From Sphaerisporangium corydalis (GTDB lineage Bacteria; Actinomycetota; Actinomycetes; Streptosporangiales; Streptosporangiaceae): a stretch of DNA of 64,000 nucleotides. The notes under the pieces are model-generated. The model saw only the letters and a program-made list of their open reading frames with translations, was not told the DNA's origin and made no database searches. Every line of letters begins with the position of its first letter. Within the stretch, counting starts at the first letter, position 1. A program made the position numbers and the translations under genes. Of this stretch, positions 1-64,000 are shown one piece after another. The stretch is from NCBI RefSeq assembly GCF_025506355.1, contig NZ_JANZYP010000018.1, forward strand, positions 62,001 to 126,000. The letters run 5' to 3'.

Positions 1-591
1 GGCATGATCTTCGATATCTCCCACCTGGGCGCCTCCGGCGTCGCCCACGTGCTGGAGATCGCCACCCGGCCGGTGATCGCGACGCACTCCTCGGCGCGGG
101 CCCTGCGCGACCACCACCGCAACCTCACCGACGGCCAGCTCCGCGCCGTCAGCGCCGGCGGCGGGGTCGTGTGCGTCAACTTCCTGGCGGCGTTCCTGTC
201 GGAGAAGCCCGAGGGGTACACGGTGGAACGGCTGGCCGACCACATCCTGCACATCGCGGACATCGCGGGCGTCGACCACGTCGGCCTCGGCCCCGACTTC
301 ATCAAGGAGGTCATGACCGACGTCACGCCCCCGTGCTGCGAGGACGTCAACACCCGCGGGCTCGACGCGCGCGCGTCCGTCCCCGGCCTGGACGGGCCGC
401 GCGGGATGCCCCTGGTCACCGAGCAGCTCCTCAAACGCGGCCTGGACGAGGGCGACATCCGCAAGATCCTCGGCGGCAACGTGACGCGGCTGTTCCGCGA
501 CGAGCTCGGCCGTCCGGGGCCGGTGCCCGCCGAGCCGCCGGCCTTCGCGTGGGAGGCTCCCGGGCGGGTCTCGCCGGAGCACGCCGGATGA
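1..591 (+). CDS. Membrane dipeptidase (peptidase M19), 3' part only
   Basis: The reading frame is open from base 1, so the start and the N-terminal half lie outside the window; 196 codons remain. The remaining sequence looks like the C-terminal half of a renal-dipeptidase-type TIM barrel: an IFDISH strand near the beginning, the PVIATHSSAR segment whose His is a zinc/substrate residue in this family, DHVGLGPDF, and a C-terminal GGNVTRLF motif. M19 enzymes are zinc dipeptidases, and several accept a D-residue at the C-terminal position. The stop overlaps the next start by 4 nt (ATGA), so it is the first visible gene of an operon with the M20, GNAT and racemase-like genes. The family is clear; the substrate (D-containing dipeptides) is inferred from the neighbours. 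Confidence 0.85.
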   Translation, partial: GMIFDISHLGASGVAHVLEIATRPVIATHSSARALRDHHRNLTDGQLRAVSAGGGVVCVNFLAAFLSEKPEGYTVERLADHILHIADIAGVDHVGLGPDFIKEVMTDVTPPCCEDVNTRGLDARASVPGLDGPRGMPLVTEQLLKRGLDEGDIRKILGGNVTRLFRDELGRPGPVPAEPPAFAWEAPGRVSPEHAG

Positions 592-1694
592 CGCCGGGCG
601 ATCTTCCCGCGATGCTGGACGACCTGGAGGAGCTCGTCCTGTGCGAGTCGTTCTCCGCCGACCTGGACGCGGTCGCCGCGAGCGCGGAGGTGGTCGCGGC
701 CCTGGGCGCCCGGCACCTCGGCGCCCGGCCCGAGACGATCGTCGTGGACGGGGTCGCCCACCTGCGCTGGAGCTTCGGCGCGCCGCGCGTGCTCCTGCTC
801 GGCCACCACGACACGGTGTGGCCGATCGGGTCGCTGCGCGAGCGCCCGTGGTCGGTGACCGATGGCGTCGCGCGCGGCCCCGGGGTGTTCGACATGAAGG
901 CCGGGCTGGTGCAGATGTTCCACGCCCTGGGCTCGCTCGCGTCGCTGGACGGGGTGTGTGTGCTGGTCAACGGGGACGAGGAGCTGGGCTCCGGCACCTC
1001 GCGCGCGCTCATCGAGCAGAACGCGCGGGCGTGCTCGGCGTCGCTGGTGCTGGAGGCGAGCGGAAACGGCGGCGCGCTGAAGACCGCGCGCAAGGGCACC
1101 TCGAACTACCGGGTCACCGCGCACGGCGTGGCCGCGCACGCGGGCCTGGAGCCCGAGAAGGGGGCGAACGCCGGGGTCGAGCTGGCCCACCAGATCCTGG
1201 CCATCGCCGCCATGACCGACCCCACGGGCCGGGCGACGACGGTGACGCCCACGCTGATCAGCGGCGGGAGCAGCGGGAACACCGTCCCGGCGCTCGCGGC
1301 GGTCACCGTCGACGTGCGGGTGACCGACCAGGCGGCGCAGGACACGGTGGACGCCGGGATGCGCGCCCTCACGCCCAGGCTGGCGGGCACGCGCCTTGAG
1401 GTGACGGGCGGGCCGAACCGGCCGCCGATGGCCGCCTCCTCGTCGGCCGCGCTGTTCTCGCTGGCCGGGCGGGTGGCGGAGGAGCTGGGGCTGGGTCCGC
1501 TGAGCGGGGTGGCCGTGGGCGGCGCCTCGGACGGCAACTTCTCGGCGGGCGCCGGTTGCCCCACCCTGGACGGTCTCGGCGCGGTGGGCGGCGGGGCGCA
1601 CGCGGCGGACGAGCACCTGATCGTGGACGAGATGCCCCGCCGTGCGGCCCTGCTGGCCGGCCTGGTGGAGGCGCTCCTGAAAGGCCGCACGTGA
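588..1694 (+). CDS. M20 family metallo-amidohydrolase, probable N-succinyl-L-amino acid desuccinylase
   Basis: 368 residues from the ATG that overlaps the dipeptidase stop; the frame is open further upstream but is only a shadow there. It has the di-zinc residues of M20 carboxypeptidase G2-type enzymes: GHHDTVWP (His about 74), FDMK (Asp about 102), NGDEELGS (catalytic Glu about 131 and a ligand Glu), LVLEAS (Glu about 156) and a C-terminal GGGAH. The dimerisation domain lies in the middle (GTSNYRVTAHGVAAHAG). M20 enzymes cut peptide or N-acyl bonds. Next to a GNAT acyltransferase and an N-acylamino-acid-racemase-like enzyme, the best reading is removal of the N-acyl (succinyl) group from L-amino acids, the pulling step of D-to-L conversion. 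A simple peptidase is the alternative. It overlaps the next gene by 4 nt (GTGA). Confidence 0.8.
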   Translation: MTPGDLPAMLDDLEELVLCESFSADLDAVAASAEVVAALGARHLGARPETIVVDGVAHLRWSFGAPRVLLLGHHDTVWPIGSLRERPWSVTDGVARGPGVFDMKAGLVQMFHALGSLASLDGVCVLVNGDEELGSGTSRALIEQNARACSASLVLEASGNGGALKTARKGTSNYRVTAHGVAAHAGLEPEKGANAGVELAHQILAIAAMTDPTGRATTVTPTLISGGSSGNTVPALAAVTVDVRVTDQAAQDTVDAGMRALTPRLAGTRLEVTGGPNRPPMAASSSAALFSLAGRVAEELGLGPLSGVAVGGASDGNFSAGAGCPTLDGLGAVGGGAHAADEHLIVDEMPRRAALLAGLVEALLKGRT

Positions 1695-2629
1695 CCACGC
1701 CGCTCCCCGGCGACGCGGCCGAACCGGCCGAAGCCGGGCCGGTCGAAATGGCCGGGCCGGTCGAAATGGCCGGGCCGGTCGAGGTGGACGGGCCAGTCGA
1801 GGTGGACGGGCCGACCGAAGCGGACGAAACAGCCGAAGCCGCCGCGCGGCGCGCGGGGGTGGAGGTCCGGGCGCTCGGCGGGATCGCCGAGTTCGAGCGG
1901 GCCGCCGCCCTGTTCGACGCCATCTGGAAGGCCGACCCCGGGAACGAGCCCGCCTCCGTCGAGCTCATGATCGCCCTGTCGCACACGGGCAACTACGTGT
2001 GCGGCGCCTTCCAGGGCACCCGGCTGGTCGCCGCGAGCGTCGCCTTCCTCGCGGCCCCGCCCGGCGTGGCGCTGCACTCCCACGTGACCGGCACCCTGGT
2101 CACGGGGCGCGGCGTCGGCTCCGCCGTGAAGCTGCACCAGCGCGCCTGGGCGATGGCGCGCGGCCTGCGGAGGATCACCTGGACCTACGACCCGCTGATG
2201 CGCCGCAACGCCTACCTGAACCTCGCCAAGCTCGGCGCCCGCCCCGAGGAGTACCTGCCGTCGTTCTACGGGCGCATGCGGGACGTGATCAACGCCCGTG
2301 ACGAGTCCGACCGGCTGCTCGCGGTGTGGCACCTGGACGATCCGCGCGTCGTCGCGGCCTGCGCGGGCGCGGCGGTCCCGTACGAGGTCCCCGCAGGGGC
2401 CATGGTGGCGCTGGCCTGCGAGGACGACCGCCCGGTCGAGAAGCGGGCGGACGGCCGGGTGCTGCTGGTCGGGACGCCCAGGGACATCGAGGCGCTCCGC
2501 AGGGACGACCCGCCTGCCGCCATGGAGTGGCGGCACGCCGTGCGGCGCGTGCTCGGCGGGCTCATCGGCGCCGGTGCCCGGGTGACCGGGTTCACGGCGG
2601 ACGGCCACTACATCGTGGAGCGAACATGA
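1691..2629 (+). CDS. GNAT family N-acyltransferase (possible amino-acid N-succinyltransferase)
   Basis: 312 residues from a GTG overlapping the M20 stop. Residues 16-45 are made of five tandem 6-residue units (GPVEMA, GPVEVD and variants) and look disordered. The enzymatic part, from about residue 55, resembles the COG3375 branch of GNAT proteins: a FERAAALFDAIW start, HVTGTLVTGRGVGSAVKLHQRAWA, which corresponds to the acyl-CoA pyrophosphate loop, and an ITWTYDPLMRRNAYLNLAKLGA segment characteristic of that branch. In other bacteria these proteins are often encoded beside N-succinylamino acid racemases and supply the N-succinyl-D-amino acid from succinyl-CoA. The stop overlaps the racemase-like start by 4 nt. 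Acyl donor and acceptor are inferred from context. Confidence 0.78.
   Translation: MTTPLPGDAAEPAEAGPVEMAGPVEMAGPVEVDGPVEVDGPTEADETAEAAARRAGVEVRALGGIAEFERAAALFDAIWKADPGNEPASVELMIALSHTGNYVCGAFQGTRLVAASVAFLAAPPGVALHSHVTGTLVTGRGVGSAVKLHQRAWAMARGLRRITWTYDPLMRRNAYLNLAKLGARPEEYLPSFYGRMRDVINARDESDRLLAVWHLDDPRVVAACAGAAVPYEVPAGAMVALACEDDRPVEKRADGRVLLVGTPRDIEALRRDDPPAAMEWRHAVRRVLGGLIGAGARVTGFTADGHYIVERT
1736..1825. repeat. Five in-frame 18-bp tandem repeats inside the GNAT gene
   Basis: Five consecutive 18-nt units (1736-1753, 1754-1771, 1772-1789, 1790-1807, 1808-1825) each begin GGGCC and encode Gly-Pro-x-Glu-x-x. The first two are identical and later ones diverge. They lengthen the acidic N-terminal tail of the acyltransferase and are probably a slippage-prone linker. 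Confidence 0.9.
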
Positions 2630-3744
2630 AGATCACCGGCGTGGAGCTGCGCAAGGTCGCGATGCCGCTGGTGGCACCGTTCCGCACCTCGTTCGGCACC
2701 GAGACCGACCGGGAGGCGCTGCTGGTCAGGGTGGTCACGCCCGACGCCGAGGGGTGGGGCGAGTGCGTGGCGATGTCCGGCCCGCTCTACTCCTCCGAGT
2801 ACGCGGAGGGCGCCGCCGACGTCATGCGGCGCTTCCTGATCCCCGCGCTGACCGCCGTGCCCGACCTCGACGCGTACGCGGTGGGCCGGGCCCTGGAGCC
2901 GTTCAGGGGCCACCGGATGGCCAAGGCCGCGCTGGAGGCCGCGGTGCTCGACGCCGGGCTGCGCGCGGCGGGCACGTCGTTCGCGGGGTTCCTCGGCGCC
3001 GGGCGCGACCGGGTGCCGTGCGGGGTGTCGGTCGGCATCATGGAGTCGATCCCCCTGCTGCTCGACGCGGTGGCCGGGTACGTGGACGAGGGCTACGTCC
3101 GCGTGAAGATCAAGATCGAGCCGGGGTGGGACGTGGCGCCGGTGCGGGCGGTGCGCGAGGCCTTCGGCGACGACCTGCTGCTCCAGGTGGACGCCAACGC
3201 CGCGTACACCCTGCTGGACGCCCCGCGCCTGGCCGAGCTGGACGCGTTCGGCCTGCTGCTGATCGAGCAGCCGCTCGCCGAGGACGACCTGGTCCAGCAC
3301 GCGGCCCTGGCCAGGCGGCTGCGGACGCCCGTGTGCCTGGACGAGTCGATCGAGTCGGCGCGGGACGCCGCCGCCGCGATCTCCCTCGGGTCCTGTTCGA
3401 TCATCAACATCAAGCCGGGCCGGGTGGGCGGGCTCATCGAGGCCCGGCGCATCCACGACCTGTGCCAGGCGCACGGGATCGCGGTGTGGTGCGGCGGGAT
3501 GCTGGAGACCGGGCTCGGCCGGGCCGCGAACCTGGCGCTGGCGGCGTTGCCCGGCTTCACGCTGCCGGGCGACACGTCCGCTTCGAGCCGCTACTACGCG
3601 ACCGACGTCACCGAGCCGTTCGTCATGGAGGACGGCCACCTCGCCGTCCCGTCCGGGCCGGGGCTCGGCGTGGTCCCCCTGCCGGACGCTCTCGGCAAGT
3701 TCACGACGTCCACCGAATGGATCCCCACCCGGCGGACGGCCTGA
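2626..3744 (+). CDS. Enolase-superfamily N-acylamino acid racemase / o-succinylbenzoate synthase-like protein
   Basis: 372 residues, the normal length for the NSAR/OSBS group of the muconate-lactonising subgroup. The full active site is visible: KxK (Lys161 and Lys163), metal ligands Asp189 (VDAN), Glu214 (IEQP) and Asp239 (LDES), and Lys263 (NIKPG) on the opposite face. Lys163, Asp189, Glu214, Asp239 and Lys263 have the same numbers as in the Amycolatopsis N-acylamino acid racemase, as far as I recall. Two lysines on opposite sides of the substrate carry out 1,1-proton transfer, racemising N-succinyl or N-acyl amino acids. Some family members make menaquinone precursors, but no other men gene is nearby and the neighbours are an acyltransferase and an amidohydrolase, which favours racemase. 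It is the last gene of the operon and convergent with the ligase gene 12 nt away. Confidence 0.85.
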   Translation: MKITGVELRKVAMPLVAPFRTSFGTETDREALLVRVVTPDAEGWGECVAMSGPLYSSEYAEGAADVMRRFLIPALTAVPDLDAYAVGRALEPFRGHRMAKAALEAAVLDAGLRAAGTSFAGFLGAGRDRVPCGVSVGIMESIPLLLDAVAGYVDEGYVRVKIKIEPGWDVAPVRAVREAFGDDLLLQVDANAAYTLLDAPRLAELDAFGLLLIEQPLAEDDLVQHAALARRLRTPVCLDESIESARDAAAAISLGSCSIINIKPGRVGGLIEARRIHDLCQAHGIAVWCGGMLETGLGRAANLALAALPGFTLPGDTSASSRYYATDVTEPFVMEDGHLAVPSGPGLGVVPLPDALGKFTTSTEWIPTRRTA

Positions 3745-3756
3745 ACCGGAGGATCG

Positions 3757-5307
3757 TCACGCCAGGGGAATGCCGGCCTCGCGCAGGTACGTCTCGCGGA
3801 CCCGGGAGCGGGACAGCTTGCCGGTCGGGGTACGGGGAAGCTCGTCGCGGTACTCGATCACGCGCGGGTGCTTGAAGCGGGCGATGCGCGGCTCGCAGTG
3901 CGCCAGCAGCTCGGCGGTCAGTTCCGGTCCGGCGTGGGCGCCCGGCACCGGCTGGACCAGGGCGACGACCTTGTGCCCCCACTCCTCGTCGGGGACGCCG
4001 ATCACCGCGACGTCGTCCACCGAGGGGTGCTCCAGCAGGGCGGCCTCGATCTCGGCGGGGTAGATGTTCACCCCACCCGAGATGATCAGGTCGGTGCGGC
4101 GGTCGCACAGGAACAGGTAGCCGTCCTCGTCGAGGTAGCCGATGTCGCCCGGGGCGTACCACTCGCCCCGCTTGCTGGCGGCGGTCTTGTCAGGGTCCTT
4201 GCGGTACTGGAAGGCGCCCAGGGCCGACTTCACGTACACCATGCCGGGCTCCCCCGCGGGCAGTTCGGCGTCCCCGTCGCCGAGGATCCGCACCTCGAAC
4301 GTGGGCGCGGGACGGCCGACGGTGCCGGGGCGGGCGAGCCAGTCGTGCGGCTTGACGTAGAAGGCGATCGTCGACTCGGTCGAGCCGTAGTACTCGTAGA
4401 GCACCGGCCCCCACCACTCCATGATCCCCTTCTTCACCGCGACGGGGCAGGCCGCGCCGGTGTGGATCACCTGCCGGAGCGAGGACACGTCGTACTTGTC
4501 CTTGACGTCGGCGGGGAGCTGGAGCATCCGGTGGAACATCGTGGGCACCATCATCGCGTTGGTGACCTGGTACGTCTGGATCAGTTCGAGGATGTTCACC
4601 GGGTCGAACCTCGGCGTGATGACCACGGTGTGCCCGAGGTTGAGCGCCAGCGAGACGTGCGCGCACGGCGAGGAGTGGTACATCGGCGAGGTGACCAGGT
4701 GGACCTCGTCCCCGGCCACCAGGTCGCACACCACTCCGACGAAGTAGGCGGTGAGCGGGAAGGTGTCCTCAGGCGCGGTGTCGGGCAGCGACCGCTGCAC
4801 GCCCTTGGGGAAGCCGGTGGTGCCCGAGGTGTACCACATGACCGATCCGCTGGAGCGGTCCGCCGGGGCGGCCGCCGACCGGCCCTCGGCCAGGCCGGCG
4901 GTCCCGGCGAAGACGGCCGTATCCGGGATCCCGGCCGTGGCGCAGGCCTCCCGCACCGTCCCCGCGAGCACGCCGTCGATCTCCCCGTACACGACGATCG
5001 CGGCGTCGCAGTCGCCGAAGATGTACGCGATCTCGGCGGAGGTGAGGTGCCAGTTGACGGGCACGTAGTACAGGCCGATCTGCCCGGCGGCCAGCAGCAT
5101 GACCACCGCGTCGATCCCGTTGGGCAGCACGCCCGCGACCACGCCCCCCTTGGTCAGCCCGCGCGCCCGTAGCCCGTCGGACACCTGGTTGACCCGGGCG
5201 AGCAGCTCGCCGTACGAGGTGACCGTCCCGTCGGTGTCGACCACCGCGCGGCGGCCGGGGTCGGCCTCGGCGATCCTGTAGAAACCGGGCAGTTCGCTGA
5301 TGTCCAT
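3757..5307 (-). CDS. AMP-forming acyl-CoA synthetase (ligase)
   Basis: 516 residues, ATG preceded by GAGGAG. The adenylation core motifs are present: the phosphate-binding loop YTSGTTGFPKGV, EYYGSTESTI for adenine/AMP contact, YAPGDIGYLDEDGYLFLCDR with the ATP-ribose Asp, and a C-terminal PRTPTGKLSR with the catalytic lysine. There is no signal peptide, so it acts in the cytoplasm, forming acyl-AMP and then acyl-CoA from a free acid. It is the last gene of a three-gene operon, 27 nt behind two acyl-CoA dehydrogenase genes, so activation followed by alpha-beta desaturation of one acid is likely. The acid (fatty, branched, cyclic or a sterol side chain) cannot be told from sequence. Confidence 0.85.
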   Translation of the reverse strand: MDISELPGFYRIAEADPGRRAVVDTDGTVTSYGELLARVNQVSDGLRARGLTKGGVVAGVLPNGIDAVVMLLAAGQIGLYYVPVNWHLTSAEIAYIFGDCDAAIVVYGEIDGVLAGTVREACATAGIPDTAVFAGTAGLAEGRSAAAPADRSSGSVMWYTSGTTGFPKGVQRSLPDTAPEDTFPLTAYFVGVVCDLVAGDEVHLVTSPMYHSSPCAHVSLALNLGHTVVITPRFDPVNILELIQTYQVTNAMMVPTMFHRMLQLPADVKDKYDVSSLRQVIHTGAACPVAVKKGIMEWWGPVLYEYYGSTESTIAFYVKPHDWLARPGTVGRPAPTFEVRILGDGDAELPAGEPGMVYVKSALGAFQYRKDPDKTAASKRGEWYAPGDIGYLDEDGYLFLCDRRTDLIISGGVNIYPAEIEAALLEHPSVDDVAVIGVPDEEWGHKVVALVQPVPGAHAGPELTAELLAHCEPRIARFKHPRVIEYRDELPRTPTGKLSRSRVRETYLREAGIPLA

Positions 5308-5334
5308 CGGGCACTCCTCGATCGCGGGGACGGA

Positions 5335-6414
5335 TCAGATCACGAGGTCGGCGAGGCGGGTGCGGTGTGTCCTGGGCGGGCCGAGGAGGACTTCGTCGCT
5401 CTTGGCGCGTTTGTAGTACAGGTGGGCGTCGTGTTCCCAGGTGAACCCGATGCCGCCGTGCAGCAGCAGGTGGTCGCGCGCCACCTCGAAGCAGGCGCGC
5501 CCCACGTACGCCTGGGCGAGCGCGGCGGCCTCCGGCAGCTCGCCGGGCGACTCGTCGGCGGCCCACGCGGCGTACCGGACGATCGCGTCGGCCTGCTCCA
5601 GTTTGCAGTGCATGTCGGCGAGCTTGTGCTTGACGGCCTGGTAGGAGCCGATCGGCCGGCCGAACGCCATGCGGAGCCCGCTGTAGGCCACGATCGCGTC
5701 GAGCGAGGCGCGCAGCACGCCGAGCTGCTCGGCCGCGAGCGCCACCGCGACCAGGTCGAAGGCGCGCGCGAGCCCGGAGGCGGCGGCCTCCCCCTCGGCG
5801 ACGAGCCGGGCGGGGGTGGCCGCGAAGGTGAGGCGGGCTTGGCGGCGGGTGAGGTCGAGGGTGGTCAGGGGGATGCGCCCGAGCCCCTCGGCGCCCGCCT
5901 CCACGGCGTACACGTCGCCTCCGCCGGTGACCACCAGGATCAGGCCGGCGTCGGCGCCGTTGAGCACGGCGGGGATCTCGCCCTCGAGGGTGCCGTCGGC
6001 GGTCACCGTGACGCGGCCCCGGTTGCCGGGCAGCGGGCCGACGGTGGCGGCGGTGGTCCCGGCGGCGATGCCGGGGAGCAGCTCCTTGACGGCCATGCCG
6101 CCGGCGCCGGCCAGCTCGGAAAGGACGATGGTGGCGAAGACGGTGGCGAGCAGCGGCCCGGGCAGGAGCGCGGCGCCGGTCTCCTCCAGGGCCACCGCCA
6201 GGTCGGCGTGGCCGCCGCCCGCGCCGCCGTGCTCCTCGGGGACGACGAGCCCGGCCAGCCCCAGCTCGCCGTTCAGCCGCCGGTAGACCGCGTGGTCGTG
6301 GCCGTCGGGACCCTCCATGTCCTGGCGGACCTTCGCCGGCGGCGACACCGTGGCGAGGAAGGAGCGGACGGCGGCGCGCAGCTCGTGCTGCTCGGAGGAC
6401 AGGACGAGCCTCAC
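5335..6414 (-). CDS. Acyl-CoA dehydrogenase, second subunit
   Basis: 359 residues from a GTG (6414) that overlaps the stop of the upstream dehydrogenase by 4 nt; the open frame continues upstream but is a shadow of that gene. The N-terminal helical domain starts SSEQHELRAAVRSFL, and the C-terminal domain has FGRPIGSYQAVKHKLADM and HGGIGFTWEHDAHLYYKRAK. It is shorter and more divergent than typical homotetrameric enzymes in the middle beta domain, which is rich in Gly/Ala. Adjacent, translationally coupled dehydrogenase pairs in actinobacteria (for example the cholesterol side-chain FadE pairs of Mycobacterium) form alpha2-beta2 heterotetramers with one FAD per pair. The same arrangement is likely here. 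The Glu in FTWEHD is a candidate catalytic base. Confidence 0.82.
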   Translation of the reverse strand: MRLVLSSEQHELRAAVRSFLATVSPPAKVRQDMEGPDGHDHAVYRRLNGELGLAGLVVPEEHGGAGGGHADLAVALEETGAALLPGPLLATVFATIVLSELAGAGGMAVKELLPGIAAGTTAATVGPLPGNRGRVTVTADGTLEGEIPAVLNGADAGLILVVTGGGDVYAVEAGAEGLGRIPLTTLDLTRRQARLTFAATPARLVAEGEAAASGLARAFDLVAVALAAEQLGVLRASLDAIVAYSGLRMAFGRPIGSYQAVKHKLADMHCKLEQADAIVRYAAWAADESPGELPEAAALAQAYVGRACFEVARDHLLLHGGIGFTWEHDAHLYYKRAKSDEVLLGPPRTHRTRLADLVI

Positions 6415-7595
6415 GACTGGGTCCCCACTTTCAGGTCCTTGAAGGGCACCTTCTTGTCCACCCTCGGTTCCGGGGGCAGGTTGAGCACCCGGTCGCCGAC
6501 GATGTTGCGCATGATCTCGTTGGTGCCGCCGCCGAGCGACATGGCCGGGGCGAGCGCGATGGCGCCGGCCAGCCCGCCGCCGTCCTCGTAGGCGACGGCC
6601 TCGGGCCCGGCGAGCGAGACGGCGAGGTCGGCGCCGAAGTTGATCAGCTCGGCGAGCAGCAGCTTGGCGGCGCTGCCGCGCGCGCCGGGGAAGATCCCGG
6701 CCTTGGTCTCCTGGGAGAGCTTGGCGTTGAACAGCGCGAGCGCGCGGGTCCTGACGTGCAGCTCGACGAGCTCGTCGCGGACCAGGGGGTCCGTGGTGTC
6801 GACGATCTTGCGCAGGGACTCGAACGAGGCGGGGTTGTCGCGCTGGCCGCTCATGCCGACCCCGCTGGAGATCGACAGCCGCTCGTGCAGGAGGGTGGTG
6901 ACCGCGCTGGCCCAGCCGCCGTTGACCTCGCCGACGACGTTCCCCGGCCCGATGTGCACGTCGTCGAAGAAGATCTCGTTGAAGTGGGCGCGCCCGGTCA
7001 TGTCCCGCAGGGGCCGTACGGTGACGCCGGGGACGCGCATGTCGACGATGAGCATCGTCAGGCCCTTGTGCTTGGGCACGTCCACGTCGGTGCGCGTGAG
7101 CAGCAGGCCGAAGTCGGCGTGCTGGGCGACCGAGGTCCACACCTTCTGGCCGTTGACCACCCAGCCGCCGTCCTCGGTGGGGACGGCCCGGGTCTGCAGG
7201 CTGGCCACGTCGCTGCCGGCGCCCGGCTCGGAGAAGAGCTGGCACCAGACATCCTCGCCGCGCAGGAGCCTTCTGATGTGCCGGGCCTTCTGCTCGGGTG
7301 TGCCGAGGTCGACCAGGGTGGGGCCGCACATGCCGAGCCCGATGGAGAAGATGTACGTCGGGAGCGTGACCTCGGCGGCCTCGGCGGCGAAGGCGCGCTC
7401 CTCCGCCTGGGTGAGCCCCTGGCCGCCCCACTCGGCGGGCCAGGTGATGCCGGAGTAGCCGGCGTCGTGCAGCCGGGCCATGAAGTCCTTGGCCACGACG
7501 ACGCCGTCCTCGGCGGAGGCGCCCTCGGCGCGGGCTCCCGGGGCGTTGGCGGCGAGCCAGGTCCTGGCGCGCCGCTGGTACTCCTCAAGGTCCAT
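6411..7595 (-). CDS. Acyl-CoA dehydrogenase, first subunit
   Basis: 394 residues from the ATG at 7595, chosen over a GTG two codons upstream because GGAG sits 5 nt before it. It has the three-domain dehydrogenase fold: GYSGITWPAEWGGQGL, the FAD/substrate strand CQLFSEPGAGSDVASL, WTSVAQHADFGLLLTRT, and the C-terminal SLGGGTNEIMRNIVGDRVL. In medium-chain enzymes the catalytic Glu is in a YEGT motif just before this last stretch; here the corresponding residues are GGGT, so the base must come from elsewhere or from the partner subunit. It is the first gene of the dehydrogenase/dehydrogenase/ligase operon. The 180-nt region upstream is shared with the divergent small gene at 7776. Confidence 0.85.
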   Translation of the reverse strand: MDLEEYQRRARTWLAANAPGARAEGASAEDGVVVAKDFMARLHDAGYSGITWPAEWGGQGLTQAEERAFAAEAAEVTLPTYIFSIGLGMCGPTLVDLGTPEQKARHIRRLLRGEDVWCQLFSEPGAGSDVASLQTRAVPTEDGGWVVNGQKVWTSVAQHADFGLLLTRTDVDVPKHKGLTMLIVDMRVPGVTVRPLRDMTGRAHFNEIFFDDVHIGPGNVVGEVNGGWASAVTTLLHERLSISSGVGMSGQRDNPASFESLRKIVDTTDPLVRDELVELHVRTRALALFNAKLSQETKAGIFPGARGSAAKLLLAELINFGADLAVSLAGPEAVAYEDGGGLAGAIALAPAMSLGGGTNEIMRNIVGDRVLNLPPEPRVDKKVPFKDLKVGTQS

Positions 7596-7775
7596 GTTCA
7601 CTCCAGGGCCGGGTCATCAGTGAGCACTTACTCTAACGAGCGGCGAATCGAGCGTACAGATCATTCCTCTGTTCGGCCGCCGCGCGAAGACGGATCACCA
7701 CGCCATCCAAGCAGTGGTGAGCGAAATGTCCAGCCGAGGTGACGCCCGGAGCGCGAGTGGGCACCATGCGGAGGC

Positions 7776-8117
7776 GTGAGCGACACGAATCTTCTCAGCG
7801 GGCGCCGGTTCATCATGACGAGCTCGACGGCGAGCGAGGTGGGCGACGATCCCACCCGGTTCGACTACGAGGAGGCGGACGGGGTCGTGTGGGGCTCCTA
7901 CACCGGCGACACCGTCGCCCACGGCCGCTTCGTCGGCACCAGGGACGGCGACCGGATCGAGCTGTCCTACGTGCACGCGCTGAAGGCGGGCGGGCGCGCC
8001 GCCGGGCGCAGCACCAGCCGCGTCGAGCCGCTGCCGGACGGGCGGCTGCGCCTGGTCGAGGACTTCGTGTTCGACGGAGAGGACACCCCGCAGACCAGCG
8101 TCTGCGAGGAGATCTGA
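7776..8117 (+). CDS. Small conserved beta-rich protein of unknown function
   Basis: 113 residues from a GTG start. It has no signal peptide or membrane segment. The sequence alternates short polar strands (RFDYEEADGVVWGSYTGD, HGRFVGTRDGDRIELSYVHAL, RLRLVEDFVFDGEDTP) and resembles small lipocalin/FABP-like single-domain proteins sometimes annotated, without good basis, as N-acetylglutamate synthase. The two GxY/GxF-type hairpins suggest a small beta-barrel that could bind a ligand. It stands alone, divergent from the acyl-CoA dehydrogenase operon and convergent with the Lrp gene. No function is assigned. Confidence 0.6.
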   Translation: MSDTNLLSGRRFIMTSSTASEVGDDPTRFDYEEADGVVWGSYTGDTVAHGRFVGTRDGDRIELSYVHALKAGGRAAGRSTSRVEPLPDGRLRLVEDFVFDGEDTPQTSVCEEI

Positions 8118-8138
8118 GCGGCCGGGTTCGCGCCTGGA

Positions 8139-8178
8139 GCTCGCGGTTCTAGGGCTCGCGGTTCTAGGGCTCGCGGTG
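8139..8178. repeat. 15-bp tandem repeat carrying the Lrp gene stop codon
   Basis: A 15-nt unit (GCTCGCGGTTCTAGG) is present 2.7 times (8139-8153, 8154-8168, 8169-8178). The stop codon of the minus-strand Lrp gene (8164-8166) lies in the second unit, and the next unit repeats the same TAG in the same frame because 15 is a multiple of three. Confidence 0.9.
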
Positions 8179-8811
8179 CATGTCGGCGCGGCCCTCGGCG
8201 GCCACCACGAAGCGCATCTTGCCGAGCGGGACGTTCGCCTGGGCCGGCGGGTCGGCGGGCGGGCGCCGCGTCCGCGCGGTGGCGGCCGGGCGCCGGTCGG
8301 AGGGCAGGACGTAGGGCCGCTTCAGCACCTCGTCCAGGATGAAGACCGTCTCGGTCGCCTTGACCGCCGGGATGCTCGCCAGCCGCTCGGTCACCAGCGC
8401 GTGGATCGCGGCGACGTCGGCCATCCTGATCTGGATCATGGCGTCGTGCTGCCCGGTGGTGATCGCGCAGTACTCCACCTCCGGCATCTGGGCGAGCTGG
8501 GCGCGGAACTGCTTCCACATCTGCTGCCGTACCGTGACGAAGACCAGCGCGGTGATGCCGAGACCGGCCCGTACGTGGTCGACGTCGGCGGTGAACCTCT
8601 TGATCACCCCGTCGGCGCGCAGGGCCTCGAACCTGGTGTAGGCGCTGGCACGGGAGATCCCCACCCGTTCGGCGAGCGCCGCGACCGAGATCCGGCCGTT
8701 CTCGCGCAGGACCTCGAGGATCTTCATGTGGATCGCGTCGAGCTGGAGGCCGATGCCGATCCGTCCAGGGACCCCGGTCCCGGACGATGGCGCGCCTGAC
8801 ATTTCGGTCAT
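8164..8811 (-). CDS. Lrp/AsnC family transcriptional regulator
   Basis: 215 residues from the ATG at 8811, with GAGG 10 nt upstream; a longer frame to 8889 has no supporting ribosome site. An N-terminal winged helix-turn-helix (about 20-75: LQLDAIHMKILEVLRENGRISVAALAERVGISRASAYTRFEAL) is followed by a ligand-binding RAM domain (about 85-160). A basic, Pro/Arg-rich tail of about 50 residues is longer than in classical Lrp. These proteins sense amino acids. The gene is divergent from the peptide importer at 8932 with 120 nt between them, so it probably controls that operon and itself in response to an amino acid. The 3' end lies in a 15-bp tandem repeat. Confidence 0.85.
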   Translation of the reverse strand: MTEMSGAPSSGTGVPGRIGIGLQLDAIHMKILEVLRENGRISVAALAERVGISRASAYTRFEALRADGVIKRFTADVDHVRAGLGITALVFVTVRQQMWKQFRAQLAQMPEVEYCAITTGQHDAMIQIRMADVAAIHALVTERLASIPAVKATETVFILDEVLKRPYVLPSDRRPAATARTRRPPADPPAQANVPLGKMRFVVAAEGRADMHREP

Positions 8812-8931
8812 ACCTTGTTCCTCAGCGTCATATCCGTCTCGGCTTCCCGCCATGAGCTGGACGTTATATCGGACAATCCTGGACGACACACTAACAATCG
8901 TCTACATAGCACCAATTCCGGAGGACACAGA
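8812..8931. promoter_or_regulatory. Divergent control region between lrp-type gene and peptide importer
   Basis: 120 nt, clearly more AT-rich than its surroundings (GTTATATCGGACAATCC near 8861-8880). It contains a short inverted repeat GACGA (8882-8886) / TCGTC (8898-8902) and a GGAGGA ribosome site at 8919-8924 for the binding-protein gene. The regulator site is inferred from position only; no defined consensus was matched. Confidence 0.4.
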
Positions 8932-10542
8932 ATGGCGACCCGTTCGCGGCGCCGTACGGCACAGGCGAGGGCGGCTCTGCTGCCGGTCCTGCTCACCGGC
9001 GCGCTCTCCCTCGCCGCCTGCTCCGGTGGCGGCACGTCCACCCCGTCGTCGTCCGGCGGCGCCGCCGGCAAGACCCTGGTGATGGACGCCTCGTTCACCC
9101 TCAAGACCGCGGACCCCGGCCGCGACTACGAGCCGACCGGACTGATCATCGGCAAGGCGCTCTACGACACCCTGCTGACCTTCGAGGGCTCCGACGTCAC
9201 CAAGCCCGTGCCCTCCCTGGCCGAGTCCTTCGAGCAGTCCGAGGACGGCAAGACCCTGACGCTCAAGCTCAGGCAGGGCGCCACCTTCTCCGACGGCTCG
9301 CCGGTCACCGCCGACGACGTCGTGTTCTCCCTGGAGCGGGTCCGCGACCTGAAGGGCAACCCGTCCTTCCTGCTGGAAGGCGTCGAGGTCGCCAAGACCG
9401 ACGAGACGACGGTCACGCTGACCTCGAAGACCGCCAACCCGGCGCTGCCGTTCATCCTGCCGAACCCCGCGCTCGGCATCGTGAACTCCAAGGTCGTCAA
9501 GGCGCACGGTGGCACCGCCGACGACACCGACAAGGCCGAGCAGTACCTCAACGGCGCCTCCGCCGGCTCCGGCCCCTACGAGCTGGAGTCCTTCAACGCC
9601 CAGTCGCAGGTCGTGCTGAAGGCCAGCCCCAAGTACTGGGGCGCCAAGAAGCCCGTCTACAGCAAGATCGTGCTGCGCAACGTCGAGTCCGCGACCCAGA
9701 AGCTGAACGTCCAGCGGGGGGACAGCCAGGTCGCCCTGGACCTGTCAGGCGACCAGATCAAGGGCGTCGCCGGGGGCCTGCAGACCACCAAGACCGCCTC
9801 GGCCAACGTGGTGTTCCTGCTCGCCAACCAGGACTCCGGCGTCAGCAAGATCACCAACAACCCCAAGGTCGTCGAGGCCATCCGCAAGGGCGTCGACTAC
9901 CAGGGGCTGCTGGAGCTCGCGGGCGAGGGCTCGGTGCAGGCGCCGGGCGTGATCCCGACGATGCTGCTGGGCGCCCTGCCCGCCGACCAGGCGGTCAAGC
10001 GCGACGTGGAGGGCGCCAAGGCGGCCCTCGCGGCCAGCGGGGTGAGCAACCCGAGCGTCAAGCTGGAGTACCCGAGCGACATCACCCTCCAGGGACTGTC
10101 GTTCCAGCCGTTCGCCGAGCGCATCCAGGCCAACCTCAAGGAGGTCGGCATCACCGTCGAGCTGGCGCCCGCGCCGGTGGCGACCGCGCTGGAGAACTAC
10201 CGCAACGGCAAGGAGGAGCTCGGCCTGTGGTACTGGGGTCCCGACTACCCCGACCCCACCGACTACCTGGCCTTCCTGCCCGGCAAGACCGTCGGCCTGC
10301 GGGCCGGCTGGAAGGCCGGCGCCGACAAGGAGCTGGAGGCCGCCGGCGACAAGGCCGCCGCGACCATCGGCGACGACGCGCGCAAGCAGCTGTACACCGA
10401 CATCCAGACCAGGCTCAACGCGTCGGGCCCGTTCGTCCCGCTGATCCAGCCCAGCCAGAACATCGTGACCGCCGCCTCGGTCACCGGCCTCGCGTTCCAC
10501 CCCGTGTGGACGGTCGATGTCGCAGCCCTCGGCGCCAAGTGA
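8932..10542 (+). CDS. Peptide/nickel-type ABC importer, substrate-binding lipoprotein (SBP_bac_5)
   Basis: 536 residues from the ATG at 8932, 8 nt after GGAGGA; the frame is open upstream but those residues do not fit a signal peptide. The lipoprotein signal has a basic start, a hydrophobic stretch and the lipobox LAAC with Cys30, followed by a Ser/Gly-rich linker. Family landmarks are LAESFEQSEDGKTLTLKLRQGATFSDGSPVTADDVVFSLERV and a C-terminal dipeptide-binding-like segment with YWGPDYPDPTDYL. It should capture oligopeptides or similar solutes outside the membrane and hand them to the permeases that follow. It is the first gene of a six-gene operon, under the probable control of the divergent Lrp protein. 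Confidence 0.88.
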   Translation: MATRSRRRTAQARAALLPVLLTGALSLAACSGGGTSTPSSSGGAAGKTLVMDASFTLKTADPGRDYEPTGLIIGKALYDTLLTFEGSDVTKPVPSLAESFEQSEDGKTLTLKLRQGATFSDGSPVTADDVVFSLERVRDLKGNPSFLLEGVEVAKTDETTVTLTSKTANPALPFILPNPALGIVNSKVVKAHGGTADDTDKAEQYLNGASAGSGPYELESFNAQSQVVLKASPKYWGAKKPVYSKIVLRNVESATQKLNVQRGDSQVALDLSGDQIKGVAGGLQTTKTASANVVFLLANQDSGVSKITNNPKVVEAIRKGVDYQGLLELAGEGSVQAPGVIPTMLLGALPADQAVKRDVEGAKAALAASGVSNPSVKLEYPSDITLQGLSFQPFAERIQANLKEVGITVELAPAPVATALENYRNGKEELGLWYWGPDYPDPTDYLAFLPGKTVGLRAGWKAGADKELEAAGDKAAATIGDDARKQLYTDIQTRLNASGPFVPLIQPSQNIVTAASVTGLAFHPVWTVDVAALGAK

Positions 10543-11635
10543 GGACCCGGGCGGTACGGCGACCCGCCGTACCGCCCGTCCCACCGGTGAGAGCCGGCCG
10601 GGGAAGGCCACGCGCAGCCCGCTCGCCAGGTTCCTGGTGCGCAGGATCGCGGCGGCGGTGCTGCTCGGCTTCGGGATCACGCTGGTCACCTTCGTCCTGA
10701 CCAACCTGGTGCCGGGCGACCCGGTGACCGCCAACCTCGGCCAGAGCGCGCTCGGCGACCCGGCGATCGTCGCGCGGTTCCGCGCCGAGCACGGCCTGGA
10801 CAAGCCGCTGCCCGCGCAGTACCTGACCTATCTGGGCGGGCTGCTGCACGGCGACCTCGGGATGAGCCAGCAGAGCCACCGCCCGGTGCTGACCGACCTG
10901 GCCGAGTTCGTGCCCGCCACGATCGAGCTGGCCGGCGGCGCCATCGCGGTGTCGCTGGTGGCGGGCGTCGCGTTCGGCGTCGTGGCCGCGCTGCGCCGCG
11001 ACCGGCTGTCGGACCAGGTCCTGCGGGTGGTCAGCCTCGTCGGCATCTCGGTGCCGACGTTCTGGCTCGCGCTGCTGGCGTTCTACGTGTTCTTCTACCG
11101 GTTGCAGATCACCCCGGGCAGCGGGCGCGTCGCCCCCGACATGAGCGCTCCCCCGGGCGTCACGGGCCTGTACACGGTCGACGCGGCGCTCGCGGGCCAG
11201 TGGGACGTGTTCTCCTCGGCGGTGGGCCACCTGATCACGCCCGCGCTGGTCCTGGCCGCCTACACGATCGGGCTGCTGACCCGGTTCACCCGCTCGGCCG
11301 TGCTGGAGGTGCTCGGGCAGGACTACGTGCGCGCCGCGCGGGCCAAGGGGTTGCCGGGCCATGTGATCCTTTTCCGGTACGTGCTGCGCTCGGCGCTCGT
11401 GCCGATCATCACGGTCGCGGGCCTGGCGTTCGGCAGCCTGCTGTCGGGCACCGTGCTGGTGGAGTCGGTCTTCGCCCGGCCGGGCATCGGCCAGTACGCC
11501 TACAAGAGCGCCACCACCCTCGACCTGCCCGCCGTCATGGGCGTCGGCCTGGTGGTCGGCGCCGTCTACGTCCTGATCAACCTGGTGGTCGACATCCTGT
11601 ACGGGGTCATCGACCCGAGAGTGAGACTGTCGTGA
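10517..11635 (+). CDS. Dpp/Opp-type ABC permease (DppB-like)
   Basis: 372 residues from an ATG 26 nt inside the binding-protein gene; no other in-frame start fits better. A 38-residue cytoplasmic head is longer than usual. Then come RFLVRRIAAAVLLGFGITLVTFVLTNLVPGDP, the hallmark N-terminus of DppB permeases, and six membrane segments. The EAA loop for ATPase contact is DYVRAARAKGLPGHVILFRYVLRSALVPI. It forms the channel with the next permease. The 26-nt overlap suggests translational coupling with the binding protein. Confidence 0.88.
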   Translation: MSQPSAPSEDPGGTATRRTARPTGESRPGKATRSPLARFLVRRIAAAVLLGFGITLVTFVLTNLVPGDPVTANLGQSALGDPAIVARFRAEHGLDKPLPAQYLTYLGGLLHGDLGMSQQSHRPVLTDLAEFVPATIELAGGAIAVSLVAGVAFGVVAALRRDRLSDQVLRVVSLVGISVPTFWLALLAFYVFFYRLQITPGSGRVAPDMSAPPGVTGLYTVDAALAGQWDVFSSAVGHLITPALVLAAYTIGLLTRFTRSAVLEVLGQDYVRAARAKGLPGHVILFRYVLRSALVPIITVAGLAFGSLLSGTVLVESVFARPGIGQYAYKSATTLDLPAVMGVGLVVGAVYVLINLVVDILYGVIDPRVRLS

Positions 11636-11690
11636 GTACGCACGCGCCCGAGTGGCCGCGCACCCGCTCCGGCCCGAGGGCGAGGACCGC

Positions 11691-12542
11691 GTGAGGCTCC
11701 TCTCGCGCCTTCCCGAGGCGTGGCGGCAGCCGCTGGCCGTCGTCGGCGGCGTGGTGGCCGTGGCCTGGCTCGTGATCGCCGCGGCGGCCCCGCTGCTGGC
11801 GCCGCACGACCCGCTGGCCCAGGACCTGCCCCGGCTGGCCTCCCCCGGCCCCGGGCACTGGTTCGGCACCGACCAGCTCGGCCGCGACATCCTTTCCCGG
11901 ATCATGTTCGGCGCCCGCGTGTCCATTCCGCTGACGCTGCTGCTGGTGGTGATGTCCCTGCTGATCGGCGGCACCCTCGGCGCCTGCGCCGGATATTTCG
12001 GTAGATGGGTGGGCGAGGGGATCATGCGGCTGGCCGACCTGGTCTTCGCGTTCCCCACCGTCATCCTCGCGATGGTCGTCGCCGCCGCTCTCGGCGCCAG
12101 CCTGACCAACGCGGTGCTGGCCGTCCTGGTCGTCGCCTGGCCCTCCTACGCCCGGGTGACGCGCGGCCTGGTCCTCGGCATGCGGGAACGCGAGTTCGTG
12201 CTCAGCGGCCGGCTGCTCGGCTTCTCCGCCTGGCGGTCCCTGCGCGTGGACGTGCTGCCGAACGTGACCGGCCCCATCCTGGTGCTCGCCACGCTCGACA
12301 TCGGCACCGCCCTGCTCCTTCTGTCCGGCCTGTCCTTCCTCGGGCTCGGCGCCAAGCCGCCGTCGGCGGAGTGGGGCGCGATGGTCGCCTCCGGCGTGGA
12401 CGTCTTCGACAGCTGGTGGGTCGCGACGTTCCCCGGCCTCGCCATCCTGACCGTCGTGCTGGCGTTCAACTTCCTCGGCGACACGCTGCGCGACGCGCTG
12501 GACCCCCGTACGGCCCGCGCCATCAAGGAGCGGGCGCTGTGA
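11691..12542 (+). CDS. Dpp/Opp-type ABC permease (DppC-like)
   Basis: 283 residues from a GTG at 11691 with GAGG 5 nt upstream; a GTG at 11652 would add 13 polar residues and cannot be excluded. The N-terminal membrane segment is followed by the DppC-type periplasmic motif HWFGTDQLGRDILSRIMFGARVS, then five more membrane segments and the EAA loop RLLGFSAWRSLRVDVLPNVTGPI. It pairs with the DppB-like protein as the second half of the channel. Its stop overlaps the ATPase start by 4 nt. Confidence 0.87.
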   Translation: MRLLSRLPEAWRQPLAVVGGVVAVAWLVIAAAAPLLAPHDPLAQDLPRLASPGPGHWFGTDQLGRDILSRIMFGARVSIPLTLLLVVMSLLIGGTLGACAGYFGRWVGEGIMRLADLVFAFPTVILAMVVAAALGASLTNAVLAVLVVAWPSYARVTRGLVLGMREREFVLSGRLLGFSAWRSLRVDVLPNVTGPILVLATLDIGTALLLLSGLSFLGLGAKPPSAEWGAMVASGVDVFDSWWVATFPGLAILTVVLAFNFLGDTLRDALDPRTARAIKERAL

Positions 12543-13432
12543 GAGGCGAGCACGTGCCGGCGGTCCTGAGCGTCGAGGGCCTGACCGTGTCGATCGGCGA
12601 GCACGAGATCCTGCGCGGCGTGGACATCGCCCTGCGGCCCGGCCGCGTGCACGGCCTGGCGGGCGAGAGCGGCTCGGGCAAGACCATGACCGGCCTCGCC
12701 GCGCTCGGCCTGCTCCCGCACGGCGCCCGTACGGGGGGACGCGTCGTCCTCGACGGCCGTGACCTGCTCGGACTGCCCCAGCGCGACCTGAACAAGGTCA
12801 GGGGACGCGACATCGCGATGGTGTTCCAGGACCCGGCCACCAGCCTGCACCCGATGCTGTCGGTCGGGCGCCAGATCACCGAGCACATGCGGCACCACCT
12901 CGGGCTCGGCAAGGCAGAGGCGCGGGCCAGGGCGGTCGACCTGCTCGGCAAGGTGCGCATCCCCGGCCCGTCGGCGGCGGCCGACCGCTACCCGCACCAG
13001 TTCTCCGGCGGGATGCGCCAGCGGATCGCCATCGCCATTGCCCTGGCGTGCGGCCCGAAAGTCCTGATCGCCGACGAGCCGACCACCGCGCTGGACGTCA
13101 CCGTCCAGGCGGGCATCCTGCGGCTGCTGCGGGGCCTGTGCGACGACCTCGGGCTCGCCGTGCTGCTGGTGACCCACGACCTCGGCGTCATGTCGGCGGT
13201 CGCCGACGAGGTCAGCGTGATGAGGGACGGGCTCGTCATGGAGACCGGCGCCCGGTCGCAGGTCCTGCGCGAACCCGCGCATCCCTACACCCGCGCCCTG
13301 CTGGACGCCCTGCCGAGACACGACCCCGCCGCGCCCCCGGGACCGGACGGCTCCACGGGCGCACCGCCCGGCACGGACCGCGACGCATCGCCCGGCGCGG
13401 GCGGGGACGTACTGCCGATGGAGGGCCAGTGA
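12539..13432 (+). CDS. Dpp/Opp-type ABC ATPase (DppD-like)
   Basis: 297 residues from a GTG overlapping the DppC stop (GTGA). A GTG at 12554 has a better-spaced AGAGG and may be the true start. Walker A is GESGSGKT (42-49), followed by the Q-loop [13 protein letters not shown], the signature FSGGMRQR, Walker [12 protein letters not shown] and the switch His in VTHDLGVM. The tail after residue 265 is Pro/Gly/Ala-rich and lacks the cysteine-containing oligopeptide/dipeptide C-terminal motif, which is kept in the partner ATPase. It hydrolyses ATP at the cytoplasmic face to power peptide uptake. Confidence 0.87.
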
Positions 13433-14343
13433 GCCTGCTGAGCGTGGACGACCTGGTCGTGGACCACCGCACCCCGGGCCGCCCGGCGGTGCGCGCGGTG
13501 GCCGGGGCCAGCCTGGACGTGGCCGCCGGCGAGGTCGTCGGCCTGGTCGGCGAGTCGGGATGCGGCAAGTCGACGCTGGCCCGCGCCGTGTGCGGCCTCA
13601 CCGCCGCCACCGGCGGGGCGATCTCGTTCGAGGGCGGCCAGGTGACCCGCCTCGGCCTGCGCCGCAGGGACCCGGAGCTGACCCGGATCCAGATGGTCTT
13701 CCAGGACCCGTACGCCTCGCTCAACCCCCGGCGGCGGATCGGCGCCCAGATCGCCGACGGCCTGCGGACGGCCGGCGACCGCGAGACCACCCCCGGCGGG
13801 ATGCTCGAACGGGTGGGGCTGCCCGCCGCGATGGCCGGGCGCTACCCGCACGAGTTCTCCGGCGGGCAGCGCCAGCGGATCGCCATCGCCCGCGCCCTGG
13901 CAGCGCGCCCGTCGCTGCTCATCGGGGACGAGCCGATCTCCGCCCTGGACGCCTCGGCGCAGGCGCAGGTCGCGACCCTGATGCGCAACCTCGCCGTCGA
14001 GTCGGGCGCCGGGCTGCTGTTCATCAGCCACGACCTGTCCGTGGTCCGGCTGATCGCCGACCGGATCGCCGTGATGTACCTCGGGAAGATCGTGGAGACC
14101 GGGCCGACGGCGGAGATCTGGGCGGCCCCCCGCCACCCGTACACCCAGGCGCTGCTCCGGGCGATCCCCGAGCCGGACGGGCTGGGCACGCTGCCCGAGG
14201 AGCTCCCCGGAGACGTGCCCGACCCGGCGGACCCCCCCTCGGGATGCCGTTTCCACCCGCGCTGCCCGATGGCCATGGACGTCTGCGCGAAGGAGGAGCC
14301 CGCTCCCGGGCCGGTGTCCTGCTGGCTGTATCCGCCGGCATGA
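13429..14343 (+). CDS. Dpp/Opp-type ABC ATPase (DppF-like)
   Basis: 304 residues from a GTG overlapping the previous stop. Walker A is GESGCGKS (41-48), the Q-loop QMVFQDPYASLNPRRRI, the signature FSGGQRQR, Walker B LLIGDEPISALD and the switch His FISHDLSVV. The C-terminal oligopeptide_HPY-type segment HPRCPMAMDVCAKEEP has the paired cysteines usual for this branch. It forms the ATPase heterodimer with the preceding protein. Its stop overlaps the M24 gene start by 4 nt, which ties that protein to peptide uptake. Confidence 0.87.
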   Translation: MSLLSVDDLVVDHRTPGRPAVRAVAGASLDVAAGEVVGLVGESGCGKSTLARAVCGLTAATGGAISFEGGQVTRLGLRRRDPELTRIQMVFQDPYASLNPRRRIGAQIADGLRTAGDRETTPGGMLERVGLPAAMAGRYPHEFSGGQRQRIAIARALAARPSLLIGDEPISALDASAQAQVATLMRNLAVESGAGLLFISHDLSVVRLIADRIAVMYLGKIVETGPTAEIWAAPRHPYTQALLRAIPEPDGLGTLPEELPGDVPDPADPPSGCRFHPRCPMAMDVCAKEEPAPGPVSCWLYPPA

Positions 14344-15359
14344 CCGGCGAGGTGGTGGCGGCCGTCCTCGCGCGGATGTCGGAGGCCGGGGTGGACGCGC
14401 TGGTGCTGCGTCCCTCCGCCGACCTGCGGTACGTCGCGGGGCGGGCCGCCTCGGGGTTCCTCGTGCTCGGGCCCGGCCTGCCGCCCGGGTTCGCGGCCGA
14501 CGCCGGCGAGGCGGCGAAGCTGATCCCGGCGTCGGTGTCACGGGTGGGGGTCGACGCCCAGATGCGGGCGCACGAGCTGTTCGCGCTGCGCGTCGACGCC
14601 GATCTGGTGCTGGCCTCGGAGGTGCTGGATCCGCTGCGGGCCAGGAAGCGGCCGGAGGAGATCGCGGCGATCGAGCGGGCGGCGGCGATGGCGGACCGGG
14701 TGCTGGCCTCGGCGCGCGGCCTGTCGTGGTTCGGCGCCACCGAGCACGACATGGCGGCCCGTCTGGTCGCGGCGGCGGACGCCGGGCCCGTCCCGGCCCT
14801 CTACGGCGACCCGGCCGGCCGTGGAGACCTGGTCACGGTCGTGGTCGCCGCGGGTGAGAACACCGCGAAGGCGCGCCACGAGCCGTCCGGGCGGGTCATC
14901 AACCCGGGCGACGCCGTCTCGATCCGGGTGACGGCGCGCCACGACGGGTACCACGCGCACGCCGACCGGGGTTTCGTCGTGGCCGAGCCGCCCGAGGACT
15001 TCGACGCCCTGTACGCGGTCCTGCTGTCGGCCCGCGACGCCGCCGCCGACGCCGTGCGGCCGGGCGCGACCGCCGCCGAGGTCGACGCCGCCGCCTGGAC
15101 GGTGCTGGACGACAGCGGGTACGGCGCCTACGTCACGCGCGGGACGGGCCACGGCGTCGGGCTGGACGACCGCGAGGGGCCGTGGCTCACCCCCGGGGAC
15201 CGCACCGTGCTGGCCCCCGGCATGGCCATCGCGATCGAGCCCGGCGTCCACGTGCCCGACCTGTACGGGGCCTGGGTCGGGGACGTGGTGGAGTGCACGC
15301 CGACCGGCGCGCGGCCGATCAGCCAGGTGTCCCGCGCGCTGCATGTCCTTGATCCATAG
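14340..15359 (+). CDS. M24 (pita-bread fold) Xaa-Pro peptidase-like protein with altered metal site
   Basis: 339 residues, coupled by ATGA to the importer. Residues 1-100 form a short creatinase-type N-terminal domain (ALVLRPSADLRYVAG) and 105-335 the catalytic fold. Prolidases and Xaa-Pro aminopeptidases bind two metals with Asp, Asp, His, Glu, Glu. Here His271 (GTGHGVG) and Glu300 (IEPGVH) are kept, but the strand expected to carry the first Asp reads VSIRVTA (about 193-199), the next reads HADRGFV, and the usual GVRIED end is GAWVGDVV. It is therefore either a peptidase with a changed metal site or a metal-free creatinase-like hydrolase. Its place in the operon suggests it acts on an imported peptide or derivative. 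Confidence 0.75.
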   Translation: MTGEVVAAVLARMSEAGVDALVLRPSADLRYVAGRAASGFLVLGPGLPPGFAADAGEAAKLIPASVSRVGVDAQMRAHELFALRVDADLVLASEVLDPLRARKRPEEIAAIERAAAMADRVLASARGLSWFGATEHDMAARLVAAADAGPVPALYGDPAGRGDLVTVVVAAGENTAKARHEPSGRVINPGDAVSIRVTARHDGYHAHADRGFVVAEPPEDFDALYAVLLSARDAAADAVRPGATAAEVDAAAWTVLDDSGYGAYVTRGTGHGVGLDDREGPWLTPGDRTVLAPGMAIAIEPGVHVPDLYGAWVGDVVECTPTGARPISQVSRALHVLDP

Positions 15360-15441
15360 TTTCTTCCGTCTTGCCCTTGCACTGCCCTGACCTGGGATGC
15401 CCCGGACTTATGGTGATCATGGGACGGGCAGGGGGGGCTCG

Positions 15442-16812
15442 GTGAGGCTCTGGCGCGACTGGTCCGTGCGAACCCGGCTGACATGTGTCGCCGGCATCGT
15501 GATGGCCTTGGTGTGTGCGGGCGTGAGCGCGCTCGTGTTCTCCGGTGTGCAGGACCTGGCCATGAGCGAGCGCAGGAGCCAGATCGCCCTCGTCAACATG
15601 CACGTGTCCCGCCTGGCCAGGCTGGACATGCTTCCCCCGATCCTGCCGGCGCAGGACGTCGCCGTCGTCCAGGTGGCCGACGAGACCGGGCGCGTGGTCT
15701 CCTCGACCAGGGAGATGGCCGGCCGGCCGCTGATCGCGAGTTTCGCCCCCGCCCAGGAGCAGGGCGAGGCCCACGAGCGGGTCTGCTCGATACCCGCGTT
15801 CCCCGGCACCTGCATGAGCGTGGTGGTCACGCGGTTCTACCGGGCCACCGGCGACTGGCTCATCTACGGCGCCGACCCGGTGGTCCCCTGGTACGTCAAC
15901 CTCGGGCTCGTCGCGCTCCTCCTGGGCGGGTCACTGCTCCTGGTCGCGATCACGGCGCTCGGCACCTCCCGCGTGGTCGGCAGGGCCCTGGCCCCCGTCG
16001 ACAACGTCTGCACGGAGCTGGCCGAGATCACCGCGTCGGACCTCAGCCGCCGCGTCCCGCTGCCCCTGCACCGCGACGAGATCCGCACCCTGGCGGAGAC
16101 CGTGAACCAGACCCTGGACCGGCTGCAGCAGGCCGTGGAGCGGCAACGCCGTTTCGCCTCCGACGCCGGGCACGACCTGCGCAGCCCCATCACCGCCATG
16201 CGCGCGCAGATGGAGGACGCGCTGCGGCACCCCGAGGACACCGACTGGATCAAGACCTCGGAGTCGGTGGTCCTGAGCCTCGACCGGTTGCAGGCCATCG
16301 TCGCCGACCTGCTGGTGATCGCGCGGCTGGACTCCGGTCAGAAGCTCTCCCGTGACTACATCAACCTGGCCGAGCTGGTGCGCTCCGAGGCCGGCCGCCG
16401 GTTCCGGGGCAAGCGCATCGTGCTCGGCCTGCGCCACGGGGTGGTGGTCGGCGGCGACCGGCTCCAGCTCGTCCGGCTGCTGACCAACCTGCTGGACAAC
16501 GCCGAACGGCACGCCCTGTCCACGGTGACCATCCTGGTGAGCCAGGAGGACCGGCTGGCCGCGCTGGAGGTGCTCGACGACGGCGAGGGGATCCCGCCCG
16601 AGCAGCGGGAGGTCGTCTTCCAGCGGTTCACCCGCCTGCCCTCCGGCCGTGAGAAGGACTCGCAGGGCACCGGGCTCGGGCTGGCCATCGCCCGGGACAT
16701 CGCCGAGCAGCACGAAGGGACGCTCACCGTGGAGGACTCCCCGAAGGGCGCCCGCTTCGTGCTGCGGATCCCGCTTCTGACCGTGTGGGACTCCATGGAA
16801 ACGGAGGAGTGA
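15442..16812 (+). CDS. Orphan sensor histidine kinase (HAMP-HisKA-HATPase)
   Basis: 456 residues from a GTG at 15442 behind a G-rich ribosome site; an ATG 15 codons upstream is less likely. There are two membrane segments (about 14-35 and 150-173) with a sensor region of about 110 residues outside the cell that contains two cysteines. A HAMP linker follows, then the H-box FASDAGHDLRSP with the phospho-accepting His near 244, the N-box LLTNLLDNAERHA, G1 DDGEGIP and G2 GTGLGLAIARDIAEQH. No response regulator gene lies beside it, so its partner is encoded elsewhere. The last 89 bases overlap the 3' end of the minus-strand lyase gene. Signal and targets are unknown. Confidence 0.85.
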   Translation: MRLWRDWSVRTRLTCVAGIVMALVCAGVSALVFSGVQDLAMSERRSQIALVNMHVSRLARLDMLPPILPAQDVAVVQVADETGRVVSSTREMAGRPLIASFAPAQEQGEAHERVCSIPAFPGTCMSVVVTRFYRATGDWLIYGADPVVPWYVNLGLVALLLGGSLLLVAITALGTSRVVGRALAPVDNVCTELAEITASDLSRRVPLPLHRDEIRTLAETVNQTLDRLQQAVERQRRFASDAGHDLRSPITAMRAQMEDALRHPEDTDWIKTSESVVLSLDRLQAIVADLLVIARLDSGQKLSRDYINLAELVRSEAGRRFRGKRIVLGLRHGVVVGGDRLQLVRLLTNLLDNAERHALSTVTILVSQEDRLAALEVLDDGEGIPPEQREVVFQRFTRLPSGREKDSQGTGLGLAIARDIAEQHEGTLTVEDSPKGARFVLRIPLLTVWDSMETEE

Positions 16813-19501
16813 TCTTCCCGCCGACCAGGGCGAGGTTCTGGATGGCCGCCAGGCCGTACAGGGCGGTGGTGTTGGTGGACACCCACGCCGCCTCGTCGGT
16901 CGGGTTCAGCGTCGTACCGACCTTCTCCGCCCGCCAGGGCAGGTCCGGGGCGTAGCCGTCGCCGGTGTAGAACTCCCGCCACGCCCGCGCGGCCAGGTCG
17001 TCGCGCCCGAGCCGGACCGCCGCGTACGCGGTGAGGCGCGAGTGGCCCTGGCGCAGGATCAGGTTGCCGAACGCGGCCCCGGTCTCCGCGGTCTGCTCGG
17101 CGGCGGTCCCGTTGAACAACCGGCAGTACTGCAGCCACGCGCGCTCGAACTCCGGCATGTCGACCAGGTCGATGAGCTCGGCGCAGATCTCCACCTCGCC
17201 GAACATGGCCGACAGGTGGGAGACCGCGACCTTCTTGGCCGCCGGGGCGAACTCGCCGGTGGTGAGGCTGTAGAGCCCCTCGCCGGTGACGAAGCCGTTG
17301 GGCATCGCGGCGATCGTGCGCATGGTCGCCTTGAGCTTCCGCTCGGCGACCGGGTCCCCGCCGCGTTCCCATTCGGTGAGCCAGGCGGCGGCCAGCCCCG
17401 ACCAGTCGGTGCCGAGGCCGATCGCCAGCGCCTCCGGGTCCGGCGTGTACGGCTCGGTGCGGATCTTGCGCAGCGGGTCGAGCGCCATGAAGGTCCGGTC
17501 GGAGTCGACCAGGGCCCGCATGAGGTCGCCGGCCCGCTCGTCGGCGGTGAGGTAGTAGAAGATCCGCCGGTAGGCCGCGGTGGAGATGCGCTGCTGCTTG
17601 GCGCTGCACCCCCAGTGCTGCACGTTGTGCCGGGTGCCGAGCCCGGCCCAGGGGCCGAGGTGGTACACGTCCACCTCGCCGGTGTGCCGGGTCATCGCCT
17701 CGGCGAAACGGTAGACGTCGGCCCGGCCCGAACGCAGGAAGGCGTACCACAGCCACAGGTCCGGCGACAGCTCGGAGTTGTCCCACGCGTACCCGCCGAC
17801 GTCGTACCGCCACACGCGGCGGTCGGTGTCGAAGGTGTGCATGATGTCGCCGTGGTTCCAGAACCCGTACCAGTGCCGCTGCTCGACCTGCGCCCTGTAG
17901 AAGGAGAACAGGAAGTCCAGGTGGTCCTCGACCGCCGTCGCGGCCGGGCTGGAGCGGTCGACCGGGGAGAACAGGCCGCCGAACACCTTGGCCGCCACCA
18001 GGTGCCCGACCGGGTTCACCACCTGGGGCGGTACGCGCACGGCGTCCGCCATCGCGGCCAGCCGGGCGGCGTCGGGGGTCGCCCCGAGCGCCCAGAACGT
18101 CAGCTCGCTGGTGCGCGCGACGCCGTACGGGGTACCGAACCCGGGCTCGTAGTCCTCGTAGGTGATCTCCAGCCCTTGGAGCTGCTCGGGGTAGGTGTCC
18201 TGGCCCATCCCGTCGTGGTAGAACCGCGTGTCCATCGGACCGGCCTCCGGCGACCACATCCACACGGTCACCTCGGCCTCGTCCGACGCGGCGCCGCGGA
18301 TGTCGAGCTGGGCGGGGTGGCGCTGCCAGAAGTCGCGCAGCCCGAACGCCAGCCCGCCCGAGACCCCGCCCGCGTACCCGAACCCGGAAGCCTGGCGGCC
18401 CTGGTCGACGTCCACCCAGCCGAAGCCCTTCGCGGTCCGCTTCTTGATCGAGAAGCCGCCGGAGGTGAGCTGGCTGAGCGTGTGGTCGCCCCAGGCGGGG
18501 ATGAGCCCCACCCGGCCGCTCACCCGGGTGTCCCAGGTGGAGATGGCGGGCAGCCGGGTGCCGGCGACCTGCGCGGCCCGCACCGCGGCCCCGGGGTCCC
18601 TGCGCAGGCCGGTGATCCCCTTGACCGCCTCGGCCAGCATGCCGTGCCCGTCGCCCACGAACCGCACGTGCCGGTCGTACTGCTCGTCGCGCATGGGGAC
18701 GGAGAACCGCACGCCGAGCCCGGCGATGAAGTCGTGGCGCCCGTCGCGGTCGAAGACGAACGTGTGCATCATGCGGATGCTGTCGGCGCCCGCGTAGAAG
18801 TAGAGCCGCACGGTGAACGGCAGCCAGGTCGCGCCCTTCTTGCTCTGGTGCCGGCCCTCGACGCGGACCACCGCGCGGACCGGGCCCGGCTGTTCGACGG
18901 TGACCTTCCTGACGTCGCTCAGGTACCGTTCGCGCCGCGTCGTGCCCTCCTCGTCGTCGTCGATCCTGTCCTGCCGGAGGTTGACGAGCCGCCCGCGGCG
19001 CGCGATCTCGGTCTCTCCCCGCCAGACCTGGCCGATCAGGTCGGGGCCGTCCTTGCGGATCCGGGCCCTGATCACGCCGGTGTCCACGTCGACGTGGTTC
19101 TTCGCGTCCTTGACGGTGACCGGCGCGGCGGGGGCGGCGGGCGTGCCCGCCCTGAGGGTGTACCCCTCGGCGGGCACGCCGTCGGAGATCGCGTGCGCGG
19201 TCCACTTCAGGGAGCCGTCGGGCCAGTAGGCGAGCGGCCAGCTCTGGACGGGGACGGCGGCGCCGTCGGCGGCGGCCAGCGCGAAGGACTGTTCCTTCGG
19301 CACCACCCCCTTGGGCCAGGGAGTGCCCCAGGTCGATCCGGTGGGCAGGGCGGGCCGGTCCTCGAGCCACCTCAGCGCCACCTCCGGCACGGGGGCGGCC
19401 GGGGCGGCGGAGCGCGGGACCGAGAGGGACAGGGGCAGCGCGGCGCCGGCGCCGGTCGCCACCATCCCCTTCAACACGTCTCGCCGGGCGATTTCAGGCA
19501 T
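16724..19501 (-). CDS. Secreted exo-rhamnogalacturonan lyase-like protein (PL26 / YetA-like)
   Basis: 925 residues from the ATG at 19501, with GGAGGTG upstream. The N-terminus is a Tat signal: ARRDVLKG followed by an Ala-rich hydrophobic stretch. The mature part begins LRWLEDRPALPTGSTWGTPWPKG and continues WPDGSLKWTAHAI, which I recognise as the first beta domain of the Penicillium exo-rhamnogalacturonan lyase family. A middle beta domain and a helical (alpha/alpha)-type C-terminal half (about 480-900, with WYGFWNHGDIMHTFD and WDNSELSPDLWLWYAFLRSG) follow. It would release unsaturated galacturonyl-rhamnose units from pectin. The last 29 codons run antisense to the sensor-kinase gene and end in a low-complexity tail. 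The family call is from memory of motifs; a lyase of another pectin class is possible. Confidence 0.72.
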   Translation of the reverse strand: MPEIARRDVLKGMVATGAGAALPLSLSVPRSAAPAAPVPEVALRWLEDRPALPTGSTWGTPWPKGVVPKEQSFALAAADGAAVPVQSWPLAYWPDGSLKWTAHAISDGVPAEGYTLRAGTPAAPAAPVTVKDAKNHVDVDTGVIRARIRKDGPDLIGQVWRGETEIARRGRLVNLRQDRIDDDEEGTTRRERYLSDVRKVTVEQPGPVRAVVRVEGRHQSKKGATWLPFTVRLYFYAGADSIRMMHTFVFDRDGRHDFIAGLGVRFSVPMRDEQYDRHVRFVGDGHGMLAEAVKGITGLRRDPGAAVRAAQVAGTRLPAISTWDTRVSGRVGLIPAWGDHTLSQLTSGGFSIKKRTAKGFGWVDVDQGRQASGFGYAGGVSGGLAFGLRDFWQRHPAQLDIRGAASDEAEVTVWMWSPEAGPMDTRFYHDGMGQDTYPEQLQGLEITYEDYEPGFGTPYGVARTSELTFWALGATPDAARLAAMADAVRVPPQVVNPVGHLVAAKVFGGLFSPVDRSSPAATAVEDHLDFLFSFYRAQVEQRHWYGFWNHGDIMHTFDTDRRVWRYDVGGYAWDNSELSPDLWLWYAFLRSGRADVYRFAEAMTRHTGEVDVYHLGPWAGLGTRHNVQHWGCSAKQQRISTAAYRRIFYYLTADERAGDLMRALVDSDRTFMALDPLRKIRTEPYTPDPEALAIGLGTDWSGLAAAWLTEWERGGDPVAERKLKATMRTIAAMPNGFVTGEGLYSLTTGEFAPAAKKVAVSHLSAMFGEVEICAELIDLVDMPEFERAWLQYCRLFNGTAAEQTAETGAAFGNLILRQGHSRLTAYAAVRLGRDDLAARAWREFYTGDGYAPDLPWRAEKVGTTLNPTDEAAWVSTNTTALYGLAAIQNLALVGGKITPPFPWSPTRSEAGSAARSGRPSGSPPR

Positions 19502-19554
19502 GGCTGAACTACACCTCCGTGCATGGCTGGTCAGGTCAGTTGTGCGGTGGTGTC

Positions 19555-19593
19555 GGTCGTTCTGGTCGTTCGGTCGTTCTGGTCGGTCGTTCT
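19555..19593. repeat. GGTCGTTCT short tandem repeat before the lyase gene
   Basis: The 9-nt word GGTCGTTCT or its 8-nt form occurs four times in 39 nt (19555, 19564, 19572, 19585), in the 110-nt gap between the DUF624 gene and the lyase gene. No function is evident. Confidence 0.8.
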
Positions 19594-19611
19594 GGGCGTA
19601 CGGTCGCGGTC

Positions 19612-20157
19612 TCAGGCGTGCGAGGGCGAGCGCCGGGCGTCGACGGCGACGGCGGCGAGGACGAGCTGGCCGAGGGCCAGCGGGGTGACCACGGGAAAGG
19701 ACGAACTGATGATCACGGCGGTGGCCGAGGCCATCGCCAGCAGTGCCGTGCCGTACAGGTCGGCCCGTACCGCCGCGCGGAGGACCGCCGGCCAGCCGAG
19801 CCCCGGGCGCCACGCCGCGGCGCACCGCAGCGCGAGCCCGGCGGCGGCCAGTGCCACGACCGGCACCAGCACCGCGAGCGCCTCGTGCCCGGGCAGCCCG
19901 GCCCGCACCGCCACCGCGTCCAGCAGCAGCGCCAGGCCCGCCGCCGCCGGAGCGGCGAACCCGAGCGGACCGGTCCTGGCCACGGCGAGCAGGCGGCGGG
20001 CGTAGGGGCGCACGCCGACCGAGGTCCGCTCCTCGTCGCGCAGCAACGCGCACCCGGCGGTCAGCGCGGCGAACGCGGTGACCAGCGGCAGCGAGGCGAG
20101 GAACACCAGCACCCCCAGCAGGAGCGACTCCGAAAGGAGCGTCAGGCGGCGGCTCAT
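19612..20157 (-). CDS. DUF624 (YesL-like) membrane protein
   Basis: 181 residues from an ATG that overlaps the permease stop (ATGA). It has about four membrane segments: an opening LLSESLLLGVLVFLASLPLVTAFAALTAGCALLRDEE, then segments near 75-95, 100-125 and 140-165. The opening pattern, with LP followed by an Ala-rich turn, is typical of DUF624. YesL of Bacillus subtilis, of this family, is encoded in its rhamnogalacturonan operon, which fits the location between a sugar importer and a pectin lyase. The molecular role of the family is not established. Confidence 0.65.
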   Translation of the reverse strand: MSRRLTLLSESLLLGVLVFLASLPLVTAFAALTAGCALLRDEERTSVGVRPYARRLLAVARTGPLGFAAPAAAGLALLLDAVAVRAGLPGHEALAVLVPVVALAAAGLALRCAAAWRPGLGWPAVLRAAVRADLYGTALLAMASATAVIISSSFPVVTPLALGQLVLAAVAVDARRSPSHA

Positions 20158-20981
20158 CCCTTGAGTCCCGAGGTGGCAAGGCCCTGGACCAGGAAGCGCT
20201 GGAAGGCGGCGAAGAACAGCAGGATCGGCAGGAGGGAGAGCACCGACAGGGCGAACATCGGCCCGAAGGAGGAGGCGCTCTCCTGCAGGTCGACGAACAT
20301 GCGCAACGCGAGGGGCAGCGTGAGCTTGTCCGGCGAGGACAGGTAGATCAACTGGGTGAAGAAGTCGTTCCAGGTCCAGATGAACGTGAAGATCGCCGTC
20401 GTGATCATCGCAGGCTTGATCAGCGGCAGCGTGATGTGGGCGAAGATCCTGATCGGGCCGCAGCCGTCGATCCTGGCGGCCTCGTCCAGATCGCGCGGGA
20501 GCTGCCGGATGAACTGGACCATGAGGAAGACGAAGAACGCGTCGGTGGCCAGGAACTTCGGCAGCACCAGCGGCCAGAACGAGTCGACCATGCCGAGCCG
20601 CTGGAAGATCGTGTACTGCGGGATCAGCACCACGTGCTGCGGGAGCATGATCGTGGCGAGCATGAACCCGAACAGCGGCGCGCGCAGCCGGAACCGCAGC
20701 CGCGCGAACGCGTAGGCCGCCAGCGAGCAGGTCACCACGTTCCCGATCACCGCGCCGCCCGCGACGATCGTGGAGTTGACGAAGTACCGCCAGACCGGGA
20801 TCTCGGCGGGCCCGAGCACCGAAGCGTAGTTGTCCAGCGTCAGCGACCCGGCCCACAGCCCGACGCTGGAGGCGATGCTGGCGCCCGGCTTGAACGAGCC
20901 GGCGACCAGCCACAGGATCGGGTACAGCATGACGGCCAGCACGGCCAGGACGACCACGTGCCAGACGACGCGGCGGATCAC
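20154..20981 (-). CDS. Sugar ABC permease (MalG-type)
   Basis: 275 residues from a GTG at 20981 directly behind GGAGGTGAGGAG. It has six membrane segments, and the EAA motif is ELDEAARIDGCGPIRIFAHITLPLIKPA. It is the second channel half of the importer at 20154-23298. No ATPase gene is present in the operon; in actinomycetes such importers usually borrow one shared MsiK-type ATPase. The start region lies in one copy of a duplicated operon junction, so a 12-codon chimeric reading frame separates it from the upstream permease. Confidence 0.88.
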   Translation of the reverse strand: MIRRVVWHVVVLAVLAVMLYPILWLVAGSFKPGASIASSVGLWAGSLTLDNYASVLGPAEIPVWRYFVNSTIVAGGAVIGNVVTCSLAAYAFARLRFRLRAPLFGFMLATIMLPQHVVLIPQYTIFQRLGMVDSFWPLVLPKFLATDAFFVFLMVQFIRQLPRDLDEAARIDGCGPIRIFAHITLPLIKPAMITTAIFTFIWTWNDFFTQLIYLSSPDKLTLPLALRMFVDLQESASSFGPMFALSVLSLLPILLFFAAFQRFLVQGLATSGLKG

Positions 20982-21035
20982 CTCTCCTCACCTCCGTGGA
21001 CGCGGCGGATCACCGTTCGTCACCTCCGTAGTGGA
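20969..21035. repeat. Tandem duplication of the permease-permease junction
   Basis: Two near-identical copies, 20969-21000 (32 nt) and 21001-21035 (35 nt, including a small insertion), share CGCGGCGGATCACC and TCACCTCCGT. The distance between equivalent TCA (stop) trinucleotides is 32 nt. The left copy holds the downstream start and the right copy the upstream stop. Confidence 0.88.
20978..21013 (-). CDS. Chimeric 11-residue mini-ORF between the two permease genes
   Basis: GTG at 21013 to TGA at 20978-20980, encoding MIRRVHGGEER. The start overlaps the upstream permease stop (GTGA) and the stop overlaps the downstream permease start (GTGA). Its first residues match the N-terminus of the downstream permease (MIRRV) and its last the C-terminus of the upstream permease (VHYGGDER). 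It arose by tandem duplication of the junction at 20969-21035. It probably matters, if at all, as a translational bridge rather than as a peptide. Confidence 0.45.
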   Translation of the reverse strand: MIRRVHGGEER

Positions 21036-21966
21036 CCCAGGACCGGGCCGATCTGAAGATCAGCGTGGTGACCAGGGCGATGCCGAGCAGCAGCAGCCAC
21101 GCCATCGCCGACGCGTAGCCCATCTTGAAGTCGACGAAGCCCTTCTGCCACAGGTAGAGCGTGTAGAACAGGGTGGAGTCCCCCGGGCCGCCGGTGCCGT
21201 TGCTGACGATGAACGCCGCGTTGAACACCTGGAAGGCCCTGATGGTGTCGAGCACCAGGTTGAACAAGATCACCGGCGAGAGCATGGGCACGGTGATCGA
21301 CCGCAGTTGCCGCCACCACCCCGCGCCGTCCACCGCCGCCGCGTCGTACAGCTCCGGCGGGATCTGCTTCAGCCCGGCCAGGAAGATCACCATCGGGGCG
21401 CCGAACTGCCAGATGCCCAGCAGGACGAGCACCAGCAACGCCAGGCCCGGATCGGTCACCCACCCGCCCGTGCGGACCCCGAAGAGCGACAGCACCTGGT
21501 CGGCGGCCCCGTCGGTGGAGAACAGCGCCCGCCACACCAGCGCCACCGCCACGCTCGCGCCGAGCAGGGAGGGGGCGTAGAACGCCGAGCGGTACACGCC
21601 CTGCGCGCGGCTCGCGCGGTTCAGCAGCAGGGCCACGGCGAGCGCCGCCACCAGTTGCACCGGTACCGACAGCAGCACGTACTTCACCGTCGCCCAGACC
21701 GCGCTCAGGAAGTGGGCGTCCTCCCCGAACAGGCGCGCGTAGTTCGCGAAGCCGACGAACTTCGGCGAGGTGAACAGGTCGTAGTCGGTGAAGGACAGGT
21801 ACAGGGAGGCGAGCATGGGGCCGAGCGTCAGAAGCACCGCGCCCGCGACCCACGGCGACAGGAACAGGTAGGCCACGCCCGGCCGCTCACCGTAGGACCC
21901 CTTGGCCGGCGCCGGAGCGGCCGGGGCCCGCCCCCGCTCCAACGTGGACGCCCGCGCGCTCACCAC
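21010..21966 (-). CDS. Sugar ABC permease (MalF/UgpA-type)
   Basis: 318 residues from a GTG at 21966 (a second GTG follows at once). A basic Pro/Ala-rich head of about 28 residues precedes AYLFLSPWVAGAVLLTLGPMLASLYLSFTDYDLF, the classical start of this permease group. There are six membrane segments, and the EAA loop is ELYDAAAVDGAGWWRQLRSITVPMLSP. It forms the transmembrane channel with the MalG-type protein. It starts 6 nt after the binding-protein gene. Confidence 0.88.
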   Translation of the reverse strand: MVSARASTLERGRAPAAPAPAKGSYGERPGVAYLFLSPWVAGAVLLTLGPMLASLYLSFTDYDLFTSPKFVGFANYARLFGEDAHFLSAVWATVKYVLLSVPVQLVAALAVALLLNRASRAQGVYRSAFYAPSLLGASVAVALVWRALFSTDGAADQVLSLFGVRTGGWVTDPGLALLVLVLLGIWQFGAPMVIFLAGLKQIPPELYDAAAVDGAGWWRQLRSITVPMLSPVILFNLVLDTIRAFQVFNAAFIVSNGTGGPGDSTLFYTLYLWQKGFVDFKMGYASAMAWLLLLGIALVTTLIFRSARSWVHYGGDER

Positions 21967-21972
21967 CCCCGC

Positions 21973-23298
21973 TCACCCGGCCAGGGTCTGCTGGGCCTCG
22001 GCGTAGTACCGCTTGGCGGCGTCGGCCGGGGTCGCCTTGTCGTACATCACGTCCTGGTAGTACTTGTCGAACAGCGTGAACAGCGCGCCCGCGCCCTTCG
22101 GCGGCGCCGGCGGCCCGACCTTGATCTTGCCGGCGATCAGCTCCTCGTAGTCGTAGACCTGCTTCCACGACCCGGTCAGCCCCGACGCGACGGCCGTCCG
22201 GTTGGTCATGTTGGCGGGCAGGCCGCGCGACATCCCGAGGATCTTGGCGGCCTCGGGGTCGTTCACAATGAAGTCGGTCAGCTTGAGCGCGGCGGCCTGC
22301 TGCTCCGACCGGGCGGACACGCTGATCAGCATCGGCGGCTCGCCGTAGATCCCGGACTCGGCGCCGACCTGGGGCGGCGGCGCGAGCTTGTAGTCGTTGT
22401 CGTAGGCCTTCCAGGCGTCCGGGGCCACGGTGGAGTCGGGCTGGAACTCCGACGCCGACAGCTTGCGCGGCAGCGGGGTGCCCGCCGGGTTCACCGCCGT
22501 GATCTCACCGGGCGTGGTGGCGCCCGCCTTGCGGAACTTGGTGGCCATCTCCCACCAGGTCACGACGTCCTGCTCGGTGTAGCCCAGCTTGCCGTCGGCG
22601 GCGTACAGGCCCTTGCCCTGCTGGGAGAGCCACACCTTGAACCACGACTCGATCCCGCCGAAGTCGCTGGCGCCGTAGACCTTGCCGCCGGTCTCGCCGG
22701 AGACCTTTTTCGCGGCCTCGAAGTAGTCGTCCCAGGTCCAGCCGAGCGCGGGCTCCTTGGCCCCGGCCTTCTCCCACAGCACCGGGTTGTAGATCATCAC
22801 CATGGCGGTCTGCCCGAGCGGGAGGCCGAAGAGCCGGTCGCCGAGCGTGCCGAGCCCCATGACCTCCTTCTTGAGGTCGGCGGTGTGGATCTCCTTGCCG
22901 ACGTGCGACCTCAGGTCGAGCACGACGTTGCGCTCGGCGTAGTCCTGCAGGTGCCGGTCGCTCATCTGCATGACGTCGGGCGCGTTCCCGCCGGCGGTCT
23001 CGGTGGCGAGCTTCTGGAAGTACGCGTCGTAGATCGCGGTGCTGGTGACGACCTTGATGCTCGGGTTCTTCCTCATGAAGAGCTGGACGGCCTCGTTGGT
23101 GATCTTCGCCCGCTGCTCGCTCCCCCACCAGGCGAACCGGATCGTCACCTTCCCGTCCCCCGCCGCCCCACCGCCCCAGCACCCGCCCAGGGCACCGACC
23201 AGCCCGGCCGCCAGGACCACCGCCAGCCCTCGGCGCCACCCCCCTCCCGCCACCCTCCCGACCACGGACGCCCCTGCCGGACCCTTCCGTACGCCCAT
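21973..23298 (-). CDS. Sugar ABC importer, substrate-binding lipoprotein
   Basis: 441 residues, ATG preceded by AGAGGAGATGAG. The lipoprotein signal ends in LGGC with Cys40. The mature part has the family-1 solute-binding pattern: VTIRFAWWGSEQRAKITNEAVQLF, PDVMQMSDRHLQDYAERN, and AMVMIYNPVLWEKAG. It is the first gene of the operon that ends in the pectin lyase, so rhamnogalacturonan-derived disaccharides are the likely cargo. A perfect LacI-type palindrome sits about 24 nt upstream of the start, in the 5' leader. Confidence 0.86.
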   Translation of the reverse strand: MGVRKGPAGASVVGRVAGGGWRRGLAVVLAAGLVGALGGCWGGGAAGDGKVTIRFAWWGSEQRAKITNEAVQLFMRKNPSIKVVTSTAIYDAYFQKLATETAGGNAPDVMQMSDRHLQDYAERNVVLDLRSHVGKEIHTADLKKEVMGLGTLGDRLFGLPLGQTAMVMIYNPVLWEKAGAKEPALGWTWDDYFEAAKKVSGETGGKVYGASDFGGIESWFKVWLSQQGKGLYAADGKLGYTEQDVVTWWEMATKFRKAGATTPGEITAVNPAGTPLPRKLSASEFQPDSTVAPDAWKAYDNDYKLAPPPQVGAESGIYGEPPMLISVSARSEQQAAALKLTDFIVNDPEAAKILGMSRGLPANMTNRTAVASGLTGSWKQVYDYEELIAGKIKVGPPAPPKGAGALFTLFDKYYQDVMYDKATPADAAKRYYAEAQQTLAG

Positions 23299-23321
23299 CT
23301 CATCTCCTCTGAAAGCCCTGA

Positions 23322-23337
23322 TGGAAAGCGCTTTCCA
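23322..23337. promoter_or_regulatory. Perfect 16-bp palindrome, LacI-family type operator
   Basis: TGGAAAGCGCTTTCCA is a perfect inverted repeat with the central CG expected of a LacI-family operator, located between the likely promoter and the start of the binding-protein gene at 23298. A weaker relative, TTAGCGCTCA, lies at about 23371-23380. No LacI gene lies next to this operon. The rest of the 287-nt gap to the vapC gene is AT-rich around 23440-23475, a plausible promoter area for the minus strand. Confidence 0.7.
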
Positions 23338-23585
23338 AGCATGCTGCCGAAACGCGCGGCACCCTCGTTGTTAGCGCTCACTTTCAACGCGCCCGGCGGG
23401 CCCTCGATACCCGCCGACCGCCACCCGCCGCACGAACCTCAGTTTTTACAAAGTCTTTACCGCGCATTAAAACGTTCGCGTCAACGAAGCACAACCCCCC
23501 GCGCGACGATCCTCACCCGGCCACCGCCCCTCACCCGGACGCGCCGCGCCGCCCCCTCCCCAGGCCCCGGCCCCGCCCGCCCCGG

Positions 23586-23996
23586 TCAGGCCGGGCGCAG
23601 GAGTTCGACGAGATCGGGCGCGATACCCGGAAACTTACGGTCCGCCGTGAGCAGGACATCGGCTCCCCCTTCGCGAGCGCTCGCGACGATGAGCGCGTCC
23701 GGCATGCGGACGGTCAGGTCACGGGCCCTGAGCCGGGCCGCGGCCTCCGCCGTCACCTCGTCCACCGCCAGGATCCGGTCGATGGCGGAGTCGCGGAACT
23801 CCGCGAGCGCCTTCTCGGCCCCCGGACCCCGGCGGACCGCGCCCACCCGCAGCTCACTCCAGGTGATCACGGAGATGGCGAAGGAGGCGGCCTCGCCCTC
23901 CCAGCGGCGGACCGCGGCAAGGGCGTCCAGGTGGAGCGTGTCATCAGGGTCGAGGAGGCTGGAGATGATGTTGGTGTCGAGCAGCACGGTCGGCAC
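23586..23996 (-). CDS. VapC family PIN-domain ribonuclease toxin
   Basis: 136 residues. The PIN acidic residues are all present: Asp7 (LLDTN), Glu48 (TWSEL), Asp100 (MPDALI) and Asp119 (TADRKF). PIN toxins are magnesium-dependent RNases that cut tRNA or rRNA when freed from their antitoxin. The start lies 4 nt after the stop of an AbrB-type antitoxin gene, the usual antitoxin-first order. It is probably functional, because no catalytic residue is missing. Confidence 0.88.
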   Translation of the reverse strand: MPTVLLDTNIISSLLDPDDTLHLDALAAVRRWEGEAASFAISVITWSELRVGAVRRGPGAEKALAEFRDSAIDRILAVDEVTAEAAARLRARDLTVRMPDALIVASAREGGADVLLTADRKFPGIAPDLVELLRPA

Positions 23997-24000
23997 GCGG

Positions 24001-24270
24001 TCAGCTCCAGCTCTCGCGGCTCGCCTCGGCGTCCACCGCCTCGGTGAAGCCGGGAACGGTGCCGGTGACGCCGTCGAAGCGGCTGCGGTGCCGCCGGATG
24101 ACGATGTCGCCGTCCTCCTCGGTGATGTCGATCGGATCCCCTGGGCGAAGCCCGAGCTTGCGCAGCACGGCGGCCGGCAGTGTCACCTGGTTCTTGCCGG
24201 AGATGCGCGCCGGCCCCGCCCGCCTGACCCGCGTCCTCTTGCCCTGCCCCATAACCTTTACATTAGCCAT
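24001..24270 (-). CDS. VapB family AbrB-type antitoxin
   Basis: 89 residues from the ATG at 24270; a GTG just upstream (24273) and an ATG at 24252 are alternatives. It has the swapped-hairpin DNA-binding core ISGKNQVTLPAAVLRKLGLRPGDPIDI followed by an acidic C-terminal tail (TEAVDAEASRESW) suited to bind and block the PIN toxin. No strong ribosome site precedes any of the starts, so a leaderless or near-leaderless message is possible. A perfect inverted repeat spans the start region and is the likely self-regulatory operator. Confidence 0.85.
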   Translation of the reverse strand: MANVKVMGQGKRTRVRRAGPARISGKNQVTLPAAVLRKLGLRPGDPIDITEEDGDIVIRRHRSRFDGVTGTVPGFTEAVDAEASRESWS

Positions 24271-24285
24271 CACGAGTAAAGGTTA
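24252..24285. promoter_or_regulatory. Inverted repeat, likely VapBC operator
   Basis: TAACCTTTAC (24252-24261) and GTAAAGGTTA (24276-24285) form a perfect 10-bp inverted repeat with a 14-nt spacer, overlapping the vapB translation start. AbrB-type antitoxins bind such repeats to repress their own operon, so the role is well supported by position and symmetry. Confidence 0.75.
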
Positions 24286-24358
24286 AACGGTGTCACTTCC
24301 GTGCGCAGCCGATTCCCGTCCGTGACCACCTTGGCCCGAGGCCACGGCGGAAGCGCTC

Positions 24359-24387
24359 GGCCCCCGTGCCGTCGGGGCACGGGGGCC
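24359..24387 (-). terminator. Strong hairpin terminator after the CU044_5270-type gene
   Basis: GGCCCCCGTGCC (24359-24370) and GGCACGGGGGCC (24376-24387) form a perfect 12-bp stem with a 5-nt loop, about 40 nt beyond the stop of the minus-strand gene at 24427. There is no U-tract, which is common for actinomycete terminators. Confidence 0.75.
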
Positions 24388-24402
24388 GAGCTTGAGGGTG
24401 CG

Positions 24403-24438
24403 TGCAGGTCAGTGCTTGAGTGCAGGTCAGGGCTTGAC
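24403..24438. repeat. 18-bp tandem repeat carrying the stop codon of the CU044_5270-type gene
   Basis: Two 18-nt units, 24403-24420 and 24421-24438 (TGCAGGTCAGTGCTTGAG and TGCAGGTCAGGGCTTGAC), differ at two positions. The gene's stop (24427-24429) is in the second unit, and the first supplies an equivalent TGA in the same frame beyond it. Confidence 0.88.
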
Positions 24439-25575
24439 CGGAGGGGCGTCGGTCCAGGTGGCCTTCTCGGTGGCCTGCCAGAAGACCGGGGTGCCCGGCT
24501 CGGCCCAGGCGAAGGACCCCTTCCCCTTGATCGCCACGACCTGGTCGCTCAGCGGGAGGCCGGTCTCCGGGTCGATGATGATCTGCCGCTCGAACCGGCC
24601 CGTCGCCCAGTTCTCGGTCCGTGCGACGCCCTGGCCCGTACGGCCCAGCACGTCGGTCACCTCGCCCAGCGCCCGCACGCCGCCCAGCCCGGCGAGCACC
24701 TTGTAGGCGGCGGCCCTGACCTCGGGCTTCACCGGACCGTCCAGCAGCCCCGAGGTCACCTGGAAGAGCCAGGAGTCGGCGTCCTGTGGATCGTCCGACT
24801 CGGTGCCGTGGCCTTCGTAGCCGCTCAGTAGCCGCTTCTTCAGCCCGGCGGCCGTCGTGGGCAGGTCCTGCAGCTCGGCCATCGAGACGTTCTTGCCCGC
24901 GAGGTCACGGATCTTGTCGCCGACGTTGATCGGGTTGCCGAACGGCTTGCCGGGGTCCGAGCTCAGCTTCATGCGGACCTTCGGCACCGTGCCGTTCGCC
25001 TTGGGGGTGGACACCTCCAGCGACCACCGCGTCGGCGAACCGTCGCGCTCCCACGCCTCCTCCGCGCCCTCGGCGGGCTTGGTGCCGAGGTTCTGGCTCG
25101 TCCACCAGCTCTCCTTGCGCGGCGACCTGGCGAACCAGAACCGCGCCTTGGAGGTCGTGTGGACGGTGTAGCGCTCCTTGGTGCCCACCTGGTCGGCGCT
25201 TCCGCCCGTGCTCTCCACGTACCAGTAGGCGCCGCTCGCCACCGGGGCCTTGAGCGCCGAACCGGCCGCCGCCAGCAGGATCTGCTTCGCGGAGAGCCGC
25301 ACGGACGGCTCCGCCGAGCCGGTGCTCGGGGCCGCCTGCGTACCCCCCGCCACCGGGGGTGCCGTGCCGCCGGTCCCGGAGACCGCGACGGCCACGGCCG
25401 TCGCCGTGGCCACACCCGCCAGGCCCAGCCCCCATACGGGCCTGGAGATCCTGCGGGACCGCCGGGGCCTGGCCTGGGCCATGGCGTACGAGAGCTCCGC
25501 GGCCCTGGTGGCCGGGTCCGGCGCGGTGTCGAGGTGGGCGGGACGTGCCGCTCGCAGCTGGTCCAGCGAATTCAT
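24427..25575 (-). CDS. CU044_5270 family membrane protein, probable partner of the sigma factor
   Basis: 382 residues from an ATG that overlaps the sigma-factor stop (ATGA). Residues 1-60 are a cytoplasmic head (MNSLDQLRAARPAHLDT, then SYAMAQARPRRSRR), followed by one membrane segment (about 47-68) and an extracellular domain of about 300 residues with repeated WxxR/K and W-S/T-L patterns. This matches the actinomycete CU044_5270 group, which is regularly encoded directly behind ECF-like sigma factors. Its topology is that of an anti-sigma or signal-receiving protein, but no classical zinc anti-sigma motif is visible. Coupled translation keeps it in proportion to the sigma factor. Confidence 0.72.
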   Translation of the reverse strand: MNSLDQLRAARPAHLDTAPDPATRAAELSYAMAQARPRRSRRISRPVWGLGLAGVATATAVAVAVSGTGGTAPPVAGGTQAAPSTGSAEPSVRLSAKQILLAAAGSALKAPVASGAYWYVESTGGSADQVGTKERYTVHTTSKARFWFARSPRKESWWTSQNLGTKPAEGAEEAWERDGSPTRWSLEVSTPKANGTVPKVRMKLSSDPGKPFGNPINVGDKIRDLAGKNVSMAELQDLPTTAAGLKKRLLSGYEGHGTESDDPQDADSWLFQVTSGLLDGPVKPEVRAAAYKVLAGLGGVRALGEVTDVLGRTGQGVARTENWATGRFERQIIIDPETGLPLSDQVVAIKGKGSFAWAEPGTPVFWQATEKATWTDAPPVKP

Positions 25576-26099
25576 GACCACTCCTTCGTGAGGTTGCCCA
25601 CCCGGGACGGGACGTGCGTGGCCGACGGTTCGCCCATCGCCTGCTCCAGCCGTTTCCGCGCACGGTGCAACCGCACGCGGAAGGCCGCCGACGAGCATCC
25701 GACGACACGGGCGGCGTCACGCGGGGCCAGGCCCTGCCAGGCGACCAGGATCAGGACCTCCCGGTCGTCCTCGGACAGCGAGGCCAGCGCCTTGACGACG
25801 GCCATCCGTTCGGCCACCCGTTCGGCGTGATCCTCTTCGACCCAGGCGCGCATCTCGTTGGCGAGGGACTCCCGCCTGATCTCCGCGCGGATGTTGTCGC
25901 GCAGCACGTTCCGCGCCACACCGAGCAACCACGGCAGCGCGGGCTCCGGCATGTCGTCGAGCCTCCGCCAGGCGATCGCGAACGTCTCGCTCACCACCTC
26001 GTCCGCGATCTGCCTGCCCGCACGGCTGACCACATATGCCCACACCCGCTGCCGGCACTCGTCGTACGTGGTGGTGAAGCGCTGAGAGTCACCCGTCAC
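25572..26099 (-). CDS. ECF-type RNA polymerase sigma factor
   Basis: 175 residues from the GTG at 26099, which follows AAGGGGGCGGG; a GTG at 26138 would add 13 residues. Region 2 is ECRQRVWAYVVSRAGRQIADEVVSETFAIAWRRLDDMPEPALPWLLGVARNVLRD and region 4 is LSEDDREVLILVAWQGLAPRDAARVVGCSSAAFRVRLHRARKRL. Region 3 is absent, as in ECF factors. It should direct RNA polymerase to a small regulon under control of a membrane signal. The stop overlaps the start of the CU044_5270-type gene, its probable regulator. Confidence 0.88.
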   Translation of the reverse strand: MTGDSQRFTTTYDECRQRVWAYVVSRAGRQIADEVVSETFAIAWRRLDDMPEPALPWLLGVARNVLRDNIRAEIRRESLANEMRAWVEEDHAERVAERMAVVKALASLSEDDREVLILVAWQGLAPRDAARVVGCSSAAFRVRLHRARKRLEQAMGEPSATHVPSRVGNLTKEWS

Positions 26100-26367
26100 G
26101 CCCGCCCCCTTCGTCCCGGGAAAACGTTCTTCCGACACGAGGAAGTGGTCCCAACCCCACCAACGTTACAGATCCACTGAATTTCTCCCAAAAATCCCAC
26201 AGCCGACCACGCTCTGACCAGCGACGGGAGGGTCCCTATGCCCCACGGTGACCATCGGCCTGTCCGTGTGAGCGCACCGAAGCGGCGGGCGAACGAGCCG
26301 GCACGCACCTGGTCCGTCGAGCGATCAAGCCTGAAGCGCCATTCGGAGGCCGGGGGAATCCATCCTG

Positions 26368-26574
26368 CTACGCGAGCCGTCCCTCCTTGACCCCACCGAT
26401 GAAGGTACGCCACTGGACCGAGGCGACAGCGAGGATGGGACCGGCGAGGTTCTTGCTGTCACGCACGGCGATACGGCCCTCTGCCAGGCCGGCGACTTCG
26501 ACACAGCTCCCGCCGTTTCCTCCGCTGTAGCTGCTCTTGTACCACTCGACCTGCGAAAGATCGGAACCGGACAC
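26368..26574 (-). CDS. DUF397 domain protein
   Basis: 68 residues from a GTG. The DUF397 pattern is complete: VEWYKSSYSGGNGGSCVEVA, then IAVRDSKNLAGPILAVASVQWRTFIGGVKEG. These small proteins are encoded in large numbers in streptomycete-like genomes, nearly always behind an XRE/DUF5753 regulator, as here (24 nt away). They are thought to act with that regulator in development or antibiotic control. A perfect 18-bp palindrome lies at the junction between the two genes. The 229 nt between this gene and the sigma-factor operon show nothing codable. Confidence 0.88.
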   Translation of the reverse strand: MSGSDLSQVEWYKSSYSGGNGGSCVEVAGLAEGRIAVRDSKNLAGPILAVASVQWRTFIGGVKEGRLA

Positions 26575-26588
26575 CGAAATCGCCTCTC

Positions 26589-26606
26589 TTTCCTAGGCCT
26601 AGGAAA
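26589..26606. promoter_or_regulatory. Perfect 18-bp palindrome at the XRE-DUF397 junction
   Basis: TTTCCTAGGCCTAGGAAA is fully self-complementary and contains two CCTAGG words. It covers the XRE stop codon (26599-26601) and ends 15 nt before the DUF397 start. With no loop it is more like a dimeric protein site than a terminator. Confidence 0.55.
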
Positions 26607-27459
26607 TCGCCTCAGCCACCTGCTGTATCAGCGTCAACGAGTCTCTCGGATCGAGCGCTGACGCACGCAAGTGGTCATACATGAGCGTATAACTCCGGAC
26701 TTCATCAGGCTTTTCCAGATAGAGACTGCCAGTGGCATATTCCAGGTAAGTGACGTCGTCTCCACCGTGATCGGAGAAGGACAGGATGGCGAACGGACCC
26801 AGCATCGCGGCGTGTGCGCCCACTCCATACGGCAGAACTTGAAGCGTTACGTTCGGCAGAGTGGCCATATCGGTAAGCCGACGAAGCTGGTTCCGCATGA
26901 CGTCCCTTCCTCCGACGACCCGACGAACAGACGCCTCGTTGAGCACTGTCCAGAACCGCAGTGGATCCTCGCTCCTGGTAATGATCTCCTGACGAGCCAT
27001 GCGCAGAGCCACTCGTCGCTCGATCTCTTCGGAGCCGTCGGTCACGCGCGCCGCCTGGTAGACGGCCCGGGCGTAGTCCTCGGTCTGAAAGAGGCCGTGC
27101 ACCAGCTCGGACTCGTAGTTGCGAAGCGACAGCGCTTCGGCCTCCAGTCCTACGTACACCTGGAACCACTGTGGAATGACATCGTTGTACGCGTGCCACC
27201 AGCCCTTCTCACGGGACTGGCGGGCCAGTTGGACGAGCGCCTCATGCTCTGCTCCCGGTTCGACTTTGTAGAGCTGCAGCATCGCGCGCACATCACTCAC
27301 GGAGATCCGGAGCGTTCCGCCTTCGACCTTGGTCATCCTGGACGACGACCAACCGAGGTGCTCCGCCACATCGTCCTGCTTGAGTCCCGCACCAAGACGC
27401 AACCGCCGAAGCTCCTGAAGCAGGCGGCGATGACGGACAGTTGGGGAGAATCTCGCCAT
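26599..27459 (-). CDS. XRE-family helix-turn-helix regulator (DUF5753)
   Basis: 286 residues from the ATG at 27459; the 12 extra codons upstream lack a ribosome site. Residues 10-70 form the helix-turn-helix (LRRLRLGAGLKQDDVAEHLGWSSSRMTKVEGG). The rest is the DUF5753 effector domain (WFQVYVGLEAEALSLRNYESELVHGLFQTEDYARAV, RFWTVLNEASVRR). It is divergent from an ATPase-fold gene and upstream of a DUF397 gene, the standard actinomycete triplet. Such regulators (BldB/AbaA-orfA surroundings are the known examples) influence differentiation and secondary metabolism. Targets are unknown. Confidence 0.88.
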   Translation of the reverse strand: MARFSPTVRHRRLLQELRRLRLGAGLKQDDVAEHLGWSSSRMTKVEGGTLRISVSDVRAMLQLYKVEPGAEHEALVQLARQSREKGWWHAYNDVIPQWFQVYVGLEAEALSLRNYESELVHGLFQTEDYARAVYQAARVTDGSEEIERRVALRMARQEIITRSEDPLRFWTVLNEASVRRVVGGRDVMRNQLRRLTDMATLPNVTLQVLPYGVGAHAAMLGPFAILSFSDHGGDDVTYLEYATGSLYLEKPDEVRSYTLMYDHLRASALDPRDSLTLIQQVAEAIS

Positions 27460-27505
27460 TGAGGACTTCCTCCTCGCTCTATGCAGTCGAAACACTACCC
27501 ATTGT

Positions 27506-27515
27506 AAAGATCTTT
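27506..27515. promoter_or_regulatory. Divergent XRE/ATPase control region with AAAGATCTTT palindrome
   Basis: The roughly 200-nt gap between the XRE start (27459) and the ATPase-fold gene contains a perfect 10-bp palindrome AAAGATCTTT within the AT-richest part. It may be a regulator site; the evidence is symmetry and position only. Confidence 0.35.
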
Positions 27516-27658
27516 CGCCGAATCGGTTGCAGCTTCAGTAGGTGCAGGTGCAAATTCGCTACGTGACGTGGTCGAGGTCGCCGGCTTATCCCGGCGCACG
27601 ACCACATGACTGTGCGGCGTGCATCAGGGCACGCGCACCGCAGAGGCCGTGGAGGTCG

Positions 27659-28378
27659 ATGGTGGGGCGAGAGGTCGGGCGGTTGGAGTTGCTGGGCGCG
27701 GGGGCGCGGGTGCTTCAGGTTCTGGAACGCGAGGTGTCGCGCATCGACGTACCGGAGTGGGACGGGACACGCGCGCAGTGCGGAGACGCGACAAGCGAGA
27801 CCATACGGAGCAGCACGGCCGTATCAGACCCCGGAACGGAACCGTCGGGTGTGATCGCCATAGACCCCGCAGGCACCCACGACGAGCATCGGAACGGCAC
27901 CCCGCCGGGCGCATGGGCCGTCGCCGGGTACCTCACTCTCGCCGGCCACGTCGAACAGGTCGGCACGGCCCGCGCGTTCGTCCGCAGGCTCCTCCTCCCC
28001 GAGGACCCGCTCCTGGACTCCGCTCTCCTAGTGGTCTCCGAACTGGTCACCAACAGCGTCCAGCACTCCCGCTCGTCCCTCCCAGGCGGCACCATCACCC
28101 TGTACGTCCTGCACGTCGGCGCCCGACTACGGCTCGAAGTCATCGACGACGGCGCCGAAGGCATCCCGCACATGCGCCCGGCCGCCCCAGCAGAACTCCC
28201 CGACTGGACTGAAACCCTGGACGAGGTCGACCTCCGAGGCCGAGGCCTACGCCTGGTGAACGCGGTCGCCACAAGCTGGAACTTCACCATCGACCACCAC
28301 AGCACCACCACTTGGGCAGAACTCACTCCCACTAAAGACCCCGGAACCCCAGAAGCCCGGCGACGCGTCGACGCGTGA
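27659..28378 (+). CDS. ATP-binding protein (HATPase_c_2, anti-sigma/RsbW-like kinase fold)
   Basis: 239 residues from the ATG at 27659; a GTG at 27662 has better spacing to GGAGG, and the frame is open to a GTG at 27542, so the start is uncertain. The C-terminal half (about 95-225) is a GHKL ATPase: LLVVSELVTNSVQHSRS (N-box), LEVIDDGAEGIP (G1), LRGRGLRLVNAVATSW (G2). Residues before it (RLELLGAGARVLQVLEREVSRI) look helical. Proteins of this type bind anti-sigma antagonists or act as Ser kinases; next to XRE and DUF397 genes they form the usual developmental regulatory set. Confidence 0.75.
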   Translation: MVGREVGRLELLGAGARVLQVLEREVSRIDVPEWDGTRAQCGDATSETIRSSTAVSDPGTEPSGVIAIDPAGTHDEHRNGTPPGAWAVAGYLTLAGHVEQVGTARAFVRRLLLPEDPLLDSALLVVSELVTNSVQHSRSSLPGGTITLYVLHVGARLRLEVIDDGAEGIPHMRPAAPAELPDWTETLDEVDLRGRGLRLVNAVATSWNFTIDHHSTTTWAELTPTKDPGTPEARRRVDA

Positions 28379-28445
28379 TCGTCATCGAGTCGGCCCAGCG
28401 GGAGCCGGGCGGTTACTCTGACCGTGGAGTGGAGAGGAGGACGGC

Positions 28446-29705
28446 GTGCTGCTCCGATTCCGTGCCGCGAACGTACGGTCGCTACGCGACGAGCAAGAAC
28501 TGTCCTTCGTCGTCGCCGAGCCCGAGTCGAGCGCCGCAGTACGCGAAGTAAGCCTCGGCGGAAGCGGCTCCGCAGGTGTCTTCCCTGTCATGGGCATCTT
28601 CGGCGCCAACGCCTCCGGCAAATCGAACGTACTCGCCGCTCTGACGGACATGCGTACGGCCGTCCTCGACTCTTATGCCCGCTGGGCCTCACTCGACGGC
28701 ATTCCACGCGAACCCTTCAGGCTGGGGCACAAAGGGGAGAACGAGTCGAGCTTCTTCGAAGTCGACCTCGTGATCGACAAGGTGCGCTGGACGTACGGGT
28801 TCGAGCTGGGCTCGACGCACGTCGCCGCCGAATGGATCCACAGGTACCCCCGCGGCCATCGTCAGGTGTGGCTGGATCGCAACGCTTCGAGGAGCGAGGT
28901 GTACGGATGGCCGGGCACCCGGGTCAAGGACCGCGCCCAGCTGGTGAAGCGTACCCGCCCCAACGCTCTGGTGCTTTCCACCGCGGGGACGGACAATCAC
29001 CCGCAGCTCTCGGCGCTCTTCCATTGGTTCGGCCGTAATCTGCGGATCATCAATCCGGAGGACGAGCGAGAGCAGCGAGAGGGGCTCACCCTGCGGGAGC
29101 TCTCCGGCGACCGCGCACGCCGGATCAACGAACTGCTTCGAGTCGCCGATCTGGGGATCACCGGTGCTGAGGTCGTCCGGGAGAGCAGGAACCGCCCGGC
29201 GGTGAAGCTGACCCACCAGTCGGCCGCCGGAGAGATCTCCCTGGACTGGCGGAACGAATCCTTCGGCACTCGCTCCTGGTTCGCGCTGCTCGGTCCCCTG
29301 CTGCTGACGCTGGACGAAGGCGCCGTGCTGCTCATCGACGAACTGGACGCGAGCCTGCATCCACGATTCGCCGCCGAGGTCGTCAGGCTCTTCCACGATC
29401 CGCACGCCAACCCCAAGGATGCGCAGCTCCTCTTCACCTCACACGACCCGTCGCTCCTGGCCACCCCGAGCGGTGAGCGGCTGCTGGAACCGGGCCAGGT
29501 GTGGCTGACGGAGAAGGACAAGGACGGCGCCACGGAGCTTTACCCCCTCACCGCCGCCGAACCGGGCGAGGACGAGAACCTGATGAGGTCCTACCTGGCC
29601 GGCGCCTTCGGTGGGGTCCCCTCCATCGTGGAAGGACAGATCGTCCGGCGGTTATCCGCAGTGCCCGAGCAGGAACCCGGGAACACGGCAGAGCAGGTCC
29701 CTTGA
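28446..29705 (+). CDS. AAA15/OLD-like SMC-type ATPase (COG1106)
   Basis: 419 residues from a GTG. The N-terminus LLRFRAANVRSLRDEQELSF is the RecF/OLD-type opening; Walker A is GANASGKS (53-60), Walker B LLIDELDASLHPRF, and a switch His is in LFTSHDPSLL. The middle is a helical insertion (about 120-270) rather than long coiled coils. No TOPRIM, HNH or RloB-like partner gene follows: the next gene is 130 nt away on the other strand and is a MazF-type toxin. Relatives are found in several phage-defence systems, always with an effector, so a solitary ATPase leaves the role open. Confidence 0.78.
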   Translation: MLLRFRAANVRSLRDEQELSFVVAEPESSAAVREVSLGGSGSAGVFPVMGIFGANASGKSNVLAALTDMRTAVLDSYARWASLDGIPREPFRLGHKGENESSFFEVDLVIDKVRWTYGFELGSTHVAAEWIHRYPRGHRQVWLDRNASRSEVYGWPGTRVKDRAQLVKRTRPNALVLSTAGTDNHPQLSALFHWFGRNLRIINPEDEREQREGLTLRELSGDRARRINELLRVADLGITGAEVVRESRNRPAVKLTHQSAAGEISLDWRNESFGTRSWFALLGPLLLTLDEGAVLLIDELDASLHPRFAAEVVRLFHDPHANPKDAQLLFTSHDPSLLATPSGERLLEPGQVWLTEKDKDGATELYPLTAAEPGEDENLMRSYLAGAFGGVPSIVEGQIVRRLSAVPEQEPGNTAEQVP

Positions 29706-29835
29706 CGCGTACAAGGGGAAAGGACTCGCTCGGCCGTCCAGGCAGCGTGGCCGTCGGAGCCGAGCCATCCACGTCTTCAACCGAAGGTGAGCTCACCGAG
29801 GCTTCGTACATCGACACCGCAGCCTGCCGGTCAGC

Positions 29836-30156
29836 TCAAACAAGCAGGCCCAGTATGACGTGAAGCGCTTCGTCGATCTCCTCGATCTCTGCTGGTTCCA
29901 GTCGGCCCGCGAAATCACCAAGCCTAGATGTGTCGACGGCCTTGAGCTGATCGACGAGGACCCGGGTGGTCTTGCCGTTTAGCTCGATCTCCGGCCTAAA
30001 CGTCATCGGACGCGCACTGGTCGATGTCGGGGCGATGATCAGGGTGGACAGCGAGGCGAGCGCATCAGATTGCAGCAGGACGGCAAAGCGCTCACCACGC
30101 TGTTCGTGGCCGACCACTTCGCGTGACGTCCGCAAGCGGTAGACGTCACCGCGCAC
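29836..30156 (-). CDS. MazF/PemK-type endoribonuclease toxin
   Basis: 106 residues from a GTG at 30156, which lies 10 nt inside the upstream antitoxin gene. The fold landmarks are RGDVYRLRTS, GHEQRGERFAVLLQSD and LIIAPTSTSAR, with the conserved Arg and Ser/Thr that line the RNase active site of MazF proteins, followed by LVDQLKAVDTSRLGDFAGRL. It should cut mRNA at short sequences when not neutralised. The 130 nt between it and the ATPase gene show no gene. Confidence 0.85.
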   Translation of the reverse strand: MRGDVYRLRTSREVVGHEQRGERFAVLLQSDALASLSTLIIAPTSTSARPMTFRPEIELNGKTTRVLVDQLKAVDTSRLGDFAGRLEPAEIEEIDEALHVILGLLV

Positions 30157-30376
30157 AGTCTTCGCCCAGGTCGTATCGGATGGCGCGGAGCTCCGCCAAG
30201 TCCTCTGGGTCGTTGGCGAGCTCCTGAGCTTCCAACCGGGCCACTTCCGTGCGCCTGAGACGGTTGGCGATGAGAAGGGCTTCGCGGACCACGTCCGTGG
30301 CGGATCTGCCGTCGGCGGTCAGCTCGGCGAGGGCCTTCTCCGTCTTCGCGTCGATCTGCACGGTGAGCATAGCCAT
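30146..30376 (-). CDS. Ribbon-helix-helix antitoxin for the MazF-type toxin
   Basis: 76 residues from the ATG at 30376, preceded by GAGG. The N-terminal TVQIDAKTEKALAELTADGRSATDVVREALL has the strand-helix-helix pattern of MetJ/Arc-type repressors. The acidic C-terminus (EAQELANDPEDLAELRAI) would wrap the toxin. It overlaps the toxin start, so the two are translated together. The antitoxin probably represses the pair. Confidence 0.82.
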   Translation of the reverse strand: MAMLTVQIDAKTEKALAELTADGRSATDVVREALLIANRLRRTEVARLEAQELANDPEDLAELRAIRYDLGEDCAR

Positions 30377-30483
30377 ATCCTCACTGTACGACGGCTCCGT
30401 CCGCAGGCGTTCGACCGTTTTCAGTGATCTCATCAATACGCAAAGTGATGGCAACCATCTGATGCCCGACGCCACTGCGATCT

Positions 30484-31218
30484 TCAGGGGAGCCAGTCCC
30501 CCAGGTCGGGGAGGTGTCCCAGTTCTGATTCGACGCGGAGTCTGTCTTCGGGAGTGAGGGGTAAGGCGCGGAGGTCGGTGGACCAGGGGGTGGTGGGTTC
30601 GTTGAGGATGGTGGCCAGGTCGATCAGGTGGCACAGGGCTATGGCCTGGTCGGCTGCGGAGGCGTCCGCGCTGTGCCTGCGGAATGCGGATTTGAGGGCG
30701 CGGAAGGCATGTCGGTCGTCGTTCTTGAACTCGCGCAGGATGCGGGCGTTGTCCAGCGCCTTGGCCAGGCCGGTCAGTTTCTTCGAGCCGCCGTACTCCA
30801 CCTCTTCCTGTTCCTGCGCGTCACGCTGGATGAAGGTGATCGAGTTGCCAGACGGGTCGAACAATGTGAACCGGGAGGCGCCCGGACGGTATCGGGTGAT
30901 CCTCGGCAGGCCGGAACTCAGGACCTTCCCGTGCGCCCGGCGCATCGCCGAAGCGAACGCCGCGTGGTACGGCGCCACGGCGTCGACCATGACCAGGCAC
31001 CCTCCGGACTCCTCCCGGGAGGGATCGAGCCCCTTGGGCGCCGGGCCGAAGTGCAGTTGGAATCCGCTCCACGTCAGCGCCAGGTAGACATACGGCTTTG
31101 TCTGTTTGAAGGCGGTCTCGAACCCCAGCGTTTCGTAGAACGCGAGGGTCTCCTCCGCCGACGCGCACGGTAACAACGGCACCGTCGTCTCGTTCTGGCG
31201 AACTTCGATCTCACCCAT
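30484..31218 (-). CDS. VOC (glyoxalase/bleomycin-resistance-like) protein with C-terminal helical domain
   Basis: 244 residues from the ATG at 31218 (GGAAGGCGGGAT upstream). Residues 8-130 form a single VOC unit: TVPLLPCASAEETLAFYETLGFE, YLALTWSGFQLHFG, GGCLVMVDAV, and TRYRPGASRFTLFDPSGNSITFIQR. A conserved His (LHFG) and the Asp/Asn of the DPSGN turn are kept. The remaining 110 residues are predicted helical and look like a TPR-like or four-helix extension, which is unusual for this family. It stands alone. Drug sequestration and isomerase or dioxygenase activities are all possible. Confidence 0.72.
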   Translation of the reverse strand: MGEIEVRQNETTVPLLPCASAEETLAFYETLGFETAFKQTKPYVYLALTWSGFQLHFGPAPKGLDPSREESGGCLVMVDAVAPYHAAFASAMRRAHGKVLSSGLPRITRYRPGASRFTLFDPSGNSITFIQRDAQEQEEVEYGGSKKLTGLAKALDNARILREFKNDDRHAFRALKSAFRRHSADASAADQAIALCHLIDLATILNEPTTPWSTDLRALPLTPEDRLRVESELGHLPDLGDWLP

Positions 31219-31334
31219 GACATCCCGCCTTCCAGGTCGCCCGACGATGCTTGCATTCTTGGGCAGAGCTCGCGCATGGATCGTTCCCAACTGGGATATC
31301 TCGCGACCGGCATGCGGGCGGCGGGAGATGTGGT

Positions 31335-31480
31335 CCGCAGGCTCCTAGAAAAACGCCCGAGCCGAAGGCGAGGACCATGACCCGGCGGGAGGCGAGGACC
31401 AGAAATGGCTACCTGGTGTGAAAGCCGTGGGAGGCGGGCCGCAGGCTCCTGGAAGAACGCCCGAGCCGAAGGCGAGGACC
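31335..31480. repeat. Pair of 42-bp direct repeats in a non-coding gap
   Basis: 31335-31376 and 31439-31480 are identical at 40 of 42 positions and 104 nt apart. Each ends CCGAGCCGAAGGCGAGGACC. A partial third copy of the tail (GGCGAGGACC) is at about 31391-31400. They occupy most of the 296-nt gap between the VOC and GH43 genes. They could be an intergenic repeat family of this lineage or the scar of a duplication. Confidence 0.8.
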
Positions 31481-31514
31481 GTATCCCGGCCGGGGCGTTC
31501 GTCGATGAGAGGAG

Positions 31515-33041
31515 TTAGAGGGGGAGGTATTCGAAGTAGGAGAAGTCGGCGGTGGTGGTGGTCGGGTGGCCTTCGCTGGAGAGGTAGAGGCCGATGTAGG
31601 CGCCGGTGAAGCCGCCGGCGGTGGTGGAGCTGAGGACGCGGCCGTCGACGGGGTCGCCGAGGGGGCGCCAGGCGCCCGGTTCGGTGGCGTAGGACATCTG
31701 GTACTCCTGCCCGTGCGCCTCGACCCCCAGCCAGATGCGCCCCGGCGGCACGTCGGCCTGGGCGAGGACGCGGTCGGTGCCGCCCTCGGTCCTGGTGACG
31801 ACGAGGCCGTTCGCCGTCAGCACCAGCAGGATGTGATGGTCGTCGTTCTGCACGAGGGCCACGCCGGCGCGCTCGTCGCCGACGGGGGTGAACTCCATCA
31901 GGGTGTGCACGGCGAAGTCCGCGTGCCGCTGCCGCCGGGCGACCAGGCTCGGGTTGACGCGCTCGGTCAGCGACTCCGGCCGGCCGCGCAACCGCAGGTG
32001 CCCCGGGCGTTCGGTGAGCGTCCAGTACGGTTCACGCGGGGTCCGCAAATGGTTCCAGTCCGGGCCGAGCCGAGGGGACTCGAAGTCGTCGCAGGCGGGC
32101 GGGGCCGCCCAGCGGCGTGAGGTGGGGCCGGGGGCCTCGGCGGTGAGCTCGACCGGGCCGGGCACCGGCCAGCCGTCCTCCCAGCGCACCCGGGTCAGGA
32201 ACGTCTCCCGGCCGAGGTTGTAGTGGTATCCGCCGTACGGGCGCATGGCCAGGAGCACCATCCACCACTCGCCGCCGGGGGTCTGGACCAGGTCGGCGTG
32301 GCCGGTGCCCACGATGGGGTGGTCGCGGCCCAGGCCGCGGTGGGTGAGGATCGGGTTGCGGGGGCAGCCGGTGTACGGCCCGGTCACGGTGTCGGCGCGG
32401 GCGGCGCTGAGGGCGTGGTCGTGCGCGGTGCCGCCTTCGGAGACCAGCAGGTGGTAGGTGCCGTCGACCTTGTAGATGTGCGGGCCCTCGGCCCAGACGG
32501 CGCCCTTGACGGCCCCGTCCCAGAGCACGTGCTCCTCGCCGGCGAGCTTCATGCCGTCGAGGTCCAGCTCGCGGAGCCAGATCTCCATGTGCCCTTCGTA
32601 CGCCTGCGGCCGCGCGGGCCGGGCGCCGTGCGCCCAGGCGCGGCCGTCGTCGTCGAAGAACAGCGACGGGTCGAAGCCCTCGGACTCGGGGAGCCAGTAC
32701 GGGTCGCTCCACGGCCCGGCGGGGTCGGTGGCGGTGACCAGGAAGTTGCCCGACTCCATCAGGCCGTCCACCAGCGTGGTGATCATGTAGAAGACGCCGT
32801 CGTGGTGCCGGAGGGTGGGCGCGTAGACGCCGCCGCTCGGCCGTACACCGTCCAGCGGAAGCTGGGACGCGCGGTCGAGCACGTGCCCGATCTGCCGCCA
32901 GTTCACCAGGTCCTGACTGTGGAAGATCGGCACGCCGGGGAACCACTCGAAGGACGAGGTCACCAGGTAGTAGTCATCGCCCACCCGGCAGATCGACGGA
33001 TCGGGGTAGAACCCGGGCAGGATCGGGTTACGGAAACGCAC
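31515..33041 (-). CDS. Glycoside hydrolase family 43 (beta-xylosidase / arabinofuranosidase type)
   Basis: 508 residues from a GTG at 33041 with AAAGGG upstream. The GH43 five-bladed propeller starts at RNPILPGFYPDPSICRVGDDYYLVTSSFEWFPGVPIFHS, where the Asp in YPDPS is the general base; the acid Glu is in WAEGPHIYKV. From about residue 315 a C-terminal beta-sandwich (DUF1349/GH43 C2 type) follows, the pattern of xylan 1,4-beta-xylosidases. There is no signal peptide, so it acts on imported xylo-oligosaccharides. It is the last gene of the xylan operon, behind the secreted GH10 gene. Confidence 0.87.
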   Translation of the reverse strand: MRFRNPILPGFYPDPSICRVGDDYYLVTSSFEWFPGVPIFHSQDLVNWRQIGHVLDRASQLPLDGVRPSGGVYAPTLRHHDGVFYMITTLVDGLMESGNFLVTATDPAGPWSDPYWLPESEGFDPSLFFDDDGRAWAHGARPARPQAYEGHMEIWLRELDLDGMKLAGEEHVLWDGAVKGAVWAEGPHIYKVDGTYHLLVSEGGTAHDHALSAARADTVTGPYTGCPRNPILTHRGLGRDHPIVGTGHADLVQTPGGEWWMVLLAMRPYGGYHYNLGRETFLTRVRWEDGWPVPGPVELTAEAPGPTSRRWAAPPACDDFESPRLGPDWNHLRTPREPYWTLTERPGHLRLRGRPESLTERVNPSLVARRQRHADFAVHTLMEFTPVGDERAGVALVQNDDHHILLVLTANGLVVTRTEGGTDRVLAQADVPPGRIWLGVEAHGQEYQMSYATEPGAWRPLGDPVDGRVLSSTTAGGFTGAYIGLYLSSEGHPTTTTADFSYFEYLPL

Positions 33042-33129
33042 CGTGAGCGGCCCTTTCTCGTTGGTCGGTGTGTCACCGGTACGGCTGGGTACCGGCCCCC
33101 CGCCCGGCCGATACCCAGCCATGCCGGTC

Positions 33130-36100
33130 TTATCCGGCCAGTTCCAGCACTCCCCAGCCTGAGGTGCTCAGGTAGGACCGGCCGGAGGTGTCGTTCCAGG
33201 TCACGGCCGCGGTGCGTGCCGCGCCGGTCGCGTCGTTGACCTGGAGGTCGAAGCCGAGGAGGACGCCCTTCGCCGGGGTGACGGTGGGCAGCGCGATGGA
33301 CGCCTCGACGACGTACCCGCCGGGCACGACCTTGGCCGCGCTCGTCAGGTTGTCCTTGACGGCGAACGCGTCGAACGTGCCGCCGACGGTCTCGGTGCCG
33401 GAGAACGAGATCCGGTACTGCCCGTCGTCATCGTCGTACCCCGTGGTCTTGCCGTTCCCGGGGTCGACGAAGATCTCCACCGAGTCCTGTTCCCAGGCGT
33501 TCGGCGACTCCTCGCTGAGCCGGGGGTCGGTGACCCGGGCCAGCACGTAGAGGTGGCGGGCGTCCCACAGGGCCCGTACCTTCGCCGTCGCGCCGGTGGT
33601 GCCCTGGATCCAGGTGGCGGTGCCGATCTCGGGCGCCCTGGACCAGGCGGCGTCCGCGACCCCGTCCACGACGGGCGTGCCCCTGGCGGCGGTCGTGTGC
33701 CCGACCGCACGGACGAGGGTCAGCTCGCCCGTCCAGGTGATGTCGCCGCCGCCCTTGGCGTCGTGGGCGACCACCTCCAGGGGAACCTTCCCGCCGAGCG
33801 CCGCCTCGGCGGGAAGGAGTGCCTCCACCCGGTATCCGCCGGTGGCGGCCCGGGTGGCGTACCAGGCGGCCCGGCCGTCACGTTTCATGACGTGGCCGGT
33901 GCCGGCGAGTCGTACCGTCACCGTGTCGGCCCTGTCGCACGAGGAGTCGCGCACGTCGGCCAGGACGGCGACGCCGCCGGGCGTCCAGCGGGCCTGGAAG
34001 GTCGCGGACAGGTCGCCCACCCGTGCGATCGGCGTGCCGGGCAGCAGGTCCCACTGCCGCTCGCGCTCCCCGTCGGCCTTCACGGTGGCCCGTGGCGCGT
34101 CGAGGCGGCGGGTGAGCGGCGGCAGCCGGGCGGGGTCGGCGATCCCCCAGTACGCCGGCTTGGCCTGGAGCTCGTCGTCGAACAGCAGCGGCGGGTTGAG
34201 CCGGGTGATCGGGAAGGACGACAGCCAGGTGGCGTCGTCGGCGAGGCCCCAGACCGTGACCGAGGACAGGTGGGAGGCCTGGCGGCGCAGGACGTCGAAG
34301 ATCTCCTTGCAGCGGTACCCCTGGAGGGCCAGGACGCCGGCGGGCACGGTGGTGTACGAGGACACGAAGTCGGTGTAGACGCTGACGTCCAGCTCGGTGA
34401 CCTGCTGGTCCACGCCGAGCCCGGCGAACAGCTCGATGGTCTTCTCGATCTCGGCGGCCGGGGCCTGCTCGATGTTCACGTGGAGCTGGTGGCCGACGGC
34501 GTCCACCGGCACCCCTTCGGCCCGCAGCTTCTTGACCAGGTCGAACACGGCCTTGCGCTTGCGCGGCAGCTCGCTGTTGTAGTCGTTGAGCACGAGCTTG
34601 GCGGCGGGGTCGGTCTCGCGGGCGACGCGGAACGCGGTGCGGATGAAGTCGTAGCCGGTGACCACGAACCACGGGCTGCGGCGCATGCCGTCCGGCTGGT
34701 TCTCGTCCACCACCTCGTTGACCACGTCCCAGGTCTGGATCCTGCCCTTGTAGCGGCCGACGACGGCCCTGACGTGGTTCTCCAGCCGGCTCAGCAGCAG
34801 GGCCTTGTCCGCGGGGGTCGCGGTGAGGTCCCGGTCGCCGTCCTTGAACACCCACGCGGGGGTCTGGCTGTGCCAGGCGAGCGTGTGGCCCCGGAACTTC
34901 AGGCCGTGCCCGGTGGCGTAGTCCACCAGGTGGTCGCCTTCGGCGAAGGTGAACTCGCCCTCACGGGGTTCGGTGGCGTCCCATTTCAGGGCGTTGCCGG
35001 GGGTGACGCTGTCGAAGTGCTTGGTGAGCAGTTCCCCGTGCTCGCCGAGGGTCTGGGCGCGCGCGACGGCGGCGCCGATGTCGAAGGGCACCTTGTCCTT
35101 GACCGCCGGGATGCCGGACTCGATCGGTTTGACCGGCACGTACGCCAGGGCGAAGTCGTCGATGGCGAACGGGAACGTCCCGGCGGAGGACTCCACGTAC
35201 ACGCTGAGGAAGTCCACGTCGTAGGCCAGCGTGTACGTGGCCTTCAGCAGGACCCACTGGCCGGCGGTGATCGCGGTGGGCGCGACCACCTGGTCGTAGC
35301 TCGCCGTCCCGGCGAGCCGGCGTTCCACCGACAGGCCGAGGTCGCCGGTATCGGTGCCGGGCCCGAGCCGCACCCACACCGACAGGCCGTACTTCGAGCC
35401 CTTGGTCATCTTGCCGAGGACCGGCAGGGACGGCCCGTCCCAGGAGGCCGCCCGGCCGCTGACGTTCAGGCTCGCCGCGCCACCGTGGGCCTCGGGCCCG
35501 CCGGCGACCAGGGACGCCGAGGCGCGCGGCGACCATCCCTGCGTGGTGCCGCTCTCGAAGTCGCTGGTCACGCCGGACCGGCCGGGGTCGGTGTCGGCGG
35601 TGATCGTGATGTCGTCCAGGTAGTACTCGCCCGTCGCGTCCGAGCTCTCGGCGTAGAGCTGGAGCGCGGTGGAGTCGGCCGTGTACAGGTAGGTACCGGA
35701 GATCTCCGTCCAGGCGGCGTCGGTGACCGTGGCCGCGCCGACGCGCTCGTAGGTGTCGGCGCCGCCCGCGGGCGTGCGCTGCACGGTGAGGGCGACGGTG
35801 CCGGCCGGTCGCCCGGCCACCAGGCGGGCGTGCGCGGTGACCGTGTACGTCACGCCCTTCTCGAACGGCGGGGTCACGGTGGCGCCGTGCCAGGTCTCGG
35901 TCCTGCCGGTGGTCAGCAGCGACGCGCTCCCCGAGTGCGCCGCGTCCGGGGCCACCCTGACCGCGACCCCGGACCCTCGTGGCGCCCAGCCCTGCGTGGT
36001 GCCGTCCTCGAAGCCGTACTCCGCGATCCGCACGACCGGCTCCGCGACCGAGGCCGGCTCCGCGACCGAGGCCGGCTCGGCGACCGCCGCCGAGTCGGCG

Positions 36101-36183
36101 TACGCCCATGCCGGCGGCGCGGTGAGCGCGGTGAGCGGAAGGCAGGACAGGACGGCCGCCACCCAGAAACGGGGTAACCGCAT
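33130..36183 (-). CDS. Secreted modular GH10 endo-beta-1,4-xylanase (2 CBM - GH10 - 2 CBM9-like)
   Basis: 1017 residues. Signal peptide to about residue 27 (PAWA), then a linker of repeated AEPASV units. Two N-terminal CBM_4_9/CBM22-type modules (about 50-195 and 200-350) each begin with an FE(S/D)GTTQGW motif. The GH10 barrel spans about 360-690, with acid/base Glu490 (WDVVNE) and nucleophile Glu597 (TELDV). After about 700 come a partial and a full CBM9-type module, the latter with VVDGVADAAWSRAP and WEQDSVEIFVDPG. This order is that of the large thermophilic xylanases such as Thermotoga XynA. It should attack insoluble xylan outside the cell and feed the co-encoded importer. Confidence 0.9.
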   Translation of the reverse strand: MRLPRFWVAAVLSCLPLTALTAPPAWAYADSAAVAEPASVAEPASVAEPVVRIAEYGFEDGTTQGWAPRGSGVAVRVAPDAAHSGSASLLTTGRTETWHGATVTPPFEKGVTYTVTAHARLVAGRPAGTVALTVQRTPAGGADTYERVGAATVTDAAWTEISGTYLYTADSTALQLYAESSDATGEYYLDDITITADTDPGRSGVTSDFESGTTQGWSPRASASLVAGGPEAHGGAASLNVSGRAASWDGPSLPVLGKMTKGSKYGLSVWVRLGPGTDTGDLGLSVERRLAGTASYDQVVAPTAITAGQWVLLKATYTLAYDVDFLSVYVESSAGTFPFAIDDFALAYVPVKPIESGIPAVKDKVPFDIGAAVARAQTLGEHGELLTKHFDSVTPGNALKWDATEPREGEFTFAEGDHLVDYATGHGLKFRGHTLAWHSQTPAWVFKDGDRDLTATPADKALLLSRLENHVRAVVGRYKGRIQTWDVVNEVVDENQPDGMRRSPWFVVTGYDFIRTAFRVARETDPAAKLVLNDYNSELPRKRKAVFDLVKKLRAEGVPVDAVGHQLHVNIEQAPAAEIEKTIELFAGLGVDQQVTELDVSVYTDFVSSYTTVPAGVLALQGYRCKEIFDVLRRQASHLSSVTVWGLADDATWLSSFPITRLNPPLLFDDELQAKPAYWGIADPARLPPLTRRLDAPRATVKADGERERQWDLLPGTPIARVGDLSATFQARWTPGGVAVLADVRDSSCDRADTVTVRLAGTGHVMKRDGRAAWYATRAATGGYRVEALLPAEAALGGKVPLEVVAHDAKGGGDITWTGELTLVRAVGHTTAARGTPVVDGVADAAWSRAPEIGTATWIQGTTGATAKVRALWDARHLYVLARVTDPRLSEESPNAWEQDSVEIFVDPGNGKTTGYDDDDGQYRISFSGTETVGGTFDAFAVKDNLTSAAKVVPGGYVVEASIALPTVTPAKGVLLGFDLQVNDATGAARTAAVTWNDTSGRSYLSTSGWGVLELAG

Positions 36184-36232
36184 GCCGGTCTCCTCAAAGG
36201 TCAGGTGGATGGAGCGGGGCGGCGGCGGCCGT

Positions 36233-37606
36233 CTAGGTCAGGTTGGCGGTGAGCAGGTCGATCAGCGGGGTCCGGGGGACGCAACCGGCCAGGGCGAAGG
36301 AGTCGGCGAGCGCGACGAGCTCGCCGTCGTCGAGGCCGGCGAACAGGGACGCGTACTCGGGCAGCAGCGCCTGGGCGACCAGGATGTGCCGGATCAGGTC
36401 GTCGACCTGGTAGCGGGCGCCCCAGGGGTACGGCTCCCAGGTGGGGAACTCCCTTTCCATGAGCCGGTGCAGCGGCGCCAGCTCGTCGCCGGACTCCTCC
36501 ATCGTCGACCCCCACCGGTCGGCGCCCAGCCGCTTCTTCTTGGCGAGGAAGTCCCCGAACCGCCGCAGGTAGGGCCCGTCCGGGTCGGCGGACACGATCC
36601 CCTGGAGGCCCACGTCCTTGTAGGTCCACAGCGACCAGCCGGCCTCGTGCCCGTCGAAGATCTCCAGCTGGTCGGCGAGGATCCGGTAGCGCTGCTCGTC
36701 GCGCGCGGGGTCGCCGGTGTAGACCGGGCCGAACTCCCCCACCCACAGCGGGGTGCCGGTCTCCCGCTGGAAGGCGGTCCGCCTCTCGAACGAGAGTTCG
36801 AGGCTTTCCCGGTCCACCCACTCGCCACGCGTGTACCCCGGGTAGGGCCCGCCGTGGGCGAACCCGGCGAGCGCGTAGTCGTGGCAGACGAAGACCGTGT
36901 TCTCGTACACCTCACGGAAGACGGTGAAGTCGGTGGAGTAGGTGTTGCCGTCCAGGAAGAGCACGTGCGCCGGGTCCACGGCGCGCAGCGCCTTGACCAG
37001 CCGGTCGTAGAAGGGCCCGACGACCCGGCCGCCGGCGTCGCCCGGCTCGTTCATCGGGTTGTACCCGGCGACCCAGGGGTCGTCCTTGTAGTGGTCGGCG
37101 ATGGCCTCCCACAGGTGGACGGCCCGGTCCTGGAAGTGCCGGTGCCGCCAGAAGGACGCCACGTGCGTGGCGTTGTCGGAGTGCCAGTGCTGGTTCTGCG
37201 CGCCCGGCAGCGCGTGCAGGTCGATCACGCTGTAGATGCGGTGCTCGGCCAGCAGGGCGACCACCCGGTCGAGGTGGCGGAACCCGTCCTGGATGATCTC
37301 GAACGGCCGCTCGTCGGACTCGAAGTGGTGGTAGTTCACCGGGATACGGACGCAGTTGACGCCCATGCCGGCGAGCAGGGCCGCGTCCTCGGGGCCGAAG
37401 AACGAGGTCAGCAGCCGGTCGAAGAACAGCTCCTGCCGTTCCTCGCCGAGCACGTCGCGCAGGGCGCCGCGCATGGAGGACTCGTCGGCGGGGTAGCCGG
37501 TGATGAAGTTCTCCATGTTCATCCAGCCCCCCAAGCCCACTCCGCGCAGCCGTACGGGGGTCCTGTCGGCCGCGACGAGGCGGGATCCGGACACACGCAG
37601 GGTCAT
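36233..37606 (-). CDS. Cytoplasmic GH5-type glycoside hydrolase
   Basis: 457 residues from an ATG with AAGGAG 7 nt before it. It has the GH5 barrel motifs: LRGVGLGGWMNMENF, VNCVRIPVNYHHF, VIDLHALPG, the acid/base Glu187 in NPMNEPGD and the nucleophile Glu291 in WVGEFGPVY. There is no signal peptide, so it cleaves oligosaccharides after uptake. A C-terminal extension of about 90 residues (LFAGLDDGELVALADSFALAG) is helical and of unknown use. Substrate could be a xylo- or gluco-oligomer; the operon favours hemicellulose. It lies directly behind the MalG-type permease. Confidence 0.82.
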   Translation of the reverse strand: MTLRVSGSRLVAADRTPVRLRGVGLGGWMNMENFITGYPADESSMRGALRDVLGEERQELFFDRLLTSFFGPEDAALLAGMGVNCVRIPVNYHHFESDERPFEIIQDGFRHLDRVVALLAEHRIYSVIDLHALPGAQNQHWHSDNATHVASFWRHRHFQDRAVHLWEAIADHYKDDPWVAGYNPMNEPGDAGGRVVGPFYDRLVKALRAVDPAHVLFLDGNTYSTDFTVFREVYENTVFVCHDYALAGFAHGGPYPGYTRGEWVDRESLELSFERRTAFQRETGTPLWVGEFGPVYTGDPARDEQRYRILADQLEIFDGHEAGWSLWTYKDVGLQGIVSADPDGPYLRRFGDFLAKKKRLGADRWGSTMEESGDELAPLHRLMEREFPTWEPYPWGARYQVDDLIRHILVAQALLPEYASLFAGLDDGELVALADSFALAGCVPRTPLIDLLTANLT

Positions 37607-37650
37607 TCAGAACTCCTTCGTGAGAGGCCGCACGGGCCGTTCGGGCGTGG

Positions 37651-38532
37651 TCATCCCTTCGTCGCCCCCGCCGTGAGGCCGCCGATGAGCTGGCGTTCGG
37701 CGACGGCGTAGAACGCGAGGGCGGGCACCATCGAGAGCACGACGTAGGCGAGGATGCGCGCCGTGTCCGAGGAGTACTGGCCGTAGAACTGCTGGACGCC
37801 GAGCGGGATGGTGGACCAGTTCGGGTCGTTGAAGATGACCAGCGGCAGGAAGAAGTTGTTCCAGCTCGCCACGATCGCCAGCACCGACACGGTGGCCAGC
37901 GCGGGCCGGGCCATCGGCAGCAGGATCCGCCAGAAGAAGCCGAGGCTGGTGCAGCCGTCGATGGTGGCGGCCTCCTCCAGCTCACGCGGGATGGTCCTGA
38001 AGAACGCGCGCAGCACGATGATCGTCACCGGCAGCCCGAACGCGGCCTGGGGCAGGATCACCCCGAAGGGGTTGTCCAGCAGCCCGATGGTCCGCAGCAG
38101 GATGAACAGCGGCAGGATCGCCACCGCGAACGGGAACATCAACCCGATCGTGAACAGGGTGAACAGCGTCTCCCTGCCCCGGAAGGCGAACCGGGCGAAC
38201 ACGAAGGCCGCCATCGCCGAGACGCCGACGACGATGAGCGCCGTCGCCAGCGCGATGAACGTGCTGTTGAACAACTGCCGCCAGTAGGGGCCCGAGGTCA
38301 GGACCTCGGTGTAGTTGCCGGGGACCCACGGGGAGGGCAGGCCGAAGGGGTTGGTCGAGAGCTGCGCGGTGTCCTTGAACCCGCCGATCAGCCCGAACAG
38401 GAGCGGCACGATGACGAACGCGCCGAGGACGATCACGACCGTGTGCAGCGACATGGTCCTGAGCCACGACAGCCGGCCGCGGGCGACCGGGCGCGCCCGG
38501 GAGGTCCTCCTCCCGGTGGTGGCGGCGGTCAT
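37651..38532 (-). CDS. Sugar ABC permease (MalG-type) of the xylan locus
   Basis: 293 residues from an ATG overlapping the MalF-type stop (ATGA). After a basic head of about 28 residues come six membrane segments and the EAA loop ELEEAATIDGCTSLGFFWRILLPMARPA. It is one half of the channel fed by the binding protein at 39586. No ATPase gene occurs in this operon, as in the rhamnogalacturonan importer, so both probably share a remote MsiK-type ATPase. Confidence 0.88.
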   Translation of the reverse strand: MTAATTGRRTSRARPVARGRLSWLRTMSLHTVVIVLGAFVIVPLLFGLIGGFKDTAQLSTNPFGLPSPWVPGNYTEVLTSGPYWRQLFNSTFIALATALIVVGVSAMAAFVFARFAFRGRETLFTLFTIGLMFPFAVAILPLFILLRTIGLLDNPFGVILPQAAFGLPVTIIVLRAFFRTIPRELEEAATIDGCTSLGFFWRILLPMARPALATVSVLAIVASWNNFFLPLVIFNDPNWSTIPLGVQQFYGQYSSDTARILAYVVLSMVPALAFYAVAERQLIGGLTAGATKG

Positions 38533-39530
38533 CGCTTGCCTCGCATGGACGTGATCGCTCCCTCTGTGTCGCGGCGCAGGACGAACCGCTGGTAGGCCAG
38601 CGCGAAGACCAGGCTGATGCCGAACATCACGACGCTGATCGCGCTGGCGTAGCCGATCTGGGTCCGTTTGAAGCCGAACTGGAACATCGTGACGGCCATC
38701 GTCTCGGAGGAGTGGATCGGCCCGCCGCTGGTCAGCACCCACACCAGGTCGAAGAGCTGGATGGCCCCGATGACGGACAGGAAGACGCTGATCCTGATCG
38801 TCGGCCCGAGCAGCGGCAGGGTCACGTACCGGAACTGGTCCCAGCTCCCGGCCCCGTCGATGGCGGCGGCCTCGCCCAGCTCCCTCGGGATGCCCTGTCG
38901 CCCGGCCAGGTAGAGGATCATGTGGAAGCCGAAGTACTTCCACGTCATGACCAGGAACAGCGACATCATGACGGTGGACGGCTCGGCGAGCCACGAGCTC
39001 CGCAGGGAGTCCAGGCCGACGGCGCCGAGGATCTGGTTCGCCAGCCCGGTGTCCGGGGAGAGGATCATGGTGAACAGCACACCGGTGATCACCTCCGACA
39101 GGACGTACGGGGCGAAGAACAGCAGCCGGTAGAACGCGCGCCCGCGCATCTTCTGGTTGAGGAGCATGGCGATCGCCAGCGACAGCGGGAGCTGGATCAG
39201 GATCGACAGGACGATCAGGACCAGGCCGCGCCGCAGGTCGCCGACGAAGACCTCGTCGCCGAACGCGCGGGTGAAGTTGTCCAGCCCGATGAAGTCCGAC
39301 GGCAGCCCGCCCAGGCCGTTCCACTTGAAGACGCTGGTGTACATCGCGACGGCGATCGGCGCGAGGACCAGCAGGCCGAACAGCACCAGTGCCGGAAGCA
39401 GGAACAGCGTGACCGTGACGAGTCCCCTGGCCCGGCGCCCGCGCGCGGACGGCGTCACCGGGGGCCTGCCGCCCCTCGGTGACCGCGTCAGGATCTCCGG
39501 TCGTACATCCGTCAGCGCCGGACGTGTCAT
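38529..39530 (-). CDS. Sugar ABC permease (MalF-type) of the xylan locus
   Basis: 333 residues from the ATG at 39530 with GGAGAGAG just upstream; the longer open frame to 39932 is a shadow of the binding-protein gene. A 35-residue basic head precedes LVTVTLFLLPALVLFGLLVLAPIAVAMYTSVFKW. There are six membrane segments and the EAA loop ELGEAAAIDGAGSWDQFRYVTLPLLGPT. It forms the channel with the MalG-type partner. Confidence 0.88.
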   Translation of the reverse strand: MTRPALTDVRPEILTRSPRGGRPPVTPSARGRRARGLVTVTLFLLPALVLFGLLVLAPIAVAMYTSVFKWNGLGGLPSDFIGLDNFTRAFGDEVFVGDLRRGLVLIVLSILIQLPLSLAIAMLLNQKMRGRAFYRLLFFAPYVLSEVITGVLFTMILSPDTGLANQILGAVGLDSLRSSWLAEPSTVMMSLFLVMTWKYFGFHMILYLAGRQGIPRELGEAAAIDGAGSWDQFRYVTLPLLGPTIRISVFLSVIGAIQLFDLVWVLTSGGPIHSSETMAVTMFQFGFKRTQIGYASAISVVMFGISLVFALAYQRFVLRRDTEGAITSMRGKR

Positions 39531-39585
39531 CTCTCTCCGCTCCGTCAGCGGGCCGGCGATCCGCCGGCCCGCTCGCCGTCTTCCC

Positions 39586-40875
39586 CTACTCGGACTTGGC
39601 GGTCTCGGTGATGGCCTTCGCGACCTGATCGGGGGTCTTGGCCCCCGCGATGAGCGCGGCGACGCTGTCGTTGACCTCCTGGCCCACGGCCGGCGGGTAG
39701 GCCTGGTCGAGGTACAGCTGGAACCCGGTCGCGCCCGCGAGGGTCTGGGCGACCACCGCCAGGTTCGGGTCCTTGACCGCTTCCTCCTCGCCCTTGAGCA
39801 CCGGGAGGAGCGCGCCGGTCTCCACCGCCGCGCGGTGGACGTCCTTCTGGGAGATGTACTTGAGGAAGTCGACCGCCGCCGGCGGCGCGTTGACGCCGAC
39901 CGCGTACCCGCCGCCGCCGCCGAAGACGTCACCGGTCGAGCCCTTGCCGCCGTCGACCGCAGGGAAGCCGAAGAAGCCGAGGTCCTTGCCGAGGCCCTTG
40001 CCGGAGTCCTTCTCCACGACCGGGGCCCACTGGCCCATCAGCTCCATGGCCGCCTTGCCGTTGCCCATGGTCGCGGCCTGCCCGTCGGGGGTGGAGTACC
40101 CGGCGCCGAGGAAGCCCTTCTGGAAGGGCTGCAGGTCGACGAGCTCCTTGAGGTGCGTCCCCGCGGCCACGAAGTCGGGTTTGGTGAAGTCGTCGTCGAT
40201 CGCGGCCTGCTTGAGCGCGTCGAGCCCGGCGACGCGCATGGCGAGATAGGCCCAGTAGTAGTGGCCGGGCCACTTCTCCTTGCCGGCCAGCGCGATCGGG
40301 GTGACCCCGGCGTTCTTGAGCTTCGTGACGTCTTCGAGGAACGCGGTCCAGGTGGCGGGCGGCTCGGAGATGCCCGCCTTGGTGAACAGCGACTTGTTGT
40401 ACCAGAAGCCGACCATGCCGATGTCGGTCGGGATCGCGTAGGTCTTGCGGTCGAACTGGTAGGCCTGCAGCGCGGCCGGGGTGAAATCGGCGATCCAGGT
40501 GGCCGCCTCGGAGCTCAGGTCCTTGACCAGGCCGGCGTCGATCTGCTGCTTGAGCACGCCGCCGCCCCACGTGGAGTACAGGTCGGGCGTCTTGCCCGAT
40601 TGGGCGACGGTCGAGAGTTTGGCCTTGAACGCTTCATTCTCGATGGGTACGTTCTTGATGGTGACGTTGGGGTGCGCCGCCTGGTACTCCTTCACCTTCT
40701 GCGCCCAGAACGACTTCAGGGGTTCGGTGGTGGAGATGTTCCACCACTCGACCGTGACCTTCGCGGCGGAGGCCGTGCCGCTCGCCGTACCGCTCGTGCC
40801 CCCTTGGCCACCGCACCCTGCGAGAACCAGTGCGGCAGCCGCCAGTAACACCATATTTCGCCGGTTCAACGACAT
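39586..40875 (-). CDS. Xylo-oligosaccharide-type ABC substrate-binding lipoprotein
   Basis: 429 residues from the ATG at 40875 with AGGAAGGA upstream. The lipobox LAGC gives Cys21. Family-1 solute-binding landmarks are VEWWNISTTEPLKSFWAQKVKEYQAAHPNV, TPDLYSTWGGGVLKQQIDAGLV and DIGMVGFWYNKSLFTKAG. It is the first gene of an operon that continues with two permeases, GH5, GH10 and GH43, so xylan-derived oligosaccharides are the likely ligand. A promoter and a LacI-type operator are visible upstream. Confidence 0.88.
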   Translation of the reverse strand: MSLNRRNMVLLAAAALVLAGCGGQGGTSGTASGTASAAKVTVEWWNISTTEPLKSFWAQKVKEYQAAHPNVTIKNVPIENEAFKAKLSTVAQSGKTPDLYSTWGGGVLKQQIDAGLVKDLSSEAATWIADFTPAALQAYQFDRKTYAIPTDIGMVGFWYNKSLFTKAGISEPPATWTAFLEDVTKLKNAGVTPIALAGKEKWPGHYYWAYLAMRVAGLDALKQAAIDDDFTKPDFVAAGTHLKELVDLQPFQKGFLGAGYSTPDGQAATMGNGKAAMELMGQWAPVVEKDSGKGLGKDLGFFGFPAVDGGKGSTGDVFGGGGGYAVGVNAPPAAVDFLKYISQKDVHRAAVETGALLPVLKGEEEAVKDPNLAVVAQTLAGATGFQLYLDQAYPPAVGQEVNDSVAALIAGAKTPDQVAKAITETAKSE

Positions 40876-40931
40876 TTCTCGTGATTCCTTCCTCGTCGAC
40901 CGACCCGCTGCGAGGAGCTTCCTCCGGGAGT

Positions 40932-40948
40932 CTTGAAAGTTTCTTAAG
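40932..40948. promoter_or_regulatory. LacI-type operator in the leader of the xylan importer operon
   Basis: CTTGAAAGTTTCTTAAG has a perfect GAAA-G-TTTC core (40935-40943), the same core as the sites at 41077 and 42231. It lies downstream of the proposed promoter at 40974-41003 and 57 nt before the start codon, where a bound repressor would block elongation. Confidence 0.6.
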
Positions 40949-40973
40949 TCCACCCGAATGTTTCGTGACCCGG

Positions 40974-41003
40974 AGAGTATGTAAATCGCTCGTAACACGT
41001 CAA
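40974..41003 (-). promoter_or_regulatory. Sigma-70-type promoter for the xylan importer operon
   Basis: Read on the minus strand, TTGACG (41003-40998) and TACTCT (40979-40974) are separated by 18 nt. This is the best match to the housekeeping consensus in the divergent region and gives a leader of roughly 90 nt holding the GAAA-G-TTTC operator. Confidence 0.5.
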
Positions 41004-41076
41004 TAGCCGGACAGGTACTTGTCGTGGTGCCAGCGGCGGCGTGGACGCACCCGAGAAGGGCCCCTCGGCGGAAATC

Positions 41077-41090
41077 CCGAAAGCTTTCGG
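41077..41090. promoter_or_regulatory. Perfect 14-bp LacI-type operator before lacI-family gene
   Basis: CCGAAAGCTTTCGG is a perfect palindrome 15 nt before the ATG of the LacI-family gene. A TACACT hexamer at 41092-41097, right of the operator, could be the -10 element, with a transcript starting at or next to the ATG. The operator would then fill the promoter spacer, giving tight autoregulation. Confidence 0.7.
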
Positions 41091-41104
41091 ATACACTCCG
41101 TCGC

Positions 41105-42121
41105 ATGTCAGCGAAGAGGCGGGTCACGATCGCTCTGATCGCCGAGGAGGCCGGGGTGTCGGTCCCGACGGTCTCCAAAGTCGTCAACGGGCGCCCGGAG
41201 GTCGCGCCCGAGACGCGCCGGCGGGTCGAGCGCCTGCTCCACGAACACGGCTACACGCGGCGCACCGGCCAGGGGGACGGGCCGGTCGGCCTGATCGACC
41301 TGGTCTTCGCCGAGATCGAGAGCCCGTGGGCCATGGAGATCATCCGGGGTGCCGAGACCGCCGCCCGCGAGGCCGAGGCGGCCGTCGTCGTGTCGGTCCT
41401 GCACACCCATTCGGGCCCGGGGCGCGACTGGCTCGACCGCATAGCGGCCCGCCGCACCGACGGCGTGGTGCTGGTCGCCTCGCGGCTGACCCGCCGCCAG
41501 CACGGCCAGCTCCTGGCCCGCTCCATCCCGTTCGTCATCGTCGACCCCGAGGGCGAGCCCGCGCCCGACGTCGCGTCGGTCGGCGCCACGAACTGGCACG
41601 GCGGCCTGGCCGCCACCCGCCATCTGCTGGCGCTCGGGCACCAGCGCATCGGCATGATCGGCGGACCGCCCGAGATGCTGTGCAGCCGCGCGCGCATCGA
41701 CGGCTACCGCGCCGCGCTGGAGACGGCCGGAGTGACCGTCGACCCCGAGCTGATCCGCAACGGCGACTTCCTGGTGGACTCGGGGCACTTCCACGGCAAG
41801 GCGTTCCTGGAGCTGCCCGACCCGCCGACCGCGATCTTCGCGGGCAGCGACATGCAGGCCTTCGGGGTGTTCGAGGCCGCGCGGCGGGCGGGGATGCGCG
41901 TCCCTGACGACCTGAGCGTGGTCGGGTTCGACGACCTGCCGCTCGCGCGCTCGGCGTGGCCGCCGCTGACGACGGTCCGCCAGCCCCTGGAGGAGATGGC
42001 CGCGCTGGCGACGCGCATGGCGCTGGAGATCTCACGCGGGGAGTCCCCCGAGGCCCGCCGGGTCGAGCTGGCCACCGACCTGCTGATCAGGGACAGCACG
42101 GCGCCGCCGCGCCCCTCCTAG
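41105..42121 (+). CDS. LacI family transcriptional regulator of the xylan locus
   Basis: 338 residues from the ATG at 41105; there is no ribosome site, and a leaderless message is likely. The N-terminal helix-turn-helix and hinge are VTIALIAEEAGVSVPTVSKVVNGRPEVAPETRRRVERLL. The periplasmic-binding-like sugar domain follows (VGLIDLVFAEIESPWAMEIIRGAE, RTDGVVLVASRLT, HRIGMIGG-like QRIGMIGGPPEML, and DDLSVVGFDDLPLARSAWPPLTTVRQP). It lies between the importer/GH operon and the GH30 operon, both carrying similar operators, so it very likely represses both until a xylo-oligosaccharide binds. Confidence 0.88.
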   Translation: MSAKRRVTIALIAEEAGVSVPTVSKVVNGRPEVAPETRRRVERLLHEHGYTRRTGQGDGPVGLIDLVFAEIESPWAMEIIRGAETAAREAEAAVVVSVLHTHSGPGRDWLDRIAARRTDGVVLVASRLTRRQHGQLLARSIPFVIVDPEGEPAPDVASVGATNWHGGLAATRHLLALGHQRIGMIGGPPEMLCSRARIDGYRAALETAGVTVDPELIRNGDFLVDSGHFHGKAFLELPDPPTAIFAGSDMQAFGVFEAARRAGMRVPDDLSVVGFDDLPLARSAWPPLTTVRQPLEEMAALATRMALEISRGESPEARRVELATDLLIRDSTAPPRPS

Positions 42122-42135
42122 ACCCTCCCGCCCGT

Positions 42136-42147
42136 CGAAAGATTTCG
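42136..42147. promoter_or_regulatory. Possible weak LacI-type site CGAAA-GA-TTTCG
   Basis: CGAAAGATTTCG shows the CGAAA/TTTCG half-sites of the local operators but with a two-base, non-symmetric centre. It lies just after the lacI stop and may be an auxiliary site or part of the terminator structure. Confidence 0.3.
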
Positions 42148-42150
42148 GGG

Positions 42151-42171
42151 CCCACACGGCCACTGTGTGGG
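42151..42171 (+). terminator. Hairpin after the lacI-family gene
   Basis: CCCACAC (42151-42157) and GTGTGGG (42165-42171) form a perfect 7-bp stem with a 7-nt loop. GACCCTCCC (42121-42129) and GGGAGGGTC (42169-42177) form a competing 9-bp outer stem. The structure sits between the lacI stop and the GH30 gene and probably ends the lacI transcript. Confidence 0.55.
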
Positions 42172-42230
42172 AGGGTCTTGACGTACGCTTCGTGGCGGCC
42201 TAGTTTCAGGGCGCGAAAAGTCTCGTAAAT

Positions 42231-42249
42231 CTTCTGAAACTTTCGGAAG
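42231..42249. promoter_or_regulatory. LacI-type operator before the GH30 gene
   Basis: CTTCTGAAACTTTCGGAAG is a 19-nt palindrome with one mismatched pair and the GAAA-N-TTTC core shared with the sites at 40932 and 41077. It overlaps the ribosome-binding region of the GH30 gene at 42259, so binding would block transcription there. Confidence 0.65.
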
Positions 42250-42258
42250 GGATCCGGG

Positions 42259-43722
42259 TTGCCCAGACGAGCGTACGCCGCCCTCGCCGCCGGGCTGGCC
42301 TTGGCCACGCTGGCTACTTCCCCCGCCCAGGCCGCGCCGGAACGCGCTTCGGCGCCGAATGCCGCCACCCGCCCGGAAAGCGCTTCCCCGCAGATCATCG
42401 TGGACGGGAGGGAACGCCACCAGCCGATCGACGGATTCGGCTTCTCCCAGGCGTTCCAGCGCGCCGCGGTGCTGCACGGCGCCCAGGGCCTGTCCGCCGA
42501 GCACCAGAAGGAGGTGCTCGACCTGCTGCTCAGCCGCACCACGGGCGCGGGGCTGAGCATCCTGCGGCTCGGCATCGGGTCCTCGGTGGACAGGGTCTAC
42601 GACCACATGCACAGCATCGCGCCCACCGACCCCGGCGGTCCTGACGCTCCCCCGGCGTACGAGTGGGACGGCGACGACGGCGGCCAGGTGTGGCTCGCCC
42701 GGCAGGCCAAGGCGTACGGCGTCAAGCGCTTCTACGCCGACGCCTGGAGCGCGCCCGGCTACATGAAGGACAACGGCACCGACGTCAACGGCGGGACGCT
42801 GTGCGGGCTGGCCGGGACGAGCTGCGCGAGCGGCGACTGGCGCCGCGCCTACGCCGACTACCTGGTCAAGTACGCCAAGTTCTACGCCCAGGAGGGCATC
42901 AGGATCACCGACATCGGGTTCACCAACGAGCCCGACCTGACCGTCTCCTACGCCTCCATGCGCTTCACCCCCGAGCAGGCGGCGGAGTTCGTGAAGGTGC
43001 TCGGCCCGGTGGCGGCGCGGGCGGGGCTCAAGGTCGCCTGCTGCGACGGCGCCGGGTGGACCGTGCAGGAGGGGTACACCAACGCGATCGAGGCCGACCC
43101 CGCCGCCGCCCGCTGGGTGAGCACCCACACCGGGCACAACTACGTGAACCCCACCGACCACCCGCTGCCCACCCGGCGCCCCACCTGGATGTCGGAGTGG
43201 TCGCCCAACGGCACCACCTGGAACGAGAACTGGGACGACGGCAGCGGCTATGACGGGTTCGCCGTCGCCTCCGCCATCCACCAGTCGCTGACCACCGCCG
43301 GCGTCAGCGGCTACGTGTACTGGTTCGGCACCTCGCAGGGCGCCACACGCGGGCTCATCCAGCTCGACGGCGACGCCTACCACGTGTCCAAGCGCCTGTG
43401 GGCGCTCGCCGCCTACGGCCGCTTCATCCGGCCCGGCGCCGTACGGATCGGGGCGCGCGCCACCGACGACGGGCTCAAGGTGTCGGCCTTCCGCAACGCC
43501 GACGGCTCGGAGATCGTGGAGGTGCTGAACACCGGCACGGCCGCCGTCACGGCGGACCTGCCGACCAGGGCCGGTCCACGCGTCACCGCCTACCTCACCG
43601 ACTCCGCCCACTCGCTGACCCCGGTGGACGCCGTGCGCGGCCGGGGCCCGCGCCTGCGGGCCGAGCTGGCGCCGCGCTCGCTGACCACGATCGTCATCGG
43701 GGCGAAGGGACACCACGGATGA
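42259..43722 (+). CDS. Secreted GH30-family glycoside hydrolase (xylanase/glucuronoxylanase type)
   Basis: 487 residues from a TTG preceded by GGAAGGG; no ATG or GTG fits the signal peptide (basic start, Ala-rich core, cut near SPAQAA). The (beta/alpha)8 core has acid/base Glu224 in GFTNEPDL and nucleophile Glu313 in WMSEWSP, and the C-terminal side-associated beta domain is at about 400-487 (EIVEVLNTGTAAVTADL). GH30 enzymes of this layout cut xylan or glucuronoxylan, and the operator and neighbours agree. Its stop overlaps the oxidoreductase start by 4 nt, an unusual union of a secreted hydrolase with cytoplasmic sugar enzymes. Confidence 0.85.
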   Translation: MPRRAYAALAAGLALATLATSPAQAAPERASAPNAATRPESASPQIIVDGRERHQPIDGFGFSQAFQRAAVLHGAQGLSAEHQKEVLDLLLSRTTGAGLSILRLGIGSSVDRVYDHMHSIAPTDPGGPDAPPAYEWDGDDGGQVWLARQAKAYGVKRFYADAWSAPGYMKDNGTDVNGGTLCGLAGTSCASGDWRRAYADYLVKYAKFYAQEGIRITDIGFTNEPDLTVSYASMRFTPEQAAEFVKVLGPVAARAGLKVACCDGAGWTVQEGYTNAIEADPAAARWVSTHTGHNYVNPTDHPLPTRRPTWMSEWSPNGTTWNENWDDGSGYDGFAVASAIHQSLTTAGVSGYVYWFGTSQGATRGLIQLDGDAYHVSKRLWALAAYGRFIRPGAVRIGARATDDGLKVSAFRNADGSEIVEVLNTGTAAVTADLPTRAGPRVTAYLTDSAHSLTPVDAVRGRGPRLRAELAPRSLTTIVIGAKGHHG

Positions 43723-44759
43723 TCCGGGTCGCCATTCTCGGGACGGGCGGCATCGCGAGCGCGTGCCACATGCCCGCGCTCGCCGCGGAAGGCCACCGCG
43801 CCGAGGTCGTCGCCGCCATGGACGTCGACGCCGGGCGGGTCAAGGCGTTCTGCGCCGAGCACGGCATCCCGGGCGCGTACACCGACCTCGGGGAGATGCT
43901 GTCCATCGAGCGGCCCGACCTCGTCCACGTGTGCACGCCGCCCTTCGCCCACGCGCGCCAGGTCGTGGAGTGCCTGCGCGCCGGGGCGTGGGTGTGGTGC
44001 GAGAAACCGCTGTGCCTGTCGCTGGCGGAACATGATCTGATCACGGCGGCGGAGCGCGGCACCTTCGCCGCCGTGGTCTTCCAGCACCGCTTCGGCTCGG
44101 GCGCCCGCCACCTGCGCCGGCTGACGGAGAGCGGGGAACTCGGCCGCCCGATGGTCGCCCTGTGCGTGACCGCCTGGTACCGCGACCACACGTACTACGC
44201 GGTGCCGTGGCGCGGCACCTGGGAGACCGAGGGCGGCGGGCCGACCCTGGGGCACGGCATCCACCAGATGGACCTCATGCTGTCGGTCCTCGGCGACTGG
44301 GAGGAGATCCGCGCCATGGCACGGCGGGTGGACCGCCCGGTGGAGACCGAGGACGTGTCCCTGGCGTCGGTCAGGTTCGAGAACGGCGCCATGGCGTCGG
44401 TGCTGAACAGCGTGCTGTCCCCGCGCGAGGAGAGCTACCTGCGGTTCGACTACGCCGAGGCGACCGTGGAGCTGCGGCACCTGTACGGGTACCGCAACGC
44501 GAACTGGACGAGCACCCCCCCGGACCGGTGGAACCCGCCGGACGACGTGCCGAGCTCGCACGCGGCCCAGCTCTCCGCCCTGCTGGACGCCTACGAGCGG
44601 GGCGAACGGCCGCCGCTCAGCGGCGCGGAAGGGCGGCAGACACTGGAGTTCGTCACCGGCCTGTACGCCTCGGCGTTCACCGGGAAGCCCGTGCGGCGGT
44701 CGGAGCTCACCCTGGACAACCCCTTCTACCACCGCCTCGACGGAGGGCAGACCCTGTGA
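43719..44759 (+). CDS. Gfo/Idh/MocA family NAD(P)-dependent oxidoreductase
   Basis: 346 residues from an ATG overlapping the GH30 stop. The Rossmann opening RVAILGTGGIASACHMPALA is followed by ADMDVDA-like AAMDVDAGRV, the HVCTPPFAHARQV strand, WCEKPL with the conserved EKP lysine, and GHGIHQMDLMLSVLG carrying the catalytic-type His. Family members oxidise or isomerise sugars, sugar acids and cyclitols. Coupled to a DUF6807 and a cupin gene, it probably handles a modified sugar released from the polysaccharide, such as a uronate. The product is not determined. Confidence 0.86.
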   Translation: MIRVAILGTGGIASACHMPALAAEGHRAEVVAAMDVDAGRVKAFCAEHGIPGAYTDLGEMLSIERPDLVHVCTPPFAHARQVVECLRAGAWVWCEKPLCLSLAEHDLITAAERGTFAAVVFQHRFGSGARHLRRLTESGELGRPMVALCVTAWYRDHTYYAVPWRGTWETEGGGPTLGHGIHQMDLMLSVLGDWEEIRAMARRVDRPVETEDVSLASVRFENGAMASVLNSVLSPREESYLRFDYAEATVELRHLYGYRNANWTSTPPDRWNPPDDVPSSHAAQLSALLDAYERGERPPLSGAEGRQTLEFVTGLYASAFTGKPVRRSELTLDNPFYHRLDGGQTL

Positions 44760-45676
44760 ACGGCACCGGCCACCCCGCGAACGTGACCGGCCGGGTGGAG
44801 CTGGAGGACACCGGCACCGAACTGGTCGCCAGGGACGGCGCCACCGAGCTGATGCGGTACGTCTACCGGCCCGAGTCGTCGGTCTACGAGGGGCCCAAGC
44901 CGTACGCCCACCCGCTGCGCACCCTGGCCGGGGACGTCGTCAGCGCCTACCGGCCGAACGACCACCGCTGGCACAAGGGCCTGCAGATGACGGCCTCCCA
45001 CCTGTCGGGGCAGAACTTCTGGGGCGGCGCCAGCTACGTGCGCGAGCTGGGCGGCTACACCGACCTGCCGAACGTCGGCGCGATGCGGCACGAGGAGTTC
45101 ACCGGCCCCGGCCGGGAGCGGCTGAGCTGGCACACTCAGGGCGGGGAGCACTGGGTGGACGAGGTGCGCGAGATGGCCGTGGACGTCGAGGACGACCACT
45201 GGACGCTCGGCCTGTCCACCTCGATGACCAACGTGCGCGGCGAGCCGCTGCTCTTCGGCAGCCCGACGACCCACGGCAGGCCCATGGCCGGGTACAGCGG
45301 GCTGTTCTGGCGGGGCCCGAGGTCCTTCACCGGCGGCCTGGTGATCGCCGAGGGCGGGCAGGGCGGGCCGGAGATGATGGGACGCACCGCCTCGTGGCTC
45401 GCCTACGTGGGCGAGCACGACGAGGTGGACCGCTCCTCGACCCTGCTCTTCGTCGCCGCCCCCGGCACCACGTGGTTCGTGCGCACCACCCCCTTCGCGG
45501 CGGTGAACCCCTCGCTGGCGTTCCGCCAGGAGGTGGAGCTGCCGCCCGGGGCCACGTGGAGCCACCGCTACCGCGTGGTCGTCGCCGACGGCGCCTGGGA
45601 CCGCGACCGGATCGAGGACCACGTCCGGTCCCACCCCCTGGACGACGGCGCGGCCCCTGGAGAGGGGCGTTCATGA
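44756..45676 (+). CDS. DUF6807 (so-called PmoA family) protein
   Basis: 306 residues from a GTG overlapping the oxidoreductase stop. Recognisable DUF6807 features are the YVYRPESSVYEGPKPYAHPLRTLAGDVVS opening, RPNDHRWHKGLQMTASHLSGQNFWGG with its conserved histidines, and PMAGYSGLFWRGPRSF. The fold is thought to be a beta-sandwich related to galactose mutarotase. The family usually travels with Gfo/Idh oxidoreductases in sugar clusters, as here. The database name PmoA has nothing to do with methane monooxygenase. Activity is unknown; an epimerase or mutarotase step is a guess. Confidence 0.78.
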   Translation: MNGTGHPANVTGRVELEDTGTELVARDGATELMRYVYRPESSVYEGPKPYAHPLRTLAGDVVSAYRPNDHRWHKGLQMTASHLSGQNFWGGASYVRELGGYTDLPNVGAMRHEEFTGPGRERLSWHTQGGEHWVDEVREMAVDVEDDHWTLGLSTSMTNVRGEPLLFGSPTTHGRPMAGYSGLFWRGPRSFTGGLVIAEGGQGGPEMMGRTASWLAYVGEHDEVDRSSTLLFVAAPGTTWFVRTTPFAAVNPSLAFRQEVELPPGATWSHRYRVVVADGAWDRDRIEDHVRSHPLDDGAAPGEGRS

Positions 45677-46347
45677 GCTTCCCCGGCGGGACCGGCGTGT
45701 CCGGGCTGCGGGTGTACGACTGGCCCTCGGCCGACGGCGCCTGCGGCGGCAGCCCGCACATGCACCTGCTCTGCTCGGAGGCCTACGTGGTCGTCGAGGG
45801 CACCGGGACGGTGCAGACGCTCACCTGGGACGGGTACACCGTGACGCCCCTGGAACCGGGGGCGGTGGTGTGGTTCACCCCGGGCACCATCCACCGGCTG
45901 ACCAACGACGACGGGCGGCTACGGATCGTGGTCGTCATGCAGAACAGCGGCCTGCCGGAGGCCGGGGACGCCGTCTTCACCTTCCCGCCCGCCGTGCTGG
46001 CCGACCCGGCCCTGTACGCCGAGGTGGCCGCGATCGGCGACGCCGAGGGGGCGCGCCGCCGCCGCGACGTGGCGATCGAGGGGTTCACGGAACTGCGCGA
46101 GGGCGGGCGGGACGCGCTCGCGCGGTTCCACGACCGGGCCGCCGGCATCGTCTCGGACAAGCTGGAGGACTTCGAGAAGCGGTGGCGGGAGGGGGCGCTC
46201 GGGGCCGCCGAGGTCACCGGCGTCCACCTCCACGCGCTGCGCGAGGGGAACACCACCCACCTCAGGGACGCGCGGGTCCTGTCGGCCGCCCCCGAGGCGC
46301 GGCTCGGCATGTGCGGCCGGCTGGACACCTACCTCCTCGGGCCCTGA
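45673..46347 (+). CDS. Cupin-domain protein
   Basis: 224 residues from an ATG overlapping the DUF6807 stop. The N-terminal cupin (about 25-105) has HMHLLCSEAYVVVEGTGTVQTL and PGAVVWFTPGTIHRL, which supply the metal-binding histidines and Glu. A helical C-terminal part (about 110-200, ELREGGRDALARFHDRAAGIV) follows. It is fourth in the GH30 operon and probably binds or isomerises the same sugar as its neighbours. The last 27 nt lie in the first of three 30-bp repeats, which reproduce the stop in frame. Confidence 0.78.
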   Translation: MSFPGGTGVSGLRVYDWPSADGACGGSPHMHLLCSEAYVVVEGTGTVQTLTWDGYTVTPLEPGAVVWFTPGTIHRLTNDDGRLRIVVVMQNSGLPEAGDAVFTFPPAVLADPALYAEVAAIGDAEGARRRRDVAIEGFTELREGGRDALARFHDRAAGIVSDKLEDFEKRWREGALGAAEVTGVHLHALREGNTTHLRDARVLSAAPEARLGMCGRLDTYLLGP

Positions 46348-46410
46348 CCCCTGGACACCTACCTCCTCGGGCCCTGACCCCTGGACACCTACCTCCTCGG
46401 GCCCTGAACC
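46321..46410. repeat. Three 30-bp tandem repeats at the cupin gene 3' end
   Basis: 46321-46350, 46351-46380 and 46381-46410 are identical except for the last three bases of the third unit. The first unit encodes the end of the cupin protein (LDTYLLGP) and its TGA; the other two repeat the same codons and stop in the same frame. Confidence 0.95.
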
Positions 46411-46455
46411 GGGGAACCCCGGGCCGCGACCCGCTCAGTCGCGCCGGGGGCCTCA

Positions 46456-46492
46456 GGCCGCGACCGGGCACCTCGGGGTCCCGGTCGCGGCC
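46456..46492. terminator. Bidirectional terminator hairpin between cupin and MFS genes
   Basis: GGCCGCGACCGGG (46456-46468) and CCCGGTCGCGGCC (46480-46492) form a perfect 13-bp stem with an 11-nt loop. A second hairpin, GGGGCCC (46520-46526) / GGGCCCC (46530-46536), follows. They lie between convergent genes and could stop transcription from both sides. Confidence 0.75.
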
Positions 46493-46557
46493 CTGGGGCG
46501 GGGTCCCGGTCTCGGCCATGGGGCCCTCGGGGCCCCGGCCGCGGATCTGGGGCGGGG

Positions 46558-47844
46558 TCAGGGGACCGAGCGGATCTTCCACACCAGGGCGGCGCCCAGC
46601 AGGGCCAGCGCCGCCGCGGTGAGGTACAGCACGGGGTAGCCGCCGAGGCCGGCGACGATGGGCCCGGCGATCACCGGGGCGAGCACCTGCGGGCCGGAGT
46701 TCGCGATGTTGATGACCCCGAGGTCCTTGGCCCGTCCGGTCGCGGCCGGGAGGACCTGGGTGACCAGGGCGTTGTCCACCGACAGGTACACGCCGAACCC
46801 GATGCCCATGATCGCGGCGGCCACCATGACCATCGTCCACTCCGGCCAGAAGGCCAGGATGACGGCGGGCACCGCGCTGACCACCCCCGAGACCGTGACC
46901 AGCGTCTTGCGGCGGCCCAGGCGGTCGGAGAGCACGCCGCCGGACACGGCGGTGATCACCACGGCCACGGTGTAGATCAGGATCAGCACCAGCAGGCCGT
47001 CCTCGGGCTTCTGACCGGGGAACAACCGCTCGTAGTGGACGGCGTCGGTGAGGAAGTAGAGCAGGTACAGCAGGGCGATCGCGTTCCCGAGCTGCATCAG
47101 GAACCGGGTCAGCCAGGCCCAGGCGAAGTCAGGGTGCTCGCGCGGGCTGATCCAGAAGCCGCGCAGGAACCCCGCCAGGTCGAACGGCGGGCGGTGCGCG
47201 GCGGGCAGCCGGGGGTCGGGGGTGGTGAGCACGAACGGGAGCGCGCACAGCGGGACCAGCGCGCCGATCAGCAGGTACCCGGACCGGGTGGTCGTGACGA
47301 CCATCGTCACCAGCACGACGGCCAGCACCACGCCCAGCGTCTGCGGGACGCCGATCCAGCCGGACACCGCGCCGCGCTGCCCCACCGGGACGTGGTCGGG
47401 GACGCCCGCCGTGAGCGCGGCCTGCATGGCGTTGAGCCCGGCCTGTGCCAGGCACCAGCCGATCACCACGCCCGCGACCGACCCCTGGAACGCCAGGAAG
47501 ACCAGACCGAGGCAGCCCGCGACCGCGCCCGCCAGCGTCCAGGGGTGGCGCCGGCCGAAGCGGCCCGCCGTCCGGTCGGACAGGGCGCCGGCCAGCGGGT
47601 TGAAGACCATGGCCACCGCCGCGCCGATGCCGGTCACCCACGCCAGGGCGGTCTCCTTGCCCACCGGGCTCGCCGCCGCGACCTGCTGCGGCAGCAGCAC
47701 CTGCAGGGGGCCGAAGTAGGCCATCCACAGGGCGAGGTTCGCCAGCGAGATGAGCGTGATCCAGCGGGGGCCCACCCGGGTGACCGGTTCGGCGAGCGCG
47801 GCCGGGACGTCGTTCGCGGGCATGACGGGGGGAACGGTACTCAC
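46558..47844 (-). CDS. MFS transporter, sugar-type
   Basis: 428 residues from a GTG at 47844 with GGGAG 10 nt upstream; an ATG at 47823 is possible. Twelve membrane segments are visible. The cytoplasmic loop after segment 2 reads GALSDRTAGRFGRRHPW, and the equivalent loop after segment 8 reads GGVLSDRLGRRKTL, the double signature of the superfamily. The GRRHPW form occurs in GPH-like and sucrose-type carriers. It converges with the GH30/cupin operon and may move a mono- or disaccharide, giving the locus a second uptake or efflux route. No direct evidence for its substrate. Confidence 0.83.
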   Translation of the reverse strand: MSTVPPVMPANDVPAALAEPVTRVGPRWITLISLANLALWMAYFGPLQVLLPQQVAAASPVGKETALAWVTGIGAAVAMVFNPLAGALSDRTAGRFGRRHPWTLAGAVAGCLGLVFLAFQGSVAGVVIGWCLAQAGLNAMQAALTAGVPDHVPVGQRGAVSGWIGVPQTLGVVLAVVLVTMVVTTTRSGYLLIGALVPLCALPFVLTTPDPRLPAAHRPPFDLAGFLRGFWISPREHPDFAWAWLTRFLMQLGNAIALLYLLYFLTDAVHYERLFPGQKPEDGLLVLILIYTVAVVITAVSGGVLSDRLGRRKTLVTVSGVVSAVPAVILAFWPEWTMVMVAAAIMGIGFGVYLSVDNALVTQVLPAATGRAKDLGVINIANSGPQVLAPVIAGPIVAGLGGYPVLYLTAAALALLGAALVWKIRSVP

Positions 47845-48050
47845 CAGCGTGGCTCCCTGTAATGAGGCGTGCTGGGATCGTAGTCGCCTACGCCCCCGGG
47901 AGAAAGGCCCCAATCCCCGCCATCTCCCCGGCACCCGACGACCGCGGCCCGGGACCGGCCAGGCATGCCGGGAACTCCCCTGCGCGTTCCGGGTGCGCGT
48001 AGTGGCACCATGGCGGGGTCCGGTAAACGCGAACGAGAGGTCATATCCCG

Positions 48051-48590
48051 GTGAGGCGACTCCTAACGGTCCTGCTGGTGGCCGGCGCTGCGCTGGCCGT
48101 GGCCGTCACGCCCGCCCAGGCCCACAACGTGCTGACGGGCAGCGACCCCAGGGACGGCGCCCGGCTCGCCTCGGTGCCGGCCCGCGTGACGCTGACCTTC
48201 GACCAGCCGGTCAGGGCCGACTTCGCGCAGGTGGCGCTGACCGTTCCCGGCGGCGCCGTATCTAGGGCCGTGGTGAAGGTCGACGGGGACAAGGTGCTGG
48301 CCACGCTCCCTGCCACCACGACGCCCGGTGAGTACGTCGTCGGCTACCAGATCGTCTCCAACGACGGCCACCCCGTCACCGGCAGGATCGGCTTCACCGT
48401 CGGCGCGGGCGCCCCGGCCCCGGCCCCCGCCGCCGCGCCCCCCGTCACAGCGCTCACCACCTCCTCGGTGCCCCCGGCGTCCGGTGGCGCGTGGGTGTGG
48501 GGGCTGCTGGTGGTCGCGCTGCTGCTGTCGGGGCTCGGCATCCTCGTCGTCGCGCGCCAGGGCCGCCCGGCGAAGGGCCACAGCGCATGA
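48051..48590 (+). CDS. CopC-domain copper-binding protein
   Basis: 179 residues from a GTG behind GAGAGG. A signal peptide ends at PAQA, so the mature protein begins with His (AHNVLTGSDPRDG), the copper-coordinating N-terminal His of CopC proteins. The beta-barrel continues to about residue 125 with the second His in NDGHPVTGRIGF. A Pro/Ala-rich linker and one C-terminal membrane anchor (about 148-167) follow. It should bind Cu(II) outside the membrane and pass it to the CopD protein, whose gene overlaps its stop. Confidence 0.87.
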   Translation: MRRLLTVLLVAGAALAVAVTPAQAHNVLTGSDPRDGARLASVPARVTLTFDQPVRADFAQVALTVPGGAVSRAVVKVDGDKVLATLPATTTPGEYVVGYQIVSNDGHPVTGRIGFTVGAGAPAPAPAAAPPVTALTTSSVPPASGGAWVWGLLVVALLLSGLGILVVARQGRPAKGHSA

Positions 48591-49663
48591 GCACCACCGA
48601 CGAAACCGACACCGCGCCCGCCACCCCCTCCCCCTCTCATCCGGGCGAGGGCCCGCCCGGTGGTGGACCGGGGTTTCGGGTGCGGTGGGGGCCGGTCGTG
48701 GGGTTGGTCGGGGCGGCGTTGCTGGCCGTGGTGGTGGCGAGCTGGTGGACCTCGCCGGGGGCGGTCCCGGGGATCGCGGTCCCGGGGCCGGTCATCGAGT
48801 ACGGGCTGCCGGTGGTCCGCCTGGTCCTCGACCTGTGCGCGCTGGCGACCGTCGGGCTCAGCCTGCTGCCCCGGTTCCTCGGGTTCGACGACCCCCTGCG
48901 CACGGAAACGGTCCTCGCCAGGGCCCGGAGCTGGGCGGTGTTCACGGCGTTCGGCTGGGCGATCGCCGCCCTGGTCGCGATGGTCATGAGCGCCGCCGAG
49001 ATCACCCCCGGAAGGGCGCCGGACCCGGCGGCGTACGTCAGCGTGATCGGCGCCGGGCAGGGCCTGGTGATCAGCGCGGCGTGCGCGCTCGTCTACACGT
49101 TCTTCGGGCTGCTGGCCGTCCGCTTCGGCGAGAAGGTGCCCGCCGAGCTGCGCGTGATCGTGGCCCTGTTCGGCCTGCTGCCGCTGCCGGTCAGCGGGCA
49201 CGCCTCGAACTGGTACTGGCACGACCTGAGCATGGTCTCCATGGAGCTGCACGTCATCGCCGCGTCGGTGTGGACCGGCGGGCTGGTGGCGCTGGCCGTG
49301 CTGCTGACCCGCGACCGCGATCTGCTGGCCCGCGCGCTGCCGAGGTTCTCCCGGCTGGCGACCGTCGCCCTGGTCGTGGTCGGCCTCTCCGGGCTGTTCA
49401 ACGGCCTGATCGAGCTGGTCCTGTCCCCGACCACCAGCCTGCCAGGGTCGCTGTTCACCACGCGTTACGGGCAGCTCGTCGTCGCCAAGATCGTCTTCGT
49501 CTGCGTGGTGGCGGTGCTCGGCGCCAACATCCGCTGGCGCCTGCTGCCGGGCATAGCGCGCCAAAAGACCACCGCGTTCGCCGCCTGGGCCGCGCTGGAG
49601 ATCAGCGTGATGGGCCTGGCGTACGGCGTCGCGGTCGCCCTGACCCGCGCCCCCGTCGCCTAG
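48587..49663 (+). CDS. CopD-family copper import membrane protein
   Basis: 358 residues from an ATG overlapping the CopC stop. A 25-residue polar head is followed by eight or nine membrane segments. Conserved features are LPLPVSGHASNWYWHDLSMVSMELHVIAASVWTGGLVAL, with several histidines, and a C-terminal pair of segments with TRYGQLVVAKIV. CopD proteins move copper across the membrane, working with CopC. Many actinobacteria carry a fused CopCD; here the two are separate but coupled. The stop overlaps the stop of the convergent gene by 4 nt. Confidence 0.86.
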   Translation: MSTTDETDTAPATPSPSHPGEGPPGGGPGFRVRWGPVVGLVGAALLAVVVASWWTSPGAVPGIAVPGPVIEYGLPVVRLVLDLCALATVGLSLLPRFLGFDDPLRTETVLARARSWAVFTAFGWAIAALVAMVMSAAEITPGRAPDPAAYVSVIGAGQGLVISAACALVYTFFGLLAVRFGEKVPAELRVIVALFGLLPLPVSGHASNWYWHDLSMVSMELHVIAASVWTGGLVALAVLLTRDRDLLARALPRFSRLATVALVVVGLSGLFNGLIELVLSPTTSLPGSLFTTRYGQLVVAKIVFVCVVAVLGANIRWRLLPGIARQKTTAFAAWAALEISVMGLAYGVAVALTRAPVA

Positions 49664-50811
49664 GGGGTGACGGGGGCGCCCAGGGTCAGCGAGCCGGGCG
49701 ACTCGCGCGGGCGCCTGCGGCCGTACCATTCCAGGCCGAACCACGCGGCGCCGAGCAGGACGGCGGACACCGGCGCGGAGGCGAGCAGGTAGGGCGGTGC
49801 CTCCAGCAGCCGGTCCTGCACCGCGAGCCCGCCGTACACGGCGGCGGTGACCAGGACGGTCCCGAGCGCGGCGCGGGCGAACGGCATCCGGACCAGGAAC
49901 GCCACGTCGACGCAGACGGCGGCGCCGATCAGGAAGAACGGGACCGCCGACGGCGGGAAGCCGGCGACGACGAGCAGCGGCCAGATGGCGGCCCGGTAGG
50001 CGACGTACACGGCGGCCACCGCCGTGGCGGCCCACCTGCGCCCGATCAGGTTACGCGCCACGACCAGCACGATCACCGCGGCGATGCCGAACCACATGGG
50101 GTACACCCATTCGGGGACGGGCAGCGAGAACTTCGCCACCATGACCCGGTCGACCTGGCGGCCCATCTGCTCGGCCGCGAAGTTGATCAGGGTGGGCTCG
50201 GCGTACGGCTGCCCCCGGTCCCAGGAGGCGAGCTCCAGCACGCCGTACTCCTGGTGCTCGCTGGGGAAAAGGGTGTTCTCCATGCAGAAGACGAAGAGCG
50301 CGCCGAGGACGACCGCGCGCCGGCCGCCCATGGGCGAGCAGACGTACCACCCCCGGATCACCCCGGCGATCATGAACGCCGTGCCGACGTACAGCAGCAT
50401 GTGGGAGGGGCTCCACGAGGTGATGTCGACCCCGTTCACCCGGTGGTTGATCAGGTCGATCGGGACGGCGATCAGGAAAGCGCCGGTCCCCCACTGGATC
50501 AGCCGCAGCGCAATGCGGTCCACGCCGTACCCGGTGTAGCTGTGGGTGATCACCAGGGCGACCACGATGGCCGTGCCGGCGCTGTTGAGCAGGTGAGGCG
50601 GCGCGAGATCGTCGCGCAGCCACTTGAAGTGCCAGGAGACGTCCCAGGAGGCGCCGAGCACCTTCAGGACGAACGCGGCGATCCACCCGGCGTACAGGAC
50701 ACGCAGCAGGTCAGGTGGGGTCTCCCGCCCCGCCTCTCCCCTCGTCCAGTAGGGGAGGGCCCACTCGGCGGCACGAGTGGCCTTGACCTTGATACCTGCG
50801 CCTGACGTCAC
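49660..50811 (-). CDS. Histidine-rich polytopic membrane protein of unknown function
   Basis: 383 residues with about nine membrane segments and no family I recognise. Histidines cluster in or beside membrane segments: SWDVSWHFKWLRDDLAPPHLL, ALVITHSYTGYG, DLINHRVNG, SWSPSHMLLYVG and FPSEHQEYG. The spacing resembles intramembrane metal or haem ligands. It is convergent with CopD, ending 4 nt inside it, and the location beside CopC/CopD makes a copper- or other metal-linked role plausible. It has no signal peptide and no soluble domain. An oxidase-like or desaturase-like membrane enzyme is one possibility; it is not supported beyond the His pattern. Confidence 0.65.
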   Translation of the reverse strand: MTSGAGIKVKATRAAEWALPYWTRGEAGRETPPDLLRVLYAGWIAAFVLKVLGASWDVSWHFKWLRDDLAPPHLLNSAGTAIVVALVITHSYTGYGVDRIALRLIQWGTGAFLIAVPIDLINHRVNGVDITSWSPSHMLLYVGTAFMIAGVIRGWYVCSPMGGRRAVVLGALFVFCMENTLFPSEHQEYGVLELASWDRGQPYAEPTLINFAAEQMGRQVDRVMVAKFSLPVPEWVYPMWFGIAAVIVLVVARNLIGRRWAATAVAAVYVAYRAAIWPLLVVAGFPPSAVPFFLIGAAVCVDVAFLVRMPFARAALGTVLVTAAVYGGLAVQDRLLEAPPYLLASAPVSAVLLGAAWFGLEWYGRRRPRESPGSLTLGAPVTP

Positions 50812-50931
50812 GCGTAGAAATGATGCCGGTCCTTGACATGCTCCGCAATCGGGGATTTCCCCGAGATGACTCTCCCCACCTCGGAGGAGGCGTCTCAGCC
50901 GTCTCTCAGCAGGGATAAGTAGGCTCGCCGC

Positions 50932-53553
50932 ATGAAGCTTGCGGGGAGGCGGCCGGTGGCGTTGACCGTCGCGGTGCTACTGGCGGTCGGCGCGGCGGTG
51001 TGGGCCCTGTGGCCGTCGCCCCCGCCGATGCGAGGGCTCGATCTGCGGATCCCCGTCGTCGACGGGCCCGCAGGCGACCAGCGCGTGACCCTGGACGCCA
51101 GCTTCTTCCCGCCCGCCGGGGGCGGGAAGGCGCCCGCCATCCTGCTGGCCCACGGCTTCGGCGGCAGCAAGCGGAGCATGCGCGACCAGGCCGTGCTGCT
51201 GGCCCAGGAGGGGTACGCGGTGCTGACCTGGTCGGCCCGGGGTTTCGGCGCCTCCACCGGGCAGATCGCCCTGAACTCCCCCGACTACGAGGTCAAGGAC
51301 GTCCAGCAGCTCATCGACTGGCTGGCCCGGCGGCCCGAGGTGCTGCTGGACGCCGCGGGCGACCCCCGTCTCGGCGTCGCCGGCGGCTCGTACGGCGGGG
51401 CGATCAGCCTGATGTCGGCCGCCTACGACCCGAGGATCGACGCGATCGTCCCGCAGATCACCTGGTACGACCTGGCGGACGCGCTGTTCCCCGACGCCAC
51501 GGGCGCGGGCCCGGAGCAGGGCGTGTTCAAGCGCATGTGGGCCGGGCTGTTCTTCAGCAGCGCGATCGACTCTCCGCAGTCGGGCGGCCTCGGAGGCCTC
51601 GCCGGGGCCACCGGCGGAACCGGCGCGGGAGCGGCGGGGGCGGACGGCGGCGGCTCCGGGCAGCCGGCCGGGCCCGGCGACGGCACCCCGCCGGCCGGCA
51701 CGGCGAACCCGGCGGCCCAAGCGCAGGACGTCCAGTGCGGGCGCTTCCTCCCGGCGATCTGCGAGATGTACCAGCAGGTCGCGAAGACCGGCCGCGCCAC
51801 CCCCGAAGCCGTCCAGATGCTGCGCAGGTCGAGCCCGGTGTCGATGCCCGGTAAGATCCGCGTGCCGACCCTGCTGATTCAGGGCAAGCGCGACTCGCTG
51901 TTCCCGCTCGGCCAGGCCGACGCCAACGCGCGGGCCATCGCCGCGACCGGCGCCCCCGTCCAGGTCGCCTGGTTCGACGGCGGCCACGACGGCGGCGACG
52001 GCGAGGTCGACTGGGTGACCGGGAGCACCCTCGACTGGTTCGGCCGCTGGCTCAAGAAGGACGGCGCGCCGCCCGGAGACGTCTTCACCGTCACCCGCGA
52101 CGGCGGGCGCGACCCGGGCACCCGCCGCCCGGTCCTGGTCCACGCCGGCACCGGCGCCTACCCCGGCCTGGCGGGCACCACGCAGGCGGCCATCACGATC
52201 AGCGGTCCTGACCAGCAGGTGGCCGGCCCGCCCGGCGGCTCGCCCGCCGCGATCTCCACGGTGCCGGGCGTCGGCTCCCTGCTCAACGGCCTCGGCGGGG
52301 CCGGGCTGGCGATCGACATGCCGGGGCAGAGCGCCGCGTTCGAGAGCGGGCCGCTGGCCGCGCCGCTGGCGGTGACCGGCTCGCCGACGGTGCGGGTCCG
52401 CGTGCACGGCACGGGCGAGGTGACCCTGTTCGCCAAGCTGTACGACGTGGGCGGCCAGCGCCCGGCCCTGCCGCAGGGCCTGGTGGCGCCGGTCCGGGTC
52501 ACCGCCACCGAGCAGGGCACCACCGCCGCGATCACGCTCCCGGCGATCGACTACCGCTTCGACGCCGGGCACCGGCTGCGGCTCGTGCTGAGCACCACCG
52601 ACATGGGGTTCGCCTCCCCGGCCGAGCCGTCGGTCCACCGCGTCGGCCTGGCGTCGCAGACGATCACCGTGCCGACGGACGCCGCGCTGACGGCCGCAGG
52701 GCCGGGCCTCGCGTGGTGGACCTGGGCGATGCCGCTGGCCGCGCTCGCTGTCGCGACCGCCCTGCTGCTGATCGGCCGCGCCCGCCGGCCCGACGAGCCC
52801 GACCCGGAGCTGGCCGGGGTCCCGCTGCAGATCACCGGCCTGACCAAGAGGTACCGCAACGGGGAACTGGCCGTGGACGACCTGTCGTTCCGGGTGGAGC
52901 AGGGCCAGGTACTCGGGCTGCTCGGGCCGAACGGCGCGGGCAAGACGACCACCATGCGGATGCTGATGGGCCTGATCCGCCCGGACGCCGGCGAGATCCG
53001 GATCTTCGGGCACCGCGTGACGCCCGGCGCCCCGGTGCTGTCGCGGCTCGGGTCGTTCGTCGAGGGGCCGGGCTTCCTGCCCCACCTGTCCGGGCGGGAG
53101 AACCTCGACCTGTACTGGCGGGTGACCGGGCGGCCGGGGGACGACGCGCACATGGAGGAGGCGCTGGAGATCGCCGGCCTCGGCGCCGCGCTCGACCGGG
53201 CGGTGCGCACGTACTCCCAGGGGATGCGGCAGCGCCTCGCCATCGCCCAGGCCATGCTCGGCCTGCCCGACCTGCTGGTGCTCGACGAGCCCACCAACGG
53301 CCTCGACCCGCCGCAGATCGCCGAGATGCGCGGGGTGCTGATCCGCTACGCCGCCCAGGGCCGCACGGTGATCGTGTCCAGCCACATGCTCGCCGAGGTG
53401 GAGCAGACCTGCGACCACGTCGTGATGATGCACCGGGGCCGCCTGGTCACCGCCGGCCCGGTCAGCGACCTGCTCGGGACGGCGGTGTCGTCCAACGGCT
53501 CGAAGGGACGTCTCGAGGACGTCTTCCTGGACCTGATCGGGGACTCGCGATGA
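50932..53553 (+). CDS. Fusion of membrane-anchored S15-type alpha/beta hydrolase and ABC transporter ATPase
   Basis: 873 residues. A signal anchor is at about 7-28. An alpha/beta hydrolase follows at 35-380 with HGFGG, nucleophile Ser153 (GGSYGG), Asp321 (KRDSLF) and His352 (GGHDGG). A Gly/Ala-rich insertion (about 216-265) lies within it, and a PepX_C-like beta domain (about 400-580) behind it. A second membrane segment (about 593-615) leads to a cytoplasmic ABC ATPase: Walker A GPNGAGKT (665-672), signature YSQGMRQR, Walker B LLVLDEPTNGLD and switch His SSHMLAEV. The topology places hydrolase outside and ATPase inside. The permease gene at 53636 completes the transporter. Substrate and role are unknown; export coupled to cleavage, or a signal-gated pump, are options. 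Confidence 0.85.
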   Translation: MKLAGRRPVALTVAVLLAVGAAVWALWPSPPPMRGLDLRIPVVDGPAGDQRVTLDASFFPPAGGGKAPAILLAHGFGGSKRSMRDQAVLLAQEGYAVLTWSARGFGASTGQIALNSPDYEVKDVQQLIDWLARRPEVLLDAAGDPRLGVAGGSYGGAISLMSAAYDPRIDAIVPQITWYDLADALFPDATGAGPEQGVFKRMWAGLFFSSAIDSPQSGGLGGLAGATGGTGAGAAGADGGGSGQPAGPGDGTPPAGTANPAAQAQDVQCGRFLPAICEMYQQVAKTGRATPEAVQMLRRSSPVSMPGKIRVPTLLIQGKRDSLFPLGQADANARAIAATGAPVQVAWFDGGHDGGDGEVDWVTGSTLDWFGRWLKKDGAPPGDVFTVTRDGGRDPGTRRPVLVHAGTGAYPGLAGTTQAAITISGPDQQVAGPPGGSPAAISTVPGVGSLLNGLGGAGLAIDMPGQSAAFESGPLAAPLAVTGSPTVRVRVHGTGEVTLFAKLYDVGGQRPALPQGLVAPVRVTATEQGTTAAITLPAIDYRFDAGHRLRLVLSTTDMGFASPAEPSVHRVGLASQTITVPTDAALTAAGPGLAWWTWAMPLAALAVATALLLIGRARRPDEPDPELAGVPLQITGLTKRYRNGELAVDDLSFRVEQGQVLGLLGPNGAGKTTTMRMLMGLIRPDAGEIRIFGHRVTPGAPVLSRLGSFVEGPGFLPHLSGRENLDLYWRVTGRPGDDAHMEEALEIAGLGAALDRAVRTYSQGMRQRLAIAQAMLGLPDLLVLDEPTNGLDPPQIAEMRGVLIRYAAQGRTVIVSSHMLAEVEQTCDHVVMMHRGRLVTAGPVSDLLGTAVSSNGSKGRLEDVFLDLIGDSR

Positions 53554-53683
53554 CCACGGCCTACGCACCGCGTCACACGCTGCCGTCGCGGGTGGAGCTT
53601 GGGGACGTATTTCTGGACCTGATCGGGGACTCGCGATGACCACGGCCTACGCACCGCGTCGCACGCTGCCGTTGCGGGTGGAG
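53518..53683. repeat. 80-bp tandem duplication across the ATPase-permease junction
   Basis: 53518-53597 and 53604-53683 match at 76 of 80 positions, with a period of 86 nt. Each copy contains the end of the ATPase gene, the ATGA stop/start overlap and the first codons of the permease gene. Confidence 0.95.
53550..53639 (+). CDS. Chimeric 29-residue mini-ORF between fusion ATPase and permease
   Basis: ATG at 53550 overlaps the ATPase stop, and TGA at 53637-53639 overlaps the permease ATG. The first 16 residues match the permease N-terminus (MTTAYAPRHTLPSRVE against MTTAYAPRRTLPLRVE) and the last 12 the ATPase C-terminus (DVFLDLIGDSR). It is a by-product of the junction duplication and keeps both 4-nt overlaps, so ribosomes could pass ATPase to mini-ORF to permease. 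A peptide function is unlikely but untested. Confidence 0.5.
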   Translation: MTTAYAPRHTLPSRVELGDVFLDLIGDSR

Positions 53684-54472
53684 ATCGTGCGGCAGTTCAA
53701 GCGGCGCCGCACGCTGGTGATGTTCGGGCTGCTGCTGGCGCTGCCGTGGATCCTGGTGGTGGCGTTCTCCCTGGGTCCCGCCCCGGCGCAGCAGAACTCG
53801 CTGCGGATCTCCGACCTCGCCACCCAGGGCGGTCTCAACTTCGCCGCGTTCACGCTGTCGGTGTCGGCGACGCTCCTGCTGGTCGTGGCGGTGGCGCTGT
53901 TCTGCGGGGACACCGTCGCCAGCGAGGCGAACTGGTCCTCGCTGCGTTACCTTCTGGCGGCGCCGGTGCCCCGCGACCGGCTCCTGCGGCAGAAACTGGT
54001 GGTCGCCCTCGGGTACTCGGCGGCGGCGGTGATCGCGCTCCCGCTGATGGCGCTGCTCGCGGGCACGGTGGCGTTCGGCTGGAACGACGTCCGCCTGCCG
54101 GGCTCCGGCGAGACCATCTCCGCCTCCGCCGTGCTGCCCCGGTTCGCGATCGTGATCGGGTACGCCCTGGTGAGCCAGCTCGTGGTGGCGGCCCTGGCGT
54201 TCCTGCTGTCGGTGAGCACCGACTCGCCGCTCGGCGCGGTCGGCGGGGCGGTCGGGCTGGTCATCGTGAGCAACATCCTGCAGGCGGTGGAGGCCCTGGG
54301 GTCGATACGCGAGTTCCTGCCGACCTTCTGGAACACCGCCTGGCTGGACGCGCTCGTCCCCGCCCTCGACTGGAGCGGAATGATCAAAGGCGCCGCCCTG
54401 TCGGTCACCTACGCCGCGATCCTCCTCGCCCTGGCCTTCCGCCGCTTCCGCAAAAAAGACATCGTCTCCTAA
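53636..54472 (+). CDS. ABC-2 type permease paired with the hydrolase-ATPase fusion
   Basis: 278 residues from the second copy of the ATGA overlap. Six membrane segments follow a short basic head (RQFKRRRTLVMFGLLLALPWILVVAFSLG). Typical ABC-2 features are SEANWSSLRYLLAAPVPRDRLLRQKLVVALGYSAAAV, which corresponds to the coupling helix region, and a C-terminal YAAILLALAFRRFRKKDI. It should form the membrane channel as a dimer, driven by the ATPase half of the preceding protein. The transported compound is unknown. Confidence 0.86.
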   Translation: MTTAYAPRRTLPLRVEIVRQFKRRRTLVMFGLLLALPWILVVAFSLGPAPAQQNSLRISDLATQGGLNFAAFTLSVSATLLLVVAVALFCGDTVASEANWSSLRYLLAAPVPRDRLLRQKLVVALGYSAAAVIALPLMALLAGTVAFGWNDVRLPGSGETISASAVLPRFAIVIGYALVSQLVVAALAFLLSVSTDSPLGAVGGAVGLVIVSNILQAVEALGSIREFLPTFWNTAWLDALVPALDWSGMIKGAALSVTYAAILLALAFRRFRKKDIVS

Positions 54473-54540
54473 CCCCCCACCCAAGCACCTGAACCGCGAC
54501 CGCTTCCTCAACCCCGCCCCGACACCCCCTCCCCTGGTCC

Positions 54541-54565
54541 GATTTATGGGGATTTATGGGGATTT
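54541..54565. repeat. GATTTATGGG short repeat in the gap before the DUF2637-like gene
   Basis: GATTTATGGG occurs twice in a row at 54541-54560 and is followed by GATTTGG. It is the AT-richest part of the 287-nt gap between the permease gene and 54760, which otherwise shows nothing codable; the promoter of the downstream gene is probably near 54660-54720. Confidence 0.6.
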
Positions 54566-54759
54566 GGAAATCGCTGGTGGGTGGGGAGAAAGGGGAATTG
54601 GGTGGCCGGAGGGAGGAAACGGGAATCCGAGGTGGATGGGGCGGGTGGCGAACGGTTACTTTCGCGAGACGAATGTCCGTTTCGGCGAACATGACGGCCG
54701 ATACTCTGGAATGATCCTCTCGAATCCTGTCGGACATCGAGAATGACGGACAGAGACTG

Positions 54760-56067
54760 ATGCCCCCCATCGAGCAGATAACCACTTTCGCATCAGACCA
54801 TCCGGTTGGAACGGCCAGCATCTGCGTGTCCGTCCTGGTGGTTCTGGTTCTGGCATACTTCGCCCTTCGCGCCGCCTACCGGGTGTGCGCCCAGACCTTC
54901 CGCCGCTTCGCCGAGAACCGCCCGGCGGAGGACATCCTCACCATCGTCGCCGCCAGCATCGCCACCGGCGTGTCCGCGCAGGGCATGTGGCGCTTCTCCG
55001 GTGACGTGCTCGGCTTCGACGGCCCGCTGCGCCTGCTGCTCTTCGCGTTCATCGAGGTCGCGGTGATCACCAGCGCGGTGCGGGCCCGGCGCAACATGCG
55101 GGAGAACTTCTCCGCCGGCATCGACGGGATGGCCGTGTGGGCCCTCACCGGCCTGTCCGCGGTCCTGTCCAGCCTGGACGCCCGCAGCCTCGCCGAGGCG
55201 ATCTTCCGGCTCGCCGCCCCTCTGGTCGCCGCGTGGCTCTGGGAGCGCGGCATGGCCATCGAACGCCACCGCATCACCGGCCGTTCCCGCATCAAGTGGC
55301 GGCTGACGCCCGAGCGCGCCATGGTCAGGCTCGGCCTGGCCGAGGTCAGCGACCGTACGGCCAGCGAGGTCGACGCCCACCGCAGGCTGACCCGGGTGGC
55401 GCTGGCGGCCAAGCGGGCCCGCGCCCTCCGGGAGGCCGGCGCCTCCGACCGCAAGATGCGCGTGGCGCTCGGCCGGCTCGACCGCATGATGGACCAGGCC
55501 GTCGAGCACACCGGCCTGGCGGTCGACACCGACCGCCAGGAGGCGCTGCTGTCCCAGATCGGGGCGCTCTACAACACCAGCGCCCTGATCGACCTCCGCC
55601 CGCCGGTCCCGTGGGGCCCCGAACCCGAGCAGCCCACGGCCCCGAGGCCGCACGCGCTGCCGGTGGCCGCCTCACCGCTCGGCGCGTACATCGCCGACGA
55701 CGACGAGGAGGCCGAGATGCTGGAGCAGGCCCCCCAGGTGGTGGACACCGCCCAGCGGGCGGCGCTGATCCGGGCCGCGCGCGCGTACTGGGACAAGCAG
55801 ATCGAGCGCAGGTTCGTCCCGCGCGCGGCCGACATCGCCAGGGAGACCGGCCTGTCGATCGTGACGGCGCGGGAGTACCGGGCGCTGTGGAAGCTGGAGC
55901 CGCGAGCCCACGCCCTTATCGAGATCGCCTACAACGAGCACGGGATCGTCGACACGGGAACGTTCCCGGCGATCGTGGTGCCGGACGGCGCCGAGCGGGC
56001 CGAACAGCCCGTGCGGGTGCTCACCGTCAACGGTTCCGCGCCGTCGGCCGACCCCGTAGGCGCCTGA
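54760..56067 (+). CDS. Membrane protein with C-terminal helix-turn-helix (DUF2637-like)
   Basis: 435 residues. Four membrane segments lie in the first 170 residues (about 21-42, 64-82, 90-108, 124-162), resembling DUF2637/Spd-type proteins known from actinomycete plasmid spread and chromosomal relatives. A charged helical region (170-260) follows, then a Pro-rich linker with an acidic patch (DDDEEAEM). The C-terminal winged helix (about 340-395) is RRFVPRAADIARETGLSIVTAREYRALW. It may be a membrane-tethered DNA-binding protein. No relaxase, integrase or FtsK-like transfer gene is nearby, so an integrated plasmid is not supported. Confidence 0.65.
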   Translation: MPPIEQITTFASDHPVGTASICVSVLVVLVLAYFALRAAYRVCAQTFRRFAENRPAEDILTIVAASIATGVSAQGMWRFSGDVLGFDGPLRLLLFAFIEVAVITSAVRARRNMRENFSAGIDGMAVWALTGLSAVLSSLDARSLAEAIFRLAAPLVAAWLWERGMAIERHRITGRSRIKWRLTPERAMVRLGLAEVSDRTASEVDAHRRLTRVALAAKRARALREAGASDRKMRVALGRLDRMMDQAVEHTGLAVDTDRQEALLSQIGALYNTSALIDLRPPVPWGPEPEQPTAPRPHALPVAASPLGAYIADDDEEAEMLEQAPQVVDTAQRAALIRAARAYWDKQIERRFVPRAADIARETGLSIVTAREYRALWKLEPRAHALIEIAYNEHGIVDTGTFPAIVVPDGAERAEQPVRVLTVNGSAPSADPVGA

Positions 56068-56126
56068 CGACGTCCTCGGGCCGGCACCCCCTCAGGTGTG
56101 CCGGCCCGTAAGCGGACAGGGCTGGA

Positions 56127-56294
56127 TCAGCCCCAGTGCGGGGGGCGTTCCTCCAGCAGATGGGACACGTCGTCCGGCGCGGACCAGTCGCCCCACCCTG
56201 AGTCGGTGTCGTCGCTGGTCTGGTCGGGCAGCACCGGCGGTCCCTCGTCGGAGAGGTCCACCGGGCGCAGGTCGTCCGGCTCGTGCGAAGTCAC
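56127..56294 (-). CDS. Small acidic conserved actinobacterial protein (55 residues)
   Basis: GTG at 56294 to TGA at 56127, 55 residues. About 14 Asp/Glu against 2 Arg and no Lys; ends SHLLEERPPHWG, and has DSGWGDW in the middle. Similar small proteins ending RPPHW(D/G) with a DD-x-D-x-GWG core are, from memory, common in actinomycetes and uncharacterised. There is no clear ribosome site, so a leaderless message is possible. It is convergent with the gene at 54760. Confidence 0.62.
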   Translation of the reverse strand: MTSHEPDDLRPVDLSDEGPPVLPDQTSDDTDSGWGDWSAPDDVSHLLEERPPHWG

Positions 56295-56507
56295 GGCACA
56301 ATGCTACGCGCCCGCTGAAGTGCGCGGTCATCCGTTCCCACAAGGGCCCCATTTCCCCCTAACTGGAATTACGGCCACGATTCTCAGAAAAGCCACTTAT
56401 AAACCCGCATTTCGGGCGTACATCCGTGGCACAAGGACAGCTAACGCCTCGCACAGGTACGATGCGGAATCAGGTAGCACGCCGGAACGACCCCCGTGAG
56501 GCGGCCC

Positions 56508-58622
56508 ATGTCAACGCCCGCCGGATGGCGAAGAGAGGGAAATCTCCCCGCCGAGCTCACCAGCTTCGTGGGGCGAGATCGGCTGCTCGCCACCATCAGG
56601 CAACGCCTGCAGGACTCCCGCCTGGTCACCGTGACGGGCATCGGCGGCGTCGGCAAGTCCCGCACGGCCCTGCGCATCGCCCACCAGGTCACCTCCCAGT
56701 TCCCCGACGGGGTCTGGTACGTCGACCTGTCCCGCCTGCAGGACCCGACCATGGTCCAGCACTCCGTCAACGCCGCGTTCGGCATCGCCGACCAGTCGGC
56801 GCGCCCCGAGGCCGAGACGCTCGCCCAGTGGCTCGGCCCGCGCACCGTCCTGCTGGTGATCGACTCCTGCGAGCACCTCCTCGACTCCGTCGCGACGCTG
56901 GTGGACCAGCTCCTGCGCAGCGCCCCGCACGCCCACGTGCTGGCGACCAGCCGGCAGTCCCTCGGCGTCCAGGGTGAGCAGACGATCCCGGTCTCCCCCC
57001 TGCTGGTGCCCGGCGACGACCTCGCCGAGAGCCCGTTCGTGAACGAGTCGGTCCAGCTCTTCGCCGAGCGCGCCTCCGCGGTCGTCCCTGGCTTCTCGGT
57101 CGACGAGGACAACATCGACGCGGTCTCGGAGCTGTGCCGGCGGCTCGACGGCATCCCGCTGGCCATCGAATTGGCCTCGGTCCGGCTGCGTGCGCTGTCG
57201 GTGGAGCAGATCCTGGCCCTGCTGACCGACCGCTTCAGCCTGCTGGCGGGCGCCAGCCGTACGGCGCTGCCCCGCCACCAGACCCTGCGGGCGGCCATCG
57301 GCTGGAGCCACGAGCTGTGCGAGCCCGCCGAGCGGCTGCTGTGGGCCCGGCTGTCGATCTTCTCGGGTGACTTCGAGCTGGAGGCCGCCCGGTACGTGTG
57401 CGCCAGCCAGGACCTGCCCGCCGAGAACGTCATGGAGCTCGTCGTCGGCCTGGTGGAGAAGTCCATCCTGCTGAGCAGCAACGACCGTGCCGGGGTGCGC
57501 TACAAGCTGATCGACACCCTGCGCCACTACGGCAGGGAGTGGCTGGACAAGCTGGAGGAGACCGACTGGGTCCGGCGCCGCCATCGCGACTACTACCTGC
57601 AGCTCGCCGAGCGGGGCGAGCACGCCTGGTCGGGGCCGAGGCAGGTCTACTGGTTCGGGCGCATGCGCCAGGAGCACGACAACATCCGGGCCGCGCTCGA
57701 CTACTGCCTGAACGACAACCGCGAGGCGCGCACGGGGCTGGAGCTGCTGTCCTGCCTGTGGTTCATGTGGGTCGCCTGCGGGTTCGCCCGGGAGGGCCGC
57801 CTCTACCTCGAACGGGCGCTGCTCGCGTGCACCCAGCCCAGCAAGGAACGCTGCAAGGCCCTGTGGGTGCTGGCCTACGTCCGCAGCGCCCAGGGCGACA
57901 CGACCGGCGCGCTGGAGGCGGCGGACGCGTGCGCCACCGACGCGGTCCGCGTCGGCGACTCGATCGCGGTCATCCTGGCGACCAAGATGCAGGGGACCGC
58001 CGCGTTCCTCCAGGGCGACCTGCACAAGGCGACCGCCCTGCTCGGCGTGGCGATCGAGTTCCACCGCAGCGGGCGCGAGCTCAACCCCGGGCTGCTGCCG
58101 GCGATCGTCGAGCTCGCGGTGGTGCTCACCCAGCAGGACGAGCTGAGCGAGGCCGAGTCGCTGCTGCGCGACTGCCGCCAGCTCTGCACCGAGCGCGGGG
58201 AGCTGTGGCTGCGCTCCTACGCCGTGTGGGCCACCTCCGCGATCGAGCGGATGACCGGCCGCACGGCGGACGCGGTGCTGAGCGCGCAGGAGTCCCTGCG
58301 GATCAAGCGGCACTTCCACGACGTGCTCGGGGCCGTCCTGGCGATGGAGACGCTGTCCCAGCTCGCCGTCGAGCAGGGCGACGCGGCGCGTGCGGCGCGC
58401 ATCCTCGGGGCGGCGCAGGCGAACTGGCAGCTCTTCGGGCTGCCGAGGTTCGGCTCGCCGTTCTTCGGCACCGAGCACGAGCGGTGCGTCAAGGAGTGCA
58501 AGCGGATGCTCGGCGAGGAGCCGTACCTCACCGCCTACCAGCAGGGCTCCAAGATGAACTTCGAGGAGGCCGTCAGCTACACCATGGGCGAGATCGACCC
58601 GAGCCAGGCCCCCGCCCCCTGA
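56508..58622 (+). CDS. AfsR-like STAND/NB-ARC ATPase with TPR tail, no DNA-binding domain
   Basis: 704 residues from an ATG 4 nt after GAGGCGG (a GTG at 56496 is possible). The NTPase part starts LPAELTSFVGRDRLLATI; Walker A is GIGGVGKS, Walker B VLLVIDSCEHLL, and the sensor segment RLDGIPLAIELAS. A winged helix (about 270-350) and tetratricopeptide-like helices (about 380-690) follow. Regulators of this group normally carry an N-terminal SARP or C-terminal LuxR DNA-binding domain; neither is present. It may act by sequestering or assembling with a partner. It points toward a terpene synthase gene on the opposite strand 105 nt away. Confidence 0.8.
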   Translation: MSTPAGWRREGNLPAELTSFVGRDRLLATIRQRLQDSRLVTVTGIGGVGKSRTALRIAHQVTSQFPDGVWYVDLSRLQDPTMVQHSVNAAFGIADQSARPEAETLAQWLGPRTVLLVIDSCEHLLDSVATLVDQLLRSAPHAHVLATSRQSLGVQGEQTIPVSPLLVPGDDLAESPFVNESVQLFAERASAVVPGFSVDEDNIDAVSELCRRLDGIPLAIELASVRLRALSVEQILALLTDRFSLLAGASRTALPRHQTLRAAIGWSHELCEPAERLLWARLSIFSGDFELEAARYVCASQDLPAENVMELVVGLVEKSILLSSNDRAGVRYKLIDTLRHYGREWLDKLEETDWVRRRHRDYYLQLAERGEHAWSGPRQVYWFGRMRQEHDNIRAALDYCLNDNREARTGLELLSCLWFMWVACGFAREGRLYLERALLACTQPSKERCKALWVLAYVRSAQGDTTGALEAADACATDAVRVGDSIAVILATKMQGTAAFLQGDLHKATALLGVAIEFHRSGRELNPGLLPAIVELAVVLTQQDELSEAESLLRDCRQLCTERGELWLRSYAVWATSAIERMTGRTADAVLSAQESLRIKRHFHDVLGAVLAMETLSQLAVEQGDAARAARILGAAQANWQLFGLPRFGSPFFGTEHERCVKECKRMLGEEPYLTAYQQGSKMNFEEAVSYTMGEIDPSQAPAP

Positions 58623-58727
58623 CGGCCCGAGGCCCGCCCGGCCGGGCCCCCGTCCCTGACAGGTGCCCGACCGGCCCGGTTCCCGGGGAAGGCCGCCCTG
58701 CCGGGATCGGGCGGCCCCGCCCCTCGG

Positions 58728-59723
58728 TCAGTTCCCGCCGGCGCCGGGTGACGGCGCGCTCTGCCAGGCCCGGGTGTACCGCGTGCTGGTGAGGGAGTAG
58801 GCGATGCTCCCGCTGATCCAGTGTTCGAGGCCCCGGATGTAGGCGGCGACGGCGCCGGAGGCGAGGACCTCCAGCTCCGAGCGCAGCACCAGGAACCGCA
58901 GGATCGCCTCGTCGCGCATCTTGCCGATCTGGTTCATGGCGTGCTGGATCGACCGGTGCCGGTGCCGGGCGAGCACGCTGACCAGGTTGTTGCGCGAGTT
59001 GACCCCCGAGCGCTCCTTGGCGTACGAGAGCAGGTCGTTGTCCCAGACCACCACGTCGTTGGAGCTCTCGGTGATCGCCCGCACGTCGTGGTGGCGCCAC
59101 TCGCCGGGGGTCAGGGGATGGCCGGTGGCCACGTCGATCAGGGCGAAGACCGTCAGCATGGCCCCGGTCCTGCGCCGCATGAAGATGTAGTCGCCGTAGG
59201 TGGGCACCACGGCGTCCTCGCGGTTGGCGGCCTCCCACACCTGCGCGAACAGGTAGTCCTTGGTGACCGAGCACCAGCGGTCGAGCTGGTCGGCGTTCGC
59301 GACCGCGCCGACCCGGCCCTTGATGTCGAGCATCGCCCGTGCGAAGGGGTTCTCCACGTGGGCCCCGTCCGCGCGGCCGTCGAGGTCGTCGAGGACGGTG
59401 AGCAGTTGCGGCAGTGCGCGGGCGATCTCCGCGGCGCGGCGGTCGGACTCGCAGAACGCGTCGTCGAAGGCGAAGAGCCACACGCACCAGTCGGTCACCA
59501 GGCGCAGCATCTCGTGCCCGGCGTAGGGGTAGGTGCGGGCGCCCAGATCGCCGTAGCCGGCCTCTCTGTAGCGTTCCAGCTCGGCCGGGTCGTCGATCAT
59601 GCGGCTCGCCACCAGCCAGGAGAAGGTCTCCGTGTTGACCTGGTCCGCGTACGGGCTGATCAGGCTGGGGAACGGACACGACAAAGGTGGGAGAATAAGC
59701 CTGGAAGGCGCTAAATCAGCCAT
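58728..59723 (-). CDS. Class I terpene synthase
   Basis: 331 residues from the ATG at 59723 (a GTG two codons upstream is the alternative). The metal-binding motifs are intact: DDAFCE (about 87-92) as the Asp-rich motif and NDLLSYAKE (about 229-237) as the NSE triad, with a C-terminal STRYTR supplying the Arg-Tyr pair that senses diphosphate. It is a single domain, unlike geosmin synthase. It should ionise and cyclise a prenyl diphosphate, most likely farnesyl diphosphate, to an unknown hydrocarbon or alcohol. No cytochrome P450 or prenyltransferase gene is adjacent. Confidence 0.86.
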   Translation of the reverse strand: MADLAPSRLILPPLSCPFPSLISPYADQVNTETFSWLVASRMIDDPAELERYREAGYGDLGARTYPYAGHEMLRLVTDWCVWLFAFDDAFCESDRRAAEIARALPQLLTVLDDLDGRADGAHVENPFARAMLDIKGRVGAVANADQLDRWCSVTKDYLFAQVWEAANREDAVVPTYGDYIFMRRRTGAMLTVFALIDVATGHPLTPGEWRHHDVRAITESSNDVVVWDNDLLSYAKERSGVNSRNNLVSVLARHRHRSIQHAMNQIGKMRDEAILRFLVLRSELEVLASGAVAAYIRGLEHWISGSIAYSLTSTRYTRAWQSAPSPGAGGN

Positions 59724-59789
59724 CTCCACATCATCGCAACAAAAACCCCCCGTAACTACATGGCAAAATCTACGGATTCAGCGGCCCGT

Positions 59790-60176
59790 TTAGGCTTTCT
59801 GGGTGAACCAGGCCAGGTATTCGGTATGACCGAACATCCGGGCGGTCTCGGCCGCCGACGGCGCGCCGTCGTACGGATCGGCCCCCGCCTCCAGCAACGC
59901 CCGCACCACCTCCGGCTCCTTCTTGAACACCGCCCCCGCGAGCGGCGTCTGCCCCTTGTCGTTGGCGCGTCCCGGATCGGCGCCGAGCGACGCCAGCACG
60001 CTCACCGTCTCCGCGTGGCCATGGTAGGCGGCCAGCATCAGAAGCGTGTCACCCTTGTCGTTACCGAGGTTCGCCGGAACCCCGGCCTCGACGTAGGCGC
60101 ACAGCTCGGCCGTGCGCCCCTCCCTGGCCATCTGGAACAGCCGGGTGGCGAGCTCGATCTCCGCGTCGTCGCGCAC
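59790..60176 (-). CDS. Ankyrin-repeat protein
   Basis: 128 residues from a GTG at 60176. Three to four ankyrin repeats are visible: DKGDTLLMLAAYHGHAETVSVLASLGADPG, NDKGQTPLAGAVFKKEPEVVRALLEAGADPY, and a shortened last repeat with ETARMFGHTEYLAWF. The first helix pair (EIELATRLFQMAREGRTAELCAYVEAGVPANLG) caps the stack. It has no signal or membrane segment. It probably acts as a protein-binding scaffold; the partner is unknown. It is divergent from the PAC2 gene. Confidence 0.82.
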   Translation of the reverse strand: MRDDAEIELATRLFQMAREGRTAELCAYVEAGVPANLGNDKGDTLLMLAAYHGHAETVSVLASLGADPGRANDKGQTPLAGAVFKKEPEVVRALLEAGADPYDGAPSAAETARMFGHTEYLAWFTQKA

Positions 60177-60299
60177 GCCACCATTGTGCACCGCCGGGGT
60201 GCGCGGGCCCGAACCGCGGGTAGTGGACTCGCCCGGCGGAATCCCCAGGACATCCCATAGGTTCTCTCTTGAGAGACGAAAGAAAGGCTGGGACCCAAG

Positions 60300-61205
60300 G
60301 TGTTCGACCCGACGGATCTCTACCGGCTCAGCGGTGACGTTCCTGAGCTGACCGATCCGGTGCTGCTCTACCACTTTGAGGGCTTCGTGGACGCCGGAGG
60401 AGCCGGTCGGCTCGCCGTCGGCCACCTGCTCGCCGAACTGGAGCACCGGGTCGTGGCGACGTTCGACGTCGACCGCCTCCTCGACTACCGGTCGCGGCGG
60501 CCGTTGATGACCTTCGACACCGACCGGTGGGTCGACTGCGAGACCCCCGAACTCGCCGTCCACCTCGCCAACGACGCCTCGGGCACGCCCTTCCTGGTGA
60601 TGAGCGGCCCCGAGCCCGACCGCGAATGGGAGCTGTTCACCGAGGCGATCGGCGCCCTGGCCACCCGGCTGAACGTCGGCAAGCTGGTCACCATGCACGG
60701 CATACCGATGGCCGCCCCGCACACCCGCCCGCTCGGCGTGACCTCCCACGGCACCAGGCCCGGCCTGGTATCCGGCCCCGGGAGCCCGTTCGGCAAGATC
60801 CAGGTGCCGGGCAGCGCCGCCGCCATGATCGAGCTGCGGCTCGGGGCGCGCGGCCACGACGCCCTCGGGTACGCCGTGCACGTCCCCCACTACCTCGCCC
60901 AGGCGGAGTACCCCCGGGCGGCGGTGACGGCCCTCGAGTCCGTGACCCGCAGCACGGGGCTGGTGTTCCCCCTGGAGGGCCTGCGGGACGCCGCCGAGAA
61001 GACCACGGCGGAGATCGAGGAGCAGATCATCGCCTCGGCCGAGCTGTCCACGGCCATCCAGGGCCTCGAGCAGCAGTACGACGCGTTCACCGCGGGCGCC
61101 GAGCGCGAGAGCCTCATGGCCGAGACCACGCCGATGCCGACCGGGGACGAGCTCGCCGCCCAGTTCGAGCGTTTCCTGGCCGAACGCGACGAGAAGGACT
61201 CGTGA
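60300..61205 (+). CDS. PAC2 family protein (proteasome assembly chaperone-like)
   Basis: 301 residues from a GTG. The PAC2 fold is recognisable: LTDPVLLYHFEGFVDAGGAGRLAVGHLL, the RRPLMTFDTDRWVDCETPEL region, GPEPDREWELFTEAIGALATRLNVGKLVTMHGIPMAAPHTRP, and GKIQVPGSAAAMIELRLGARGHDALGYAVHVPHYLAQAEYP. Actinobacteria have proteasomes, and their PAC2 members are structurally similar to eukaryotic assembly chaperones, though a role in proteasome assembly has not been shown. The stop overlaps the oxidoreductase start by 4 nt. Confidence 0.86.
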   Translation: MFDPTDLYRLSGDVPELTDPVLLYHFEGFVDAGGAGRLAVGHLLAELEHRVVATFDVDRLLDYRSRRPLMTFDTDRWVDCETPELAVHLANDASGTPFLVMSGPEPDREWELFTEAIGALATRLNVGKLVTMHGIPMAAPHTRPLGVTSHGTRPGLVSGPGSPFGKIQVPGSAAAMIELRLGARGHDALGYAVHVPHYLAQAEYPRAAVTALESVTRSTGLVFPLEGLRDAAEKTTAEIEEQIIASAELSTAIQGLEQQYDAFTAGAERESLMAETTPMPTGDELAAQFERFLAERDEKDS

Positions 61206-62260
61206 TCGACGTCGGCCTGGCCGGGTACGGCCCGGCCGGGGAGTTCTTCCACGGGCCGCTCGTCGCCGCGACCCCGGGCCTGCGGCTCCGCGCGGTGGTG
61301 ACCCGGGACCCCGCCAAGGCGGAGCGCGCCGCGCGCGACCACCCAGGCGTCATGATCGTCCCTTCGGCCGAGGACCTGCTCGGCCTCGGGCTCGGCCTGG
61401 TCGTGGTCGCGTCCCCGAACCGCACCCACGTCCCGCTCGCCACGCTCGCCCTGTCGGCCGGCCTGCCGGTGGTGGTGGACAAGCCGCTGGCCGCCACCGC
61501 CGCCGAGGCCATGGAACTGGCCGTGCTGGCGAGCGAGCGCGGCCTGATGCTGACGGTGTTCCAGAACCGCCGCTGGGACGGCGACTTCCGCACCCTCTCC
61601 GGGCTCGACCTCGGCGAGGTCCATCGCTTCGAGTCCAGGTTCGAGCGCTGGCGGCCGGTGCCCAAGGGCGGGTGGCGCGAGAACGGCGGCCCCGACGAGC
61701 TGGGCGGCCTGCTGTACGACCTGGGCAGCCACCTGGTCGACCAGGCCCTGCGCTACCTCGGCCCGGTGACCGACGTGTACGCCGAGACCGACGTCCGGCG
61801 GCCCGGCGTCGGGGCGGACGACGACGCGTTCGTCGCCCTGACCCACGCGAACGGCGCCCGGTCCCACCTGTGGATGAGCGCCGTCACCGGGCAACTAGGC
61901 CCGAGGTTCCGCGTGCTCGGCTCGCGGGGGGCCTACGTGAAGTGGGGCCTGGACCCCCAGGAGGACCGGCTGCGGGCCGGGGAGCGTCCCGGCGGCCCCG
62001 GCTGGGGCACCGAACCGCCCGAGCGGTGGGGCGTGCTCGGCGTGGACGGCGACAGCCGCCCGGTCGAGACCATGCCCGGCGCCTACCAGGAGTTCTACGC
62101 GGGCGTGCTGGCCTGCCTCACCACCGGAGCGCCGCCGCCGGTGGACCCGGCCGGTGTGGCCGACGCGCTGGCCGTGCTGCACGCCGCCCGGACCTCGGCG
62201 GCCGAGCGCCGCGTCGTCCCGCTCACCCTCGCCCCTCCGGCCGACGGAGGCCCGGCCTAG
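61202..62260 (+). CDS. Gfo/Idh/MocA family oxidoreductase
   Basis: 352 residues from a GTG overlapping the PAC2 stop. The N-terminal Rossmann domain begins IDVGLAGYGPAGEFFHGPLVAATPGLRL, with VVVASPNRTHVPLA and VVDKPL, the conserved Lys-Pro. The C-terminal dimerisation domain has GGLLYDLGSHLVDQALRYLG with the catalytic-type His and Asp. It resembles members described as scyllo-inositol or glucose-fructose type dehydrogenases. Its coupling to PAC2 has no obvious metabolic logic. Substrate unknown. Confidence 0.86.
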   Translation: MIDVGLAGYGPAGEFFHGPLVAATPGLRLRAVVTRDPAKAERAARDHPGVMIVPSAEDLLGLGLGLVVVASPNRTHVPLATLALSAGLPVVVDKPLAATAAEAMELAVLASERGLMLTVFQNRRWDGDFRTLSGLDLGEVHRFESRFERWRPVPKGGWRENGGPDELGGLLYDLGSHLVDQALRYLGPVTDVYAETDVRRPGVGADDDAFVALTHANGARSHLWMSAVTGQLGPRFRVLGSRGAYVKWGLDPQEDRLRAGERPGGPGWGTEPPERWGVLGVDGDSRPVETMPGAYQEFYAGVLACLTTGAPPPVDPAGVADALAVLHAARTSAAERRVVPLTLAPPADGGPA

Positions 62261-62276
62261 CGCGTCCCGTCCCGGG

Positions 62277-62330
62277 CGGACCGGGCGGGGCGGACCGGGC
62301 GGGGCGGACCGGGCGGGGCGGACCGGGCGG
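62277..62330. repeat. 14-bp GC-only-type tandem repeat
   Basis: The unit CGGACCGGGCGGGG occurs 3.9 times (62277, 62291, 62305, 62319) in the gap between two convergent genes. It is a simple replication-slippage repeat. Confidence 0.95.
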
Positions 62331-62368
62331 ATGCGAGCGCGGGCGGCCTCAAGCCCCGGCGCGCGGGC

Positions 62369-63178
62369 TCAGTCGAGCAGGCGCGAGCGCAGGGCGGCCT
62401 CGTCGGAGGGGGTCCAGCCGTGCTCGGCGAGCCAGCCGAGCGGGCCTTGGTGCCGCTCGTCGAGCACCGCCAGGAAGTTCTCCATGAACTCCGGGCGCGG
62501 CAGGTGGCTCTCGGCCGGGCGCGCGTCCAGGTCGTCCCGATAGGTGGAGCTGCTCCGCAGCCGGGCGAGGATGCCCTCCAGCCGGTCGCCCGTGGCGGCG
62601 TAGTCGGCGATGATCGCCTCCCGGGTGACCCCCGCGACCGCGAGCGCCAGCGCGCACACCACGCCGGTGCGGTCCTTGCCGGCCGCGCAGTGGACGATGG
62701 CCGCGCCCTCGCCGTGCGCGAGCACGCGGAGCGCGGCGAGCACCGAGTCGGGACGGTCGCGCAGGTAGGCGTAGTAGAAGCCGAGGACGCGGACCTCGGG
62801 GTCGTCGCGCTCCCGCCTGCCCTGCCAGGGCAGGACCCTGTCGCCTTCGATGCGGGTCTCGCCGGTGTCGGCCTCGACGTCGGTGTACCGGCCGCCCTCG
62901 GCGAACAGGGTCAGGTGGTGGACGCCGACGTCGGGCACGTGGGTGAGCGGGCCCGGGCCTTCGAGGGTGACCTCGGCGTTGGAGCGCAGGTCGACCACGT
63001 CGCGCAGTTTGAGGTCGCCGACGAGCCGTTCCACGTCGGCGTCCGTCAGGTCCTGCAGGTTGTCCGAGCGCAGCACCCTTCCGAATCTGGTCGTCTCGCC
63101 GTCGAGCGTGGGGAGACCGCCCAGGTCTCGCACGTTCACGGCCCCGTCAAGAGCTATCCACCTCGTTAGTTCATTCAT
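62369..63178 (-). CDS. Tyrosine-protein phosphatase (bacterial PTP, lipid phosphatase-like)
   Basis: 269 residues from the ATG at 63178; an upstream frame to 63232 lacks a ribosome site. The active-site P-loop is HCAAGKDRTG with the nucleophile Cys164. The N-terminus NVRDLGGLPTLDGETTRFGRVLRSDNL and LRDVVDLRSNAEV are the usual landmarks of this actinobacterial group, which includes secreted PtpB of Mycobacterium. No signal peptide is seen. It should remove phosphate from phosphotyrosine, phosphoserine or phosphoinositides. Physiological target unknown. Confidence 0.87.
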   Translation of the reverse strand: MNELTRWIALDGAVNVRDLGGLPTLDGETTRFGRVLRSDNLQDLTDADVERLVGDLKLRDVVDLRSNAEVTLEGPGPLTHVPDVGVHHLTLFAEGGRYTDVEADTGETRIEGDRVLPWQGRRERDDPEVRVLGFYYAYLRDRPDSVLAALRVLAHGEGAAIVHCAAGKDRTGVVCALALAVAGVTREAIIADYAATGDRLEGILARLRSSSTYRDDLDARPAESHLPRPEFMENFLAVLDERHQGPLGWLAEHGWTPSDEAALRSRLLD

Positions 63179-63233
63179 CACTTCGAACCCTATAGGCGCT
63201 ATATGTCCTCGCGAAGAAGGCGGGAGGGGCACA

Positions 63234-63293
63234 GTGGCAAAAGAACGTGTCCGCTACGTGGCGTCTGACATCGTGCCGCCGGCCCGCGCGTGA
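63234..63293 (+). CDS. Candidate 19-residue peptide
   Basis: GTG at 63234 with GGGAGGGG just upstream, ending at TGA 63291-63293 and encoding MAKERVRYVASDIVPPARA. It lies in the 178-nt gap between the phosphatase gene and the membrane-protein gene. The good ribosome site is the only support; it could equally be a leader peptide or chance. Confidence 0.25.
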   Translation: MAKERVRYVASDIVPPARA

Positions 63294-63356
63294 TGTAAAG
63301 AACCGAGCCCCGCAACGGGCTTCGCCCGATCGTCCGCCTTCCCCAGAGGAGGTCAT

Positions 63357-64000
63357 GTGGACCCACGGAGGACCGTCCCGGAAGTCGTCCTCGACCCTGA
63401 TCTACCCGCCTCCGTCGCGGGCACCCTCAGGTCCAGCCCCGCGATCCTGCGCGCCGTGCGCGCCGGGGCCGTCCCGCCGCCCTCGGGTCCCACCCCCGGC
63501 ATGGTGCTCGTCGTCACGTCATTCCTGCTCGTGGCGCTCATGGTGACCGGCCCCTGGGGCATGGTCGCGATCGGCGCCGTGGTCGCGGCCTTCGGCGGCA
63601 CGCAGGCGCTGGCGGGCGACCCGAAGCGGCGCGACGCCCGCAGGCGCCTGCGCCTGGCCGCCGCCCACGCCGGCCGGTTCATCCTGCCCGAGGACCTTGA
63701 CGCGGGCTGCCGCGAGCTGCTGGCACGGGCCCAGTCCGCGGTCGCCGGCGTGCTCGGCTCGCAGGTGAACGGCGCCGGGCTGCTGGACGCCATCGACAAC
63801 TCCGTCACCCTGCCCGCCGAGGTCTGGCGGCTCGCCCAGCGGCTGGCCGACCTGACGCGGACGCGGGCCGAGCACGACAGGATCGTCCCGAGGGACGTGC
63901 CCGACGACATCGCCGGCGTGTTCTCACCGTACGACGACGCGCTCGACCGGGCCCGCCGTTCGCTCACCTCCCGCGTGACGACCCTGGAGGAGTACGCCCG
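63357..64000 (+). CDS. Membrane protein, 3' end beyond the window
   Basis: The frame opens at a GTG (63357) directly after AGAGGAGGTC and is uninterrupted to the last base, 214 codons, so the C-terminus is missing. It begins MDPRRTVPEVVLDPDLPASVAG, has two membrane segments (about 50-65 and 70-88) and then a helical cytoplasmic part rich in Arg, Ala and Leu (RLRLAAAHAGRFILPEDLDAGCRELLARAQSAVAGVLGS), ending in a probable coiled coil. An ATG two bases upstream belongs to another, shorter frame. Families of this type in actinomycetes are uncharacterised. Confidence 0.7.
   Translation, partial: MDPRRTVPEVVLDPDLPASVAGTLRSSPAILRAVRAGAVPPPSGPTPGMVLVVTSFLLVALMVTGPWGMVAIGAVVAAFGGTQALAGDPKRRDARRRLRLAAAHAGRFILPEDLDAGCRELLARAQSAVAGVLGSQVNGAGLLDAIDNSVTLPAEVWRLAQRLADLTRTRAEHDRIVPRDVPDDIAGVFSPYDDALDRARRSLTSRVTTLEEYA

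Follow-up and report, generated by a model that had tools for sequence, protein, structure and literature searches.

Structures and assays have led to the proposal that the YbbAP-TesA complex of Escherichia coli draws hydrophobic compounds out of the membrane and passes them to an attached periplasmic esterase (PMC12646458). Another described system, NosDFY, contains the nearest solved fold to the permease considered here, an ATPase domain (NBD) about 38-40% identical to ours in the structural match with NosF, and an extracytoplasmic partner protein. NosDFY contains no fusion, however, and NosD, which serves in the assembly of copper sites, is no enzyme of the kind described here. Peptidase-containing ABC transporters (PCATs) hold a peptidase-like domain and an ABC ATPase in one chain, but there the peptidase, a cytosolic C39 cysteine protease, forms the N-terminus of a transporter that brings its own membrane domain, whereas the protein described here gave no Pfam match to a C39 peptidase and instead carries a serine hydrolase of the alpha/beta type after its N-terminal membrane segment. 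With the S15 enzymes (X-Pro dipeptidyl aminopeptidase, CocE, and alpha-amino acid ester hydrolase) it shares the core, the PepX_C domain, and the Ser-Asp-His triad, and it differs from them in the replacement of the RxPY Tyr by His-Gly-Phe (HGF), in being membrane-bound, and in its fusion to an ATPase. The PaL lipase (PDB 8YZN/8YZO), the closest relative of the hydrolase part in both sequence and fold, has no ATPase domain.

The locus was found in the window, i.e., the whole stretch of 64,000 nucleotides of Sphaerisporangium corydalis DNA that was analysed, and comprises a hydrolase-ATPase fusion gene followed by a permease gene. The original prediction had recognised no characterised system of this build, and our literature searches, which covered open-access papers, likewise found no named or characterised fusion of this kind. 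The unit is apparently a widespread and uncharacterised membrane system of actinobacteria, and its Tsukamurella relative is recorded in NCBI as an "alpha/beta fold hydrolase" beside an "ABC transporter permease".

Architecture of the fusion protein and its permease

As originally predicted, a protein of 873 residues with an ATG start is encoded at positions 50932-53553, and the next gene (53636-54472) encodes a permease of 278 aa; these and all features below lie on the plus strand. The fusion is supported by the open reading frame, Pfam, an AlphaFold2 (AF2) model, and its recurrence in the full-length homologous loci. A domain search of the full protein, which had been recommended together with the prediction, gave three Pfam matches above the curated cut-offs, namely Peptidase_S15 (residues 52-325, 75.7 bits), PepX_C (residues 460-576, 40.2 bits), and ABC_tran (residues 649-789, 107.8 bits). 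The single-chain AF2 model (pLDDT 85, pTM 0.68) has membrane helices at residues 7-25 (50950-51006) and 595-615 (52714-52776), in agreement with the two hydrophobic segments of the hydropathy profile (about residues 9-27 and 597-615); the first helix is further supported by the K/R residues before it and by the N-termini of homologues, and the second by the alignment. Both hydropathy and the model place the hydrolase/PepX_C part (residues 36-582) between the two helices and the ATPase C-terminal of the second.

The hydrolase is very probably extracytoplasmic and the ATPase inside, the topology that had been put forward at the outset, because both membrane helices have basic flanks on the inner side (including the conserved Arg616 and Arg618 after the second helix), the N-termini of homologues are signal-like, a Cys pair is present, and the unfused relatives include secreted proteins. 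The window protein starts with a signal anchor, and several homologue lineages have signal-peptide-like (apparently cleavable) or lipobox-like N-termini. Cys269 and Cys277 (51736-51762) were each present in 112 of 114 sequences with a spacing that never varied, and, judging from this conservation, they probably form a disulfide, which would fit a location outside the cell. Trp596 and Trp598 are also conserved and, with the two arginines, border the second helix. Because the stretch from the beta domain to Trp598 measures only 16-20 residues in 90% of the sequences, the enzyme must lie near the membrane on its outer side. On the other side, the linker between the second helix and the NBD is long in some homologues, reaching 176 residues.

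The extracytoplasmic part is composed of an alpha/beta hydrolase core (about residues 36-375; 51037-52056), assigned by the S15 match and by structural matches to PaL and CocE, and a PepX_C-like beta (jelly-roll) domain (residues 385-582; 52084-52677), seen in Pfam and in the strands of the model. The core is interrupted by a variable Gly/Pro-rich insert (residues 204-268; 51541-51735), which is largely disordered in the AF2 model and has 10-136 aa in homologues. The predicted triad of Ser153 (in GGSYGG; 51388-51390), Asp321 (51892-51894), and His352 (51985-51987) proved correct down to the residue numbers and was invariant, first in 93 of 93 sequences of one alignment and then in all 114 of a larger set, so that the triad was lost in none of them; its loss in most members had been named in advance as a refutation. 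In a structure search with the model, the nearest fold was that of PaL (Z 32, 445 residues aligned, 24% identity), which was also the top sequence match, followed by cocaine esterase CocE (Z 27) and, slightly lower, X-Pro dipeptidyl aminopeptidase (Z 26); the S15-fold relatives in the PDB also include alpha-amino acid ester hydrolase. The label "S15-type" given in the original prediction thus holds as far as the core, the PepX_C domain, and the triad are concerned, but not in the sense of an X-Pro peptidase, an identity that was downgraded because HGF stands where canonical S15 enzymes have their Tyr (His74 in 112 of 114 sequences, Phe76 in 93 of 93) and because the nearest folds are a lipase and then CocE. 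In CocE, Tyr44 of the RxPY motif is an oxyanion-hole residue, and another, canonical S15 protein in the same genome carries RSPY at this position. From sequence and model, the enzyme is more likely an esterase or lipase, although the PepX_C and S15 matches mean that it may instead act as an amidase or peptidase.

The ABC ATPase domain (residues 632-870; 52825-53541) was assigned by Pfam and has a NosF-like fold, with its nearest sequence and structure matches among the TM0544, ABCA, and NosF types. Its Walker A (GPNGAGKTT), signature (YSQGM), Walker B (LLVLDEP, with the Asp-Glu pair), and H-loop are complete, and K671, S762, G764, D785, E786, and H818 were each found in all 114 sequences. As both the triad and the NBD motifs are invariant, both halves of the protein look functional as judged from these residues. 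The ABC-2 permease matched Pfam ABC2_membrane_2 and ABC2_membrane_4, and its AF2 model (pLDDT 84), which is all helices except for one short hairpin and has no large extracytoplasmic domain, was nearest in the PDB to NosY and then to PmtCD, the permease itself being NosY/PmtD-like. Sequence and models therefore strongly indicate a NosFY/PmtCD-like transporter half.

An 86-nt tandem duplication (53512-53683) spans the junction between the two genes. Its copies are 93% identical and differ at six positions, so a simple assembly stutter is not the explanation. A mini-ORF of 29 codons (53550-53639) results from it, the start of which is overlapped by the stop of the fusion gene and the stop of which overlaps the permease start (ATGA), and translational coupling may therefore be preserved. 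The duplication, which had gone unmentioned in the original prediction, was absent from the other gene junctions that were read.

Distribution, origin, and neighbourhood of the two-gene unit

The fusion and an adjacent ABC-2-type permease gene occurred in all 114 full-length loci examined, the window included, which span Streptosporangiales, Streptomyces-like genomes, a Tsukamurella plasmid, other actinobacterial classes, and streamlined single-contig genomes of about 1.34 Mb. All 11 genomes of the genus that were searched carry a full-length relative, one of them split over two contig ends. In 76 of 80 named loci and in 16 distant ones, both halves lay intact in a single frame and the permease gene followed immediately; the remaining four named loci lie at contig ends or have an apparent frameshift. 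The same arrangement was present in 20 further genome loci and on the Tsukamurella plasmid. In a class-wide sample, a hydrolase match at E <= 1e-30 was found in 115 of 395 genomes, mostly within open frames no shorter than about 790 aa. Fused forms are rare on plasmids, with only Nonomuraea and Tsukamurella represented (2 of 72,556 records). Since the fusion and its permease recur in every intact homologous locus examined, 114 separate loci having the same build, a chance fusion or an assembly artefact was ruled out. The comparison of gene neighbourhoods thereby bore out the proposed unit: rather than being separate genes with no co-occurrence, the two halves are always fused within the clade. 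At the sequence level, the fusion, its motifs, the operon, and the conservation of the two-gene unit are established.

When 39 fused hydrolase domains were placed in a tree with 23 standalone ones, those from the fusions formed one clade (support 100/99, 200 of 200 bootstraps), from which a single origin of the fusion is evident. The standalone relatives are more distant and have no fusion-type transporter alongside. One of them is secreted and has a long C-terminal region, which we read as CWB2-like cell-wall repeats. The presence of the unit in complete 1.3-Mb genomes suggests a core envelope role.

In Streptosporangiaceae, the unit adjoins genes for CopC, CopD, and an unannotated membrane protein, often together with a STAND-type regulator and a terpene synthase, and in some small genomes Cu-monooxygenase-like and DUF305 genes are near it. 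These neighbours, and the service of NosFY to copper sites, made a link to copper a candidate, but it was rejected because the permease is the only conserved neighbour in other lineages; the Streptosporangiaceae neighbourhood is accordingly taken as family synteny. An antibiotic cluster was discarded for the reason that biosynthetic neighbours are not conserved outside one family, and a defence system because the PADLOC matches were partial and confined to the ATPase domain. No lipid gene was a conserved neighbour among the loci compared, and the neighbourhood comparison revealed no adjacent regulator conserved across lineages.

The genome holds exactly one other relative of the permease (E 4e-24). 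Its neighbour in the same operon encodes the ATPase nearest to the fused one among more than 150 genomic NBDs (53%, the next being 47%). In 9 of 9 genus loci read, the first gene of this sister operon encodes an exported protein resembling LolA and RseB, the likeness being sub-threshold (NCBIfam LolA E 7e-5 to 1.5e-3; Pfam 0.002). The sister transporter, too, thus has a partner outside the cytoplasm, one resembling a lipid carrier. A 727-aa ABC frame that appeared to be a second fusion was recognised as an ordinary ATPase overlapping a LolA-like gene.

Possible mode of action and relation to known systems

Our tentative reading, to which we give slightly less than an even chance, is that the two-gene ABC complex pulls a hydrophobic molecule of the ester or acyl type out of the membrane and cuts it outside, with the ATPase subunit carrying its own outer enzyme. 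One transporter would be made up of two copies each of the fusion protein and the permease, with the NBD dimer inside, the NosY-type permease dimer in the membrane, and one hydrolase with its PepX_C-like domain at each side of the outer face, where a single helix would hold each hydrolase near the exit via the short linker. ATP-driven movement of the permease would extract or flip the molecule and present it to the Ser-Asp-His site for hydrolysis outside. The topology, the enzyme fold, and the transporter type are strongly indicated; the stoichiometry, the direction, a lipophilic ester substrate, and the coupling of ATP turnover to hydrolysis are inferred.

According to the original prediction, this build would allow a substrate to be cut as it leaves. 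Such cutting is possible, but presentation of a membrane-borne hydrophobic substrate appears more likely, because the sister LolA/RseB-like operon and the YbbAP-TesA precedent favour it. Export-coupled processing, in which a cytoplasmic peptide, acylated peptide, or secondary metabolite would be exported and lose a group to the ecto-hydrolase on emergence, is regarded as rather unlikely. It would agree with the short linker that places the hydrolase at the exit, with the nearness of the permease fold to the peptide exporter PmtCD, and with the best NBD scores among named exporters, which were those of the lantibiotic-protection and daunorubicin-resistance subfamilies, though far below cut-off. 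However, no biosynthetic or precursor gene is conserved alongside beyond family-level synteny, and a dedicated metabolite exporter would hardly be expected in streamlined 1.3-Mb genomes.

Still less probable is mechanical control without transport, whereby ATP binding inside would move the helix between NBD and hydrolase and so switch the ecto-enzyme, much as FtsEX controls cell-wall amidases via EnvC. The union of NBD and hydrolase in one chain through one helix, with short linkers in most members, and the conserved Trp and Arg residues bordering that helix are consistent with such control, but the ABC-2/NosY permease has no large periplasmic domain of the FtsX/MacB kind, so the known type VII route is absent, and the longest linkers between the second helix and the NBD would be poorly suited to rigid transmission. 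A pump that expels toxic esters or antibiotics, with the attached hydrolase destroying them outside, is improbable: cocaine esterase and alpha-amino acid ester hydrolase are among its S15-fold relatives, but a single origin with family-level synteny differs from the scattered occurrence of resistance genes, the unit has no conserved regulator next to it, and it is rare on plasmids.

For extraction from the membrane followed by hydrolysis outside, YbbAP-TesA is the best precedent (PMC12646458): in both systems, an ABC transporter would be paired with an ester hydrolase that lies outside the cytoplasm and receives its substrate at the active site from the membrane. YbbAP-TesA is a type VII transporter with TesA as a separate protein, whereas here the permease is of the ABC-2/NosY type and the hydrolase is covalently fused to the ATPase. 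The TesA-type hydrolase fold is replaced by an alpha/beta S15-like core with PepX_C, and in place of an FtsX/MacB-type permease with a large periplasmic domain there is the 278-aa ABC2_membrane protein. By analogy, we propose that the same working principle arose independently here, on a different type of transporter and with the enzyme joined to the ATPase across the membrane. A bolder version, which is doubtful, is that an ATPase chain that crosses the membrane and bears the enzyme it powers would let ATP turnover directly gate an outer lipid/ester-cleaving site. The system would then be the single-chain equivalent of YbbAP-TesA, with one early origin in Actinomycetota and retention down to 1.3-Mb genomes.

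If the proposal is true, coupling of an ABC transporter to an outer hydrolase has at least two evolutionary origins, on transporters of different types (type VII in YbbAP-TesA, and ABC-2), which would point to a general envelope task of drawing acylated molecules from the membrane to destroy or recycle them. Owing to the covalent link, the coupling is directly testable, since one mutant chain carries both activities, in an operon of two genes, which is conserved throughout a phylum with many antibiotic producers and bears only a hydrolase annotation in the Tsukamurella record. Within the open-access literature, an ABC transporter with an outer esterase is already known from YbbAP-TesA, and what is new here is the fusion of hydrolase and ATPase on an ABC-2-type transporter.

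Junction of the fusion and permease genes

The stop/start junction between the fusion gene, encoding the hydrolase–ATPase protein, and the permease gene was spanned by an 86-nt tandem duplication (window 53512-53683; copies 93% identical), which was not seen at the other fusion/permease junctions read. A 29-codon mini-ORF (window 53550-53639) arises from this duplication and may keep the two genes translationally coupled.

Genomic neighbours of the fusion/permease system

An unannotated polytopic membrane protein adjoining CopC/CopD was encoded on the minus strand (window 49663-50811); its Pfam search returned no match, and relatives were found in 65 of the loci homologous to the fusion/permease system. 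Genes encoding a STAND/TPR regulator-like protein (window 56496-58619) and a terpene synthase (window 58731-59729) recurred near the system in 51 and 38 Streptosporangiaceae loci, respectively. In three small genomes, a divergent gene for a copper type II monooxygenase-like exported protein adjoined the fusion gene (L214:6208-7314, L215:9661-10767, and L216:2333-3457; Pfam was applied to the L214 and L216 copies), with a DUF305 protein also encoded just downstream in L214.

Related and disrupted genes

The fusion gene of Acrocarpospora catenulata (L115:169-3262) was split across two frames, reflecting either a frameshift or a sequencing error. In the paralogous sister ABC operon of S. corydalis (L183:3018-6266; G000 contig C88), adjoined by a divergent two-component system, the gene encoding an exported LolA/RseB-like protein preceded those of the ATPase and permease, and this operon, including the LolA/RseB-like gene, was kept in all nine genus loci read (9/9). 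A secreted, unfused relative of the hydrolase (L153:4310-7270) carries what look like CWB2 cell-wall-binding repeats where the fusion has its ATPase.
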